From Pseudomonas baltica (GTDB lineage Bacteria; Pseudomonadota; Gammaproteobacteria; Pseudomonadales; Pseudomonadaceae), in contig NZ_CP134771.1 of the NCBI RefSeq assembly GCF_031880315.1, positions 2,418,001 to 2,482,000 of the forward strand: DNA of 64,000 nucleotides, in the 5' to 3' direction. Positions 1 through 64,000 of the stretch are shown one piece after another. Both the position numbers and the translations under genes were made by a program. Position 1 is the first letter of the stretch, and the number at the start of each line of letters is the position of its first letter. Below the pieces are notes generated by a model. That model had not been told where the DNA came from and ran no database searches. It saw only the letters and a list, made by a program, of their open reading frames with translations.

Positions 1-657
1 ATCGGGCTGCCTATGCTGCCCGTCAGCGAACTTGCGCAACCCTTGTTGCGCCGCCTCAACAGCCTGGGTTTTCAACAAGACGACTTCCACCCCCTGCGCC
101 CCCAGGCCGCCTTGCTCGACAAAGTGCTGGAGCGCAAGCGCGGGCAATCCCTGCCTTTGGCGTTGATTGCGCTGGAGCTGGCGCGTCGCCTGGATATTCC
201 CCTGACAGGCGTGAATTTTCCCGGTCACTTTCTGCTCCGTGTGCCCGGTGCCGATCACCTGCTGGATCCTTGCGGTGGGCGCCGTCTCTATCCTGTGGAT
301 TGCCGCGAACTGCTCGGTCGCCAGTTCGGCCCACAGGTATCCCTGAAAGCCGATCACCTGCTGGAAGCCTCGGGACGCCAGATGCTGCAACGGCTTTCAC
401 GCAATCTGCGCCAGTTGCACTCCAGCCACGACAATCCCATCGCGGCCCTCAAGGATGCCGAACGCGTAATGGAGCTGGGATCGGCCACCGCCGCCGATTA
501 CCTGTCCAGGGCCGGACTGTACCAGCGCCTAGAGTGCCCGCAGGCCGAGCGCTACGATCTGGAGCACGCCCTGTTGCTGACAGAGGACCCGATCCAGCGC
601 CTGCGCCTGACCGATCGCTTGCATCACCTGCCGACGGCCGTCACCGTCATGCACTGA
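1..657 (+). CDS. SirB1 family protein (5' end outside window)
   Basis: The frame is open from base 1, so the gene starts upstream and 218 residues of its C-terminal part are visible. The region LERKRGQSLPLALIALELAR followed by GVNFPGHFLLRV is the conserved core of the SirB1/transglutaminase-like family. The last ~80 residues are helical, with a TPR-like pattern. Family members are usually about 270 aa, so some 50 residues are missing. The exact biochemical role of the family is not established; in Pseudomonas it is a stand-alone conserved gene. The 233 bp between its stop codon and the terminator at 890 contain no further ORF I trust. Confidence 0.8.
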   Translation: MGLPMLPVSELAQPLLRRLNSLGFQQDDFHPLRPQAALLDKVLERKRGQSLPLALIALELARRLDIPLTGVNFPGHFLLRVPGADHLLDPCGGRRLYPVDCRELLGRQFGPQVSLKADHLLEASGRQMLQRLSRNLRQLHSSHDNPIAALKDAERVMELGSATAADYLSRAGLYQRLECPQAERYDLEHALLLTEDPIQRLRLTDRLHHLPTAVTVMH

Positions 658-670
658 AATGGCGCAGTCC

Positions 671-697
671 TCACTGTTGCGGTGCAGGTAACAGTGA
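671..697 (+). other. 8-bp inverted repeat downstream of the SirB1 gene
   Basis: TCACTGTT at 671-678 is perfectly complementary to AACAGTGA at 690-697, with an 11-nt loop, 14 bp after the SirB1 stop codon. No T-run follows directly; the nearest is at about 713-717. It could be a 3'-end stabiliser or a weak terminator. The rest of 657-967 holds no gene, only a pyrimidine-rich stretch and the terminator at 890-917. Confidence 0.35.
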
Positions 698-889
698 ATG
701 TCGCGATCAGTAGTTTTTCCCGACACCTCAAGCGCCTAAAATCAACTCACTGATCGACGATCACGGCGGTTAACGCTCTGTTAATCAAAGCGCTGCATCC
801 TGCCCTTGTTGTCGAACTGTGTTTGTTTGCTCCTGTGTTGTTCCGTTGTTCTGACGTTTTGTTGCTCCTTCAAGTGAACGTCTTGTTTT

Positions 890-917
890 GGCCACTGCCT
901 ATGCAGTGGCCTTTTTT
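890..917 (+). terminator. Rho-independent terminator, plus strand
   Basis: GGCCACTGC (890-898), a 4-nt loop, GCAGTGGCC (903-911) and then six T form a textbook intrinsic terminator. It lies 233 bp beyond the SirB1 stop codon, an unusually long 3' region, so it may instead end a separate short transcript that starts within 700-800. It also lies 51 bp beyond the 3' end of the convergent hydrolase gene. Confidence 0.85.
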
Positions 918-967
918 ATGCCCGCATTTTGTGGGGGTTGATCACTGGCACACAGCTGCGCGTGGCG

Positions 968-1864
968 TCAGAGCACGGCAACGCGACGTGTGACGGGTGC
1001 ATGAAACTCGCGAAAATGGCGCAGCACCTGGGTCGGCGCTTCGGTATGCGGGTAGTGGCCGATATCCGGCAGCAACACCGTATCGGCACCCGGCATTAGC
1101 TGCCGATAGCGCTCGAGCATGCGCACACCGGCGATACGGTCGCTGCCGCCGACGATCATGCGCATGGCCACGCCCCCTTCCTGCATGGCCTGAGTCCAGC
1201 GTTCGCCATTGGCGCGGGTCTCTTGCAGATATCCCATCAAACGATGAAACACCCGCGGGCCCTGATTATGCGTCAGCAGTTGCCAGCAGTCGTCCAGCTC
1301 GCTTTCGTTGGGGCCGGTGTCGGGGCCGTAAAGCTCGGGAATGCTGCGCACCAGAGCGGCGCGATTGAAGACCCGCCCCACCCACCACCCCACAGGCCCC
1401 GATAGCCACCGATGCAGCCTGGCGGGGCGATGGGCGTCGGCGAACAGCCCACCATTGAGAAACACACAGCTGGCAATTCGGATCCGCTGCTGGGTATGGC
1501 GAAATATCAGCTCCTGAGCGACGTTGCTCCCGTAATCATGGGCCAGCAGATGCACGGGTTCGGTGATATTCAGATGCGCCAGCAGCGCCTGCTGCAGATC
1601 AGCCTGTTCCAGCAGACTGTAGGCGTGGCGACCGGGCTTGGCCGAGTCACCGAACCCCAGCATGTCGCAGGCGATCACACGGTACTGGCTGACCAGCGGC
1701 TTCCACAGATAATGCCAATCGTGGCTGGCGGTGGGAAAGCCGTGCAACAGCAATAACGGCTCGCCGCGCCCCGCAGTCCAGTAGCGGATGCTGTGGCCAT
1801 TGAAGCTCAGAGCCTGCGACCGCGTGCGCCAGACGCCCAGCGGGATCTCGCCCAGGGGCATCAT
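968..1864 (-). CDS. MEST-like alpha/beta hydrolase
   Basis: A 298-aa alpha/beta-hydrolase-fold protein. LLLHGFPTASHDW gives the oxyanion-hole HG motif. The nucleophile elbow reads HDYGSNVAQEL, so the nucleophile is Asp, as in epoxide hydrolases and haloalkane dehalogenases rather than serine esterases. The catalytic His is in DIGHYPHTE near the C-terminus. The LAHDYGSNVAQEL segment and the following FLNGGLF match the MEST/PEG1 subfamily. The frame is open 54 codons further upstream, but that part is Arg-rich and unlike the family, so I chose the ATG at 1864. The Shine-Dalgarno there is weak (GGGGC). The substrate is unknown. Confidence 0.8.
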   Translation of the reverse strand: MMPLGEIPLGVWRTRSQALSFNGHSIRYWTAGRGEPLLLLHGFPTASHDWHYLWKPLVSQYRVIACDMLGFGDSAKPGRHAYSLLEQADLQQALLAHLNITEPVHLLAHDYGSNVAQELIFRHTQQRIRIASCVFLNGGLFADAHRPARLHRWLSGPVGWWVGRVFNRAALVRSIPELYGPDTGPNESELDDCWQLLTHNQGPRVFHRLMGYLQETRANGERWTQAMQEGGVAMRMIVGGSDRIAGVRMLERYRQLMPGADTVLLPDIGHYPHTEAPTQVLRHFREFHAPVTRRVAVL

Positions 1865-2149
1865 CGCTGCCCCGGCTGTCGACGGCCGCCACTGCGCGGG
1901 ATTGCGCAGTGCGGGGCGTCGGGTATCGTCGATGAGGCACGCGCGACGGCGCCTATACGGATTGCAATCATGGCATTCACCCAGGCACTTGCTTGTGCGT
2001 CCTTGGGGCGAGTCTACGCAGAGCAAAAGGCAGCGGGCAGTTGCCTTGGCAGCCAGCTTGATGGCCTTGCGAGTCAGGCCTTGGGCGCCAAGGCGCGACC
2101 TGAGGGCGCCAACGCCTCAGACCATGGCTGCCCGGCACGTCACCGCTGA
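1865..2149. other. Gene-free spacer between hydrolase and lrgB
   Basis: This 285-bp spacer holds no convincing ORF. Several GC-rich short palindromes lie at about 2080-2125 (for example TGAGG...CCTCA around GGCGCC), but none has a T-run on the minus strand. It probably carries the hydrolase promoter and the 3' end of the lrgAB transcript. Confidence 0.4.
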
Positions 2150-2836
2150 TCAGATAATCGCGCCCAGCAGTGGCGCGGCAAAGAGGTTGAGCAGGCCGGT
2201 CAGCACCATCACCAGGCCCGCCACCGAGCCCTCTTCGCTGCCGACCTCTTGCGCACGGCTGACGCCCGCGCCGTGTGCGCCTACCCCAAACAATGCGCCA
2301 CGTGCCAGCGGGCTGCGCAAGGGTAGCCATTTGAGCAGGATGCCGCCGAGCATCGCACCGAATACCCCGGTGAACAGCACGAATACCGCCGTCAGATCCG
2401 GCAAGCCACCCAGGTCATGGGACAACGGCATGGCGAACGGTGTGGTGATCGAGCGCGGTACCAGCGAAAGCGCCACTGAGCTGTCGAGTGCCAAGGCCCG
2501 CGCCAACCACCAGGAACTGGCGATCGAGGCGCAGCTGCCCACCAGCATGCCCAGCAGCAACGCCAGCCAGTGCCGCGCCAGCAACGCCCGCTGCTGCCAG
2601 ATCGGAATAGCAAAGGCCACGGTCACCGGACCCAGCACCAGCAGTAGCCAATGAGTACTGCTGGAATATTCGGCATAGCCAGTGTGCATCGGTACTGCCA
2701 CCGCAAACAGCAGCGCAGGCACCAGAATCAGCGGCGACAACAAGTAGCGGCGAGTCCGTCGATACAACCAGCGACTGAACAGATAGGCCAGCAACGTCAG
2801 CGCGAGCCAGAACAACGGCATAGGTTCAAGCGTCAT
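2150..2836 (-). CDS. lrgB: LrgB/CidB family membrane protein
   Basis: A 228-aa integral membrane protein with about seven hydrophobic segments and the LrgB-family signatures SLVPRSITTPFAM and GVGAHGAGVSRAQEVG. It overlaps the upstream lrgA/cidA-type gene by 11 bp, so the two are translationally coupled. The pair resembles holin/antiholin-like systems tied to murein hydrolase activity, programmed lysis, or export of small metabolites such as pyruvate. That role comes from the family, not from this sequence. The divergent LysR gene at 3320 fits CidR-like control. Confidence 0.9.
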   Translation of the reverse strand: MTLEPMPLFWLALTLLAYLFSRWLYRRTRRYLLSPLILVPALLFAVAVPMHTGYAEYSSSTHWLLLVLGPVTVAFAIPIWQQRALLARHWLALLLGMLVGSCASIASSWWLARALALDSSVALSLVPRSITTPFAMPLSHDLGGLPDLTAVFVLFTGVFGAMLGGILLKWLPLRSPLARGALFGVGAHGAGVSRAQEVGSEEGSVAGLVMVLTGLLNLFAAPLLGAII

Positions 2837-3212
2837 GGCGCATTTTCCAGCGGCATACGGCGTCCACGGTAAAGGCCGTCACCAGCATCACCACCAGGGT
2901 ACTGATGCCGATCACCACGCCGATACGCAGGCCCTCCTGACGCAGCAGAGTGCCGTAATCGAGCATGCTCATCAGCGCCGGTATGAAGAACAGCAGCATT
3001 TCGGCCATCAACAGCCCGGCGCCCAGTTGCAGCGAAGCGGGCTTGGCCACGTTGAAGGCGAAAGCCAACAGCAGCAAACCGAGGCCGATCACGCCACCCG
3101 GAATGGGCCAGTGAAACCATGCAGCCATTTGACCGCCGAATAGGCAGAGTGCCAGCAGGATAGCCATTTCGGTGGCGGCCCTGGACCAGTATTTAACGCG
3201 GGTGGGATTCAT
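2826..3212 (-). CDS. CidA/LrgA family holin-like protein
   Basis: A 128-aa protein with four predicted transmembrane helices and the LrgA/CidA core WPIPGGVIGLGLLLL. It is the first gene of the lrgAB-like pair, with the lrgB start inside its 3' end. The length is normal for the family. The upstream leader contains the short palindrome CCTCTGCAGTAGAGG (3221-3235) overlapping the Shine-Dalgarno, so translation could be modulated. Whether it acts as holin or antiholin cannot be told from sequence. Confidence 0.88.
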   Translation of the reverse strand: MNPTRVKYWSRAATEMAILLALCLFGGQMAAWFHWPIPGGVIGLGLLLLAFAFNVAKPASLQLGAGLLMAEMLLFFIPALMSMLDYGTLLRQEGLRIGVVIGISTLVVMLVTAFTVDAVCRWKMRHDA

Positions 3213-3319
3213 CGATTGGACCTCTGCAGTAGAGGCAGTTTACGAAGCCCCCCGCCATCCCAAAAGAGAATTATTAGACTACACTCGATTCCAATCCGGA
3301 ATGCCAATGGGGCTGCATC

Positions 3320-4216
3320 GTGGAATTCAAGCAGTTACGCAGCTTTGCCGAGGTGGTACGCCAAGGCGGGTTCACCCAAGCGGCCCTGACCCTGCATATC
3401 AGCCAATCGGCAGTGAGCAAACAGGTCGCGCAGCTTGAACAGAGCCTAGGTGTGAAGCTCATCGAGCGCCAGGGCCAACCGTTGCAACTGACGGCAGCCG
3501 GCCATACCGTCCTGCAACATGCCGACGCCATGTTGCGGCTGCGCCAGGAGATGCACCGCGAACTCGACGACCTCAGCCAACTCGCCCGCGGCGAGCTGCG
3601 CGTGGGGCTACCGCTGCTGGGCAGCAACACCTTGTTCGCCAGCCTGTTCGCGGCCTATCGCCTGCGGTATCCGAACATCGAGGTGCACCTGCTCGAAGGC
3701 GGCAGCCGGACGATCGAGCAAGCGGTGCTCAACGGTGAGCTCGAGCTGGGCGGTGCACTGACCTCGAACAATCCGGCGTTCGCTTCCCAGCCGTTCTGCG
3801 ATGAGCCGCTCGATGCGCTGTTGCCCGCCGACCATCCCTTGGCAGGTAATCAACAAGTGCACCTGGCGGAACTGGCCGATACGCCGTTCCTGCTATATCA
3901 GCGCAGCTTCGTACTCAACGATCGCTTGCTGCAAGCGTGCCAGGCGGCAGGCTTCACGCCCAAGGAGGGCGGCCGCAGCGGCCAGGCGGATTTCCTCGCG
4001 GCACTGGTGGCGGCTGGCCAAGGCGTGGTGCTGCTGCCCAGCGTGGTCGCCCGCGCCCTGGTGCGGCCGGGGGTGATTCGCCTGCGACTGGTGGAGGCGA
4101 GCCATCTGCGTTGGGATATCGCGTTCATCTGGCGCCAGGGCGCCTATCTGTCGCGGGCGGCCCAAGCCTGGCTGCAATTGCTGCGCGAACGTGGACTGAC
4201 GCCGGTCAGCCCTTGA
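3320..4216 (+). CDS. LysR-type transcriptional regulator
   Basis: A 298-aa LysR regulator. The N-terminal winged helix-turn-helix (MEFKQLRSFAEVVRQGGFT, then AALTLHISQSAVSKQVAQLE) is complete, and the rest is the two-lobed effector-binding domain. The start is GTG at 3320; the ATG at 3301 is out of frame. It is divergent from the lrgA/lrgB pair across 107 bp and probably controls it, as CidR controls cidABC in Gram-positives, or acts as a CysB/NAC-type regulator. The last 11 bp overlap the convergent flavodoxin gene. Confidence 0.9.
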   Translation: MEFKQLRSFAEVVRQGGFTQAALTLHISQSAVSKQVAQLEQSLGVKLIERQGQPLQLTAAGHTVLQHADAMLRLRQEMHRELDDLSQLARGELRVGLPLLGSNTLFASLFAAYRLRYPNIEVHLLEGGSRTIEQAVLNGELELGGALTSNNPAFASQPFCDEPLDALLPADHPLAGNQQVHLAELADTPFLLYQRSFVLNDRLLQACQAAGFTPKEGGRSGQADFLAALVAAGQGVVLLPSVVARALVRPGVIRLRLVEASHLRWDIAFIWRQGAYLSRAAQAWLQLLRERGLTPVSP

Positions 4217-4661
4217 GGTGGGCGATGAGTGCCTGCAACCAGGGCTCGGCATCGTCTTCCTGGTCGACCGTCTCGCTGGCATCCAGGCGCAGCATCGGTT
4301 GCACTTCCTCTACGCCCAGCTCGGCGTACAGCTCACGGATGATCTCGCCGCCGCCGCAGTAGGTGTCGTCGTAGCTGGCATCGCCAAGGCCGATCACCGC
4401 GCCTGGCAAACCGCGCAAGGCCGCCGGCAGTTGATCACGCAATTGTCCGTAGAGCGCTTGCAGGCTGTCCGGCAATTCGCCCAGGCCCGTGGTCGAGGTT
4501 ACCGCCAGCAGCGCTTGGGGTGCGAAGCCCAGCAACTCGTCGAACGTGGCGCGAGGGCTGTAGAACACCTCGAAGCCCGCCGCTTTGAACAGCGACTCGG
4601 CGCGGCGGGCGACATCTTCGGCCACACCGTAGACGGAACCGGAAAACACAGCGACTTTCAT
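4206..4661 (-). CDS. Flavodoxin, MioC-like
   Basis: A 151-aa single-domain flavodoxin. The FMN phosphate loop is FSGSVYGVAEDV (residues ~6-17), the TSTTGLGELPD loop binds the isoalloxazine ring, and GLGDASYDDTYCGGG is the second FMN loop. It resembles MioC and the flavodoxin-like domain of sulfite reductase. The ATG at 4661 was chosen because the fold begins there; the in-frame upstream extension is not flavodoxin-like. It is convergent with the LysR gene and divergent from the LOV gene, so its promoter lies in 4662-4836. The electron partner is unknown. Confidence 0.88.
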   Translation of the reverse strand: MKVAVFSGSVYGVAEDVARRAESLFKAAGFEVFYSPRATFDELLGFAPQALLAVTSTTGLGELPDSLQALYGQLRDQLPAALRGLPGAVIGLGDASYDDTYCGGGEIIRELYAELGVEEVQPMLRLDASETVDQEDDAEPWLQALIAHLKG

Positions 4662-4836
4662 GGCGCAGGTCCTGTAACAGGTTAAACGCCAGATGATACC
4701 AGCTGCCCCGAAAGACTTCGAATGCCCGCGCGCCAATCGCAGTTAGCCATGATCCGCGCCGCCGGTTTTTGCGTATCCTCTGCAATACCCGCTCAATCGC
4801 GCCTATAGGGGCCAATCAGTGGAGCAAAAAAGCCCG

Positions 4837-5310
4837 ATGATCAATGCCAATCTGCTACAGCTGATGGTCAACGCCTCAAACGACGGCATCGTCATTGCCG
4901 AACAGGAAGGCGAAGACAACATCCTTATCTACGCCAATCCGGCCTTCGAGCGCCTCACGGGCTACTCGGCCAATGAAACCCTGTATCGCGACTGTCGCTT
5001 CCTGCAGAACGGCGAACGGGATGACGCTGCCTTGCGATCGCTGCGCGAGGCGATCGACAACGGCCAGCCGAGCCGGCAGATTCTGCGCAACTATCGCAAG
5101 GACGGCAGCCTGTTCTGGAACGAACTGTCCATTACCCCGGTGCGCCACGACGCCAGCCAACGCACCTATTACATCGGTATTCAGAAGGACGTCAGCGACG
5201 TGGTGGCGGCACGGCAGCGAATCGTCGAACTGGAGCGCAGCCTTGAGCGGGCTCAAAAGCAAATCGCAGCACTTCAAGGTGACCAGCAAGAAGGTGACCA
5301 GCGGCCGTAA
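4837..5310 (+). CDS. Short LOV blue-light photoreceptor (PpSB1-LOV type)
   Basis: A 157-aa protein made of one LOV/PAS domain with short helical extensions and no effector domain. Counting from the ATG at 4837, the photoactive cysteine in DCRFLQ is Cys53 and the flavin-contacting glutamine in YYIGIQKDVS is Gln116. These are the numbers I recall for P. putida PpSB1-LOV and they support this start over the in-frame GTG at 4819. The C-terminus (residues ~125-150) is an amphipathic helix rich in Glu, Arg and Gln. The MerR/PplR-like regulator at 6123-7070 lies close by, as in P. putida, where LOV and PplR proteins together control light-induced genes. Confidence 0.9.
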   Translation: MINANLLQLMVNASNDGIVIAEQEGEDNILIYANPAFERLTGYSANETLYRDCRFLQNGERDDAALRSLREAIDNGQPSRQILRNYRKDGSLFWNELSITPVRHDASQRTYYIGIQKDVSDVVAARQRIVELERSLERAQKQIAALQGDQQEGDQRP

Positions 5311-5372
5311 CAAAATTGATAAACTGCGGTCGAAATAATCGCCCTTCCGTCTTTTATCTGTCGAGCACGAGC

Positions 5373-5975
5373 ATGCAATCTGACGCCCTCCTGACACAGG
5401 ATGAGCTGGACTTCATTCAGACGATGCAACACAACCCGCAGCTGAACGTGCGCGATGCCACGGCCAGCTTGCTGGTGAATGGCGGTGTGCAGATAAAGGA
5501 CTTGCTGACCCGACTGGTGGCCCAGGATCACGTGACGATCCAGGCACAATTTGAAAACCAGCAGATCAGTTTTCCACTGCAGCTGGTCGAAGACGAATTT
5601 CACGCCCAGCACATCAAGCTCGGGGCGCCGACCATTTATGAGGACGGCCCGATGATTCGCCCGTGGCGCTTGACGCTGGCGACGCCAGTCTCGCTGCAGA
5701 GCGATGACGGCAAGCCGACTGGCCTGTGGGCACGGGAACTGTCGTTCAACGGCATGCTCATCGAAGCCCGAGACCGCGCGGCGCCACTGGTACTGTCGGC
5801 GTGGTTCGCGCCAGACGGCTTCAGTGCCATGGCCATGAAAGGCAAGCGCCAGCGCAAGACCGCCGATGGCCTGTTCGCGTACCGCCTGCAGGAAAATACC
5901 GCACAGGAAACCGAGCGCCTGCGGCAATTCATTTTGCAGCAGCACCAGTTGAGCCATCCTCAGCTGCATGCCTGA
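5373..5975 (+). CDS. PilZ-like domain protein, function unknown
   Basis: A 200-aa soluble protein. The middle part (about residues 90-150) has a PilZ-like pattern: IRPWRLTL gives basic residues before the barrel, and ELSFNGMLIEA resembles the (D/N)xSxxG c-di-GMP loop. The first motif is imperfect (R-x-x-R rather than RxxxR), so ligand binding is uncertain. The N-terminal ~85 residues look like a YcgR-N-type beta domain. The start is the ATG at 5373, 62 bp after the LOV stop codon, so it may be cotranscribed with the photoreceptor. Confidence 0.65.
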   Translation: MQSDALLTQDELDFIQTMQHNPQLNVRDATASLLVNGGVQIKDLLTRLVAQDHVTIQAQFENQQISFPLQLVEDEFHAQHIKLGAPTIYEDGPMIRPWRLTLATPVSLQSDDGKPTGLWARELSFNGMLIEARDRAAPLVLSAWFAPDGFSAMAMKGKRQRKTADGLFAYRLQENTAQETERLRQFILQQHQLSHPQLHA

Positions 5976-5999
5976 TCGCCGCTTTGTGTCGCGTTCGCT

Positions 6000-6093
6000 G
6001 GCCTCTTCGCGAGCAAGCTTTGCTCCTGTGGGCGTACGACTCACGCTCAACCCTGTGGGAACAAGGGTGCGCGTTCGGCGGTGAAGAGGCCGG
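6000..6093. repeat. REP-type inverted pair
   Basis: GCCTCTTCGCGAGCAAGC with its following TTTGCTCCTGTGGG (6001-6032) is a Pseudomonas REP unit. A diverged copy in the opposite orientation ends at GAAGAGGCC (about 6051-6093). The pair lies between the convergent PilZ-like and PplR-like genes and could also act as a transcription end point. Confidence 0.7.
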
Positions 6094-6122
6094 TGAAGCC
6101 AGTACACATGCAACGCCTTCGC

Positions 6123-7070
6123 TCAAGTATCCAGATGGCCCTCCAGATATTGCAAAAGACGTCGCTGCATCAATCGCCCCTCGCCGCCCAGGCAAGCGAT
6201 CTGCGTGCCGATCAGCACTTCATGCGCCAGCTCGGAAGCCTCGCCCATCAGCATCAGCGGGCACTCGAGCGTCATCCCCAGCTTGAGCAACTGCCGCGGC
6301 TGCTCGCCATTGAGCGGGCGATGTGAGAACAGCGCCAGGGCATGGGGCTGGATCTTCTCGCACACCAGGCTCAGTTCGTTCAAGGGCTGCCCCAACGCCA
6401 GCACGTGGACATCCACCTGCGGACCGGCCAGCATCAAGCCTGCCACCAGCACTTCAAGTTCGCGGGTCGGCCCGGGCATGGCGGCCACCACCACGACCCA
6501 GGCCTGGCCATGCCCACGCGTAAGCTGCAGACGCTGCAGGGCACGGGCTCGCAGAAAACTGTCAAGAAACAGCCATTCACTGGTATGCCCGTAGCCTTCC
6601 TGGCGCCCCAGCAAGGTCTGCCAGACCGGCATCAGCACTTCCTGAAATGCCACCACCAGCGGGTAGCTGGAGAACACTTGGCCGTAGATGCGCTCCAGCT
6701 GTGGCTCATCGAACGCGGCCACGGCCCGGCGCACCTGAGCCTGCCACTCATGCCACTCGGCACGGGCACCACCCTGCTCTGCGTTGTCGCCATGAGCGCC
6801 ATGAGTGCGGGCGAGAATCTTGCCGACCTTGCTCACCGCTACGCCACGCTCGATCCACATCAGGGCGGTACGGACGTCGTCGATATCGGCGCGCGAATAC
6901 AAGCGATGCCCGCTTTCAGTGCGCGTTGGCTGGATCAGACCGTAGCGCCGCTCCCAGGCCCGCAGCGTGACGGGATTGATACCCGTGACTCGCGACACCT
7001 CGCGAATCGGGAACAGCTCTTCGCTGTGCAGAGCCTGACTATCGCGCAGATCGGAGGAGAAATCAGTCAT
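6123..7070 (-). CDS. MerR-family regulator, class II LitR/PplR type
   Basis: A 315-aa regulator. Residues ~15-85 form a MerR winged helix (FPIREVSRVTGINPVTLRAW, then ERRYGLIQPTRTESGHRLYS). The C-terminal ~190 residues match the cobalamin-binding fold of LitR/CarH, but the B12-coordinating DxHxxG motif is missing; the corresponding region reads MPGPTRELEVLVAG. This marks the class II LitR (PplR) group, which works with a LOV protein instead of adenosyl-B12. I chose the ATG at 7070; a TTG at 7079 is also in frame. Its binding site is probably the box at 7936-7959, and its gene is divergent from the ABM-domain gene. Confidence 0.85.
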   Translation of the reverse strand: MTDFSSDLRDSQALHSEELFPIREVSRVTGINPVTLRAWERRYGLIQPTRTESGHRLYSRADIDDVRTALMWIERGVAVSKVGKILARTHGAHGDNAEQGGARAEWHEWQAQVRRAVAAFDEPQLERIYGQVFSSYPLVVAFQEVLMPVWQTLLGRQEGYGHTSEWLFLDSFLRARALQRLQLTRGHGQAWVVVVAAMPGPTRELEVLVAGLMLAGPQVDVHVLALGQPLNELSLVCEKIQPHALALFSHRPLNGEQPRQLLKLGMTLECPLMLMGEASELAHEVLIGTQIACLGGEGRLMQRRLLQYLEGHLDT

Positions 7071-7339
7071 TGCGAGCAAAACCGAGGGTTAGCGAGTGTG
7101 CCGACATTCTAACCCTCATGGCGCTCGTGCAGGATAGCGCCGCTGAATTCGTCGGCCTGTCCGATACATGCTGCAACACACCTCACAATCCGGAATAATC
7201 CTTGCTTGTCTGATCAGGCGTTATCGCCGATGGCTGCACTACCTGCAGCCGCCCAGCCCTGAAGCACAGCCCACCACCCCGGCGCTGCGCTTTTTTTGAG
7301 CCCCTTACCCAGGACGCTCGATACGTACGGAGATACACA

Positions 7340-7921
7340 ATGTCGACCTCACCCGTCACCCTCATGGTCGCGCGCCGCGCTGCCGAAGGTCATTACCAGG
7401 AACTGATTGCCTGGCTGCACGAAGGCGAACACCTGGCCACCGACTTTCCTGGCTACCTGGGTTCCGGCGTGCTGGCTCCGCCCCCCGACGACGACGAATT
7501 CCAGATCATCTTCCGCTTCGCCGATGAGGCAACCCTGCACGCCTGGGAGCATTCGGCCTCGCGCCAATCCTGGCTACAGCGTGGCAGCGGTCTGTTCGCC
7601 CAGCCCCACGAGCACCGCGTGGCCGGCACCGACGGCTGGTTCGGCAACGTCGCCCACCCTTCTCACCCACCGCGCTGGAAGCAGTCCGTGGCCGTGTGGC
7701 TGGCGTTTTTCCCGGTCAACCTGGCCTTCAACTTTCTGCTGGGCCACTGGTTGAGCGAGATGAGCCTGGTGCCACGAATCATGCTCAGCACCCTGGTGCT
7801 GACGCCGATCATGGTGTGCTGGTTCATACCGCTCTCTTCGCGCCTGCTGGCCGGCTGGTTGCATCCGGCGCCGAAGCCCGCGATAGCGTCCCCAGTGCAG
7901 GCCGCGACGTCTACACGCTAA
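7340..7921 (+). CDS. ABM-domain membrane protein
   Basis: A 193-aa protein. Residues ~1-95 form an antibiotic-biosynthesis-monooxygenase-like ferredoxin fold (VTLMVARRAAEGHYQELIAW, FQIIFRF, LHAWEHSASRQSWL). Residues ~110-175 contain two hydrophobic helices (VAVWLAFFPVNLAFNFLLG and IMLSTLVLTPIMVCWFIPL). Proteins of this architecture are described only as ABM-domain or hypothetical membrane proteins. GGAG 8 bp before the ATG supports the start. It is divergent from the PplR-type regulator and precedes the light/pterin promoter, so it may belong to the light regulon. The substrate, if any, is unknown. Confidence 0.75.
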   Translation: MSTSPVTLMVARRAAEGHYQELIAWLHEGEHLATDFPGYLGSGVLAPPPDDDEFQIIFRFADEATLHAWEHSASRQSWLQRGSGLFAQPHEHRVAGTDGWFGNVAHPSHPPRWKQSVAVWLAFFPVNLAFNFLLGHWLSEMSLVPRIMLSTLVLTPIMVCWFIPLSSRLLAGWLHPAPKPAIASPVQAATSTR

Positions 7922-7934
7922 TGCACGGGTAAGG

Positions 7935-7961
7935 TTGTACAAGACTGGCCAGTGGTATAAC
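7935..7961 (+). promoter_or_regulatory. folM promoter overlapping a PplR-type operator
   Basis: TTGTAC (7935-7940) and TATAAC (7956-7961) are separated by 15 bp, a short spacer. The same bases contain TGTACA (7936-7941), 12 bp, then GGTATA (7954-7959). This matches the published P. putida PplR1 direct repeat T(G/A)TACA-N12-TGTA(C/T)A, as I remember it, with one mismatch. The site lies 70 bp before the folM start. An operator covering both core elements fits repression in the dark and release in light. Confidence 0.6.
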
Positions 7962-8029
7962 TTTGCTGCAAACCCCGTGCTACCCGGCCCCAGGATGCCA
8001 CGGCCCTCTGCACACACCACGAGCCCGTC

Positions 8030-8728
8030 ATGCCTGCCCCCGCCCCTATTCTGATCACCGGCGCCAGCCAGCGCATCGGTTTGCATTGCGCACTGCGCCT
8101 GCTGGAACAGGGGCAGCCGGTCATCGCCAGCTATCGCAGCGAACGCCCTGGGGTAAAGCAGTTGCAGGCCGCCGGCGCGCAAACGCTGTTTGCCGATTTC
8201 GCCACCGAGGCCGGCATCGAAGCCTTCATTGCCACGCTCAAGGCCACCACGCCGACGCTACGCGCCATCGTCCACAACGCATCGCTGTGGCTGACCGACG
8301 ACGCCGAGGACGCGCTGCAACGCATGCTCAATGTGCACCTGCGCGCCCCTTACCTGATCAACCTGCACTGCGCCGAGCTGCTCCAGCACGGCGGCCCGGC
8401 CGACATCATCCATATCAGCGACGATGTCACCCGCAAGGGCAGTGCCCGACACATCGGCTACTGCGCCAGCAAAGCCGGCCTCGATAGCCTGACCCTGTCA
8501 TTCGCCGCTCGCTTGGCCCCGGCGATCAAGGTCAACGGTATCGCCCCCGCACTGATCCAGTTCAATCCCGATGACGATGCGGCCTATCGAGCCAAAGCCC
8601 TGAGCAAATCGGCCCTGGGCATCGAGCCCGGCGCTGAAGTGATCTACCAGAGCCTGCGCTATCTGCTCGACAATCCCTACGTCACCGGAACCACTCTGCC
8701 CGTCAACGGCGGCCGCCATCTGAAATAA
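8030..8728 (+). CDS. folM: Dihydromonapterin reductase FolM
   Basis: A 232-aa short-chain dehydrogenase. The cofactor loop TGASQRIG is at residues ~8-15, Asn is in the NAS motif, and the catalytic YCASK is at ~144-148. The family makes tetrahydromonapterin from dihydromonapterin with NADPH and has weak dihydrofolate reductase activity. It is followed by folE (24-bp gap) and folX (overlap), forming one three-step pterin operon. The Shine-Dalgarno is weak (CGAG). Tetrahydromonapterin is the cofactor of phenylalanine hydroxylase in pseudomonads. Confidence 0.92.
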   Translation: MPAPAPILITGASQRIGLHCALRLLEQGQPVIASYRSERPGVKQLQAAGAQTLFADFATEAGIEAFIATLKATTPTLRAIVHNASLWLTDDAEDALQRMLNVHLRAPYLINLHCAELLQHGGPADIIHISDDVTRKGSARHIGYCASKAGLDSLTLSFAARLAPAIKVNGIAPALIQFNPDDDAAYRAKALSKSALGIEPGAEVIYQSLRYLLDNPYVTGTTLPVNGGRHLK

Positions 8729-8752
8729 AGCGCCCGCGAGGATGACCCTGCG

Positions 8753-9316
8753 ATGACTTCCAATCTGCCAGACCACTACCGTGAAATTCTCAGGAAGCTG
8801 GGCGAAGACCCGGACCGCGAAGGACTGCGCGACACCCCCAAACGCGCCGCGAAGGCCATGCAATACCTGTGTCACGGCTACACCCAGACGGTCGAGGAGA
8901 TCGTCAACGGCGCGCTGTTCGCCTCCGACAACGACGAGATGGTGATCGTCAAGGACATCGAGCTCTACTCGTTGTGCGAACATCACCTGCTGCCCTTTAT
9001 CGGCAAGGCGCACGTGGCCTACATTCCAACGGGTAAAGTGGTGGGGCTGTCGAAAATCGCCCGCATCGTCGACATGTTCGCCCGGCGTCTGCAGATCCAG
9101 GAAAACCTGACCCGCGAAATCGCCGACGCCATACAGAGCGTTACCGCAGCTTCCGGCGTGGCGGTAGTGATCGAGGCCAAGCACATGTGCATGATGATGC
9201 GCGGCGTGGAAAAACAGAACTCGCTGATGAATACCTCGGTGATGCTCGGCGCCTTTCGCGAGTCGAGCACCACTCGCCAGGAATTTCTGCAATTGATTCG
9301 ACGGAGTAACGATTAA
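8753..9316 (+). CDS. folE: GTP cyclohydrolase I FolE
   Basis: A 187-aa type I GTP cyclohydrolase that makes 7,8-dihydroneopterin triphosphate from GTP. The zinc ligands are in CEHHLLPF (residues ~76-83) and in [11 protein letters not shown] near residue 145. GAGGAT precedes the ATG by about 10 bp. Its TAA overlaps the ATG of folX by one base. It supplies the substrate for FolX and for folate synthesis. In this operon it is likely the monapterin-dedicated copy, controlled by light if the upstream box works; another folE could exist elsewhere in the genome. Confidence 0.96.
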
Positions 9317-9687
9317 TGCCACAACTGGAGCCAGGCACTGCGCGCATCCGGGTCAAGGATCTGCGCTTGCGCACGTTTATCGGCATCAACGAAGACGAGA
9401 TCGTCAACAAGCAAGATGTGCTGATCAACCTCACCATCCTCTACCCGGCCCAGGAGGCCGTGCGCGACAACGACATCGATCACGCCCTCAACTACCGCAC
9501 CATCACCAAGGCGGTGATTCAGCACGTCGAGGGCAATCGCTTCGCCCTGCTCGAGCGCCTGACTCAGGAGTTGCTCGACCTGGTCATGCAGCACGAGGCC
9601 GTGCGGTACGCCGAGGTCGAGGTCGACAAGCCTCACGCGCTGCGCTTTGCCGAATCGGTATCGATCACCCTCGCCGCCCAGCGCTGA
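9316..9687 (+). CDS. folX: Dihydroneopterin triphosphate 2'-epimerase FolX
   Basis: A 123-aa protein of the FolB/FolX tunnelling fold. [18 protein letters not shown] and the C-terminal [16 protein letters not shown] are typical of FolX, which converts dihydroneopterin triphosphate to dihydromonapterin triphosphate. FolB dihydroneopterin aldolases carry an EREKKQ segment here that is absent, so FolX is preferred. The start codon overlaps the folE stop. It is the third gene of folM-folE-folX. Confidence 0.92.
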
Positions 9688-9787
9688 TCGCCGCTGGGGC
9701 ATTGCCGCCCCGGCCTGCGACTCTTATCATCGCGCCTTCGATAATTCACTTCAGCGCCGCCACAGGCGCTGCTCGCGAGGAGCCAAC

Positions 9788-10084
9788 ATGACTGATCAAC
9801 AACGCCTGGAGCTCGAAGCCGCCGCGTTCCGCCGACTGGTCGCACATCTGGGCAACCGCACCGACGTGCAGAACATCGATCTGATGAACCTCTCGGGCTT
9901 TTGCCGCAATTGCCTGTCCAAATGGTACAAGGCCGCCGCCGACGAGCGCGCCATCGAGGTCAGCCTCGATGACGCCCGCGAGGTGGTGTACGGCATGCCG
10001 TATAACGAGTGGAAGTCCCTTTATCAGAAAGAAGCGAGCGCCGAGCAGTCCGCCGCGTTCGCCAAAGGCAAACCTCAAGCGTAA
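9788..10084 (+). CDS. DUF1244 family protein
   Basis: A 98-aa cytosolic protein matching the conserved DUF1244 family: FRRLVAHLGNRTDVQNIDLM, then GFCRNCLSKWYKAAAD with its CxxC pair, and YGMPYNEWKSLYQ. GAGGAG lies 7 bp before the ATG. It is 100 bp downstream of folX and could be read from the same promoter. The function is unknown. It is convergent with the hydroxyacid dehydrogenase gene, with only 13 bp between stop codons. Confidence 0.85.
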   Translation: MTDQQRLELEAAAFRRLVAHLGNRTDVQNIDLMNLSGFCRNCLSKWYKAAADERAIEVSLDDAREVVYGMPYNEWKSLYQKEASAEQSAAFAKGKPQA

Positions 10085-10097
10085 CGTCGGCGCCGCC

Positions 10098-11054
10098 TCA
10101 GGCCGTCACGCTATTGGCCGGGACCTTGCCGGCCAAGGCATCCGCCAGACTCGCAAGTACCATCTCGCCCATGCGCGTGCGGGTCTGTACGGTCGCGCTG
10201 GCGCGGTGCGGTTGCAGCACCACGTTCTCGCGGGCAAACAGGCTCTCGGGCACCCGCGGTTCATCGACGAACACGTCCAGGCCAGCGCCGGCGATAGTGC
10301 CCGCCTGCAAAGCGGCGAGCAGATCGGGCTCGTTGACCAGCCGGCCACGGGCGACATTGATCAGATACCCTTCAGCACCCAGAGCCTCCAGCACGCCCGC
10401 ATCGATCAGGCCCTCGGCCTTGTCGGCGGCGGCCGCGACGATGAGCGCATCGCTGCCCCGTGCCAGCTCGAGCAGGTCGGCAACAAAGGTGTGCGGCACG
10501 TCGTCCATGGCGCGCAAGTCGGTGTAACTGATCGGGCAGCCAAACGCTGCCGCCCGAGTGGCCACCGCACGTCCTACGCGCCCCATGCCGACGATGCCCA
10601 CGCGCAGGCCGCTGACCTGACGCGCCAGGGGCAAGGGCGCCAGTGGCGTGGCGGTGGTCGCCCACTGGCCGCTGCGCACATAGCGGTCACTGGTGCACAG
10701 GCCGCGGCACACGCCGATCAGCAACCCCATGGCGAGGTCAGCGACATCTTCGGTCAAGGCCCCCAGGGTGGCCGTGACATGGATGCCACGGTCGCGGGCA
10801 TAGGCCAGGTCCACCGCATCAGTGCCCACGCCATTGACCGCCACCACTTCGAGCTGCGGCAACTGCGCCATCACTTCCCGGGTAATACCGGTATGGCCGC
10901 CGGTGACCACGCCGCGCACGTTGCCGCCCACTTCACGCAGGTAGGCTGGCTTGTCGGTCTGCAGGTAGTAGGGATGCACGGTGTACAAGGCTTCAAGCTG
11001 CTCGCGCACGTGGGGGATGAGGATGGGGCTAAGTTGCAGAACTTCAGGCTTCAT
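10098..11054 (-). CDS. D-isomer-specific 2-hydroxyacid dehydrogenase
   Basis: A 318-aa NAD(P)H-dependent dehydrogenase. The Rossmann motif is VGIVGMGRVGRAVATRA (residues ~150-166). The catalytic Arg is in NVARGRLV, the Glu in DEPRVP and the His in LQPHRASA, giving the full R/E/H triad. Closest relatives in annotation are glyoxylate/hydroxypyruvate reductases. The start is the ATG at 11052-11054 behind GGAGA. It is the last gene of a four-gene minus-strand set (MFS, FAH hydrolase, SDR, this gene), so it probably reduces a keto acid released by that pathway. Confidence 0.88.
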   Translation of the reverse strand: MKPEVLQLSPILIPHVREQLEALYTVHPYYLQTDKPAYLREVGGNVRGVVTGGHTGITREVMAQLPQLEVVAVNGVGTDAVDLAYARDRGIHVTATLGALTEDVADLAMGLLIGVCRGLCTSDRYVRSGQWATTATPLAPLPLARQVSGLRVGIVGMGRVGRAVATRAAAFGCPISYTDLRAMDDVPHTFVADLLELARGSDALIVAAAADKAEGLIDAGVLEALGAEGYLINVARGRLVNEPDLLAALQAGTIAGAGLDVFVDEPRVPESLFARENVVLQPHRASATVQTRTRMGEMVLASLADALAGKVPANSVTA

Positions 11055-11080
11055 GAACGAAATCTCCAGGCGAAAAGGGC

Positions 11081-11851
11081 TCAGCCGCGACCAACAAATG
11101 GCATGTTGGTGGCCATCACCGTCATGTTCAGCACGTTGGCCGACAGCGGCAGCGAGGCCATGTAACGCACCGCTCCGGCGATGTGCTCGACATCGCACAT
11201 GGGCTCGGTGGCCATGGTGCCGTTGGCCTGGCGCACGCCTTTGGTCATGCGCTGCGACAGCTCGGTCAGAGCGTTGCCGATGTCGATCTGGCTGCAGGCG
11301 ATATTGAATTCGCGCCCGTCCAGGGCCAGGCTCTTGGTCAACCCCAGCACCGCATGCTTGCTGGCCGTGTAGGGCGCGGTGAAGGGCCGCGGGGTATGGG
11401 CCGAGATCGAACCATTGTTGATGATCCGCCCTCCCTGAGGCTGCTGGCGGCGCATCAGTTCGAAGGCGCCGCGGCTGCACAGGTACACACCGGTCACGTT
11501 GGTATTGATGACGTCCAGCCAGTTCTGCACCGGCAGTTCGTCCATCGGCACTGCGGGGGCGTTGATACCCGCGTTGTTGAAAATCACATCGAGGCGGCCA
11601 TAGACCTCCTCGACACTCGCGAACAGCGCATCGACGCTGGCCGGATCGCGAACATCCGTCGGTATGGCGATGGCCTCGCCACCTTGGGCGCGGATCTCCT
11701 CGACCAGCGTCTGCAGTGGCTCGGGGCGGCGCCCGGCCAGAGCCAGACGATAACCGTCAGCCATCAAGGCGAGCGTCACGGCGCGACCGACCCCGCTGCC
11801 GGCGCCGGTGACCAGCGCGATTTTTGCGGAAGAATCAGTGTTGTTGGACAT
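11081..11851 (-). CDS. SDR family oxidoreductase
   Basis: A 256-aa classical short-chain dehydrogenase: [10 protein letters not shown] at residues ~16-25, NNAG at ~91, the serine in NNGSISAHT and YTASK at ~162-166. AAGGAG precedes the ATG. It lies between the FAH hydrolase and the hydroxyacid dehydrogenase with gaps of 26-36 bp, indicating one operon. The combination with an FAH hydrolase suggests oxidation of a hydroxy or 2-keto-3-deoxy acid before C-C cleavage; the substrate is not determined. Confidence 0.88.
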
Positions 11852-11886
11852 TGTAATGACTCCTTGGCGTAAAAATGATCAAAGCT

Positions 11887-12582
11887 TCAGCGTGTGGGCC
11901 GTTGGCCCACGCGCACTTGCAATCTGGCGATACCCTCGATGCCTGCGCTGATCAGATCGCCCGGCTGCAGCGGCTCGACCCCCGGTGGCGTGCCGGTCAT
12001 GATCAAGTCGCCCGCCTCCAGGCGCAGCGAGCGTGACAGCTGGCTGACCACCTCGGCGACCGACCAGATCTGCGCCTCGAGATCGGAGCGCTGGCGCTCG
12101 ATGCCATTGACCGCCAGCCACAACGCCCCTTGTTGGGGATGGCCAATACGGGCGCTGGGCACGATGGGCGTGACCGGCGCCGAGGCATCGAACGCCTTGG
12201 CGGCCTCCCATGGCTGGCCGGCAGCCTTGGCCGCCATCTGCAGATCGCGGCGCGTCATGTCCAGCCCTGCGGCGTAACCCCACACGTGCTCCAGCGCGCG
12301 CGCCTCGGGGATATCCACGCCGCCGATGCCGATCGCCACGACCAATTCGATTTCCGGGCAGAACTCGTCGGTCTGTACCGGGAAGTCCACGCGCGCGGTG
12401 GCTTCGACCACGGCACTGGCGGGCTTCATGAAAAACAGCGGAAAGCTGCGTGGCGCGGCCACGGCGTCGCCCCACAGATAGTTGCGGCCCAGGCAGAAAA
12501 CTCGCGCCACGGGAAACCGCTGAGTGCTGCCGTCCACGGGCAGGCTGCTCACTGCCGGGGGAGCAATCACATAGTCGTTCAT
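11887..12582 (-). CDS. Fumarylacetoacetate hydrolase family protein
   Basis: A 231-aa FAH-fold protein. FCLGRNYLWGDA is the N-terminal motif, the metal ligands are in PEIELVV (two Glu) and GLDMTRRD (Asp), and MTGTPPGV closes the active site. It resembles fumarylpyruvate hydrolases and FAHD1-type acylpyruvases that cleave 2,4-diketo acids to pyruvate. I chose the ATG at 12582 because AAGGA sits 6 bp before it, whereas the in-frame ATG at 12588 is too close to that site. It is the second gene of the island operon. Confidence 0.85.
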   Translation of the reverse strand: MNDYVIAPPAVSSLPVDGSTQRFPVARVFCLGRNYLWGDAVAAPRSFPLFFMKPASAVVEATARVDFPVQTDEFCPEIELVVAIGIGGVDIPEARALEHVWGYAAGLDMTRRDLQMAAKAAGQPWEAAKAFDASAPVTPIVPSARIGHPQQGALWLAVNGIERQRSDLEAQIWSVAEVVSQLSRSLRLEAGDLIMTGTPPGVEPLQPGDLISAGIEGIARLQVRVGQRPTR

Positions 12583-12697
12583 TATCATTCCTTGGCTAGA
12601 GTGCGGTGCTGGCTAAAGCCTAAGGCATGCCAGCACCGCAAAGTTGGACGATGCGGTGAGGAAACTGGACTTATCCAAGCTCCTCGCACACGGGGCT

Positions 12698-14098
12698 TCA
12701 GCGTGCCTGCAGGACGATCCGGTGCAGGCGCCCGAGCAACAGCGAATAGGACAGGCAACCGATCATGGCCACCGCGCCAATGAACCAGAAGGCCGCCGAG
12801 AACTTGCCGGTTTCATGCAGAATCCAGCCGATCACGATGGGCGTGACGATGCCGCCGATATTGGCCGCGAGGCTGGTGATGCCACCGGTGAGGCCGATCA
12901 GCTCCTTGGGTGCGACTTCCGAGACGGCCGCCCAGGAGGCCGATGCAATGCCTTGAGCGAAGAACGCCACGGTCAGCACCGCGATGCACAGCACGTTGGA
13001 GTCGGTAAAGTTGACCAGCACGATCGACATGCCCAGCGCCGAGCCCACGACCAGCGGCAGCTTGCGGGCGAACGACAGGCTCACCCCGCGGCGGATCAGC
13101 AAATCGGAGACAATCCCCGCCAACAGAATGCCGACCGTGGCACCAATGAACGGCAGTACCGCGAAGATCCCCACCTTGACCATGGTCAGGTGACGCTCCT
13201 CGATCAGGTAGGTCGGAAACCAGGTCAGGAAGAAATACAGCACCGAGGTGTTGGCGAACTTGCCGATACAGATGGCCCACACCTGGCGATAGCGAAACAG
13301 CTCGGTGATCTGCCGCCAGTTGAAGCGGGTGCGCTCCTGGCTGCTCCTGACCAGGCCGCCGCCGTCCTCGATATAGGCCAGCTCTTCAGGGCTGACTTTT
13401 TTGCAATTCAGCGGATCACGATAGACATACAGCCAGAAAACCCCGAACACGATGCCGACGATACCGGTGCTGTAGAACACGTGGCGCCAGTCGTAGGTGG
13501 TCGCCAGCCACAGCAGTGCGCCGGTGAACAACGCGGTGCCCAGATACTGGCCGCACACATAGATGCTGCTGGCCAGACCGCGCTCACGGGCCGGGAACCA
13601 CACCGTGACCGCACGGCTATTGGCGGGGAATGCAGGCGCTTCCATCGCACCGATGGCCAGACGCAGGCCGAACAGCGAAGCGAAGCCGCCCACCAAGCCC
13701 TGGCAAACGGTCACCGCCGACCAGGACACCAGCGACACGCCGTAGGTCACCCGCGAGCCGAAGCGGTCGGCAATAAAACCGGCCGGCACCAGCGCGAACG
13801 CGTAGGTCCAGGCGAAAGCCGAGAACACCAGGCCCATCTGCACCTTGTCGAGGCCCAGATCCTTGGCCATGAAGGGCGCGGCGATAGAGATATTAACCCG
13901 GTCGACGTAGTTGATGATCGTCGCTATCAACAGCAGCGAGAGCATGATCCAGCGCCGGCGCGTAGGCAGACGCGTACTGGCTGCGGCCTGTGGCGGGCTT
14001 CCAATGGTATTTTCGCGATTATCGACAAGGGGCACTGCGCCAGCGTGAACGCTCGCGCCAGAAGCCCGCAACACGGGACCTTCGGGACGACTCGACAT
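12698..14098 (-). CDS. MFS transporter, anion:cation symporter (ACS) family
   Basis: A 466-aa transporter with twelve predicted membrane helices. IINYVDRVNISIAAPFM in TM1, ADRFGSRVTYG after TM2 and the split N/C halves are typical of ACS members that import hexuronates, galactonate, glucarate or tartrate. The N-terminal ~45 residues are polar and unusually long. I chose the ATG at 14098 with GAGGA five bases upstream; the frame stays open to 14158. It is the first gene of the island operon and faces the AraC regulator, so it probably imports the substrate of the three enzymes. Confidence 0.88.
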   Translation of the reverse strand: MSSRPEGPVLRASGASVHAGAVPLVDNRENTIGSPPQAAASTRLPTRRRWIMLSLLLIATIINYVDRVNISIAAPFMAKDLGLDKVQMGLVFSAFAWTYAFALVPAGFIADRFGSRVTYGVSLVSWSAVTVCQGLVGGFASLFGLRLAIGAMEAPAFPANSRAVTVWFPARERGLASSIYVCGQYLGTALFTGALLWLATTYDWRHVFYSTGIVGIVFGVFWLYVYRDPLNCKKVSPEELAYIEDGGGLVRSSQERTRFNWRQITELFRYRQVWAICIGKFANTSVLYFFLTWFPTYLIEERHLTMVKVGIFAVLPFIGATVGILLAGIVSDLLIRRGVSLSFARKLPLVVGSALGMSIVLVNFTDSNVLCIAVLTVAFFAQGIASASWAAVSEVAPKELIGLTGGITSLAANIGGIVTPIVIGWILHETGKFSAAFWFIGAVAMIGCLSYSLLLGRLHRIVLQAR

Positions 14099-14499
14099 GA
14101 TATTCCTCATTATTTTTATTGAGTATCGAGTGCTGTGGCTGGCGTCAGACACCATCACAACATGGCCCTACGTTATCGTACAAGTTCGCCAAATCAATCG
14201 ATCGCTTATATTCTTTTATGCTTTAAAACAGATCGAAAGCTGCCAAGTACAAAAATAATATCAAGATAAAATTCGCCAATACGCATGTACGAAGTCGCCG
14301 TAAGTACTGAAATAGAGCCTTTTTTATGCATCAGTATTTTGCGCTTTTTTTGGATTTGACCGATCATCCGCCAGACCGGATTAATGCAAAAAGTTATCGG
14401 ACAAGCATCCATTAAATTTTCTCAAAACGCTCATTACCCCCTCGAATGCAAGCGCCGCTTCCCCTACCATGGTTGCCATACAAGAAAGGAAGCCTTTCC
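14099..14499. other. AT-rich divergent control region
   Basis: This 401-bp region contains no gene I trust and is visibly AT-richer than its surroundings, mainly between 14200 and 14360. It must carry the divergent promoters of the MFS operon and the AraC gene. The octamer TTCGCCAA occurs twice in the same orientation (14185-14192 and 14272-14279), each preceded by an A-rich triplet. The pair is a candidate for AraC-type half sites, although it is short. Confidence 0.45.
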
Positions 14500-15414
14500 A
14501 TGCAATTGACTTCTCGGGTGCCGACTTACGGCATGCAACAACGTAGCGAGCGGGCCGACTTTCATATCCGCGAGCAATTCGAGCGCAGCGCCGAGCCCGG
14601 CCCCCATCGTCACGAATATTTTCAGATCCAGGTCAATCTGGGCGGCGATACCGTGCAGCTCATTGGTGGCATCGAACGGCCATTTCCGCGCAACACCCTG
14701 GCGTTCATCCTGCCGCACCGTGTGCATTTCATCCCGCATCCGGTGGATGGCAAAGGCGTGGTGCTGAATTTTTCCCAGGAATTTCTGCTGCCGCATCTGC
14801 ACTGTGATCCACTCGATCTCGAAGATGTGTCGATTCAGCAGGCGCCGGAGCTGTCACCGTTTCGCTTTCAGCAGCAACTGGATTTCACGCTGGGCGACAG
14901 CGCGTTCGCTGAGGTGCTCGCGCTGCTGGAACGGATGCGCGGCCTCGACGGTTCGCGCCAGTTCGGCACCCGTGAAGGGCTCAAGGGCTGCCTGCTGCAA
15001 CTGATCGGTAGAGTCTGCCAGTTATACGCCGAGCCGTTGTTGGCCCTGGCCGGCAGCAACGCCGCGCAGGCTAGCCGCCGTGACGCACTGGGGCGTATGA
15101 CCGAGTATGTGCGCGAACACCTGGCCGATCCCGAGCTGGATTTAAAGAAGGTGGCTGCGGCAACCTACCTGTCCCCCAACTATTTGACCCACTGGCTGCG
15201 CAAGGAGATCGGCAAGAGTTTCAGCGAGTTGGTACTGGAGCGGCGCATGCACCTGGCGCGTCAGCTGCTGTTGACCGGCAGCAAGCCGGTGGGCGAGATC
15301 GCGCGGCTGTGTGGCTTTGCCGACGAGGCTTATTTCTCCCGGCGCTTTCGTCATGCCCACGGCTTGCCACCCGGTCAGTTCCGCCGCCAGCAGACGCAGT
15401 TACAGGTGCCCTGA
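14500..15414 (+). CDS. AraC family transcriptional regulator
   Basis: A 304-aa regulator. The N-terminal ~150 residues form a cupin-like sensing domain (GPHRHEYFQIQVNLGG, FILPHRVHFIP). The C-terminal ~100 residues hold two helix-turn-helix motifs: LDLKKVAAATYLSPNYLTHW and VGEIARLCGFADEAYFSRRF. The ATG at 14500 follows AAGGAAG by about 7 bp. It is divergent from the MFS/FAH/SDR/hydroxyacid dehydrogenase operon and is the obvious candidate activator. The inducer is unknown but is probably the transported acid. Confidence 0.88.
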   Translation: MQLTSRVPTYGMQQRSERADFHIREQFERSAEPGPHRHEYFQIQVNLGGDTVQLIGGIERPFPRNTLAFILPHRVHFIPHPVDGKGVVLNFSQEFLLPHLHCDPLDLEDVSIQQAPELSPFRFQQQLDFTLGDSAFAEVLALLERMRGLDGSRQFGTREGLKGCLLQLIGRVCQLYAEPLLALAGSNAAQASRRDALGRMTEYVREHLADPELDLKKVAAATYLSPNYLTHWLRKEIGKSFSELVLERRMHLARQLLLTGSKPVGEIARLCGFADEAYFSRRFRHAHGLPPGQFRRQQTQLQVP

Positions 15415-15523
15415 CCCGACTGACTTGATGTTTAAACAGCCATGGCGCGCGCGAAAAAGTTAATATAGGTAACCGATTGAAAACTTTCGCAAATATCCAT
15501 CCGTTAAGCAGGAGCCCACTGCC

Positions 15524-15865
15524 ATGACCGAAATCAACGCTTTCCGCGCCAGCCTCGAAACAGGCAGCAACCTATTTGCCGACACCTTGGCTTTCGTCGC
15601 CGAGCATTACGATTACACGCCTCAGGCATTCAACAACGGCAGTGTCGAAAACGCCGCCGGCCAGAACGAAGGCTCGTGCAAGACCATCGGCCTGGCCGTG
15701 CTCGAAGGCCTCAGCGACCAGGAAGTCCTGCTGGCATTCGGCGAGCACTATCGCTCGGTTGTGGCGACGCCCGATGGCAGCGACCACGGCAATATCCGCA
15801 ACCTGATCGCCCACGGCCTGGCCGGAGTGAAGTTCGCCGGGCAGCCGTTGAGCCGCAAGGGCTGA
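15524..15865 (+). CDS. HopJ type III effector family protein
   Basis: A 113-aa protein of the HopJ family: FVAEHYDYTPQAFNNG, then GQNEGSCKTIGLAVLEGLSD and GDHYRSV-like GEHYRSVVATPDG. Despite the name, these proteins are widespread in non-pathogenic pseudomonads and other bacteria, and there is no type III secretion context here, so a secreted role is doubtful. AGGAG lies 8 bp before the ATG. It is a single gene ended by the bidirectional terminator at 15882-15912. Confidence 0.85.
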   Translation: MTEINAFRASLETGSNLFADTLAFVAEHYDYTPQAFNNGSVENAAGQNEGSCKTIGLAVLEGLSDQEVLLAFGEHYRSVVATPDGSDHGNIRNLIAHGLAGVKFAGQPLSRKG

Positions 15866-15881
15866 ACTGAATTGCAGGCAT

Positions 15882-15912
15882 AAAAAAACCGGCTGTCGAT
15901 GGCCGGTTTTTT
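15882..15912. terminator. Bidirectional terminator, hopJ-like / trxB
   Basis: An A-run with ACCGGC pairs with GGCCGGT and a T-run across a short loop. T-runs occur on both strands, so it can end the convergent hopJ-like and trxB transcripts. Confidence 0.85.
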
Positions 15913-15958
15913 ATGTTCGGGGATATTCGCCAGCAGTACCGGCCCCACGCGAATCGGA

Positions 15959-16933
<975 letters not shown>

Positions 16934-17097
16934 CTATCGACCGGCCTTTGCATCGCCTGGGTCGCATCGCCGGATACCGGCGGAAAATAAAAAGGATCGA
17001 CGCAGCACTTGGGGAAGGCTTTATGTCGCCGATCCTGAAACTGTAGCCATATAGCTTTGAGGGCAGTATGGCGCAGGTGGATCACAACACCTCACCC

Positions 17098-17697
17098 TTA
17101 CAGGCTGGTGGCGTTCTCGGCCAGGTAATCGGCAACGCCCTTGGCGTCGGCCTTCATGCCTTTCTGACCTGGGCGCCAGCCGGCTGGGCACACTTCACCG
17201 TGTTGTTCGGTGAACTGCAGGGCTTCGACCAGGCGGACCATCTCGTCCACTTCGCGGCCCAGCGGCAGGTTGTTGACCACCTGGTGCTGCACCACGCCTT
17301 GCTGGTCGATCAGGAAGGACGCTCGCAGGGCCACGCCGTCTTCGTGCTCGATGCCGTAGGCGCGGGTGATCTCGTGCTTGACGTCGGCGACCATCGGGAA
17401 CTCGACGGCGCCGATGCCGCCTTTTTCGACCGGCGTGCTGCGCCAGGCGTAGTGAGTGAACTGCGAGTCGATCGACACACCCACCACTTCAACACCCAAC
17501 TCGCGGAATTTGCCGATGCGGTTGTTGTGGGCGATGATTTCGGATGGGCACACGAAGGTGAAGTCCAGCGGCCAGAAGAACAGCACAACGTACTTGCCCC
17601 TGAGCGATGACAACTTGAAGCTGTCGACGATCGAGCCATCACCCAGCACGGCCGGGGCGTCGAAGTCAGGGGCTTGTTTGTTGACCAGAATACTCAC
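17098..17697 (-). CDS. Typical 2-Cys peroxiredoxin (AhpC/TSA)
   Basis: A 199-aa peroxiredoxin. The peroxidatic Cys is in DFTFVCPSEI (residues ~45-54) and the resolving Cys in GEVCPAGW (~170). It removes peroxides using thioredoxin, which the neighbouring TrxB recycles. The start is GTG at 17697 with AAGGAG 6 bp upstream. The sequence is nearer to the AhpB/Prx1 group than to AhpC of the AhpF system. No OxyR box was worked out; its promoter is in 17698-17904. Confidence 0.93.
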   Translation of the reverse strand: MSILVNKQAPDFDAPAVLGDGSIVDSFKLSSLRGKYVVLFFWPLDFTFVCPSEIIAHNNRIGKFRELGVEVVGVSIDSQFTHYAWRSTPVEKGGIGAVEFPMVADVKHEITRAYGIEHEDGVALRASFLIDQQGVVQHQVVNNLPLGREVDEMVRLVEALQFTEQHGEVCPAGWRPGQKGMKADAKGVADYLAENATSL

Positions 17698-17904
17698 GCA
17701 ATCTCCTTGAGGCGTTGGCCTCGAAAGTTGATGGACTGAAGGGTTTCAAATTCGATGGGCACAGCTTAACGAGGTGCAGGCGATTAGTGAAATGCCCTTT
17801 TACAATTCGACCCATAGCGATGGGCTATCCATCCTTGGTAGCTTATCGCTCGCGTTCCCGCTACCACAGACGCCCGATTCCTGCGCACCATCGATGGAGC
17901 TCTA

Positions 17905-18633
17905 ATGCCTCTCCCCGTATTGTCCGGTCCCGATTACCTGCGCGAGGGCCTGAAACTGGTCCTGAGCCCGGGCCTGCGAATGTTCGTGCTGATGCCACTG
18001 CTGATCAACCTGATCCTGTTCGTCGGCCTGATCTACTTCGCCGGGCACGAATTCCGCCTGTGGGTCGACGCGTTGATGCCCAGCCTGCCCCATTGGCTCG
18101 ACTTTCTCAGCTACATCCTCTGGCCCCTGTTCGTAGTGCTGGTGGCCTTTATGGTGTTCTTTACCTTCACCATGCTCGCCAACGTCATCGCCGCGCCATT
18201 CAACGGCTTCCTGGCGGAAAAGGTTGAGGTGGTGGTGACCGGCAAGGATGAATTCCCGGCGTTCAGCATGGGCGAACTGATTGAAATGGTCCCGCGCACC
18301 TTCTCCCGCGAAATGCGCAAGCTCGGTTATTACCTGCCGCGCGCGGCGGCCCTGCTGGTGCTGTCGTTCATTCCGGTGGTCAACATCATCGCCGCGCCAC
18401 TGTGGTTGCTGTTCGGGGTCTGGATGATGGCGATCCAGTACATCGACTACCCGGCGGACAACCACAAGATGAGCTGGCAGGACATGCTCGCCTGGCTTAG
18501 GCAAAAGCGCTGGAAGTGTTTGAGTTTTGGCGGGATCGTATATCTGGTGCTGCTGATACCGCTGGTCAATGTGTTGATGATGCCAGCAGCGGTGGCGGGG
18601 GCGACATTGTTCTGGGTACGGGAGCGGGGGTGA
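17905..18633 (+). CDS. cysZ: Sulfate transporter CysZ
   Basis: A 242-aa membrane protein of the CysZ family with four long hydrophobic regions (for example [20 protein letters not shown]). The family motifs [15 protein letters not shown] and [13 protein letters not shown] are present. It imports sulfate for cysteine synthesis. It is divergent from the peroxiredoxin gene. The gene is complete and of normal length, followed by a REP-type inverted pair. Confidence 0.93.
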
Positions 18634-18662
18634 GGCTTCACGTCATGTATTGACGGTACCGA

Positions 18663-18749
18663 CGCGTTCGCGGGCAAGCCTCGCGCTCACAGGTGTAAGA
18701 CACCGGAACTGCTTGCACTGTGGGAGCAAAGCTTACTCGCGAAGTGGCC
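18663..18749. repeat. REP inverted pair (REPIN-like)
   Basis: GTTCGCGGGCAAGCCTCGCG (from 18666) and the oppositely oriented GTGGGAGCAAAGCTTACTCG (from 18720) are two REP units facing each other. The short hairpin GGTGTAAGACACC lies between them. They sit between the convergent cysZ and glutathione peroxidase genes. Confidence 0.8.
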
Positions 18750-18784
18750 CGGTTGGCCAGGACAGATTCAGCAGCCCGCGACAT

Positions 18785-19267
18785 TCAAGCCAGCGCTTTT
18801 TCGATCGCAGCAATGATAGCCGGATCATCCGGCGTGGCTCGCGGCGAAAAGCGCGCCAGCACGCGGCCGTCCTTGCCGACCAGAAACTTTTCGAAGTTCC
18901 AGGTGATATCCCCGGGAAACTCCGCGCCCTCTCCTGCCAGCAGGCGATATAGGGAATGACGATGCGGGCCGTTGACCTCCACCTTGCTGCCCAGGGGAAA
19001 GGTCACACCATAGTTGAGCGTGCAGAATTCCTGAATCTCGGCCTCGGTGCCTGGCTCCTGGCCGGCAAACTGATTGCAAGGCAAGCCCAGAATGCTGAAG
19101 CCTTGATCGTGGTACTTCTGGTAGAGGCTCTCCAGCCCTGCGTACTGGGGCGTGAGCCCGCACTTGGAGGCCACGTTCACCACCAATACCACTTTGCCCT
19201 TCAGCGGCGCCAGCGGCAGCTCCTTGCCGTCCAGCGCCTTGAGCTTGAGTTCATGAAATGCACTCAT
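18785..19267 (-). CDS. Glutathione peroxidase (Cys type)
   Basis: A 160-aa enzyme of the glutathione/thioredoxin peroxidase family. The peroxidatic Cys replaces selenocysteine in NVASKCGLTPQY (residues ~30-41), Gln is in LGLPCNQFAGQEPG and the active-site Trp is in WNFEKFLV. Bacterial Cys-type members mostly use thioredoxin. AGGGGATT precedes the ATG at 19267; the upstream in-frame extension has no family similarity. With trxB and the peroxiredoxin it adds to a local peroxide-defence group. Confidence 0.92.
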   Translation of the reverse strand: MSAFHELKLKALDGKELPLAPLKGKVVLVVNVASKCGLTPQYAGLESLYQKYHDQGFSILGLPCNQFAGQEPGTEAEIQEFCTLNYGVTFPLGSKVEVNGPHRHSLYRLLAGEGAEFPGDITWNFEKFLVGKDGRVLARFSPRATPDDPAIIAAIEKALA

Positions 19268-19432
19268 GGAGTAATCCCCTGTTCGAATCCCGTCACGGCC
19301 CGCGAGCCTGTCCTTTCGAACAACACTAACAGACTGAAAAGGCGCCCGTCCAAGCCCTTCGCTCACCGTATCAAAGGTGGCGCGGAACTCGAACGGGCGC
19401 CTTCGCGGCTACCCTTGAGCTTAGCAGCTCAA

Positions 19433-19918
19433 TCAGTGGTGATGACCGCCTTCGCCGTGCACGTGACCGTGAGCGACTTCTTCCTGGCTGGCATCACGCA
19501 CGTCGACGACCTTGACCTGGAAATTCAGACGCTGGCCGGCCAACGGGTGGTTGCCATCGACTGTCACGTCGTCGCCGTCCAGATCGCGGATGGTGACGAT
19601 CTGCATCTGGCCATCGGGGGCCGAAGCGTGGAACTGCATGCCGACTTCCAGCTCGTCGACACCCTCGAACATGCTGCGGCTCAGAGTGCTGACCAGTTCG
19701 GCCGAGTACTCGCCGTAGGCGTCCTCAGGCTCGACAGCAACGGTGAGTTCGTCACCAACGTCTTTGCCGACGAGGGCTTTTTCCAGACCTGGAATGATAT
19801 TACCTGCGCCATGCAGGTAAACCAGCGGCGCGCCGCCGGCGGAGCTGTCGATGACCTCACCAGCGTCGTTGGTGAGGGTATAGTCGATAGAGACAGCCTT
19901 GTTAGCGGCAATCGGCAT
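19433..19918 (-). CDS. FKBP-type peptidyl-prolyl isomerase, SlyD-like
   Basis: A 161-aa protein with an FKBP domain split by an insert-in-flap domain, as in SlyD: AVSIDYTLTNDAGEVIDSS, then IIPGLEKALVGKDVGDEL and VDGNHPLAGQRLNF. The C-terminus is His-rich (HGHVHGEGGHHH) and probably binds Ni(II), as in E. coli SlyD, which delivers nickel to hydrogenase. It is shorter than E. coli SlyD (about 196 aa). The start at 19918 follows AAAGG. It is divergent from pta. Confidence 0.92.
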   Translation of the reverse strand: MPIAANKAVSIDYTLTNDAGEVIDSSAGGAPLVYLHGAGNIIPGLEKALVGKDVGDELTVAVEPEDAYGEYSAELVSTLSRSMFEGVDELEVGMQFHASAPDGQMQIVTIRDLDGDDVTVDGNHPLAGQRLNFQVKVVDVRDASQEEVAHGHVHGEGGHHH

Positions 19919-20105
19919 GGGCGAGACCTTTACGAAAGAATGTAGAACGATCAAGTGTAACCAAGCATCCGCCCGAAAGCGAACTGAACACTGACAGACG
20001 GGGCCACTCGAAAACCTCGTCCATTGTCGATACCCTTGGCGACGGATCCCGCGATCGGCGACCCATACGCCGACGCCTGTGCAGTGCTGACCCCGAGATG
20101 ATCGC

Positions 20106-22202
20106 ATGCAAACATTTTTTCTCGCGCCGACCGATTTTGGCGTAGGCCTGACTTCCATCAGTCTCGGACTGGTCCGCAGCCTGGAGCGTGCCGGTCACAA
20201 AGTAGGCTTTTTCAAGCCCATCGCCCAGCCCCATCCGGGCGATACCGGCCCCGAGCGCTCCACCGAACTCATCGCCCGCACCCATGGCCTGCGCCCGCCC
20301 AAACCGCTGGGCCTGGCCCATGTCGAACGCATGCTGGGCGACGGCCAGCTGGATGAACTGCTCGAAGAAATCATCACGCTGTATCAGGAAGCGGCCATCG
20401 GCAAGGACGTGCTGATCGTCGAAGGCATGGTCCCCACCCGCAGCGCCAGCTACGCCGCTCGGGTCAACCAGCATCTGGCCAAAAGCCTCGACGCCGATGT
20501 GATTCTGGTGGCCGCCCCGGATGGCGACGTGCTGGCCGAGTTGTCCGGCCGAGTGGAGCTGCAGGCGCAGCTGTTCGGTGGCCCGCGGGACCCCAAGGTG
20601 CTCGGCGTGATCCTCAACAAGGTGCGTACCGACGAATCCCTGGAGGTGTTCACCACGCGCCTCAAGGAGCATTCCGCCCTGCTGCGCAGCGGCGAGTTCC
20701 GCGTGCTCGGCGCTATCCCCTTCCAGGCCGACCTCAATGCCCCGCGCACCCGCGACGTCGCCGAACTGCTGGGCGCCCAGGTGATCAACGCGGGCGATTT
20801 CGAAGTGCGGCGCATGGCCAAGATCATCATCTGCGCGCGCACCGTGCTCAACACCGTGCCGCTGCTCAAGCCCGGCGTATTGGTAGTGACCCCCGGCGAT
20901 CGCGACGACATCCTCCTGGCCGCCAGCCTGGCATGGCTCAACGGCGTGCCGCTGGCGGGAATTCTGCTGACCAGCGATTCGCTGCCCGACCCGCGCATCA
21001 TGGAGCTGTGCCGAGGCGCCCTGCAGAGCGGCCTGCCGGTGCTGTCGGTGAGCACGGGGTCGTACGATACGGCGACTCAACTCAATCAGCTGAACAAGGA
21101 AATCCCCATCGATGACCGCGAACGTGCAGAGATCATCACCGATTTCGTCGCCAGCTACCTCGACTCCAACTGGCTGCATCAGCGCTCCGGTACGCCGCGA
21201 GAAATGCGCCTGTCGCCGGCGGTGTTCCGTTATCAGTTGATCCAGCGCGCGCAGCAGGCCAACAAGCGCATCGTCCTGCCCGAAGGCGCCGAGCCCATGA
21301 CCGTGCAAGCCGCTGCCATCTGCCAGGCGCGCGGCATCGCCCGTTGCGTGCTGCTGGCCAAGCCCCAGGACGTGCACGCCGTGGCTCGCGCTCAAGGCAT
21401 CGAATTGCCTGAAGGGCTGGAGATCCTCGACCCGGACCTGATCCGCGAGCGCTACGTCGAGCCGATGGTCGAACTGCGCAAAAGCAAGAACCTCAACGCC
21501 CCCATGGCCGAGCAGCAACTCGAGGACCCGGTGGTGATCGGCACCATGATGCTGGCCCTCGATGAAGTCGACGGCCTGGTGTCGGGGCTGATCCACTCCA
21601 CCGCCAACACCATTCGCCCGGCCCTGCAGCTGATCAAGACAGCGCCGGGCTGCACCTTGGTGTCCTCGGTGTTTTTCATGATGTTTCCCGAAGAAGTACT
21701 GGTGTACGGCGACTGCGTGATGAACCCGCACCCCACGGCCAGCGAACTGGCCGAGATCGCCCTGCAAAGCGCCGACTCGGCCCAGGCGTTCGGGATCCCT
21801 GCGCGAGTGGCGATGATCAGCTACTCAAGCGGTCACTCGGCCAGCGGCGAAGAGGTCGAGAAGGTCCGCGAGGCGACGCTGCTGGCCAAGGAGGCTCAGC
21901 GCGAACTGCTGATCGACGGCCCGCTGCAATACGACGCCGCTGCCAACGAGCATGTCGCCCATCAACTGGCGCCGGACAGCCCGGTGGCTGGCCGCGCCAC
22001 GGTATTCGTGTTCCCGGACCTGAATACCGGCAACACCACCCACAAGGCGGTACAGCGCAGCGCCGACTGCGTCAGTCTCGGGCCGATGCTGCAAGGCCTG
22101 CGCAAACCGGTCAACGACCTGCCACGGGGCGCGCAAGTGGACGACATCGTCTACACCATCGCCCTGACTGCCATTCAGGCCAACCGAATTCTGGAGCTAT
22201 AG
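20106..22202 (+). CDS. pta: Phosphate acetyltransferase
   Basis: A 698-aa long-form Pta that converts acetyl-CoA and phosphate to acetyl phosphate. The N-terminal ~215 residues form a BioD/CobB-like P-loop domain (FLAPTDFGVGLTSISLGLVR, where the usual G-K-T motif is altered). A DRTGG domain follows (~220-330), and then the catalytic PTA_PTB domain from ~375 with RIVLPEGAEP and SYSSGHSASG. No ackA gene lies next to it, unlike the ackA-pta operon of many bacteria. It is followed after 6 bp by an acyltransferase gene. Confidence 0.94.
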   Translation: MQTFFLAPTDFGVGLTSISLGLVRSLERAGHKVGFFKPIAQPHPGDTGPERSTELIARTHGLRPPKPLGLAHVERMLGDGQLDELLEEIITLYQEAAIGKDVLIVEGMVPTRSASYAARVNQHLAKSLDADVILVAAPDGDVLAELSGRVELQAQLFGGPRDPKVLGVILNKVRTDESLEVFTTRLKEHSALLRSGEFRVLGAIPFQADLNAPRTRDVAELLGAQVINAGDFEVRRMAKIIICARTVLNTVPLLKPGVLVVTPGDRDDILLAASLAWLNGVPLAGILLTSDSLPDPRIMELCRGALQSGLPVLSVSTGSYDTATQLNQLNKEIPIDDRERAEIITDFVASYLDSNWLHQRSGTPREMRLSPAVFRYQLIQRAQQANKRIVLPEGAEPMTVQAAAICQARGIARCVLLAKPQDVHAVARAQGIELPEGLEILDPDLIRERYVEPMVELRKSKNLNAPMAEQQLEDPVVIGTMMLALDEVDGLVSGLIHSTANTIRPALQLIKTAPGCTLVSSVFFMMFPEEVLVYGDCVMNPHPTASELAEIALQSADSAQAFGIPARVAMISYSSGHSASGEEVEKVREATLLAKEAQRELLIDGPLQYDAAANEHVAHQLAPDSPVAGRATVFVFPDLNTGNTTHKAVQRSADCVSLGPMLQGLRKPVNDLPRGAQVDDIVYTIALTAIQANRILEL

Positions 22203-22208
22203 GCATCC

Positions 22209-23102
22209 ATGCTGGCATTTCTCCCCGGCCCAGTGCGCGGCTCCCTCGCCGCGCTGATTCTGGCGTTCAATACCATTCTTTGCTGCACCCCGCTGTTCGT
22301 CGTGGCGTTGGTCAAGGCCTGCATACGCGTTGTACCGGTGCAACGTGCTTGCGACCGCCTGCTGCGCTTCATCCACGAAAGCTGGATCAACAACAACCGC
22401 ATCTGGGTCGACCCGGTGCAGTGGCATGTCAGCGGCTTGCAAGGGCTGGACTACAGCCACTCCTATCTGGTCACCAGCAACCACCAGAGCTGGGTCGACA
22501 TCATGGTCCTGCAGTACCAGCTCAACCGGCGGGTGCAGCCTTTGAAGTTCTTTCTCAAGCAGGAGCTGATCTGGGTGCCAATCATCGGTGTGGCGATGTG
22601 GGCATTAGGCTTCCCGTTCATGAAGCGCTACACCAAGGCGTATCTTGAAAAGCATCCGGAAAAAAAGGGCAAGGACTTGCAGACCACCCGGCGCACCTGC
22701 GCCAAGTTTCGCCATCAGGCCACGGGCATCTTCAATTTCGTCGAAGGCACACGTTTCACCGAAGCCAAGCATGCCCAGCAGCAGTCGCCGTTTCGCTACT
22801 TGCTCAAGCCAAAGGCCGGGGGTATCGCCTTTGTGCTGGATGCCATGGGCGAGCAGTTGCAATCGCTGGTCGACGTGACCATTCATTACCCGCAAGGGCG
22901 GCCGGGGTTCTGGGACATGTTGTGCGGGAATGTGCCGGAGATCGTCGCGCAGTTCGAAGAAGTGGCGATTCCGGCCGAGTTCATCGGCAAGAGTTACGAT
23001 CAGGATATGGACTATCGCCAAGCGTTTCAGCAGTGGATCAATGCGTTGTGGGTGGCCAAGGATGAGCGGCTGGGGCAGCTGCATCGGCAGTATCCGGGTT
23101 GA
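22209..23102 (+). CDS. YihG-like lysophospholipid acyltransferase (PlsC family)
   Basis: A 297-aa membrane-associated acyltransferase. The catalytic HxxxxD is in SNHQSWVDIMVLQ (residues ~94-106), and EGTRFT carries the second family motif. One hydrophobic helix at ~12-40 anchors it. It resembles E. coli YihG, a secondary 1-acylglycerol-3-phosphate acyltransferase. It starts 6 bp after pta, so the two are cotranscribed. The terminator at 23144 ends the unit. Confidence 0.85.
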   Translation: MLAFLPGPVRGSLAALILAFNTILCCTPLFVVALVKACIRVVPVQRACDRLLRFIHESWINNNRIWVDPVQWHVSGLQGLDYSHSYLVTSNHQSWVDIMVLQYQLNRRVQPLKFFLKQELIWVPIIGVAMWALGFPFMKRYTKAYLEKHPEKKGKDLQTTRRTCAKFRHQATGIFNFVEGTRFTEAKHAQQQSPFRYLLKPKAGGIAFVLDAMGEQLQSLVDVTIHYPQGRPGFWDMLCGNVPEIVAQFEEVAIPAEFIGKSYDQDMDYRQAFQQWINALWVAKDERLGQLHRQYPG

Positions 23103-23143
23103 TCCGGGATCGCTGCTGACATTACTGCACAAATCCCAGGCAT

Positions 23144-23176
23144 AAAAAAATCCCGCTACGAGAGCGGGATTTTTTA
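23144..23176. terminator. Bidirectional terminator, acyltransferase / groEL
   Basis: TCCCGCT (23151-23157) and AGCGGGA (23163-23169) pair across 5 nt, flanked by an A-run and a T-run. It ends both convergent transcripts. Confidence 0.88.
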
Positions 23177-23197
23177 TTCAGCAGGATGAAGCAGCGA

Positions 23198-24856
<1,659 letters not shown>

Positions 24857-24896
24857 TTAAATACTTTGTAGTAACGGGAAAATGGGCGGGGCGGTA

Positions 24897-25190
24897 TCAG
24901 TCTTCCAGTACAGCGAGAATCTCGTTCTCAGCCATTACCAGCAGATCTTCGCCGTCGATTTTCACAGTGTTGCTGCCGGAGTAAGGGCCGAACACAACCT
25001 TGTCACCCACCTTCACGGCCAGCGCGCGGACTTCGCCGTTTTCCAGCGACTTGCCAGGACCAGCAGCGAGAATCACACCGTGGTTGGCTTTTTCAGCAGC
25101 CGAACCTGGCAGAACGATACCGCCAGCGGTTTTCTTTTCTTCTTCACTACGACGGATGACTACGCGGTCATGCAGAGGACGAAGCTTCAT
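24897..25190 (-). CDS. groS: 10-kDa co-chaperonin GroES
   Basis: A 97-aa Gro[22 protein letters not shown] begins the beta-barrel, and the mobile loop [16 protein letters not shown] is intact. GGAGAG lies before the ATG. It is the first gene of groES-groEL, with the 5' leader of about 135 nt reaching to the heat-shock promoter. Confidence 0.98.
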
Positions 25191-25331
25191 TGTCGATCTC
25201 TCCTAATTATGGTTTTCATCAGCCAGTGCTCTCACCGGCGGGTTGGTTCAGTCCGGCGTTGCCGGTCGCGGCTCGACGGGCGAGACGCGGAATTTGTCCA
25301 GCATGGATGCTGGAAACCTTTCGGTGACCCA

Positions 25332-25360
25332 TACATAAGGTCGCGCTAAACGATTACAAG
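25332..25360 (-). promoter_or_regulatory. Sigma-32-like heat-shock promoter of groES-groEL
   Basis: On the minus strand CTTGTAA (25360-25354) is followed after 13 bp by CCTTATGTA (25340-25332). Against the sigma-32 consensus CTTGAAA-N13-17-CCCCATNTA the first element has one mismatch and the second two. The position, about 140 bp before groES, fits. Confidence 0.65.
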
Positions 25361-25402
25361 GGCTGCGGCACAATTTTTTTCGTTTTCAGAGGTCTGCAAT
25401 GC

Positions 25403-25425
25403 AAAACGGCCCCCGTAGGAGCCGT
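25403..25425 (-). terminator. Terminator of the fxsA-type gene
   Basis: On the minus strand ACGGCTCC, TACG and GGGGCCGT are followed by TTT. The hairpin lies just after the fxsA-type stop and before the groES promoter. Confidence 0.65.
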
Positions 25426-25445
25426 CTGAAAAATCATGAACGGGT

Positions 25446-25937
25446 TCAGTGATCGCGACGCTCGAAATCGCCCTCGATCACCTCGCCTTCGATGACTTCC
25501 GGCGGGCGACGCGATGGCGTGGCCGAGCCGGCAGCAGGACCACGGGGTTGCAGGTCATCGGCGAACGCGCGCTGGCGCATCGACTGGGCCTGAGCGCGCG
25601 CACGGATCTTGCGCGCCAGGATGTTGCGGGTGAAAGGCATCAGGCAGATGACACCCAACACATCGCTGATGAAGCCCGGCAACAGCAACAGTCCACCGCC
25701 AATGGCGAACATCAGGCCATCGAACACCTGGTCGGCGGGCATCTCGCCACGCTGCAACGCTTCACGGGTGCGCAGCACCGTGGCCAGGCCGGCCAGACGC
25801 ATGACCATCACACCCAGGGCCGAACCGATGATGATCATCAGCAAGGCCGGAAAGAAGCCGATCGCGGTGCTGACTTTGAAGAACGTATACAGCTCAAGCA
25901 CCGGGAACAGCAGAAACAACACTAAAAAGGCACGCAT
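25446..25937 (-). CDS. fxsA: FxsA family membrane protein
   Basis: A 163-aa inner-membrane protein. Four hydrophobic stretches cover residues 1-120 (for example AFLVLFLLFPVLELYTFF and GGGLLLLPGFISDVLGVICL), and the cytosolic tail ends in a small repeat, VIEGEVIEGD. In E. coli FxsA relieves exclusion of phage T7 by the F plasmid. The ATG at 25937 follows GAGGAAA; the preceding TTG is not needed. It lies next to groES, as in other pseudomonads. Confidence 0.9.
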   Translation of the reverse strand: MRAFLVLFLLFPVLELYTFFKVSTAIGFFPALLMIIIGSALGVMVMRLAGLATVLRTREALQRGEMPADQVFDGLMFAIGGGLLLLPGFISDVLGVICLMPFTRNILARKIRARAQAQSMRQRAFADDLQPRGPAAGSATPSRRPPEVIEGEVIEGDFERRDH

Positions 25938-26000
25938 CAAGGTTTCCTCTACGCAAGAACGCTTGCAGTAGACCGTAGATGGCGTCGATAAATCGTGAAT

Positions 26001-26732
26001 TCAAGCGTCAGCGGTCTCGCGACCCGGCCAGTGCGTTGCTTGAGCCAGTAAAACCAGGGCCTCACGGACTTGTATCGGCGTATTACAAGGTGCTGCGAAG
26101 GGCAACCACCAAAGCGCCTGGCCGATGCGCAAGTGCATCCCTTCGCTGTCGATACCTGCCAGCACCGCTGGCTCGCCGTCGGGCAACCCGGCCAATGCCA
26201 CGTAGTGGGCAATGGCCTTGGCATGGTCGGCATTCATATGCGCAACCATGCTGGTCTCGACCTTGCCGATGAAAGGATTGGCCAGGGTGACGTCGTCGAG
26301 CCAGTGAATGGCACCGAAGCCGCCGATATAGCGATGGCGCACCGGGGTCAGCACCCAGAAATCGAAATCGTGGGCCTGGTGGTAGTTTTGCGAGTCGGGG
26401 AAGAATTGGTAGTAGCGGTTCGCCGCTGACTCGATGGCCGCCGGGTCAAGCAGCTTGCTCGCCTCGGCCAACACGGTAAGACGGCCTACCGCCTGCACAT
26501 CTTCGGCGCCGCGCTCGCTGACCAGCAGCGAGCATTTTGGGTCCAGCGCAAGATTATGGGTGTGCTGGGCGATCCGGCTGATGAGGATCAGCGGGTAGCC
26601 ATCGGCATCCAGGCAATAAGGCACCACTGAGCCGAAAGGAAATCCGGGCATGGCTTTGGAGTGGGTCGACAGCACCCCGCGATAATCCTTGAGCAGCAGT
26701 TCGCGGGCTTGCTTGATGGCTTTGGCGCTCAT
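26001..26732 (-). CDS. HugZ family haem-utilisation / PNPOx-like protein
   Basis: A 243-aa protein. Residues ~1-150 form an FMN-binding split barrel (DYRGVLSTHSKAMPGFPFGS, YPLILISRIAQHT). The C-terminal part carries the DUF2470 motif MVAHMNADHAKAIAHYV. This two-domain layout is typical of the HugZ family, which includes haem oxygenases and proteins of unknown function. TAGGAGG stands before the ATG at 26732. No haem-uptake genes lie near, so a haem role is not supported by context. Confidence 0.82.
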   Translation of the reverse strand: MSAKAIKQARELLLKDYRGVLSTHSKAMPGFPFGSVVPYCLDADGYPLILISRIAQHTHNLALDPKCSLLVSERGAEDVQAVGRLTVLAEASKLLDPAAIESAANRYYQFFPDSQNYHQAHDFDFWVLTPVRHRYIGGFGAIHWLDDVTLANPFIGKVETSMVAHMNADHAKAIAHYVALAGLPDGEPAVLAGIDSEGMHLRIGQALWWLPFAAPCNTPIQVREALVLLAQATHWPGRETADA

Positions 26733-26754
26733 CGCAACGGCTCCTCCTAAATAA

Positions 26755-26843
26755 TGTAGAGAGGGGGCTTGCCCCCGATTCAGTGTGTCAACCACAGCGA
26801 TGTTGACGGGTCTACTGGATCGGGGGCAAGCCCCCTCTTTACA
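26755..26843. repeat. 25-bp inverted repeat, REPIN-like
   Basis: The arm around GAGGGGGCTTGCCCCCGAT (26755-26779) is repeated in reverse complement at 26819-26843 with one mismatch in 25, separated by 39 bp. Each arm is also self-palindromic (GGGGGCTTGCCCCC). It belongs to a different REP class from the GCGGGCAAGC-type units elsewhere in the window. It lies between the DUF481 and HugZ-like genes. Confidence 0.85.
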
Positions 26844-26858
26844 TAGGTAAGCCTGTGC

Positions 26859-27878
26859 TTACCAAGTCACACCCAGGCCTGCGGTGTAACGGGTGGTGTT
26901 GAGGTCGCTGTTGGTAGTACCGGACACCTGGTCCTTCTCGGCCTTGAGGTTGAGCGAGGCCCATTCGGTCAGCTTGTAGCGCAGGCCGATATCGGCATCC
27001 AGGCTGTAGGTCGCAGTATTATCCAAAGGCCGGCCCAGCTCGCCAGTGGTGAAGAACTGCACCGTCTTGCCAATGAGGTAGCGGCTGTAATCCCATTTCA
27101 ACGCCGTTGAATAGAAGTTGACCTGGTTGCCATCGCTGTAGCGGTAATCAGTACGGTTGAGCAAGCCGGTCAGCGAGAACGCGCCTAGCTCGTCATCCCA
27201 GAACTGGTAGCCAGGACCGGTACCGACGGTGCGCTGGCGTTCGAGATCCTCGACGTGATCGCTCTTGTAGTCAACGCGCCCTTGCCAGAACCACTTGTCG
27301 GTAATGAAACGGTCGAGGGCATACTCGGCGCTCCAGTTATCGGTGGTGGTGATGCCGTCCTGGGATTCGCGGTTGTACTCGCCCGTGGCGTTATGGCGCC
27401 ACTTGCCATGGCGGGCCTGGGTCTTGAAGGCGATGTTGTAGTCATCGGTATCGGTATCGGCGCGCTTGAAGTCCAGAGCCAGATCGACGTTGCCGGTAAA
27501 GGTCAGGTCCTGGATGATCGGCTTGGGCTTCATGATCTGCTGGATGCTGGCAATGGGGACCGTTTTTGGCGCCTCGCCATTTTCCAGGGTGACCTTGCCG
27601 TCGTCCGACGCCTTGATCGACTTGGCCTTCTCGCCGGTGTAGGCGTCCTGCTTGACCAGCAGTTCCTGATCGCTTTGCAAGGTCTTGACCTGCTTCATGT
27701 CGATCGGGATGGAGCCGCCGTACGGGGTATCGAGCATCAGCTTGCCGCCGTCGAACACCTTGATCGTCCCGGTCAGACGGTCACCATTCTTCATCCAGAC
27801 GGTGTCAGCCATGGCGGCGGAAGATGCAGAAAAGGCAGCAACGCAGAGAAGGGTTCTTTTCAACGTAGGTGTCAACAT
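26859..27878 (-). CDS. DUF481 family outer-membrane protein (YdiY-like)
   Basis: A 339-aa secreted protein. The N-terminal signal peptide (TLLCVAAFSASSAAMA) is cut near residue 24. Residues ~25-110 form a small SH3-like repeat region (TVWMKNGDRLTGTIKVFDGG). From ~125 to the end amphipathic beta strands alternate and finish in W, the usual end of an outer-membrane barrel. The family function is unknown; E. coli YdiY is acid-inducible. The gene stands alone behind the inverted repeat. Confidence 0.87.
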   Translation of the reverse strand: MLTPTLKRTLLCVAAFSASSAAMADTVWMKNGDRLTGTIKVFDGGKLMLDTPYGGSIPIDMKQVKTLQSDQELLVKQDAYTGEKAKSIKASDDGKVTLENGEAPKTVPIASIQQIMKPKPIIQDLTFTGNVDLALDFKRADTDTDDYNIAFKTQARHGKWRHNATGEYNRESQDGITTTDNWSAEYALDRFITDKWFWQGRVDYKSDHVEDLERQRTVGTGPGYQFWDDELGAFSLTGLLNRTDYRYSDGNQVNFYSTALKWDYSRYLIGKTVQFFTTGELGRPLDNTATYSLDADIGLRYKLTEWASLNLKAEKDQVSGTTNSDLNTTRYTAGLGVTW

Positions 27879-27960
27879 AGGCGGTATCGGGGCTCTTGGC
27901 TCACGAACTGTAGGTGCGACAATTCGTTTCAGTGATGGCAGAACAAGGACAGACTTGCGA

Positions 27961-28317
27961 ATGACCGATGAGTTCCCTGATTTTTCAGGACCATTTCCGA
28001 TTGATGGCGCGGACCGTCGACGCGAGGCGCTCTACATCGCGCTGGCGGCGGTGCCAGCCGGCCATGTCGTTAGCTACGGACAGCTGGCCGAGTTGGCAGG
28101 CCTTGGCCGCGCTGCGCGCTGGGTTGGCAGGACACTGAGCCAATTGCCAGAAGGCAGCACCCTGCCCTGGCACCGCGTGGTAGCTGCTGGCGGTCGCCTG
28201 AGCCTGCCGCTCGGCAGCCCGAGCGGCGACGAACAACGAGCGCGATTACGCAGCGAGGGTGTTCAGATAATGAATAATCGTGTGGATATTGCTCGGCATG
28301 GCTGGCGCCCGATGTAG
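27961..28317 (+). CDS. Alkyltransferase-like protein (ATL / MGMT family)
   Basis: A 118-aa member of the O6-alkylguanine-DNA alkyltransferase C-domain family. The active-site motif reads STLPWHRVV, with Trp in place of the Cys of PCHRV, so it cannot accept alkyl groups. Such proteins bind O6-alkylguanine and pass the lesion to nucleotide excision repair. VPAGHVVSYGQLAELAG provides the DNA-binding helix-turn-helix. The ATG at 27961 is 82 bp from the divergent DUF481 start. Confidence 0.9.
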   Translation: MTDEFPDFSGPFPIDGADRRREALYIALAAVPAGHVVSYGQLAELAGLGRAARWVGRTLSQLPEGSTLPWHRVVAAGGRLSLPLGSPSGDEQRARLRSEGVQIMNNRVDIARHGWRPM

Positions 28318-28372
28318 CAGTGCGGTTAGAGTGCGCGCTTTGTTTTCGCACTTTTGAGGCAGATTTCAGCCC

Positions 28373-29908
28373 ATGCCCCGCAAAACCTGGCGCGCCGCGC
28401 TCGCCGCTTATGCCAGCCCGTCCACCCTTGTGCTGTTGCTGCTTGGCTTTGCCGCCGGCATGCCCTACATGCTGGTGTTCTCTACCCTGTCCGTCTGGCT
28501 TCGGGAAGCCGGTGTGGCCCGTGAAACCATCGGCTACGCCAGCCTGATCGGTCTCGCCTATGCGTTCAAATGGGTATGGTCGCCGCTGCTCGATCAATGG
28601 CGTCTGCCCCTGCTCTATCGCCTGGGCCGTCGTCGGTCGTGGCTGGTATTGGCGCAGACGCTGGTGATTCTGGGCCTGGTCGGCATGAGCTTCTGCGACC
28701 CGCAAAAACATCTGTCCTGGTTGATCGCCATTGCGGTGGTCGTCGCGTTTGCGTCCGCCACCCAGGACATCGCCATCGATGCCTATCGCCTGGAAATCGC
28801 CGAAGACAGCCAGCAAGCCGCCCTGGCCGCGAGTTACATGGCGGGCTACCGCGTCGCCGCACTGTTGGCCACCGCAGGCGCTTTGTTCTTCGCCGAGGGC
28901 TTCGGCTCCACCGGCTATGCGTACCTGCACAAGGCGTGGGCCGGCACTTACCTGCTGTTCGGGCTGTTGATGGTGCCAGCGCTGCTGACCACGCTGCTGA
29001 TGCGCGAGCCGGCGGTCACCTTGCGCACGCAACTGTCGGCGGGCCGCTATAGCTTCAGCCACCAGGTGGCCTCGGTGCTGGTGCTGATCATCTTGCTGGT
29101 GTCGGTGCCCGCCATGTTCACCCAGCTGTACAACACCGACTTCGCCAGCGTGGTGCTGGGCACCGAAAGCGTGGCCGGGCTGTTCATGGATGACCGCGCC
29201 TTCCTGCGGGCCATCCTCTACATCACCCTCACCGCGCTGTGCCTCTCCGCCGTCGGCCGCCGCGGCCTGGCGCCGGTGCTGACGCCGGTCAACGACTTCA
29301 TCCTGCGCTACCGCTGGCAGGCCTTTCTGTTGTTGGGGCTGATTGCCACGTATCGGATGTCGGACACAGTGATGGGCGTGATGGCCAATGTGTTCTATAT
29401 CGACCAAGGCTTCACCAAGGACCAGATCGCCAGCGTCAGCAAGCTGTTCGGCCTGATCATGACCCTGGTCGGTGCCGGCGTCGGTGGCCTGTTGATCGTG
29501 CGCTTCGGCATCCTGCCGATCTTGTTCATCGGCGGCGCGGCCTCGGCGGGCACCAACCTGCTGTTCCTGATGCTGGCCGACATGGGCCCCAATCTGCGCA
29601 TGCTGATTGTCACCATCTCGCTCGACAATTTCAGCTCGGGGCTGGCGACATCGGCCTTCGTCGCTTATCTGTCGAGCCTGACCAACCTCAAGTTTTCCGC
29701 CACCCAGTACGCCCTGCTGAGCTCGATCATGCTGTTGCTGCCACGCTTGATCGGCGGTTATTCGGGCGTGATGGTCGAGAAGTACGGGTATCACCAGTTC
29801 TTTTTGATCACCGCGATCATGGGCGTGCCGACGCTGGTGCTGATCGCCATCCACTGGTTTCAGGAAGCGCGGCGCGAGCCGATCGAGAGCGAGGCGCCTG
29901 AGGCTTAG
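28373..29908 (+). CDS. ampG: AmpG family muropeptide transporter
   Basis: A 511-aa permease of the major facilitator superfamily. It imports GlcNAc-anhydroMurNAc peptides for wall recycling. LLLGFAAGMPYMLVFSTLSV opens TM1, and ASATQDIAIDAYRLE carries the family motif with its acidic residues. In many pseudomonads AmpG feeds the signal that induces AmpC beta-lactamase. The ATG at 28373 is 55 bp after the ATL stop codon. A bidirectional terminator follows at 29955. Confidence 0.93.
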   Translation: MPRKTWRAALAAYASPSTLVLLLLGFAAGMPYMLVFSTLSVWLREAGVARETIGYASLIGLAYAFKWVWSPLLDQWRLPLLYRLGRRRSWLVLAQTLVILGLVGMSFCDPQKHLSWLIAIAVVVAFASATQDIAIDAYRLEIAEDSQQAALAASYMAGYRVAALLATAGALFFAEGFGSTGYAYLHKAWAGTYLLFGLLMVPALLTTLLMREPAVTLRTQLSAGRYSFSHQVASVLVLIILLVSVPAMFTQLYNTDFASVVLGTESVAGLFMDDRAFLRAILYITLTALCLSAVGRRGLAPVLTPVNDFILRYRWQAFLLLGLIATYRMSDTVMGVMANVFYIDQGFTKDQIASVSKLFGLIMTLVGAGVGGLLIVRFGILPILFIGGAASAGTNLLFLMLADMGPNLRMLIVTISLDNFSSGLATSAFVAYLSSLTNLKFSATQYALLSSIMLLLPRLIGGYSGVMVEKYGYHQFFLITAIMGVPTLVLIAIHWFQEARREPIESEAPEA

Positions 29909-29954
29909 GCGGCGCCCTTGATGGCCAGCCCAGCCCGCACAATGCCGGGTCAAT

Positions 29955-29991
29955 AAAAAGCCCCGAAACGCTCAGCGATTCGGGGCTTTTT
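29955..29991. terminator. Bidirectional terminator, ampG / mscS
   Basis: AAAAAGCCCCGAA (29955-29967) pairs with TTCGGGGCTTTTT (29979-29991) across 11 nt. Both strands end in a T-run, so the hairpin serves the two convergent genes. Confidence 0.9.
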
Positions 29992-30008
29992 CGTTGCGGC
30001 GAGGGGGC

Positions 30009-30854
30009 TTATTTCCCCGGAGCCGCCTCTTGCATGACCCGAACCACCCGTTGCGGGAACGGGATCTCGATGCCTTCGGCCCGCAAACGGTCGCGGATTT
30101 CGCCGTTGAGCATGTTGGTCACGCCGCCCATGTCGCCGGTATTGACCCACATGCGCAGCGAAACGGTGATCGAGCTGTCACCCAGCGCGGCCACCACCGC
30201 TTCTGGCGCCGGGGATTCCAGCACGCGCGAGTCCTTGGCCAGATCGAGGAGGATCTCCCGAGCCTTCTGCAGGTCGGCGTCGTAGTCGATGCCGATGTCA
30301 TAGGTGATCTTGCGCGTCGGCTGACGGTTGGTATTGGTGATGATGCCGTTGGACAGGTTGCCGTTGGGCATGATCACCGTCTTGTTGTCGCCGGTACGCA
30401 CCACGGTGTGGAAGATCTGGATGCTGTCGACGGTGCCGGCAACGCCTTGCGCCTCGATCCAGTCACCGATACGGAACGGGCGGAACAGCAAGATCAGCAC
30501 CCCACCGGCGAAGTTCGCCAGGCTGCCCTGCAATGCCAGGCCGATGGCCAGACCGGCAGCACCGATAGCGGCGACGAAGGAGGTGGTCTCGACCCCGATC
30601 ATCGAGGCCACGCTGACGATCAGCAGAATTTTCAGAATGATGTTGGCCAGGCTGCCGATAAAGCCCTGCAGCGCCAGATCGATGTGGCGCAAGGCCAGGA
30701 GTTTTTGCAGATTGCTGGTCACCCGGTTGATCAACCACCAGCCGACGCACAGGGTCACCAGCGCCAGGATCAGCTTGCTGCCGTATTGCATGACCATCGG
30801 AATCCAGGCCTGCGACGCCTGGACCAGATGGTTGACTTGAGCGTTCAAATCCAT
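30009..30854 (-). CDS. mscS: Small-conductance mechanosensitive channel MscS
   Basis: A 281-aa channel with three transmembrane helices. The pore helix TM3 reads AIGAAGLAIGLALQGSLANF, rich in Gly and Ala as in E. coli MscS (286 aa), followed by the beta domain with RPFRIGDWIE and VIMPNGNLSNG. It opens under membrane tension to release osmolytes. GAGGAAAG stands before the ATG. The gene shares its strand with yajQ upstream, but a hairpin at 30898 separates them. Confidence 0.93.
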   Translation of the reverse strand: MDLNAQVNHLVQASQAWIPMVMQYGSKLILALVTLCVGWWLINRVTSNLQKLLALRHIDLALQGFIGSLANIILKILLIVSVASMIGVETTSFVAAIGAAGLAIGLALQGSLANFAGGVLILLFRPFRIGDWIEAQGVAGTVDSIQIFHTVVRTGDNKTVIMPNGNLSNGIITNTNRQPTRKITYDIGIDYDADLQKAREILLDLAKDSRVLESPAPEAVVAALGDSSITVSLRMWVNTGDMGGVTNMLNGEIRDRLRAEGIEIPFPQRVVRVMQEAAPGK

Positions 30855-30897
30855 GGAGCTTTCCTCTTTTCAATTCGCGCTTTTCGTTTGAAACAAC

Positions 30898-30919
30898 AAT
30901 GGCAACCGCAGTTGCCATT
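30898..30919 (-). terminator. Possible terminator after yajQ
   Basis: AATGGCAAC and GTTGCCATT form a perfect 9-bp stem with a 4-nt loop. On the minus strand it is followed by the T-rich TGTTGTTTC, not a clean T-run. A second GC-rich hairpin lies at 30924-30940. Confidence 0.5.
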
Positions 30920-30978
30920 GCATGGGGCGTGGGACGCCCCCGGGCGCGAGAGGTTCAACGCCCTGGACCTTGCCCGAC

Positions 30979-31458
30979 TCAGTCGCGGAAGTTGTTGAAC
31001 TGCAGCGGCATGTCGAACTCCTTGGCGCGCAGGGCCGCGATGGCTTCCTGCAGATCATCGCGCTTCTTGCCGGTCACCCGTACCTGCTCGCCCTGAATGG
31101 CGGCCTGGACTTTCAACTTGGCGTCCTTGATATGGGCAACGATCTTCTTCGCCAATTCTTTATCGACACCTTCGCGCAGCGTCGCTTCCTGCTTCATTTC
31201 CTTGCCCGACGCATAGGCGTCTTTGATTTCGAGGCACTTGATATCCAGCTTGCGCTTGATGAGCGACAGCTTGAGGATCTCGATCATCGCCTCGAGCTGA
31301 AAGTCGGCCTCGGCGGTCAGGGTCACGGTCAATTCCTTGAACGCGAAACTGCCTTTGCCTTTGAGGTCGTAGCGGCGGTCGAGCTCCTTGATGGCGTTGT
31401 CGACCGCGTTGGTTACTTCGTGTTTGTCCAACTCGGACACGACGTCGAACGAGGGCAT
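30979..31458 (-). CDS. yajQ: YajQ family nucleotide-binding protein
   Basis: A 159-aa protein with the full YajQ layout: [36 protein letters not shown] core, and [19 protein letters not shown]. Related proteins in Xanthomonas and Pseudomonas bind c-di-GMP and modulate transcription. GGAGAAAT lies before the ATG at 31458. In PAO1, as I recall, a response regulator gene follows yajQ towards panE; here the 222-bp gap to panE (31459-31680) holds no such gene. Confidence 0.93.
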
Positions 31459-31518
31459 GCTGATTTCTCCAGATAGGTGAGCGTGGCACCCGACATTGGC
31501 CGGCCACGCTTGACTTGA

Positions 31519-32598
<1,080 letters not shown>

Positions 32599-32604
32599 CC
32601 TTCC

Positions 32605-32634
32605 TCTGTGGGAGCGGGCTCTGCCCGCGAAGCG
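32605..32634. repeat. Single REP element
   Basis: CTGTGGGAGCGGGCTCTGCC with the following CGCGAAGCGG is a complete Pseudomonas REP unit, placed 7 bp after the panE stop. No inverted partner is present within the spacer. Confidence 0.8.
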
Positions 32635-32730
32635 GTTGAAGCCGAAAGCTGGACGCGCGCAAGCCCACAGGGATTTGCACAGGGCTTGAGTTAGACTGTG
32701 TAGCCACCTCGCCTTCTATCAGGACCTTTG

Positions 32731-34758
32731 ATGCCACTGCGCCAGCGCCTTGAAAACCTGCCCGTCGGCCAGAAACTCCTGGCCGCCCTCCTGGCACTGC
32801 TGATTACCGTGTTGCTGGTCGCCAACCTGACGTTCATCAGCGCTGCGTACTGGATCTCCCAGGAAAGCATGGCGCCCCAAGCCTTGCAGACCATCGGCCG
32901 ACTGGTTTCCAACCCCGACCTGGCGCGCCAGGCGCTGGAGTCCAAGGACCGCGCCAACGACCTGCTGCAGGAGCTCGACAGCTACACGCCCTTGCGCGCG
33001 GCGGCGCTGTACGACGGCGACGGCAACCTGATGGGCCAGCTTCAGCACGGTCACCACCTCGATCTGCCAGCGCATTTTCGCCACATGCAGGACTGGCGCC
33101 TGAGCGAGTTCCGCAGCAACCAGCTGATCGAGCTGCCACGGGCTGGCAAAGCATCCGGCCACCTGCTGCTGGTGGCCACCAGTGAATTGCCGATGGCGTT
33201 CTACACCGGCACCCTCACCGCCAGCCTCGGCATTCTGGTCTTCAGCGTGCTGCTGTGGATGATCATCGCGCGGCAGATCAAGCGGCTGATCACGCAACCC
33301 ATCTATCAACTCGAAGAACTCTCGCGCCAGGTCACTCGCGAAGAGAACTACGCCCTGCGCGCCCGCCCCGGCAATCATGACGAGATCGGCAGCCTGGCAG
33401 AAGCCTTCAATACCATGCTGTCGCGCATCGAGGCCCGCGAGCAGCAGCTCAAGCGCGCCCGTGACGACTCCGATGCCGCCTACTCCCAGGCCCAGGGCCT
33501 GGCCGAGGAAACCCGCCACACCAATCGCAAGCTCGAACTCGAAGTGCAGGTGCGCAGCAAGATCGAGAAAAAACTCACCGGCTTCCAGAACTACCTCAAC
33601 AGCATCATCGACTCCATGCCCTCGGCGCTCATCGCCCTCGACGAACAGCTGTACGTGACGCAGTGGAATCAGGAGGCCAGCGCGCTCTCGGGCACGCCGC
33701 TGGATGAAGCCCTGAATCAGCCGATCTTCCTCGCATTCGAGCCGCTCAAGCCGTTCTTGCCGCAGCTCAAGACCACCGTAGAGCAACACGTGGTCGCCAA
33801 GATCGACCGCGTCACCTGGACCCGCGACGACACCGCCAAGCACTACGCCCTGACCTTCTACCCACTGGTCGGCGGCGCGGGACGTGGCGTGGTGATCCGC
33901 ATCGATGACATCACTCAGCGCCTGTCACTGGAAGAAATGATGGTGCAGTCGGAAAAAATGCTCTCGGTCGGCGGCCTGGCAGCGGGCATGGCCCACGAGA
34001 TCAACAATCCTCTGGGCGCGATCCTGCACAACGTGCAGAACATTCGCCGGCGTCTGTCGGCGGACTTGCCGAAGAACCTCGAATACGCCGAGCAGGCGGG
34101 CATCGATCTGGAGACAGTCAACCGCTACCTGATCAGCCGCGAGGTCCCGCAACTGCTCGACGGCATCGCCCAGGCCGGCGGCCGAGCGGCGAAGATCGTC
34201 ACCCACATGCTCAGCTTCAGCCGCCGCAGCACCCGCCAGATGGCGCCGTGCGACCTGCCGGCACTCATCGACCAGGCCGTGGACATCGCCGGCAACGACT
34301 TCGACCTGACCATCGGCTTCGACTTCAAGGGCCAGAACATCGTGCGTCAGTTCGACGCCCGCCTGGGGCCGGTACCCGGCACCGCCAACGAACTCGAACA
34401 AGTACTGCTCAACCTGCTGAAAAACGCCGCCCAGGCGATCCACCAGCGCGAACCCGGCGGCGAGCCAGGGCGTATCACCCTGCGCACCCGGCTGAACCCG
34501 CCCTGGGCGGAAATTCAGGTCGAGGACAATGGCGTCGGCATGACGGAAAACGTGCGCAAACGCACCTTCGAACCGTTCTTCACCACCAAGGAAATCGGCC
34601 AAGGCACGGGCCTCGGGCTGTCGGTCTCGTATTTCATCATCACCAACAACCACAAGGGCCAGATGGAGGTGCAGTCGACACAAGGCGTCGGCACCTGCTT
34701 CACCTTGCGCCTGCCGCTGGAGAACACTCCCCCGGCCATTCAACAAACGGAGCTTTGA
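32731..34758 (+). CDS. Membrane sensor histidine kinase (PA4398-like), no adjacent regulator
   Basis: A 675-aa kinase. TM1 is at ~12-35, a periplasmic sensor covers ~36-160 and TM2 is at ~160-185. A HAMP domain with coiled coil follows (~185-280), then a PAS domain (~285-400). The HisKA domain carries the phospho-His in GMAHEINNPLGAIL, and the HATPase_c domain has LNLLKNAAQAI, VEDNGVGM and GTGLGLSVS. The ATG at 32731 follows AGGA by 6 bp. The order yajQ-panE-kinase recalls PA4395-PA4398 of P. aeruginosa, where the kinase affects swarming. No response regulator is adjacent. Confidence 0.9.
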   Translation: MPLRQRLENLPVGQKLLAALLALLITVLLVANLTFISAAYWISQESMAPQALQTIGRLVSNPDLARQALESKDRANDLLQELDSYTPLRAAALYDGDGNLMGQLQHGHHLDLPAHFRHMQDWRLSEFRSNQLIELPRAGKASGHLLLVATSELPMAFYTGTLTASLGILVFSVLLWMIIARQIKRLITQPIYQLEELSRQVTREENYALRARPGNHDEIGSLAEAFNTMLSRIEAREQQLKRARDDSDAAYSQAQGLAEETRHTNRKLELEVQVRSKIEKKLTGFQNYLNSIIDSMPSALIALDEQLYVTQWNQEASALSGTPLDEALNQPIFLAFEPLKPFLPQLKTTVEQHVVAKIDRVTWTRDDTAKHYALTFYPLVGGAGRGVVIRIDDITQRLSLEEMMVQSEKMLSVGGLAAGMAHEINNPLGAILHNVQNIRRRLSADLPKNLEYAEQAGIDLETVNRYLISREVPQLLDGIAQAGGRAAKIVTHMLSFSRRSTRQMAPCDLPALIDQAVDIAGNDFDLTIGFDFKGQNIVRQFDARLGPVPGTANELEQVLLNLLKNAAQAIHQREPGGEPGRITLRTRLNPPWAEIQVEDNGVGMTENVRKRTFEPFFTTKEIGQGTGLGLSVSYFIITNNHKGQMEVQSTQGVGTCFTLRLPLENTPPAIQQTEL

Positions 34759-34760
34759 TC

Positions 34761-35324
34761 ATGGGCTTTCGCCTGTCGAAAATTTACACCCGCACTGGCG
34801 ACACGGGCGAAACCGGTTTGGGCGACGGACGTCGCGTGCCCAAGGACCACCCCCGCGTCGAGGCGATTGGTGAAGTCGACACCCTCAACAGCCAACTCGG
34901 CTTGCTGCTCGCCGGGCTGGCACAGGAGTCGGAGTTGCACGAAGTACTCGCCGTGCTCACCCCCTGCCAACACCGCTTGTTCGACCTCGGCGGCGAACTA
35001 GCGATGCCGGCCTATCAGGCGCTGAATCAGCTGGAAGTCGAGCGCCTGGAAAAGGCAATCGATCTATGGAACGAGGAGTTGGGGCCCTTGGAGAATTTCA
35101 TTCTGCCGGGCGGCTCGAGGCTCATTGCCCAGGCCCACGTCTGCCGCAGCCTGGCCCGCACAGCAGAGCGTCGTTGCCAGCAACTGAACGCCATAGAACC
35201 GCTGGAAGGCGTCGCCTTGGCCTACATCAATCGCCTATCGGATCTGCTGTTCGTTGCCGCAAGGATCATCGCCCGGCGCCAAGGCGTAAAGGAAATCCTC
35301 TGGCAGGCCGCGGCGAAACCTTGA
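34761..35324 (+). CDS. PduO-type cob(I)alamin adenosyltransferase
   Basis: A 187-aa enzyme that adds the adenosyl group to cob(I)alamin using ATP. TRTGDTGETGLGDGRR at residues ~10-25 is the N-terminal ATP site. SLARTAERRCQQL gives the conserved Arg/Glu motif and YINRLSDLLFVAAR the closing helix. The Shine-Dalgarno lies inside the end of the kinase gene and only 2 bp separate the two ORFs, so they are coupled. No other cobalamin genes are nearby. Confidence 0.92.
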   Translation: MGFRLSKIYTRTGDTGETGLGDGRRVPKDHPRVEAIGEVDTLNSQLGLLLAGLAQESELHEVLAVLTPCQHRLFDLGGELAMPAYQALNQLEVERLEKAIDLWNEELGPLENFILPGGSRLIAQAHVCRSLARTAERRCQQLNAIEPLEGVALAYINRLSDLLFVAARIIARRQGVKEILWQAAAKP

Positions 35325-35343
35325 GGTCGGCTGTGTGTTTGCC

Positions 35344-35415
35344 GGCCTCTTCGCGAGCAAGCTTTGCTCCCACGGGTGTACATTTGTAGGAGCAAGGCTT
35401 GCCCGCGAAAGGGCC
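35344..35415. repeat. REP inverted pair (REPIN-like)
   Basis: CTCTTCGCGAGCAAGC with TTTGCTCCCAC (from 35348) faces GTAGGAGCAAGGCTTGCCCG with CGAAAGGGCC (35386-35415). They stand between the convergent adenosyltransferase and MutT-ThiE genes. Confidence 0.8.
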
Positions 35416-35432
35416 AGCATAGACGCCGCGAA

Positions 35433-36374
35433 TCAATCAGGCCAGAAGGCGCGGATGCCGGCGACACCTTGAGCACCCAGCTCATGCGCTCTGGAAGCGT
35501 CCGAAGGCCCCACCCCACCTAATAAAAACACAGGACGATTGAAGCCAACGATCAACTCCCCTGCCCGATCCCAGCCCAAGGGCTGCGCATCAGGGTGAGT
35601 CTGGGTCGGCTGCACCGGCGACAACGTGATGAAATCCACATCCATCTGCCGCGCCAGCGCGACCTCCTCGGCATCATGGCAAGACGCCGCCAGCCACCGC
35701 TCCTTCGGAAACGGCCGGCCCTTGCTCGCATACTTGCGCAGCTGCGCTGAGGTCAGGTGCCAGCCAGCCGAAGGGAAATCCCCCAGCCATTCCAACGGCC
35801 CCTTGAGCATCAACTGCGCCTTGCCCGCACACAAACCGGCAGCGTCCACCGCCAGATCGCGGTACTGCGGATCGTAGCCATTGGGCGCCCTCAGTTGCAC
35901 CAGCCTGATGCCGCCAGCGATAGCCTTTTGCAAGCCGCGCAGCAGCACCGGCGTGTCCAGCTCGCCAGGGGTGATCAGATACTGGCTAGGCAAGCTGGCC
36001 GCCGCGACGATCGGCCGATTGGCCTCAGGGAAGTCGTAGTGCAGCAGCTCCCTGGACGTCACCCAGACCAGCGGCTGGCCCTCGGCGCCATGGGGCTCGC
36101 CGGTGAAGGCCGACACCTCCCAGACGTCGAGCAAGACGTGTTTGTCGACATAATCATGGCTGACCTTGATCAGCGGCCGGGCTTGCGTGACCTGGATACC
36201 CAACTCCTCGGCCAGCTCGCGCTTGAGGGCGTGCTGAACATCTTCGCCGTCCTTGACCTTGCCACCGGGAAATTCCCATAGGCCGCCTTGATGCTGGGTC
36301 TCGGCCCGTCGAGCGATCAGAATCTTGCCGTCGGCACCGCGTATCACGGCGGCGGCTACGTGGATGCGTTTCAC
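35433..36374 (-). CDS. Nudix (MutT-like) hydrolase fused to a ThiE/TenI-like domain
   Basis: A 313-aa two-domain protein. Residues ~1-130 form a MutT domain with a complete Nudix box (GGKVKDGEDVQHALKREL, then AEELGI), which cleaves oxidised nucleoside triphosphates such as 8-oxo-dGTP. Residues ~135-310 resemble the thiamine-phosphate-synthase/TenI barrel (VQLRAP, ITLSPVQPTQTHPDAQPLGW, VFLLGGVGPSD). The start is GTG at 36374 with AGGAGG 5 bp upstream. The fusion is normal in pseudomonads (compare PA4400); the role of the second domain is unknown. Confidence 0.88.
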   Translation of the reverse strand: MKRIHVAAAVIRGADGKILIARRAETQHQGGLWEFPGGKVKDGEDVQHALKRELAEELGIQVTQARPLIKVSHDYVDKHVLLDVWEVSAFTGEPHGAEGQPLVWVTSRELLHYDFPEANRPIVAAASLPSQYLITPGELDTPVLLRGLQKAIAGGIRLVQLRAPNGYDPQYRDLAVDAAGLCAGKAQLMLKGPLEWLGDFPSAGWHLTSAQLRKYASKGRPFPKERWLAASCHDAEEVALARQMDVDFITLSPVQPTQTHPDAQPLGWDRAGELIVGFNRPVFLLGGVGPSDASRAHELGAQGVAGIRAFWPD

Positions 36375-36393
36375 AAGTGCCTCCTGGGACCAA

Positions 36394-36431
36394 CCCTCTG
36401 TGGGAGCCGGCTTGCGCGCTCCCACAGAGGG
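36394..36431. repeat. REP-derived perfect palindrome
   Basis: CCCTCTGTGGGAGC (36394-36407) is perfectly repeated in reverse complement at 36418-36431 around a 10-nt loop. It fills most of the 68 bp between argJ and mutT-thiE. It could stop or stabilise transcripts but has no T-run. Confidence 0.8.
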
Positions 36432-36442
36432 AGGTGCAAATA

Positions 36443-37660
36443 TTAAGTGCGGTATTCGGCGTTGATCTTCACGTACTCGTGGGACAGGTCAGTGGTCCAG
36501 ATGGTTTCGCTGCAGTCGCCACGGCCCAGTTCGATACGGATAGTGATCTCTTCACGCGCCATCACCGCCGAGCCCTGCTCTTCGGTGTAGGTCACCGCAC
36601 GAGCGCCCTGGCTGGCGATATTGACCTCGCCCAGGTAGACGTCGATCAGGCTGACATCCAAGTCCGGCACGCCAGCACGCCCGACTGCCGCCAGAATCCG
36701 GCCCCAGTTAGGGTCCGACGCGAACAACGCGGTCTTGATCAGCGGCGAGTGAGCCACGGTATAACCGACGTCCAGGCACTCCTGATGATTGCCACCGCCG
36801 TTGACCTCGACCGTCACGAACTTGGTTGCCCCTTCACCGTCACGGACGATGGCCTGGGCCACTTCCATGCACACCTCGAACACCGCCTGCTTTAGCTTGG
36901 TGAACAGTTCGCCGCTGGCCGCCGTGATTTCCGGCAGCGCCGCCTGACCGGTCGCGATCAGCATGCAGCAGTCGTTGGTGGACGTATCGCCGTCGATGGT
37001 AATGCGGTTGAACGACTTGTTGGCACCGTCGCGCATCAGGTCTTGCAGCACTGCCGGCGCCACCTTGGCGTCGGTGGCGATGTAGCCCAGCATGGTTGCC
37101 ATGTTCGGCCGAATCATCCCCGCGCCCTTGCTGATACCGGTCACGGTGACGGTCACGCCATCGTGCTGAAACTGCCGGCTGGCGCCTTTAGGCAAGGTGT
37201 CGGTGGTCATGATGCCAGTGGCAGCCGCCGCCCAGTTATCCACAGACAGGTCGTCCAGCGCAGCTTGCAGTGCGCCTTCGATCTTCTCGACCGGCAGCGG
37301 CTCGCCGATCACACCGGTCGAGAACGGCAGCACGGCGCTGGCGTCGACACCGGTCAGCTCGGCCAGTTTGGCAGTGGTGCGCTCGGCGGCCAGCAGGCCC
37401 GGCTTGCCGGTACCGGCGTTAGCGTTGCCAGTGTTGGTCAGCAGATAACGCACGGGGCCGCCGACGCGCTGCTTGGACAGGATCACAGGCGCGGCGCAGA
37501 ACGCGTTGAGGGTGAACACGCCGGCGACGCTGGAGCCTTCGGCGCAGCGCATGACCACGACATCCTTGCGCCCTGGGCGCTTGATGCCGGCACTGGAGAT
37601 GCCGAGTTCAAAACCGGGAACCGGGTGCAGCGTAGGCAAAGGACCAAGACCGACAGCCAT
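36443..37660 (-). CDS. argJ: Glutamate N-acetyltransferase / amino-acid N-acetyltransferase ArgJ
   Basis: A 405-aa enzyme that moves the acetyl group from N-acetylornithine to glutamate in the arginine pathway. It is made as a precursor cut between Ala and Thr in KGAGMIRPNMATML (around residue 190), which is intact, and the new N-terminal Thr is the nucleophile. TIDGDTSTND is the second conserved block. AAGGAG lies 7 bp before the ATG at 37660. It is downstream of secA on the same strand but separated by a strong terminator. Confidence 0.96.
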   Translation of the reverse strand: MAVGLGPLPTLHPVPGFELGISSAGIKRPGRKDVVVMRCAEGSSVAGVFTLNAFCAAPVILSKQRVGGPVRYLLTNTGNANAGTGKPGLLAAERTTAKLAELTGVDASAVLPFSTGVIGEPLPVEKIEGALQAALDDLSVDNWAAAATGIMTTDTLPKGASRQFQHDGVTVTVTGISKGAGMIRPNMATMLGYIATDAKVAPAVLQDLMRDGANKSFNRITIDGDTSTNDCCMLIATGQAALPEITAASGELFTKLKQAVFEVCMEVAQAIVRDGEGATKFVTVEVNGGGNHQECLDVGYTVAHSPLIKTALFASDPNWGRILAAVGRAGVPDLDVSLIDVYLGEVNIASQGARAVTYTEEQGSAVMAREEITIRIELGRGDCSETIWTTDLSHEYVKINAEYRT

Positions 37661-37726
37661 GTAAGCGCTCCTTGAATGGAATCTGCGTCGCGGCATCGGG
37701 CCGCGGCGGCAATGATGGAAAAACGC

Positions 37727-37761
37727 CGCGAACGGCAAGCCGTTCGCGGCGCGATACAACA
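37727..37761 (-). terminator. secA terminator
   Basis: On the minus strand CGCCGCGAACGG, CTTG and CCGTTCGCGGCG form a perfect 12-bp stem followed by five T. It begins 15 bp after the secA stop codon and insulates argJ. Confidence 0.93.
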
Positions 37762-37776
37762 GGTTACCGGCAGCTG

Positions 37777-40521
<2,745 letters not shown>

Positions 40522-40782
40522 ATCGGCAGTTTCTTCCACACATAGGGATGGAGGGCGGCCCCGTGAGTCGCCCGAGCAGCCCTGATGGCCGCATGCGAAC
40601 GAGCATTCTACCCGGAAACGATGGAGAGGAAAGTGGCTCGATGTCCACGATGCTGGCACAGCGCTGTGACGGGGCTTTTTTACAATAAGGGCTTTTGCGT
40701 CAACTTCAACCCATTGACGCATAAGTTATGTTGCCAGGGCATCTGTTACCATAGGTGCTCTGTAACCTCCGGTGTCCCCCCC

Positions 40783-41238
40783 ATGGCCTTTCGCCCCCTC
40801 CCCGCCAAGGCTCCCGCCGCCTTGTTGCGCGAAGCCAAGCCGCTGAAGGCGCTGTTCAGCCAGGCCCAGCGTCTGGGTCATCTGCAACGATTGCTCGAGA
40901 GTCAGCTGCAACCTGCGGCGCGGGAATTCTGCCGCGTGGCGTCGTGGCGCGAAGGCACTTTGCTGCTGGTGGTCACCGACGGGCACTGGGCCACACGCCT
41001 GCGCTACCAGCAAAAACGCCTGCAGCGCGATCTCACGGCGCTGGAGGAATTCGCCAGCCTGACGCGCATCCTCTTCAAGGTGCAACCGCCCACGGTGCAG
41101 AGCGCAGCGGCCGGGCATGCGATCGATCTGTCGGTACGCTCGGCCGAGAATATCCAGGCCACTGCCGAGGGGATTACCAATCCTGGGTTGCGTGCGGCGC
41201 TGGAGCGATTGGCCAGTCATGGCAAGCCTAAAACTTGA
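40783..41238 (+). CDS. dciA: DciA-type replicative helicase loader (DUF721)
   Basis: A 151-aa DUF721 protein. Residues ~15-105 form the KH-like domain (LFSQAQRLGHLQRLLESQL, REGTLLLVVTDGHWATRLRY). DciA is the ancestral loader of DnaB helicase, used by bacteria without DnaC/DnaI, such as Pseudomonas. Its place between secA and lpxC matches PA4405 of P. aeruginosa, as I recall. The start is the ATG at 40783; the ribosome site is poor. The C-terminal ~45 residues are less conserved. Confidence 0.88.
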   Translation: MAFRPLPAKAPAALLREAKPLKALFSQAQRLGHLQRLLESQLQPAAREFCRVASWREGTLLLVVTDGHWATRLRYQQKRLQRDLTALEEFASLTRILFKVQPPTVQSAAAGHAIDLSVRSAENIQATAEGITNPGLRAALERLASHGKPKT

Positions 41239-41308
41239 TCGCGTGGGTGTCGGCCTGGGCTGGGTTTACGGCCGCTTGATGACCAGAGTGGGTTGGGGAT
41301 CGGGGTGG

Positions 41309-41532
41309 TTCTGCTTTCGAGCCGGCCTTGGGGTTGCGGCCCCCGCCATTGGCCCTTCGCCTTGGCTCAGGGTGCCCGCGCTTCGACGCACTGGCGAGGG
41401 GCACGCCCCGATGGGCCTTCCGTGGCCCAACGGGGCTTAGCCGGCATCCATGCCGGCTATCCCCTCGCCAGTGCGTCGAAACGCGGCCTGCTGGAAGGGG
41501 GCCGCAACCCCAAGACCGCCTCGAAAGCAGAA
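41309..41532. repeat. Large nested palindrome 1
   Basis: Outer arms 41309-41344 and 41497-41532 match in reverse complement with 2 mismatches in 36. Inner arms 41377-41401 and 41461-41485 match with 1 mismatch in 25. At the centre are a 13-bp stem (41405-41417 with 41424-41436) and AGCCGGCAT/ATGCCGGCT (41439-41458). The element lies in the 659-bp gene-free stretch between dciA and lpxC. Nothing coding is convincing here. Confidence 0.9.
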
Positions 41533-41595
41533 CAGTGACATCTGCGTCGTTTGTTCAGCTTTTCAAAGCTGCTCCACGCACCTCAAATCTCGGCT

Positions 41596-41813
41596 GGTGC
41601 TTTGCTGCGGGCCTGTGCGGATCGCCCCTCCAGCAGGCCGCGTGCAGGCGCCTGAAGAGAGGGAGATCCCGACAGGATGCCGGGTCAGGCGTGTTGGGCC
41701 ATGGATGGCCCATTGCGCCGTGCCCTCTCTTCAGGCGTCTGCACGCGGGTACCCTGAGCCTTGGCGAAGGGCCAATGGGCAGGGCGAGCCGCACAGGCCC
41801 GCAGCAAAGCACC
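41596..41813. repeat. Large nested palindrome 2
   Basis: Outer arms 41596-41627 and 41782-41813 match in reverse complement with 1 mismatch in 32. Inner arms 41637-41663 and 41723-41749 match with 2 mismatches in 27, and TGGGCC/GGCCCA (41695-41711) forms the tip. It is 63 bp from palindrome 1 and shares segments with it: 41346-41380 with 41744-41778 (3 mismatches in 35) and 41482-41499 with 41625-41642 (1 in 18), both inverted. Confidence 0.9.
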
Positions 41814-41839
41814 ACACCCCGCCCTCGAAAAGCGACCAT

Positions 41840-41867
41840 AAAAAAAGCCACCCGAAGATGGCTTTTC
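41840..41867 (-). terminator. lpxC terminator
   Basis: On the minus strand AAAAGCCATC, TTCG and GGTGGCTTTT continue into a T-run. The UUCG tetraloop and position (31 bp after the lpxC stop codon) make it the end of the dcw/lpxC transcript. Confidence 0.85.
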
Positions 41868-41897
41868 AAACTGAGAGAGAAACGTTCGAAACTGTAC

Positions 41898-42845
<948 letters not shown>

Positions 42846-42921
42846 TCAACAAAGGCTGGCGATAATAGCAGCTCCGACCTTTGCTGAACACCAATCACCC
42901 TAATACCCCTGATAAATTGCA

Positions 42922-44112
42922 TTAATCGGCCTGGCGACGCAGGAAGGCCGGGATGTCCAGATAATCCAGATCATCTTGCGGATTCAGCTTCGCGGCCGCA
43001 GCGGCACCGGCCTGAGCCTGATTGCGCATGACGGTCGGACGATCCAGGTCACGGTAGTTCACCGATGGCAGTTCCTGACGGGCAGGCGCTGGAGCGGCGG
43101 ACTGTGCGGACATGGTCTGCAAGGTGTTGTCGATGATCTTCACCGGCTTCTCGATTTTCGCGCCCAGGCCCGTCGCGACTACAGTCACGTGCAGCTCGTC
43201 GCGCATATCGGGATCGATCACGGTGCCGACCTTGACCATCGCGTGTTCGGAGGCGAACGCTTCGATGATGCTACCGACATCCGAGTACTCGCCCAGCGAC
43301 AGGTCGGGACCTGCGGTGATGTTCACCAGGATACCGCGAGCACCTTGCAGGTTGACGTCCTCGAGCAGCGGGTTGCGAATCGCCGCCTCGGTGGCTTCAC
43401 GTGCACGATTAGGACCGCTGGCGCAGCCAGTGCCCATCATCGCCATGCCCATCTCGCTCATCACGGTACGCACGTCGGCGAAGTCGACGTTGATCATGCC
43501 CGGACGCTTGATGATGTCCGAGATACCGCGAACGGCACCGGCCAGCACGTCGTCGGCCTTGGCGAAAGCCGACAGCAGGCTGGCGTCCTTGCCGAGGATG
43601 GTCAGCAGTTTCTCGTTCGGGATGGTGATCAGCGAATCGACGCTTTCCGACAGCATACGGATGCCTTCGTCGGCGATCTGCATGCGCTTGCGGCCTTCGA
43701 ACGGGAACGGACGCGTGACCACCGCAACGGTCAGGATGCCCATTTCCTTCGCCACTTCGGCAATGATCGGGGCCGCACCGGTACCGGTACCGCCACCCAT
43801 GCCGGTGGTGATGAAAACCATGTTGGTGCCCGCCAGCACTTCAGCGATGCGCTCGCGATCTTCGAGAGCGGCCTGACGACCGACTTCCGGGTTGGCGCCT
43901 GCGCCCAGGCCCTTGGTGACGCCGGTACCCAGTTGCAGAATGGTGCGTGCACCAATGCTTTTCAGGGCTTGAGCATCGGTGTTGGCGCAGATGAACTCGA
44001 CGCCTTCGATGTTGCTCTTGACCATGTGATTGACCGCGTTGCCGCCGCCACCACCAACGCCGATCACTTTAATGACCGGGCTTTGTGGGATGTTGTCTAC
44101 GAGTTCGAACAT
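42922..44112 (-). CDS. ftsZ: Cell division GTPase FtsZ
   Basis: A 396-aa tubulin homologue that forms the Z ring. The tubulin signature GGGTGTGAAP is at residues ~107-116, the N-terminal GVGGGGGNAVNHM binds GTP and the T7 loop NVDFADVRTVM activates the neighbouring subunit. A flexible linker (~318-380) leads to the C-terminal DYLDIPAFLRRQAD, the peptide contacted by FtsA and ZipA. It follows ftsA by 58 bp. Confidence 0.99.
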   Translation of the reverse strand: MFELVDNIPQSPVIKVIGVGGGGGNAVNHMVKSNIEGVEFICANTDAQALKSIGARTILQLGTGVTKGLGAGANPEVGRQAALEDRERIAEVLAGTNMVFITTGMGGGTGTGAAPIIAEVAKEMGILTVAVVTRPFPFEGRKRMQIADEGIRMLSESVDSLITIPNEKLLTILGKDASLLSAFAKADDVLAGAVRGISDIIKRPGMINVDFADVRTVMSEMGMAMMGTGCASGPNRAREATEAAIRNPLLEDVNLQGARGILVNITAGPDLSLGEYSDVGSIIEAFASEHAMVKVGTVIDPDMRDELHVTVVATGLGAKIEKPVKIIDNTLQTMSAQSAAPAPARQELPSVNYRDLDRPTVMRNQAQAGAAAAAKLNPQDDLDYLDIPAFLRRQAD

Positions 44113-44170
44113 GTTCCCTCTCCTTCAGTTCTCTAGTTTTTTCGCCTACTGCCCATTACCGCTTTTGAAG

Positions 44171-45433
44171 CTAGAAATTGCCCTGCACCCACCGCTTCAA
44201 CCGCTCTAGCACTGGGGCTTTCTCTTCTTCGCCATAACCGCTGTTGCTGCTACTGCTGATTCCGGACAGGTTGACGCCATCGGACTGCTTCTGCAGGCCA
44301 TACATCAACAAACCCACTGCTGTGGAATAGATCGGATTGCGGATCACGTCACCGAGGCCGCGCACCGTGTGCGGTACACCGAGGCGTACCGGCATGTGGA
44401 AAATTTCTTCGGCCAGCTCCGTGGCCCCTTCCATTTTCGAAGTGCCGCCGGTCAGCACGATGCCGGCCGGGATCAGGTCTTCGTAGCCGCTGCGACGCAG
44501 TTCGGCATGGATCAGGGTGAACAGCTCGTCGTAGCGCGGCTCGACCACTTCGGCCAAGGCCTGACGGGACAGCTCGCGCGGTGGACGATCGCCAACGCTC
44601 GGCACTTTGATGGTTTCGCCGGCACCGGCCAGCTTGGCCAGGGCGCAGGCGTAACGGATCTTGATCTCTTCGGCATACTGGGTCGGCGTGCGCAGGGCCA
44701 TGGCGATGTCGTTGGTGACCTGATCGCCGGCGATCGGGATCACTGCCGTGTGGCGGATGGCGCCTTCGGTGAAAATCGCGATGTCGGTTGTACCGCCGCC
44801 GATGTCCACCAGGCACACGCCCAGCTCTTTCTCGTCATCGGTCAATACCGAATAGGCCGAGGCCAGCTGCTCGAGGATGATGTCGTCGATTTCCAGACCA
44901 CAGCGACGCACGCACTTCTCGATGTTCTGCGCGGCGTTGACTGCGCAGGTCACCACGTGGACCTTGGCTTCCAGGCGCACGCCCGACATGCCCAGTGGCT
45001 CGCGGACGCCTTCCTGGTTGTCGATCACGTAATCCTGCGGCAGCGTGTGCAGCACGCGCTGATCGGCGGGAATGGCGACGGCCTGGGCGGCGTCGAGGAC
45101 GCGCTCAAGGTCGGCCATGCTCACTTCGCGATCGCGAATGGCGACGATACCGTGGGAGTTGAGGCTGCGGATATGATTGCCCGCCACACCGACGAAGGCC
45201 GAGTGAATCCGGCAACCGGCCATCAGCTGCGCTTCTTCGATGGCGCGCTGGATCGACTGCACTGTGGACTCGATATTGACCACCACGCCCTTCTTCAGGC
45301 CGCGGGAAGGATGGGTACCGATCCCGACGATATCCAGGGTGCCGTCGGCCGCGACTTCGCCTACCAGCGCCACCACCTTGGAGGTGCCGATATCCAGACC
45401 GACGATCATTTTGCCGCTTTGCACGTTTGCCAT
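44171..45433 (-). CDS. ftsA: Cell division protein FtsA
   Basis: A 420-aa actin-fold ATPase that ties FtsZ to the membrane. VGLDIGTSKVVALVGE is the phosphate-1 motif and CLVDIGGGTTDIAIF the phosphate-2 motif. The C-terminal amphipathic helix (VLERLKRWVQGNF) inserts into the membrane. It lies between ftsQ (14-bp gap) and ftsZ. Confidence 0.99.
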   Translation of the reverse strand: MANVQSGKMIVGLDIGTSKVVALVGEVAADGTLDIVGIGTHPSRGLKKGVVVNIESTVQSIQRAIEEAQLMAGCRIHSAFVGVAGNHIRSLNSHGIVAIRDREVSMADLERVLDAAQAVAIPADQRVLHTLPQDYVIDNQEGVREPLGMSGVRLEAKVHVVTCAVNAAQNIEKCVRRCGLEIDDIILEQLASAYSVLTDDEKELGVCLVDIGGGTTDIAIFTEGAIRHTAVIPIAGDQVTNDIAMALRTPTQYAEEIKIRYACALAKLAGAGETIKVPSVGDRPPRELSRQALAEVVEPRYDELFTLIHAELRRSGYEDLIPAGIVLTGGTSKMEGATELAEEIFHMPVRLGVPHTVRGLGDVIRNPIYSTAVGLLMYGLQKQSDGVNLSGISSSSNSGYGEEEKAPVLERLKRWVQGNF

Positions 45434-45447
45434 GGTCCTGCCTCTTC

Positions 45448-46314
45448 TTAATTCTTCGCGACCGCGGGTTTTTCCCCGGTCGGGGCAATCGGTTCGCGCC
45501 AGCTGACGGCCAGGCCGTTGGCATAACGCAGGTCGATGCTCGCAATATTCGTAATCTGTTCTTTGAGCGTCTTGTCGTAAATGACGATAAAGCGACGCAT
45601 CTTCTCGATCAGGTGATCCCGCCCTAGCAGCAATTCGATGCCCGGCCCGGCGCTGCCAGCACCGGTGGTCAGGAACCAGCTGCCGCGTTCACGCAATTCG
45701 AGCCTGGCGACGGAGAAGCCCAGCGGCCGCAACATCTGACTCAACACTTGATACTGCTGCATGACTTGTTGCTGAGCACGCTGCGGGCCGTACAGCTGCG
45801 GCAGGTGCTCATAGTTGGCCAGCTCGCGCGGGGCGAAGGCTTCACCCTGGTTGTTCAACAGGGCGCTGTCACCCCAACGCGCGACTGGCAGCTGTTCTTC
45901 AAGGCGGATCACCACCTGATCGGGCCACACCCGACGCACTTCGGCGTGGGCGATCCAGGGCATTTTCTCCAGTTCCGTGCGCATGCTCGCCAGATCGATG
46001 GTGAAAAAGCTCGCAGCGATGTAGGGCGCAATGCGCTGCTGCACCGCCTGCTGGCTGATGTAGCTGAGGTCGCCCTGCACCGCGACCTTGGTAATCGGGC
46101 GGTCGGCATAAGGCATCAGGCGCTGGGCACCGATGTAGGTGCCATAGCCCAGCGCCACCAGCAATATTGGCCACATGAGCATTTTCAGAAAGCCGAAATT
46201 GGCCTTCGGCAGGCGCACCGACATCGGCTCCTTGGCCACCATACGACTGGCGCCACGGGGCACCGGCTTGCGGCTCGGAGCGGGAATCTGGTGACGAATC
46301 GATGCGCCCTGCAT
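45448..46314 (-). CDS. ftsQ: Cell division protein FtsQ
   Basis: A 288-aa bitopic protein. The cytosolic N-terminus (~1-42) is basic, the membrane helix reads [20 protein letters not shown] (~43-62), and the periplasmic POTRA domain follows ([12 protein letters not shown] onwards), then the beta domain that binds FtsB-FtsL. It starts 3 bp after ddlB and is followed by ftsA. Confidence 0.97.
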
Positions 46315-46317
46315 GGG

Positions 46318-48720
<2,403 letters not shown>

Positions 48721-48728
<8 letters not shown>

Positions 48729-49791
48729 GGGCCACCTCCAGGCAGACATCGACGACATTACGGGTGGCATCGGGTTTCGCCAGACGGCGCGCGGTGGCGG
48801 CCATTTGGTTGAGTTTCTCGGGTTGCATCAAAACCTCTTTCAGGCGCTCGGCCAGTTGGGCCGCGCCGGTTGTCGCTTGTGGCATGAGGAAGGCAGCGCC
48901 TTCACGGGCCAGATATTCGGCATTGCGAGTCTGGTGGTCGTCGATCGCGTGGGGCAACGGCACCAGGAACGACGGCAGCCCGGCCGCCGCCAGCTCGCTG
49001 ACGGTCAGCGCACCGGAGCGGCAGACCATCATGTCGGCCCAGCCATAGGCCTGGGCCATGTCCTGGATGAAAGGCGCGACCTGCGCCTCGACACCCGCAG
49101 CCTGGTAACGCTCAAGGGTCACTTGGTCATGTTTCTTGCCGGCCTGATGAAAGACTTCTGGGCGAAATTCGGCGGGCACCAGGGCCAAAGCGGCGGGCAG
49201 CAACTTGTTCAACGGCTCGGAGCCGAGGCTGCCGCCCGTGATCAGCAAGCGCGGCTTGCGCCCGGCGAGGCTCTGGCGAGGGGTTTCGAGGAACAGCTCA
49301 GGGCGCACCGGATTACCCGTGGTGCGGCGCTTGCTGGACGCCCCGAAGGTGTTCGGGAACGCTTCACAGACGCGGCTGGCAAACGGCACCAACAGGCGAT
49401 TGGCAGTACCGGCCACGGCGTTCTGCTCGTGCACGATCACCGGTACGCCGGCCAGGCGCGCAGCCAGGCCGCCGGGGCCGGTCACGTAGCCACCAAAGCC
49501 GAGCACGCACACCGGCCTGATCTGGCGCACCACACGGCGCGCCTGCAACAGCGCGTTGCATAATACGAACGGCGCTTTGAGCAGCGACTTGATACCTTTG
49601 CCCCGCAGCCCGGCAACGTTGATCAAATGCAACGGCAAACCCGCCTGGGGGACCAGGTCGTTCTCGATCCCGCGCGGGGTTCCCAGCCAGTGCACGCTGT
49701 AGCCACGAGCCTGGAACTCGCGCGCGCAGGCCAGGGCCGGGAACACGTGCCCGCCGGTGCCGCCGGCCATGATCAGCACGTTACCGGCCAT
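48721..49791 (-). CDS. murG: UDP-GlcNAc:lipid I N-acetylglucosamine transferase MurG
   Basis: A 356-aa GT-B glycosyltransferase turning lipid I into lipid II on the inner membrane face. The G loop [13 protein letters not shown] is at residues ~8-20, and the UDP-GlcNAc site includes [12 protein letters not shown] and [17 protein letters not shown]. The start overlaps the end of ftsW by 11 bp and has GAGGAG upstream. Confidence 0.98.
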
Positions 49792-50995
49792 GGGCAGGCT
49801 CCTCGGCGAAATCGTCTTCGCTGAATTCGGTTTCTTCACTGCCCAGCGCCGCACGGCTTTCCCACTCGATGCGCAACAGCAAGCCCAGGCACATGCAGCA
49901 GATCACCAACGAGCTGCCGCCGTAACTGAGGAATGGCAGGGTCAGGCCCTTGGTCGGCAGCAGGCCGACGTTCACGCCAATGTTGATCAAGAACTGTCCG
50001 ATCCACAGGAACGACAAACCATAGGCCATGTACGCGGCGAAATAATGTTTGGCGCGCTCCGCCCATATGCCGATGTACATGCCGCGAATACACACGAACA
50101 CGAACAGCGCCACGGTGCACAGCGAGCCCACGACGCCCAGCTCTTCGGCCAGTACCGAGAACACGAAGTCGGTGTGCGCTTCCGGCAGATAGAATTGCTT
50201 CTGCACACTGTTGCCCAGGCCGACGCCGAACCATTCGCCACGCCCGAACGCGATCAACGCCTGGGTCAACTGGTAGCCGGAACCGAACTGATCGGACCAC
50301 GGATCGGTAAAGGTCACCAAACGCGCCATCCGATAAGGCTGCGCCTTGACCAGCAGAATGACCGAAGCCACCGCCAACACCACCATCAGCGCGAAGCGGA
50401 ACAGCCCGACACCCCCGAGGAACAGCATGGCCGCCGCGGCGCCCATCATCACCACGGTTGCGCCGAAGTCCGGCTCCATCAGCAACAGGCCTGCCATCGG
50501 CAGCAACACGAAGAACGGCTTGAAAAAGCCCATCCAACTGTCGCGAACCTCTTGCTGACGGCGTACCAGATAACCGGCAAGGAAGATCACCACGAACACC
50601 TTGGCGATTTCCGAAGGCTGCACGTTGAAAAAACTGAAGCCGATCCAGCGCATCGAGCCGTTGACCTCGCGGCCGATGCCCGGCAGCAGCACAGCCACCA
50701 GCAGACCGAACGCACCCACCAGCATCCACCAGCCCAGCCGCTGCCAGGTGGCGATCGGCACCATCATGGTGACGATGCACGCCCCCAGGCCGATGGCCAG
50801 ATAGATCAGGTGGCGAATCATGTGATACAGCGGATTGCCGGACTGCGCCGCGGCTACTTCCGACGAAGCCGACGTGATCATCACCAGGCCCAGGCCCAGC
50901 AACGCCAGGCAGCCGACCAGCATGGGGAAATCGATATCGATACCGCGGCCGCTGATCAGCGGTGACGGATAAGGCTTGATCACACCGAAAATCAT
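49781..50995 (-). CDS. ftsW: Septal peptidoglycan polymerase FtsW
   Basis: A 404-aa SEDS-family protein with ten predicted membrane helices. Family motifs are present: MRWIGFSFFNVQPSEIAKV, and the periplasmic Glu/Asp region AHTDFVFSVLAEELG. It polymerises septal glycan together with FtsI. Both ends overlap neighbours (murD by 4 bp, murG by 11 bp). Confidence 0.97.
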   Translation of the reverse strand: MIFGVIKPYPSPLISGRGIDIDFPMLVGCLALLGLGLVMITSASSEVAAAQSGNPLYHMIRHLIYLAIGLGACIVTMMVPIATWQRLGWWMLVGAFGLLVAVLLPGIGREVNGSMRWIGFSFFNVQPSEIAKVFVVIFLAGYLVRRQQEVRDSWMGFFKPFFVLLPMAGLLLMEPDFGATVVMMGAAAAMLFLGGVGLFRFALMVVLAVASVILLVKAQPYRMARLVTFTDPWSDQFGSGYQLTQALIAFGRGEWFGVGLGNSVQKQFYLPEAHTDFVFSVLAEELGVVGSLCTVALFVFVCIRGMYIGIWAERAKHYFAAYMAYGLSFLWIGQFLINIGVNVGLLPTKGLTLPFLSYGGSSLVICCMCLGLLLRIEWESRAALGSEETEFSEDDFAEEPAHGR

Positions 50996-52338
50996 GACAA
51001 AGCCTCCACGGCGCGGGCGAACAAATGTCCGCGCTCTTCATAGTTCTTGAACATATCGAGGCTCGCGCAGGCCGGCGACAGCAACACGGCATCGCCGGGC
51101 TGGGCCAGTTCGGCGCTGCGCAGCACGGCGTCCTCCAGCGATTGCACGCGCACCAGCGGCACGCGGTCGCCCAGCACGGCGGCGATCTGCTCGGCATCGC
51201 GGCCCAGCAGCACGACCGCACGGCAATGAGCGGCAACCGGCGCGGCCAGGGGCTTGAAGTCCGCCCCTTTGCCATCACCGCCGGCGATCAGCACCAGCTT
51301 GCCGTCGATGTCGCTGCCCAGGCCTTCGATGGCCGCCAGCGCGGCACCGACATTGGTGGCCTTGGAATCGTTGTAATAGCTTACCCCTGCACGCTCGCGC
51401 AGCCATTGGCAGCGATGCTCCAGGCCGCCGAACTCGCGCAAGGTGTGCAGCATGGCGGCGAACGGCAAGCCGACCGCGTGCCCCAGCGCCAGCGCAGCCA
51501 GAGCGTTGGCGTAGTTATGTGCGCCACGGATCTTCAATTCACTGACGGGCATCAGGGTCTTGAACTCGAACGCCAAGTGCTTCTCGGCGTTTTCTTCGAT
51601 CAGGCCGAAGCCCTTGAAGTCCGGACGATTGAGGCCGAAGGTCCAGCACGGCTGGCCTTCGGTCAGCAATGGCCGCGACAGCGCGTCCTGGCGGTTGACC
51701 ACCACCTGGCGGGCGCCGCGGAAGATCCGGTGCTTGGCCAGGTGATAGGCCGGTAGCCCGCTGTAGCGATCCATGTGGTCTTCACTGACATTGAGCACGG
51801 TCGCCACTTCGGCGCCCAGATGATGGGTGGTTTCCAACTGAAAGCTGGACAGCTCCATCACGTATAGATCGACGTTGTCGGCGAGCAGGTCGAGCGCTGG
51901 GGTGCCGAGATTGCCGCCCACCGCGACGCGTTTGCCCGAGGCCCGCGCCATGTCACCCACCAGGGTGGTCACGGTGCTCTTGGCGTTGGAGCCGCTGATT
52001 GCCACGATCGGCGCCTTGGCATTGCGCGCAAACAGCTCGATGTCGCCCGACAGGGTGACGCCACGGGCTGCCGCTTGCTGCAAGGCCGGGGTCGCCAGCG
52101 CCAGGCCCGGGCTCACGTAGAGCTCGGACGCGCGGCAAAGAAATTCGACGTCCAGCTCGCCACAACGCACATCGACGTGCGGGTAGTCACGGCGCAAGGT
52201 CGCGAGTTCTGGCGGATTCTCGCGCGTATCGGCCACGGCAAAGGACACGCCCCGATTCGCCAGGAAGCGAACCAGGGACATGCCGCTCTTGCCGAGGCCG
52301 ACAACGATGCGGAATTGGTCAGAAGCGATCAGAGACAC
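50992..52338 (-). CDS. murD: UDP-N-acetylmuramoyl-L-alanine--D-glutamate ligase
   Basis: A 448-aa Mur ligase adding D-Glu. VVGLGKSGMSLVRFLA forms the N-terminal loop, ISGSNAKSTVTTLVG is the ATP loop (AKST instead of the usual GKST, seen in other pseudomonads) and YYNDSKATNVGA is the C-terminal motif. The start is GTG at 52338 behind GAGG. The mraY stop is 5 bp upstream. Confidence 0.97.
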   Translation of the reverse strand: MSLIASDQFRIVVGLGKSGMSLVRFLANRGVSFAVADTRENPPELATLRRDYPHVDVRCGELDVEFLCRASELYVSPGLALATPALQQAAARGVTLSGDIELFARNAKAPIVAISGSNAKSTVTTLVGDMARASGKRVAVGGNLGTPALDLLADNVDLYVMELSSFQLETTHHLGAEVATVLNVSEDHMDRYSGLPAYHLAKHRIFRGARQVVVNRQDALSRPLLTEGQPCWTFGLNRPDFKGFGLIEENAEKHLAFEFKTLMPVSELKIRGAHNYANALAALALGHAVGLPFAAMLHTLREFGGLEHRCQWLRERAGVSYYNDSKATNVGAALAAIEGLGSDIDGKLVLIAGGDGKGADFKPLAAPVAAHCRAVVLLGRDAEQIAAVLGDRVPLVRVQSLEDAVLRSAELAQPGDAVLLSPACASLDMFKNYEERGHLFARAVEALS

Positions 52339-52343
52339 TCGTT

Positions 52344-53426
52344 CTACCTCAATTTCAGGGTGGCAAGGCCGATCAACACCAGAATCACGGTGATGATCCA
52401 GAATCGGACGATGACCCGTGGTTCAGGCCAACCCTTGAGTTCGAAATGGTGATGGATCGGCGCCATGCGGAACACCCGGCGGCCGGTCAACTTGAACGAC
52501 GCCACCTGGATGACAACCGACAAGGTCTCCATCACGAACACCCCGCCCATGATGAACAGCACGATTTCCTGACGCACCACCACGGCGATGGTGCCGAGGG
52601 CCGCGCCCAGCGCCAGCGCGCCGACGTCACCCATGAATACTTGCGCGGGATAGGTGTTGAACCACAGGAAGCCCAGCCCCGCACCGATCAGCGCGCCGCA
52701 GAACACGATCAGCTCGCCAGCCCCCGGTACATAGGGAATCAGCAGGTAATCGGCGAATTTGATGTTGCCCGACAGGTAGCAGAAGATGCCCAGCGCGCCG
52801 CCGACCATGACCGTGGGCAGAATCGCCAGGCCGTCGAGGCCGTCGGTAAGGTTGACCGCGTTGCTGGAGCCGACGATCACGAAGTAGGTCAGCACGATGA
52901 AGCCCAGGCCCAGATGAATGCTGGCGTCCTTGAGCATCGGGATGATCAGCGTGGTTTCGTTGCTGCCCGGCGCCGTCATATAAAGGAAGACCGCCGCGCC
53001 CAGGCCGAAAACCGACTGCCAGAAGTACTTCCAGCGGCTTGGCAACCCGCGGGAGTTTTTCTCGATGACCTTGCGATAATCATCCACCCAGCCGATCGCG
53101 CCGAACAGGAAGGTGACGATCAACACGGTCCAGACATAGCGATTGCTCAGGTCGGCCCACAGCAAGGTGCTGACACCGATCGCCGAGAGGATCAGCGCGC
53201 CGCCCATGGTCGGGGTGCCCGACTTGGACAGGTGCGATTGCGGACCATCGTTACGCACCGATTGACCAATCTGGCGCATCTGCAGGGTACGGATCATCCA
53301 TGGGCCCAGAAACAGGGCGAGCGCCAACGCGGTCAACACACCCAGAATCCCGCGCAGGGTCAGGTATTGAAAGACCGCGAAGCCTTTGTAGAACTGTTGC
53401 AGATACTCGGCCAACAGCAGCAGCAT
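52344..53426 (-). CDS. mraY: Phospho-MurNAc-pentapeptide transferase MraY
   Basis: A 360-aa membrane enzyme that makes lipid I on undecaprenyl phosphate. It has ten membrane helices. The catalytic aspartates are in GWVDDYRKV and [13 protein letters not shown], and the HHHFE loop ([15 protein letters not shown]) is intact. The ATG at 53426 overlaps the murF TAA by one base. Confidence 0.98.
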
Positions 53427-54793
53427 TAATGTTTCTCCCCGCCGGGTACGCACAAGGCCGCGACGATGTTTTCCATCGCCGCGCTGCGTGAACCCTTGAT
53501 CAAAATAGTGGTGTCGGAACCTTGCTCGGCCTCGAGCGCAGAAATCAGTTCGGCCTGACTGGAAAAGTGTGCGGCGCCTTCACCGAAGGCACTGACGGCG
53601 TGAGCCATGAGCGGCCCGACGGCATATAGCGCGTCAACCTTGCCACGCGCATAGTCACCAACCTGCCGATGCCCCTCTATCGCCCACTCGCCCAACTCGC
53701 CGATATCTCCGAGCACCAGGACGGTGCGACCGGAAAAGCCGGCGAGTATATCAATGGCCGCGCACATGGAGGAGGGATTTGCGTTGTAGGTGTCATCGAT
53801 GACGCGCATGCCAGCCTTGGCCAGCTGCGCCACGGTGCGGCCCTTGACCGGCTGCACCGCGTCAAGGCCGGCAACGATGCCCGCCAGGGAAACGCCCATG
53901 GCGCTGGCGGCCGCAGCGGCCGCGAGGGCGTTCTGCACGTTATGGGTGCCGAGCAGGTTCAATTGCACCGGTGCCACACCCTCTTTGCAATGCAATTCGA
54001 ATCTAGGGCAACCGCGGGCGTCTGTGCTGATGGCACTGGCATGGAAGTCAGCGCTCGGGTTGCTCAGGGCGAATGTCAGCACCTGACGCGCGCCGGCACG
54101 GGCTTGCCAGATGGTAAACGCTTTGTCGTCGAGGTTGAGCACGGCCACACCGTCGGCGCCCAGACCGTCGATGATCTCGCCTTTGGCTTCGACGATTTTT
54201 TCCGGGCCGCCGAACTCGCCGACATGGGCAGTACCGGCGTTGTTCAGGATGGCGACGTGCGGGCGAGTGAGGCCGACTGTGTAGGCGATTTCACCCAGAC
54301 GTGAAGCGCCCAGCTCGATCACCGCGGCGCTGTGCTCCGGCGCCAGTTCGAGCAGGGTCAGCGGTGCGCCCAGATCGTTGTTCAAGTTGCCGCGGGTGGC
54401 CAGGACCAGGCCGCGGGTGCGCAGAATGCTCGCGAGCATTTCCTTGACCGTAGTCTTGCCGCTGGAACCGGTGATGGCGGCTACGGGTTTGTCGAACGCG
54501 GCGCGGTTGAGCGCCGCCAGCTGGCCGAGCGCGGCGCGGGTATCGGCGACGATGATCTGCGCCAGGTCGCTGTCGGCGACGGGGCGCTCGACCAGCGCGG
54601 CCACAGCGCCTTTGCCGGCGACATCGTTCAGGTAATTGTGGCCATCGAAATTCGGCCCGCTCAAGGCGACGAACAACTGCCCGGCCTCGATCGCGCGGCT
54701 GTCGATACTGACCCCGCTAAAATGACAATCGCCGCCTTGCAGGCGGCCGTTCAAGGGCTGTAACACTTCGCTCAATGCCAAGGGCTTAAGCAT
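53426..54793 (-). CDS. murF: UDP-MurNAc-tripeptide--D-alanyl-D-alanine ligase
   Basis: A 455-aa Mur ligase joining D-Ala-D-Ala from DdlB to the UDP-tripeptide. The ATP loop is [14 protein letters not shown], and [10 protein letters not shown] and GDIGELG are typical MurF motifs. Its start lies 8 bp inside the murE end. Confidence 0.97.
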
Positions 54794-56248
54794 GATTGAG
54801 CTCCCAGGTGGCGAGCGCCATTTCGGCCTCGTTCAGATCGGAGAACGGCAGGCGCTGGCCGTGAATTTCCTGATAATCCTCGTGGCCCTTGCCGGCCAGG
54901 ACGATGACATCGTCGGCAGCGGCAGTGGCGATGGCCTGGGCGATGGCCGCCCCGCGGCCCGGCACGAATGGCACGGAGCCGGGGTTGACGAACCCGGCAC
55001 GGATGTCGTCGAAAATCGCCAGCGGTTCTTCGCTGCGCGGGTTGTCGTCGGTGACGACCACGCGATCGGCCAGGCGCTCGGCCACGGCGGCCATCAAGGG
55101 GCGCTTGCCACTGTCACGGTCGCCACCGCAACCGAACAGGCACACCAGCTGGCCTTTGGCGTGCGCACGCATTGCCTGCAACACCTGATCCAGGGCATCG
55201 GGGGTATGGGCGTAATCGACCACCACCAGGGGCCGCTTGCCGCCACCCAGGCGCTGCATACGGCCGACCGGACCTTCGAGCACTGGCAGCACCTTGAGGA
55301 TGTCGTCCAGTGGATAATCCATGCCCAGCAAGGCACCGACCGCCGCCAGTACGTTGCTCAGGTTGAAGCGCCCGAGCAGGCCGCTGCGCAGGCTGCGCTC
55401 GCCTTGTGCGGTGACCAGCGTGGCGCGCACGCCGCTGTCATCGAACGACGCTTCGCGGCAGTACAAGGTAGCGGCTGGGTCTTTGAGGCTGTAGGTGATC
55501 AAGCGCGATTCGGCCTCGCGACCGGCCAGTTCACGGCCCAGGTCGTCATCGAGATTCAATACGCGGCACTTGAGTGTCCGCCACGCGAACAGACGCGCCT
55601 TGGCGTCGGCATAGGCCTGCATGCTGCCGTGGTAATCGAGGTGGTCGCGCGACAGGTTGGTCAACACGGCCACGTCGAAGTCCAGCGCCGCTACGCGACC
55701 TTGATCCAGCGCGTGGGAGGAAACCTCCATGGCCACGGCGCGAGCACCGGCCTTGCGCAGGTCCGACAGGGTCGCCTGCACGGCAATCGGATCGGGCGTG
55801 GTCAGGCGGCCGCTTTTCAGCGAGCCATGGAAACCCGTGCCCAAGGTGCCAATCAGCCCGCAATGCTGGCCGAGCAAGTCCAGCGCCTGGGCGACCAACT
55901 GGGTGACGCTGGTCTTGCCGTTGGTGCCGGTGACACCCAGCAGGTTCATCTGCCGGCTCGGCTCGCCGTAGAAACGCCCGGCCAGGTCTGACAGCTGGGC
56001 GATCAAGCCCTTGACCGGAATCAGCGGAATGTCGGTCAAGGGCAGTACGGTGGCGCCTTCGACTTCATAGGCCACGGCAGCAGCACCATGGGCAATGGCA
56101 TCGGCAATGTGATCGCGGCCGTCGACCTTGAGCCCTGGCACCGCCAAAAACAGGTCGCCCGGCCGTACGTTGCGGCTGTCCAGAGTCAACTCGCGGATCA
56201 ATGGATCGCGCTCGACCTGGATGAACAACTGATTGAGTGACATGACCA

Positions 56249-56249
<1 letters not shown>
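54786..56249 (-). CDS. murE: UDP-MurNAc-L-Ala-D-Glu:meso-diaminopimelate ligase
   Basis: A 487-aa Mur ligase. The ATP loop is VTGTNGKTSVTQL. The DNPR motif (TDDNPRSEEP, about residue 395) shows that it adds meso-diaminopimelate, not lysine. The ATG at 56249 overlaps the ftsI TGA (TGATG) and has GGGAGG upstream. Confidence 0.98.
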
Positions 56250-58319
<2,070 letters not shown>

Positions 58320-58323
<4 letters not shown>

Positions 58324-59267
58324 CGGAGCTTCTCCGCCACGCGCATGACCGCGCTGCGCGAGCGCGGGTTGGCCTTGAGCTCGGCCTCGGAGGCGAACTG
58401 CGCCTTGCCGTGGACCTTGATCTTCGGCACGAAGGCTTCGAAACGCACCGGCAGGTTGCGCGGCAGATTGTCGGCTTCGCCCTTGGCCAAGCGACGCATG
58501 AAGAGTTTGACGATACGGTCTTCGAGCGAATGGAAGCTGATGACGACCAGGCGTCCGCCGACTTCCAGGGCGTCGAGTGCCGCTTCGAGGCCAGCCTCCA
58601 GATCACCCAATTCGTTGTTGACGTGGATACGCAGCCCCTGAAAGGCGCGCGTGGCCGGGTTCTTGCCCTTTTCCCAGGCAGGGTTGGCAACCTTGAGCAC
58701 TTCGGCCAGGTCACCGGTGCGCAGAAAGGGCTCGGTTTCGCGACGCAGCACTACGGCACGGGCCATGCGCCGGGCGAAACGCTCTTCGCCGTATTCCTTG
58801 AAGACCCGGGCAATTTCTTCTTCCGGCGCCTGGGCGATGAACTCGGCGGCACTGACGCCGCGCGTCGGGTCCATGCGCATGTCCAGCGGGCCGTCGTTCA
58901 TGAAGCTGAAACCGCGCTCGGGGTCATCGAGCTGGGGCGACGACACGCCAAGGTCCATCAGCACGCCTTGAACCTTGCCGGCCAGACCTTGCTCGGCGAT
59001 GACCGCGGCCATTTCGGCAAAACTGCGCTGCACAATGACAAAGCGGCCGTCTTCGGCCGCCAGCGCTTGCCCGGTGGCAATCGCTTGAGGATCCTTGTCG
59101 AACCCTAGCAGGCGGCCATCGGGCCCGAGCTTGGAGAGCAGTAATCGACTGTGCCCACCGCGGCCGAACGTGCCATCCAGATAGCAGCCATCGACGCGCA
59201 CGTCCAGAGCCTCGACAGCTTCGTCGAGCAGCACGGTGATGTGGTTAAAGCCGCTATCTATAGTCAC
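58320..59267 (-). CDS. rsmH: 16S rRNA m4C1402 methyltransferase RsmH (MraW)
   Basis: A 315-aa SAM-dependent enzyme. [19 protein letters not shown] (~28-46) binds SAM and [19 protein letters not shown] is the family signature. It methylates N4 of C1402; RsmI at 60554 methylates the 2'-O of the same base. The start is GTG at 59267, overlapping the mraZ TGA (GTGA). Confidence 0.97.
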
Positions 59268-59719
59268 AGAATCAAATCACGCAGTTCAGCGGGCATCGCG
59301 CCCGGTCGTTGTATGGCTTCCAGGTCCGCTGTCGCAACAACGTTCCAGGCGTCTTCGTCCCACAATTGAAACTTGTTCAGCTGGCCGACCAGCATGGTGC
59401 GCTTGTCGAGCTTGGCGTACTCGCGCAAACGCGGCGGAACCAGGAAACGACCGCTGCCGTCGAGTTCGAGATCCACCGCATTACCAATCAGCAAACGCTG
59501 AAGGCGACGGGCTTCGTCATCGAACGACGGCAACTTGCTCAACCTGGCTTCAATAATTTCCCATTCATCCAGCGGATAGACGCAAAGGCACGGGGAGACG
59601 GTATCGATCGTGATCACCAACTGTCCGGAACTACGCGAATTCAGCTCGTCACGGTACCGGCTCGGCATAGCGAGACGACCCTTGGCATCGAGACTGATGG
59701 CATTCGCTCCGCGAAACAC
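59264..59719 (-). CDS. mraZ: Transcriptional regulator MraZ
   Basis: A 151-aa protein with two SpoVT/AbrB-like DNA-binding halves: [20 protein letters not shown] (~7-26) and [17 protein letters not shown] (~82-98). In E. coli MraZ forms a ring and represses the dcw promoter through TGGGN repeats. Three such repeats at 10-bp spacing lie at its own promoter (59759-59783). It is the first gene of the dcw cluster. Confidence 0.97.
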
Positions 59720-59758
59720 AGCTGCGCTTCCCCTTTTTTACTTTTTTGCGTCCAAAAA

Positions 59759-59784
59759 ACCCACTTTGTGCCACTTCTCTCCAC
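59759..59784 (-). promoter_or_regulatory. MraZ operator: three TGGNN repeats
   Basis: On the minus strand TGGAG (59783-59779), TGGCA (59773-59769) and TGGGT (59763-59759) recur with an exact 10-bp step. They fit the MraZ site TGGGN-N5-TGGGN-N5-TGGGN, with one mismatch in each of the first two. They lie just after the -10 box, fit for autorepression. Confidence 0.72.
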
Positions 59785-59792
59785 TCGCGCAC

Positions 59793-59822
59793 ACTATAGG
59801 AACCCGCCTGCCACACCGTCAA
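59793..59822 (-). promoter_or_regulatory. Sigma-70 promoter of mraZ and the dcw cluster
   Basis: On the minus strand TTGACG (59822-59817), an 18-bp spacer and TATAGT (59798-59793) form a strong sigma-70 promoter about 75 bp before the mraZ ATG. The MraZ repeats follow directly. The rest of the 59720-60033 spacer is AT-rich and holds no gene; its right end carries the T-run after rnpB. Confidence 0.75.
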
Positions 59823-60033
59823 GGCGCGCACGCGACGAAAAGCCTTACAGATCGGAGATTTACAGTGCATTTGGGATACAGAACAGCAAAAAGAGGGGGA
59901 TTTTCGGATAACAACGTTTGATAAATCAGGCAACTAGCGGCCAAAGTTAAAGTGTTTTATCAAGAGCAAGAATTTTTCAGGATTACGACGAGGGGTATCG
60001 GATGGCGTTTTGCCAATGAAGCGAGGGAAAAAG

Positions 60034-60396
60034 GTGGAGAGTCGATCTGTAAGCCGGGTTCTGTCGAGGACAGTCATTCCTCTACGGTGGCCATCACTGG
60101 ACACCTTTAGCAACCTACCCGGTTCCAACGCGGGCCGCGCCATATGGAACCCTATTTGGTCTTGCTCCGAGTGGGGTTTACCTTGACCACGAACTGTTGC
60201 CAGTCGCGCGGTGCGCTCTTACCGCACCTTTTCACCCTTACCGGCGCCGAAGCGCTTAGGCGGTTATTTTCTGTGGCACTTTCCGTAGGCTCACGCCCCC
60301 CAGGTATTACCTGGCACTCCGCCCTATGGAGCCCGGACTTTCCTCCCCCCCCTTTTGCGGAACAAAAGAAGGCAGCGACTGTCCGATCGACTCTCC
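60034..60396 (-). ncRNA. rnpB: RNase P RNA (bacterial type A)
   Basis: The catalytic RNA that trims tRNA 5' ends. The ends form a perfect 12-bp P1 helix (60396-60385 with 60047-60036, GGAGAGTCGATC/GATCGACTCTCC). The universal GAGGAAAGTCCGGGCTCC lies near the 5' end and ACAGAACCCGGCTTA near the 3' end; both are diagnostic. A T-run (60034-60028) follows, so P1 itself may act as terminator. The place between the dcw cluster and rsmI matches other pseudomonads. Confidence 0.96.
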
Positions 60397-60404
60397 GCCG
60401 GCAA

Positions 60405-60432
60405 GATTAACGGCAGCGGCCCTCAAGAACAA
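60405..60432 (-). promoter_or_regulatory. rnpB promoter
   Basis: On the minus strand TTGTTC (60432-60427), 16 bp and TTAATC (60410-60405) lie 8 bp before the RNA 5' end. A hairpin, TTGAGGGGATGT with ACATCCTCCAA (about 60444-60476), stands upstream and has no T-run on the minus strand. Confidence 0.6.
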
Positions 60433-60532
60433 GCTTTATCGCGGCTTGAGGGGATGTGTGGACATCCTCCAAGGTTGGAGCGGCCTCTGCCCATGAAGCT
60501 CTTGAACCCGCACAAACCGGACAGCTTTGTGA

Positions 60533-60552
60533 GCAGAGCCCGCTCCCACAGG
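60533..60552. repeat. Partial REP element
   Basis: GCAGAGCCCGCTCCCACAGG is half a REP unit just after the rsmI stop codon. No clear inverted partner is seen; weakly related sequence may extend left to about 60480. Confidence 0.6.
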
Positions 60553-60553
60553 T

Positions 60554-61423
60554 TCAATCCTTCTGCTTCTCGAGGGCGACCTGATACAACAGGTTCTTGC
60601 GCACGCCGGTGATTTCCGCAGCCAGAGCCGCCGCGCGCTTGAGTGGCATCTCCTTGAGCAGCAGATCAAGGATACGCATCACTTCGGTACTCACGGCCTC
60701 GTCGCTTTCGGGTGCGGTCCACCCCGCCACCAGCACCACACACTCGCCGCGTTGCTGGTTGCTGTCGCCCTCGACGAAGGCGCGCAGTTCGGACAGCGGC
60801 AAGCCCTTGAGGGTTTCGAACGTCTTGGTCAGCTCCCGTGCCAGCAGCGCCGGGCGCTCGGCACCGAACACCTGCTCCATATCCTGCAGGCATTCGAGAA
60901 TCCGGTGCGGTGCTTCGTAAAAGATCAGCGTTCGCGGCTCCTCGCGCACCTGTTCGAGACGCGCCTTGCGCCCGGTCGTCTTGGCCGGCAGGAAACCCTC
61001 GAAGATGAAGCGATCGGACGGCAGACCCGCCGCCGACAGCGCGGCGATCAGGGCACAGGCACCTGGGACCGGCACCACCGGCACACCGGCGGCCCGCGCT
61101 TGGCGCACCAGATGATAGCCAGGGTCGGAAATCAGCGGCGTGCCGGCATCGGAGATCAACGCCACGCTGTCACCCGCCAGCAGCCGGGTGATGAAACGGC
61201 TGCCCTCTTCGCGCTCATTGTGCTCATGGCAGGCCGCCAATGGCGTCTCGATACCGAAGTGCTGCAACAGGCGGATCGAGTGCCGGGTATCCTCGGCCGC
61301 AATCAGGGCCACGTCGGCGAGCACCTTGAGGGCGCGAGCGCTCATGTCATCGAGATTGCCGATGGGCGTCGCCACTACATAAAGTGTGCCAGTCGTGGAA
61401 TTCAAAGCGCCCGTCACAGTCAC
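60554..61423 (-). CDS. rsmI: 16S rRNA C1402 2'-O-methyltransferase RsmI
   Basis: A 289-aa tetrapyrrole-methylase-fold enzyme. TLYVVATPIGNLDDMS is at the N-terminus, and DAGTPLISDPGYHLV holds the SAM site. The start is set at GTG 61423 because AAGG lies 8 bp upstream; the GTG at 61432 overlaps that ribosome site. It is divergent from lpoA. Together with RsmH it completes modification of C1402 in the ribosomal P site. Confidence 0.95.
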   Translation of the reverse strand: MTVTGALNSTTGTLYVVATPIGNLDDMSARALKVLADVALIAAEDTRHSIRLLQHFGIETPLAACHEHNEREEGSRFITRLLAGDSVALISDAGTPLISDPGYHLVRQARAAGVPVVPVPGACALIAALSAAGLPSDRFIFEGFLPAKTTGRKARLEQVREEPRTLIFYEAPHRILECLQDMEQVFGAERPALLARELTKTFETLKGLPLSELRAFVEGDSNQQRGECVVLVAGWTAPESDEAVSTEVMRILDLLLKEMPLKRAAALAAEITGVRKNLLYQVALEKQKD

Positions 61424-61637
61424 AGCACACACCTTAATGGTTTGGCAAAAGACCCATTGTACCGTCTTGCGCGCGCCGGTCGACACTCGATACGACGACG
61501 AGGGCTGCGGCCACCTTGGAGATGTTTTGCAACCACTGGCGCAATGCATGAACGCTTTCACACCAGTAACATCGCGCCCAGGCCAGTGCTTGGGTACAAT
61601 TGCTCGCTTAAACCGAACCGGTATCAGGAAGATCTAA

Positions 61638-63416
61638 ATGATAGCTTGCCTGCGGCTGCTGACCGCCCTTTGCCTCGCTGCCCTGCTGGCAGCTTGCGCC
61701 AGCTCCCCGTCATCGACACTGGGTGAACTGCCGCGCACGCCGGATGCGAGCATCGAACAACTGCTCGAAAAAGCCGCCACAGCCAAACCGGAAGAAGCCG
61801 CGCTGCTACGCCTCAGCGCCGCCGACCAGGCTTCGCGCCAGGGCGATGCCGCCCGCGCCGCGCAAATCCTCGGCACCGTGCCGCTGGACTCGCTCAAGCC
61901 CGCCCAGCAGATTTTCGCGGTAACCCTGAGCGCCGAACTGGCCATGACCCGCAACGATTTCAAGGCAGCCCTGAGCAGCCTCAATCACCCGAGCATGAGC
62001 CATCTGGCAGAGCTGCCGGTAGAACAGCAGATCCGCACCTCGACCGTGAAGGCCAAGGCGCTGGAAGCCGACAACCAGCCCCTGGCAGCGGCCCGTGAAC
62101 GCATCTTCATCGCTCCGCTGCTCAATGGCGCCGAAGCCGCGACCAACCAAGAGGCCATCTGGTCGCTGGTCATGGCGCTGCCGCCAGAGCAGCTGCAGGC
62201 CACCAGCAATGACGACCTCGGTGGCTGGCTGAGCCTGGCCCTGGCTGCCAAGACCCCGGGCACCCTGCAGCAACAGCAGGCCGCCATCGACAACTGGATC
62301 GCCCAGCATCCCAACCACCCTGCCGCCAAGCAGTTGCCGCAACAGCTGGTGACCATCAAGAACCTCAAGAACCAGCCGCTGGACAAGATCGCCCTGCTGC
62401 TGCCACAACAGGGCCAGCTGGTATCTGTCGCGCGCGCCCTGCGCGAAGGCTTCATGGCTGCGCAATTCCAGGCCCAGCAAAGCGGCCAGAAAGTCCCCGC
62501 CATCGAGATCTACGACAGCTCGCGCATCACCTCCATGGATGACTTCTACCGCCAGGCCCAGGCGGCCGGCGTACAACTGGTGGTCGGCCCCCTGGAGAAG
62601 AACCTGGTCAAGCAACTCAATGGCAAACCGCAACTGCCGCTGCCTACCCTCGCCCTCAACTACAGCGATTCGACCCAGGCTGGGCCGCCCCAGCTGTTCC
62701 AGTTTGGTCTGGCGGCTGAAGACGAAGCCCACGAAGTCGCCCGCCGGGCCCGCGCCGACGGCCTGCACAACGCCGCGGCCATGGTACCGAAGGGCGAATG
62801 GGGCGATCGCGTACTCGCAGCCTTCCGCCAGGACTGGGAGGGCGGCGGCGGCAAGATCATGGCCGTCGAACGCGTCGACCAACCCGTAGCCCTGGCCAAC
62901 CAGATCGCCGACATGTTCCAGCTGCACGGCGCCGGCAATACCACCGGCGCCACACCTACCCGCCGCCAGGACATCGACTTCATCTTCCTGGCCGCCACGC
63001 CGCAGCTGGCACAGCAGATCAAACCGACCCTGAACTACCAGTACGCGGGCGACGTGCCTGTCTACGCCACCTCCCACGTCTATAGCGCCAGTGGCGACCA
63101 GGCTCAATACAACGACATGGCTGGCGTGCGCTTTTGCGAAACACCCTGGCTGCTGGATACCGGCAACGCCCTGCGTCAGCAAGTCGTGCGCCAATGGCCA
63201 CAATCGGCTGGCAGCCTCGGGCGCCTCTACGCCATGGGCGCCGACGCCTTTCTGCTCGCACCGCGCCTGGATCAACTCAAGGCCCTGCCGGATAACCGTA
63301 TCGACGGCCTGTCGGGCAGCCTCAGCATGACCACCGGCCAGCGCATCGAGCGTCAACTGCCTTGGGCACAATTCGACGGCGGGCAGGTCAAGCGCCTTCC
63401 CGATACGCCGCGCTGA
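61638..63416 (+). CDS. lpoA: Penicillin-binding protein activator LpoA
   Basis: A 592-aa outer-membrane lipoprotein. The signal peptide ends in the lipobox LLAAC, with Cys at residue ~20. Residues ~30-240 are TPR-like helices, and the C-terminal part is a periplasmic-binding-protein-like fold (KIALLLPQQGQLVSVARAL onwards). LpoA activates PBP1a-type synthases. Its TGA overlaps the yraN ATG (TGATG), so the two are coupled. Confidence 0.93.
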   Translation: MIACLRLLTALCLAALLAACASSPSSTLGELPRTPDASIEQLLEKAATAKPEEAALLRLSAADQASRQGDAARAAQILGTVPLDSLKPAQQIFAVTLSAELAMTRNDFKAALSSLNHPSMSHLAELPVEQQIRTSTVKAKALEADNQPLAAARERIFIAPLLNGAEAATNQEAIWSLVMALPPEQLQATSNDDLGGWLSLALAAKTPGTLQQQQAAIDNWIAQHPNHPAAKQLPQQLVTIKNLKNQPLDKIALLLPQQGQLVSVARALREGFMAAQFQAQQSGQKVPAIEIYDSSRITSMDDFYRQAQAAGVQLVVGPLEKNLVKQLNGKPQLPLPTLALNYSDSTQAGPPQLFQFGLAAEDEAHEVARRARADGLHNAAAMVPKGEWGDRVLAAFRQDWEGGGGKIMAVERVDQPVALANQIADMFQLHGAGNTTGATPTRRQDIDFIFLAATPQLAQQIKPTLNYQYAGDVPVYATSHVYSASGDQAQYNDMAGVRFCETPWLLDTGNALRQQVVRQWPQSAGSLGRLYAMGADAFLLAPRLDQLKALPDNRIDGLSGSLSMTTGQRIERQLPWAQFDGGQVKRLPDTPR

Positions 63417-63802
63417 TGCCAGCACCGCTTTCCCCGCCGCAGACACGTCAGCGCAGTGGCCAGCAAGCCGAGCAGTGGGCCGAACGCCACCTGCTCGAGC
63501 AGGGTATGCGCACCCTGTTCAGGAACTGGCGCTGCAAACGAGGTGAGCTGGATCTGGTCATGGTTGATGGCGATACAGTAGTATTCGTCGAAGTTCGCTA
63601 TCGCCTGCATTCACAATGGGGCGGAGCGGCGGGTAGCGTCGATGCCGGCAAGCGTAAGAAGCTGGTATTGGCCGCCCAGTATTTTTTGTTGCAAGAAGCG
63701 CGTTGGGCCGATGCCCCCTGCCGGTTCGACGTGGTCGCCATTGAAGGCAGCGATCCTTCGACAGCAGGTCTCAACTGGCTGAAAAACGCTTTCGAGAGCT
63801 GA
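63416..63802 (+). CDS. yraN: YraN family endonuclease-like protein
   Basis: A 128-aa protein of the UPF0102/YraN family. The restriction-endonuclease-like core is complete: RGELDLVMVDGDTVVFVEVR (~41-60) gives E-D...E-V, and QWAERHLLEQGMRTLFRNWR precedes it. The activity is unproven. It overlaps lpoA and is followed after 137 bp by the gmhA-type gene, the same order as PA4423-PA4425. Confidence 0.93.
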   Translation: MPAPLSPPQTRQRSGQQAEQWAERHLLEQGMRTLFRNWRCKRGELDLVMVDGDTVVFVEVRYRLHSQWGGAAGSVDAGKRKKLVLAAQYFLLQEARWADAPCRFDVVAIEGSDPSTAGLNWLKNAFES

Positions 63803-63939
63803 TACGCGATGCTTGCCGCGCCCCTTTTCATACTCACGACTTCTAACGCTTTGTTTTGCGGGCCGCACATTCATGTGCCGGGCAGCATTCGAGACCACTC
63901 GAAACTCCCCGACCAGCCGCCCTACTTAAGGTCTCATTG

Positions 63940-64000
63940 ATGGACATGCAATCCCGAATTCGCCAGCTTTTTCAGGCTAGTATCGATACCAAGCAACAGG
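63940..64000 (+). CDS. SIS-domain protein GmhA/DiaA-like (3' end outside window)
   Basis: Only the first 20 residues, MDMQSRIRQLFQASIDTKQQ, are in the window. They match the N-terminus of the Pseudomonas phosphoheptose isomerase family (PA4425, as I recall), which is either GmhA for LPS heptose or DiaA for DnaA control. AAGG lies 9 bp before the ATG. The SIS domain itself is outside the window, so the assignment rests on the N-terminus and gene order. Confidence 0.75.
   Translation, partial: MDMQSRIRQLFQASIDTKQQ

Follow-up and report, generated by a model that had tools for sequence, protein, structure and literature searches.

In this work, we analysed a stretch of 64,000 nucleotides of Pseudomonas baltica (contig NZ_CP134771.1, hereafter the window) and found a short LOV photoreceptor and a LitR-type repressor, LitR2, that very probably form a blue-light switch of two proteins, one target of which is the pterin operon folM-folE-folX, a reading that draws on sequence and on the P. 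mendocina system. It is supported by an intact operator before folM, four strict sites in the genome, the pairing of LOV and LitR2 in 68/68 genomes and the enrichment of sites in fol loci carrying LitR2; against it stand the absence of a folM site in 60/63 named relatives, the modest published induction of fol genes and the occurrence of folM sites in genus g17, also in genomes where LitR2 was not found. The mechanism itself is largely published already, and P. baltica adds a member of a known system, with an informative rewiring. The published switch is hereby extended to another Pseudomonas with a concrete predicted operator, while in many relatives the genes are clustered and the folM site is absent; genome comparison thereby predicts which species would, or would not, raise their pterin genes in light.

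Gene content and organization of the locus

Open reading frame coordinates were re-read, and all genes named in an earlier sequence-only reading were found at their positions (Table 1). Its claim that a short LOV gene, a MerR gene lacking the B12 motif and folM-folE-folX lie within 5 kb was borne out by these coordinates and by NCBIfam matches above cut-off. The folX ATG overlaps the folE stop, and the genome has two further FolE matches at other places. Of 80 named loci fetched with the PilZ gene as anchor, 61 show the full order flavodoxin-LOV-PilZ-LitR-ABM-folM-folE-folX-DUF1244, and the arrangement thus exceeds chance.

Table 1. Features of the LOV-LitR2-fol locus, in positions of the window
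Feature	Position	Strand	Evidence
Short LOV photoreceptor, 157 aa	4837-5310	+	Pfam PAS_9 E 5.9e-20; PDB 7r5n; Cys53, Gln116
PilZ-fold protein, 200 aa; neighbour gene	5373-5975	+	Predicted fold of residues about 97-196
Class II LitR-type MerR repressor (PmlR2/PplR-like), 315 aa, ATG at 7070 (LitR2)	6123-7070	-	MerR_1; CarH alignment
ABM-domain protein; neighbour gene	7340-7921	+	PF03992 E 5.5e-06
Predicted LitR operator TGTACA-N12-GGTATA	7936-7959	+	0 mismatches; second half-site inside extended -10-like TGGTATAAC
folM, dihydromonapterin reductase; first gene, predicted operon	8030-8728	+	NF005066 347.8 bits, cut-off 249
folE, GTP cyclohydrolase I	8753-9316	+	NF006825 280.4 bits, cut-off 174
folX, dihydroneopterin triphosphate 2'-epimerase	9316-9687	+	NF008418 202.2 bits, cut-off 152

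The LOV photoreceptor and LitR2

Cys at residue 53 and Gln at residue 116 of the LOV protein, both announced previously, were confirmed in the translation. The best PDB match was 7r5n ('Sensory box protein', E 1.1e-63, aligned over residues 1-148), and the profile search returned PAS matches only, an effector domain being absent. By these features, the product is predicted to be a short LOV protein of the Pseudomonas SB-LOV group.

LitR2 matched MerR_1 (E 2.2e-14) and aligned with CarH (5c8d, E 4.1e-15) over residues 15-247. In this alignment, AEEHL and ERHEIG of CarH, whose His residues we take to be B12-site residues, are replaced by SEWLF and PTRELE, i.e. both His are lost, and the match to PF02607 is weak (E 0.11). 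Its earlier description as a LitR/PplR-type regulator without B12 motif therefore holds, and the protein is a predicted class II LitR (PplR/PmlR) without a working B12-binding domain. CarH/class I LitR, an AdoB12-dependent light repressor, is of the MerR type like LitR2; unlike in CarH, the cobalamin-site residues are replaced here, and light sensing would fall to the separate LOV protein. Sequence searches of the genome turned up a single short LOV and two LitRs, the second of which (LitR1, beside photolyase) shares 32 % identity.

The operator and its other sites in the genome

The predicted operator lies 94 bp upstream of folM, is the sole full match within the window and belongs to a conserved extended motif. 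Such an intact predicted operator in the P. baltica window is new relative to published work. A sigma-70 consensus scan (spacings 16-18) did not call the folM promoter; since the upstream TTGTAC and TATAAC are separated by 15 bases, outside the scanned range, this promoter is a putative one, which the operator likely overlaps. The operator had been missed by the sequence-only reading.

LitR-type sites (TGTACA-N12-TGTACA-like) were predicted by motif search at folM and at the photolyase locus. The strict motif occurs in four places in the 6.63-Mb genome, i.e. one at folM and three at the photolyase/LitR1 locus (RudS-type, LitR1, photolyase, SDR, FAD oxidase, DUF1365 and cyclopropane-synthase-like genes), and the reversed control motif had no match in these 6.63 Mb. 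Sites with one mismatch occur in 13 places (three at the photolyase locus) versus six for the reversed control, so that those elsewhere are mostly background.

Comparison with published systems

A literature search of titles and abstract openings returned no paper on this cluster besides PMC9758184, of which excerpts are used here. According to these, the same cluster is drawn for P. mendocina NBRC 14162, where PmSB-LOV/PmlR2, like the pair described here, combine a short LOV with Cys53, a class II LitR without working B12 domain and folM-folE-folX, and where the operator TGTACA-N12-GGTATA stands 95 bp before folM, versus 94 bp in P. baltica (PMC9758184). The cluster likewise holds an unannotated gene, with a further hypothetical gene in the region; the LOV protein counts 148 aa against 157 aa here (PMC9758184). 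In the excerpts, lit LOV counteracts the repressor PmlR2, which shifts the folM promoter in gel shift, and light induces folM 2.4- to 2.5-fold and folE 1.6- to 3.3-fold (PMC9758184). Light-dependent LOV-LitR contact and in vitro loss of repression are also reported; the lit LOV-PmlR2 complex remains on DNA in gel shift, whereas surface plasmon resonance shows inhibition, and the authors favour the latter (PMC9758184). The P. mendocina system is thus backed by biochemistry and expression, whereas that of P. baltica is known here from its sequence; the photolyase/LitR1 locus of P. baltica resembles the light-induced pmlR1 region (PMC9758184).

In P. putida KT2440, as the same excerpts relate, class II LitRs (PplR1-PplR3) control photolyase, UfaM, FolE, CryB and other light-induced genes, light induction is lost in short-LOV (PpSB1-LOV, PpSB2-LOV) knock-outs, and the consensus is T(G/A)TACA-N12-TGTA(C/T)A (Sumi et al. 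2020, as cited in PMC9758184). The complement of KT2440 is two short LOVs and three LitRs (PMC9758184), against the one and two found here.

Proposed mechanism

In the dark, LitR2 would sit on the operator and hold folM-folE-folX at a lower level. Under blue light, the LOV protein would form a Cys53-flavin adduct, bind in its lit form the DNA-binding domain of LitR2 and counteract it, and transcription of the operon would then rise, probably a few-fold. Light thus probably raises pterin production in P. baltica, as reported for the P. mendocina cluster. The benefit, we infer, would be that reduced pterins and folates are replenished under illumination, perhaps in concert with the photolyase genes, at which the same motif stands. 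That tetrahydromonapterin is the specific output is uncertain, because folM is missing from four folE-folX units with LitR2 and LOV on their flanks.

The sequence-only reading had proposed, from clustering, that blue light directly sets tetrahydromonapterin supply. Control of folM-folE-folX by the module remains probable on account of the operator, the LOV-LitR2 pairing and the P. mendocina report, as excerpted (PMC9758184); the step from clustering is weakened by the named loci devoid of a site (see below), and the named product is the uncertain part.

Distribution of LOV, LitR2 and the operator among genomes

Cut-offs of 160 bits for LitR2 and 150 bits for the short LOV were placed, after inspection of the lists, at visible gaps (166.4 to 145.3 bits and 153.8 to 119.6 bits, respectively). 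Among 119 genomes, all 68 bearing LitR2 also had a short LOV, within 5 kb of LitR2 in 64/68 and within 3 kb in 61/68. The paired genes of a LOV-LitR anti-repressor system were thus observed, and this pairing speaks for the anti-repressor model in the family as a whole.

The fol loci were sampled as 80 hand-chosen stretches of the 119-genome set, mostly around folX; as loci were fetched by folX, they allow no inference on this gene. Scoring covered 81 loci, leaving out six without a scored lead gene (L101, L133-L137), and, as for the named loci, the 250 bp upstream only. A site with at most one mismatch precedes the operon in 29/43 scored loci with LitR2 (14/43 lacking it) versus 6/32 without, shared ancestry being ignored, and in 0/170 control promoters. 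One locus with a LitR whose BLAST match fell below threshold (L126) was scored as without LitR2; its reassignment gives 29/44 versus 6/31. In folE-folX units flanked by LitR2 and LOV, folE bears the site (0 or 1 mismatch) in 4/4, and folM-folX loci with PilZ and without LitR2/LOV have it in 0/16. The 35 site-bearing fol units comprise 31 with folE and 31 with folM (four g17 units have no folE and four folE-led units no folM), and folE was not found in one locus, L196, with LOV and LitR beside folM-folX; folE was consequently dropped as the constant light-linked step.

Where named loci have LOV and LitR next to the PilZ gene, a folM site with at most one mismatch is missing in 60/63, so that gene order alone is a poor guide to light control of folM. 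Five genomes (G030, G054, G071, G079 and G087) were grouped as fluorescens-like by resemblance to the named loci. Strict motifs are present in all five, which does not support a drifted operator motif as the cause of the absent folM sites; those of G071 lie at RudS/LitR1/photolyase genes (L225), and G030 retains a folM site with one mismatch (L059). A move of the operator to another folE was also rejected, FolE being matched in none of the 13 site-bearing stretches inspected (G071, G054, G087, G109 and G116, the first three fluorescens-like). Strict sites lie upstream of chemoreceptor genes in a few genomes; a chemoreceptor regulon was discarded, the site preceding only 1/7 (PAS type) and 0/11 (674-aa type) best matches in 59 genomes.

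It could be argued that inherited gene order alone puts LOV and LitR2 beside folM-folE-folX, light controlling other genes (the photolyase locus) and not the pterin operon. Most fluorescens-like relatives do keep the order without a folM site and have the motif elsewhere, as G071 does, but the folM operator of P. baltica is perfect and one of only four in its genome, and in P. mendocina, whose arrangement is the same, light induces folM (excerpts of PMC9758184), which makes this explanation quite improbable. Main use of the folM operator by LitR1 instead of the LOV-adjacent LitR2 also appears unlikely: LitR2 was never found without LOV among the 119 genomes, and PmlR2 itself shifts the P. mendocina folM promoter (excerpts of PMC9758184), even though P. 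baltica has a LitR1 and the motif is common to both loci. In genus g17, four loci keep a folM site with one mismatch; LitR2 and short LOV were not found in three of these four genomes, which have LitR1-like matches only, and LitR1 may therefore use the site there. For P. baltica, we retain the LOV-LitR2 pair as the preferred regulators of folM.

The PilZ-fold and ABM-domain neighbours

The product of the PilZ gene has a predicted fold matching PilZ domains, the structure model being good only in its second half. The usual c-di-GMP motifs of PilZ are RxxxR and (D/N)xSxxG. Neither is matched exactly: R96-x2-R99 and E122-x-S124-x2-G127 are invariant in 37 aligned sequences, and Q replaces E122 in 2/12 sequences of another alignment, which left out 18/30 PilZ loci (match on the minus strand). 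Binding of c-di-GMP may nonetheless occur. The ABM protein matched 4dn9 (E 1.5e-06), with two long C-terminal helices predicted (112-138 and 143-174).

Both proteins had been put forward as possible new parts of the system, e.g. as c-di-GMP input and membrane partner. Their position between LOV, LitR and folM, kept in the complete named loci (chosen by the PilZ gene), and the predicted PilZ fold would agree with this, but the usual c-di-GMP residues are inexact and the distribution does not follow LOV/LitR2. The PilZ gene occurs without LOV and LitR2 in 5/34 genomes (one of them, G013, with internal stops), is missing from 39/68 having both and lies no more than 3 kb from LOV in just 15/34, while the ABM gene precedes folM in four loci (L058, L067, L102 and L119) without LOV/LitR2. 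On this distribution, they are not supported as switch parts, a role that we regard as most improbable. By position, they correspond to the unannotated PME15565 and PME15555 of the P. mendocina cluster as given in the excerpts (PMC9758184).

Also very improbable is a scheme in which the PilZ-fold protein would be a second-messenger input, pterin supply answering both to light and to life on surfaces or in biofilms. In many loci, the PilZ gene is found between flavodoxin and folM-folX; LOV-LitR would have been joined to this older unit in some lineages and, through loss of the folM operator, disconnected from it in others.

Methods

The short LOV protein (at least 150 bits) and the LitR2 type, i.e. 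the MerR-type LitR found beside LOV (at least 160 bits), were searched in 119 family genomes. The predicted LitR operator was scored, with up to one mismatch, ahead of the lead gene (folM, or folE where folE comes first) of 75 fol loci, i.e. 80 stretches chosen by us plus the window, minus six in which no lead gene was scored. For a second sample, the PilZ gene served as anchor to collect 80 named loci.

Results and discussion

Features of the window and of the rest of the genome (G000)
Feature	Position	Strand	Remark
ORF pair	window 2150-3212	-	two ORFs, divergent from the LysR gene
LysR regulator gene	window 3320-4216	+	
PilZ-like protein	window 5373-5975	+	200 aa
LitR2	window 6123-7070	-	beside LOV
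ABM-domain protein	window 7340-7921	+	
Predicted operator TGTACA-N12-GGTATA	window 7936-7959		94 bp ahead of folM; sole full match in window
RudS/LitR1/photolyase locus (L017)	G000:C1 ~2255.6-2265.1 kb		three strict operators
Further FolE match (L139)	G000:C1 58917-59465		78 and 79% identical to window FolE (L139, L140)
Further FolE match (L140)	G000:C1 4991414-4991953		

The locus and its published counterpart

All genes named in the sequence-only reading (LOV, PilZ-like, MerR, ABM and folM-folE-folX) were found at the positions it gave. Cys53 and Gln116 were read in the LOV protein, whose closest solved structure is 7r5n ('Sensory box protein'), and the MerR regulator is of the class II LitR kind. 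FolM, FolE and FolX were identified by curated models with scores above cut-off; because the folX start overlaps the folE end and 24 bp separate folM from folE, the three genes probably form a single operon.

In P. mendocina NBRC 14162, according to the published account (PMC9758184), pmSB-LOV, PME15565 and pmlR2 lie in one region with PME15555 and folM, folE and folX. Lit LOV binds the N-terminal domain of PmlR2 and repression is relieved in vitro; surface plasmon resonance indicates that DNA binding of PmlR2 is inhibited, whereas in gel shift the complex with lit LOV remains DNA-bound, and the authors prefer the former result. Light induces folM 2.4- to 2.5-fold and folE 1.6- to 3.3-fold, the response being small for LOV (0.9 to 1.1) and pmlR2 (1.4 to 1.5). 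The same account reports that PmlR2 shifts the folM promoter, and it points out TGTACA-N12-GGTATA 95 bp ahead of folM. We consider it likely that light controls the pterin operon here too, via this anti-repressor mechanism.

The operator

Scanning of the whole 6.63-Mb genome placed the degenerate strict motif at four positions and its reversed control at none; the four are the folM operator and three sites at ~2255.6-2257.2 kb, beside a second LitR (LitR1). The 33 folM-form sites of the fetched loci (29 distinct; one site, in L109, is not ahead of a fol gene) share the extended motif TTGTACA-N11-TGGTATAAC-TTT, with conservation reaching beyond the searched positions, e.g. the T preceding the first half (28/29) and the T at offset 27 (28/29). 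The second half-site therefore lies within an extended -10-like element, from where the repressor could cover the folM promoter; since a consensus promoter scan did not call this promoter, its placement is one that we infer.

The LitR1 locus encodes a TudS-DUF1722 protein (RudS-type), LitR1, photolyase, an SDR, an FAD oxidase, DUF1365 and a cyclopropane-synthase-like protein (UfaM-type). It is alike in outline to the published P. mendocina light operon and is probably a second light-controlled locus.

Distribution of LOV, LitR2 and the operator

Short LOV was found in 78 and LitR2 in 68 of the 119 genomes. All 68 LitR2 genomes also carry short LOV, within 3 kb in 61 and within 5 kb in 64, and the ten genomes with LOV and without LitR2 all bear the genus label g18. 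L134, L135 and L136 carry LitR1 no more than 7 kb from the LOV-LitR2 pair.

A site precedes the lead gene in 29/43 loci with LitR2 versus 6/32 without LitR2 in the locus (Fisher p 5e-5, in a test that ignores ancestry), and in 0/170 control promoters. Two of these six come from genomes that carry LitR2 at another place (G025, G061), the other four from genus g17; in three of the g17 genomes with a folM site, neither LitR2 nor short LOV was detected. Four loci (L104, L109, L113, L116) have LitR2 and LOV on the flanks of a folE-folX unit without folM, and in every one of them a site with 0 or 1 mismatch stands ahead of folE. The 16 loci with PilZ and without LOV or LitR2 in the locus contain folM-folX, no folE and no site.

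The gene order is complete in 61 of the 80 PilZ-anchored loci, and the folM site (up to one mismatch) occurs in just 3 of the 63 having both LOV and LitR (L141, L184, L191); L141, from Pseudomonas sp. MWU16-30317, encodes a PilZ protein 100% identical to that of the window. Two loci without LOV and LitR (L201, L202) have a perfect site, and several others retain TGGTATA but no TGTACA half. Strict motifs persist elsewhere in fluorescens-like genomes, the G071 photolyase locus being one example, which suggests that folM dropped out of the regulon in this group.

The loci that have the order LOV-PilZ-LitR-ABM-folM-folE-folX and no folM site (up to one mismatch) are L061, L063-L065 and most of L142-L207; some of them keep TGGTATA.

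Product of the operon

Since folE and folM are each present in just 31 of the 35 site-bearing fol units, neither FolE nor FolM is a constant target; tetrahydromonapterin, folate and a photolyase antenna cofactor are candidates for the useful product. None of the four strict sites is near the two further FolE matches, whose existence means that the housekeeping role need not fall to the copy in the window.

PilZ and ABM proteins

The PilZ fold was predicted for residues 97-196 (mean pLDDT 68.3 overall, 77-92 in ten-residue blocks of 101-180), although the motif positions read R-x2-R and E-x-S-x2-G rather than the RxxxR and (D/N)xSxxG usual in c-di-GMP receptors; the ABM protein is predicted to combine an ABM fold with two long helices. 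Both had been proposed as possible new parts of the light system, a proposal that their distribution does not bear out, as it does not track LOV plus LitR2. PilZ occurs in 34/119 genomes, no more than 3 kb from LOV in 15 and without LOV and LitR2 in five (one, G013, with internal stops), and is absent from 39 of the 68 genomes with both; ABM precedes folM in four loci without LOV and LitR2 (L058, L067, L102, L119). From this sequence survey, the two fit better as neighbours that share an older fol locus.

Other observations

A few genomes have chemoreceptor genes preceded by a strict LitR-type site (L222:3446, L227:3396, L226:3506, L233:3574, L229:3314); at the best chemoreceptor matches elsewhere, a site was present in 1/7 and 0/11. 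The LysR regulator scored 246 bits with the CidR model, below its cut-off of 415, and the divergent ORF pair presumably resembles the LrgA/LrgB (CidA/CidB) membrane pair.
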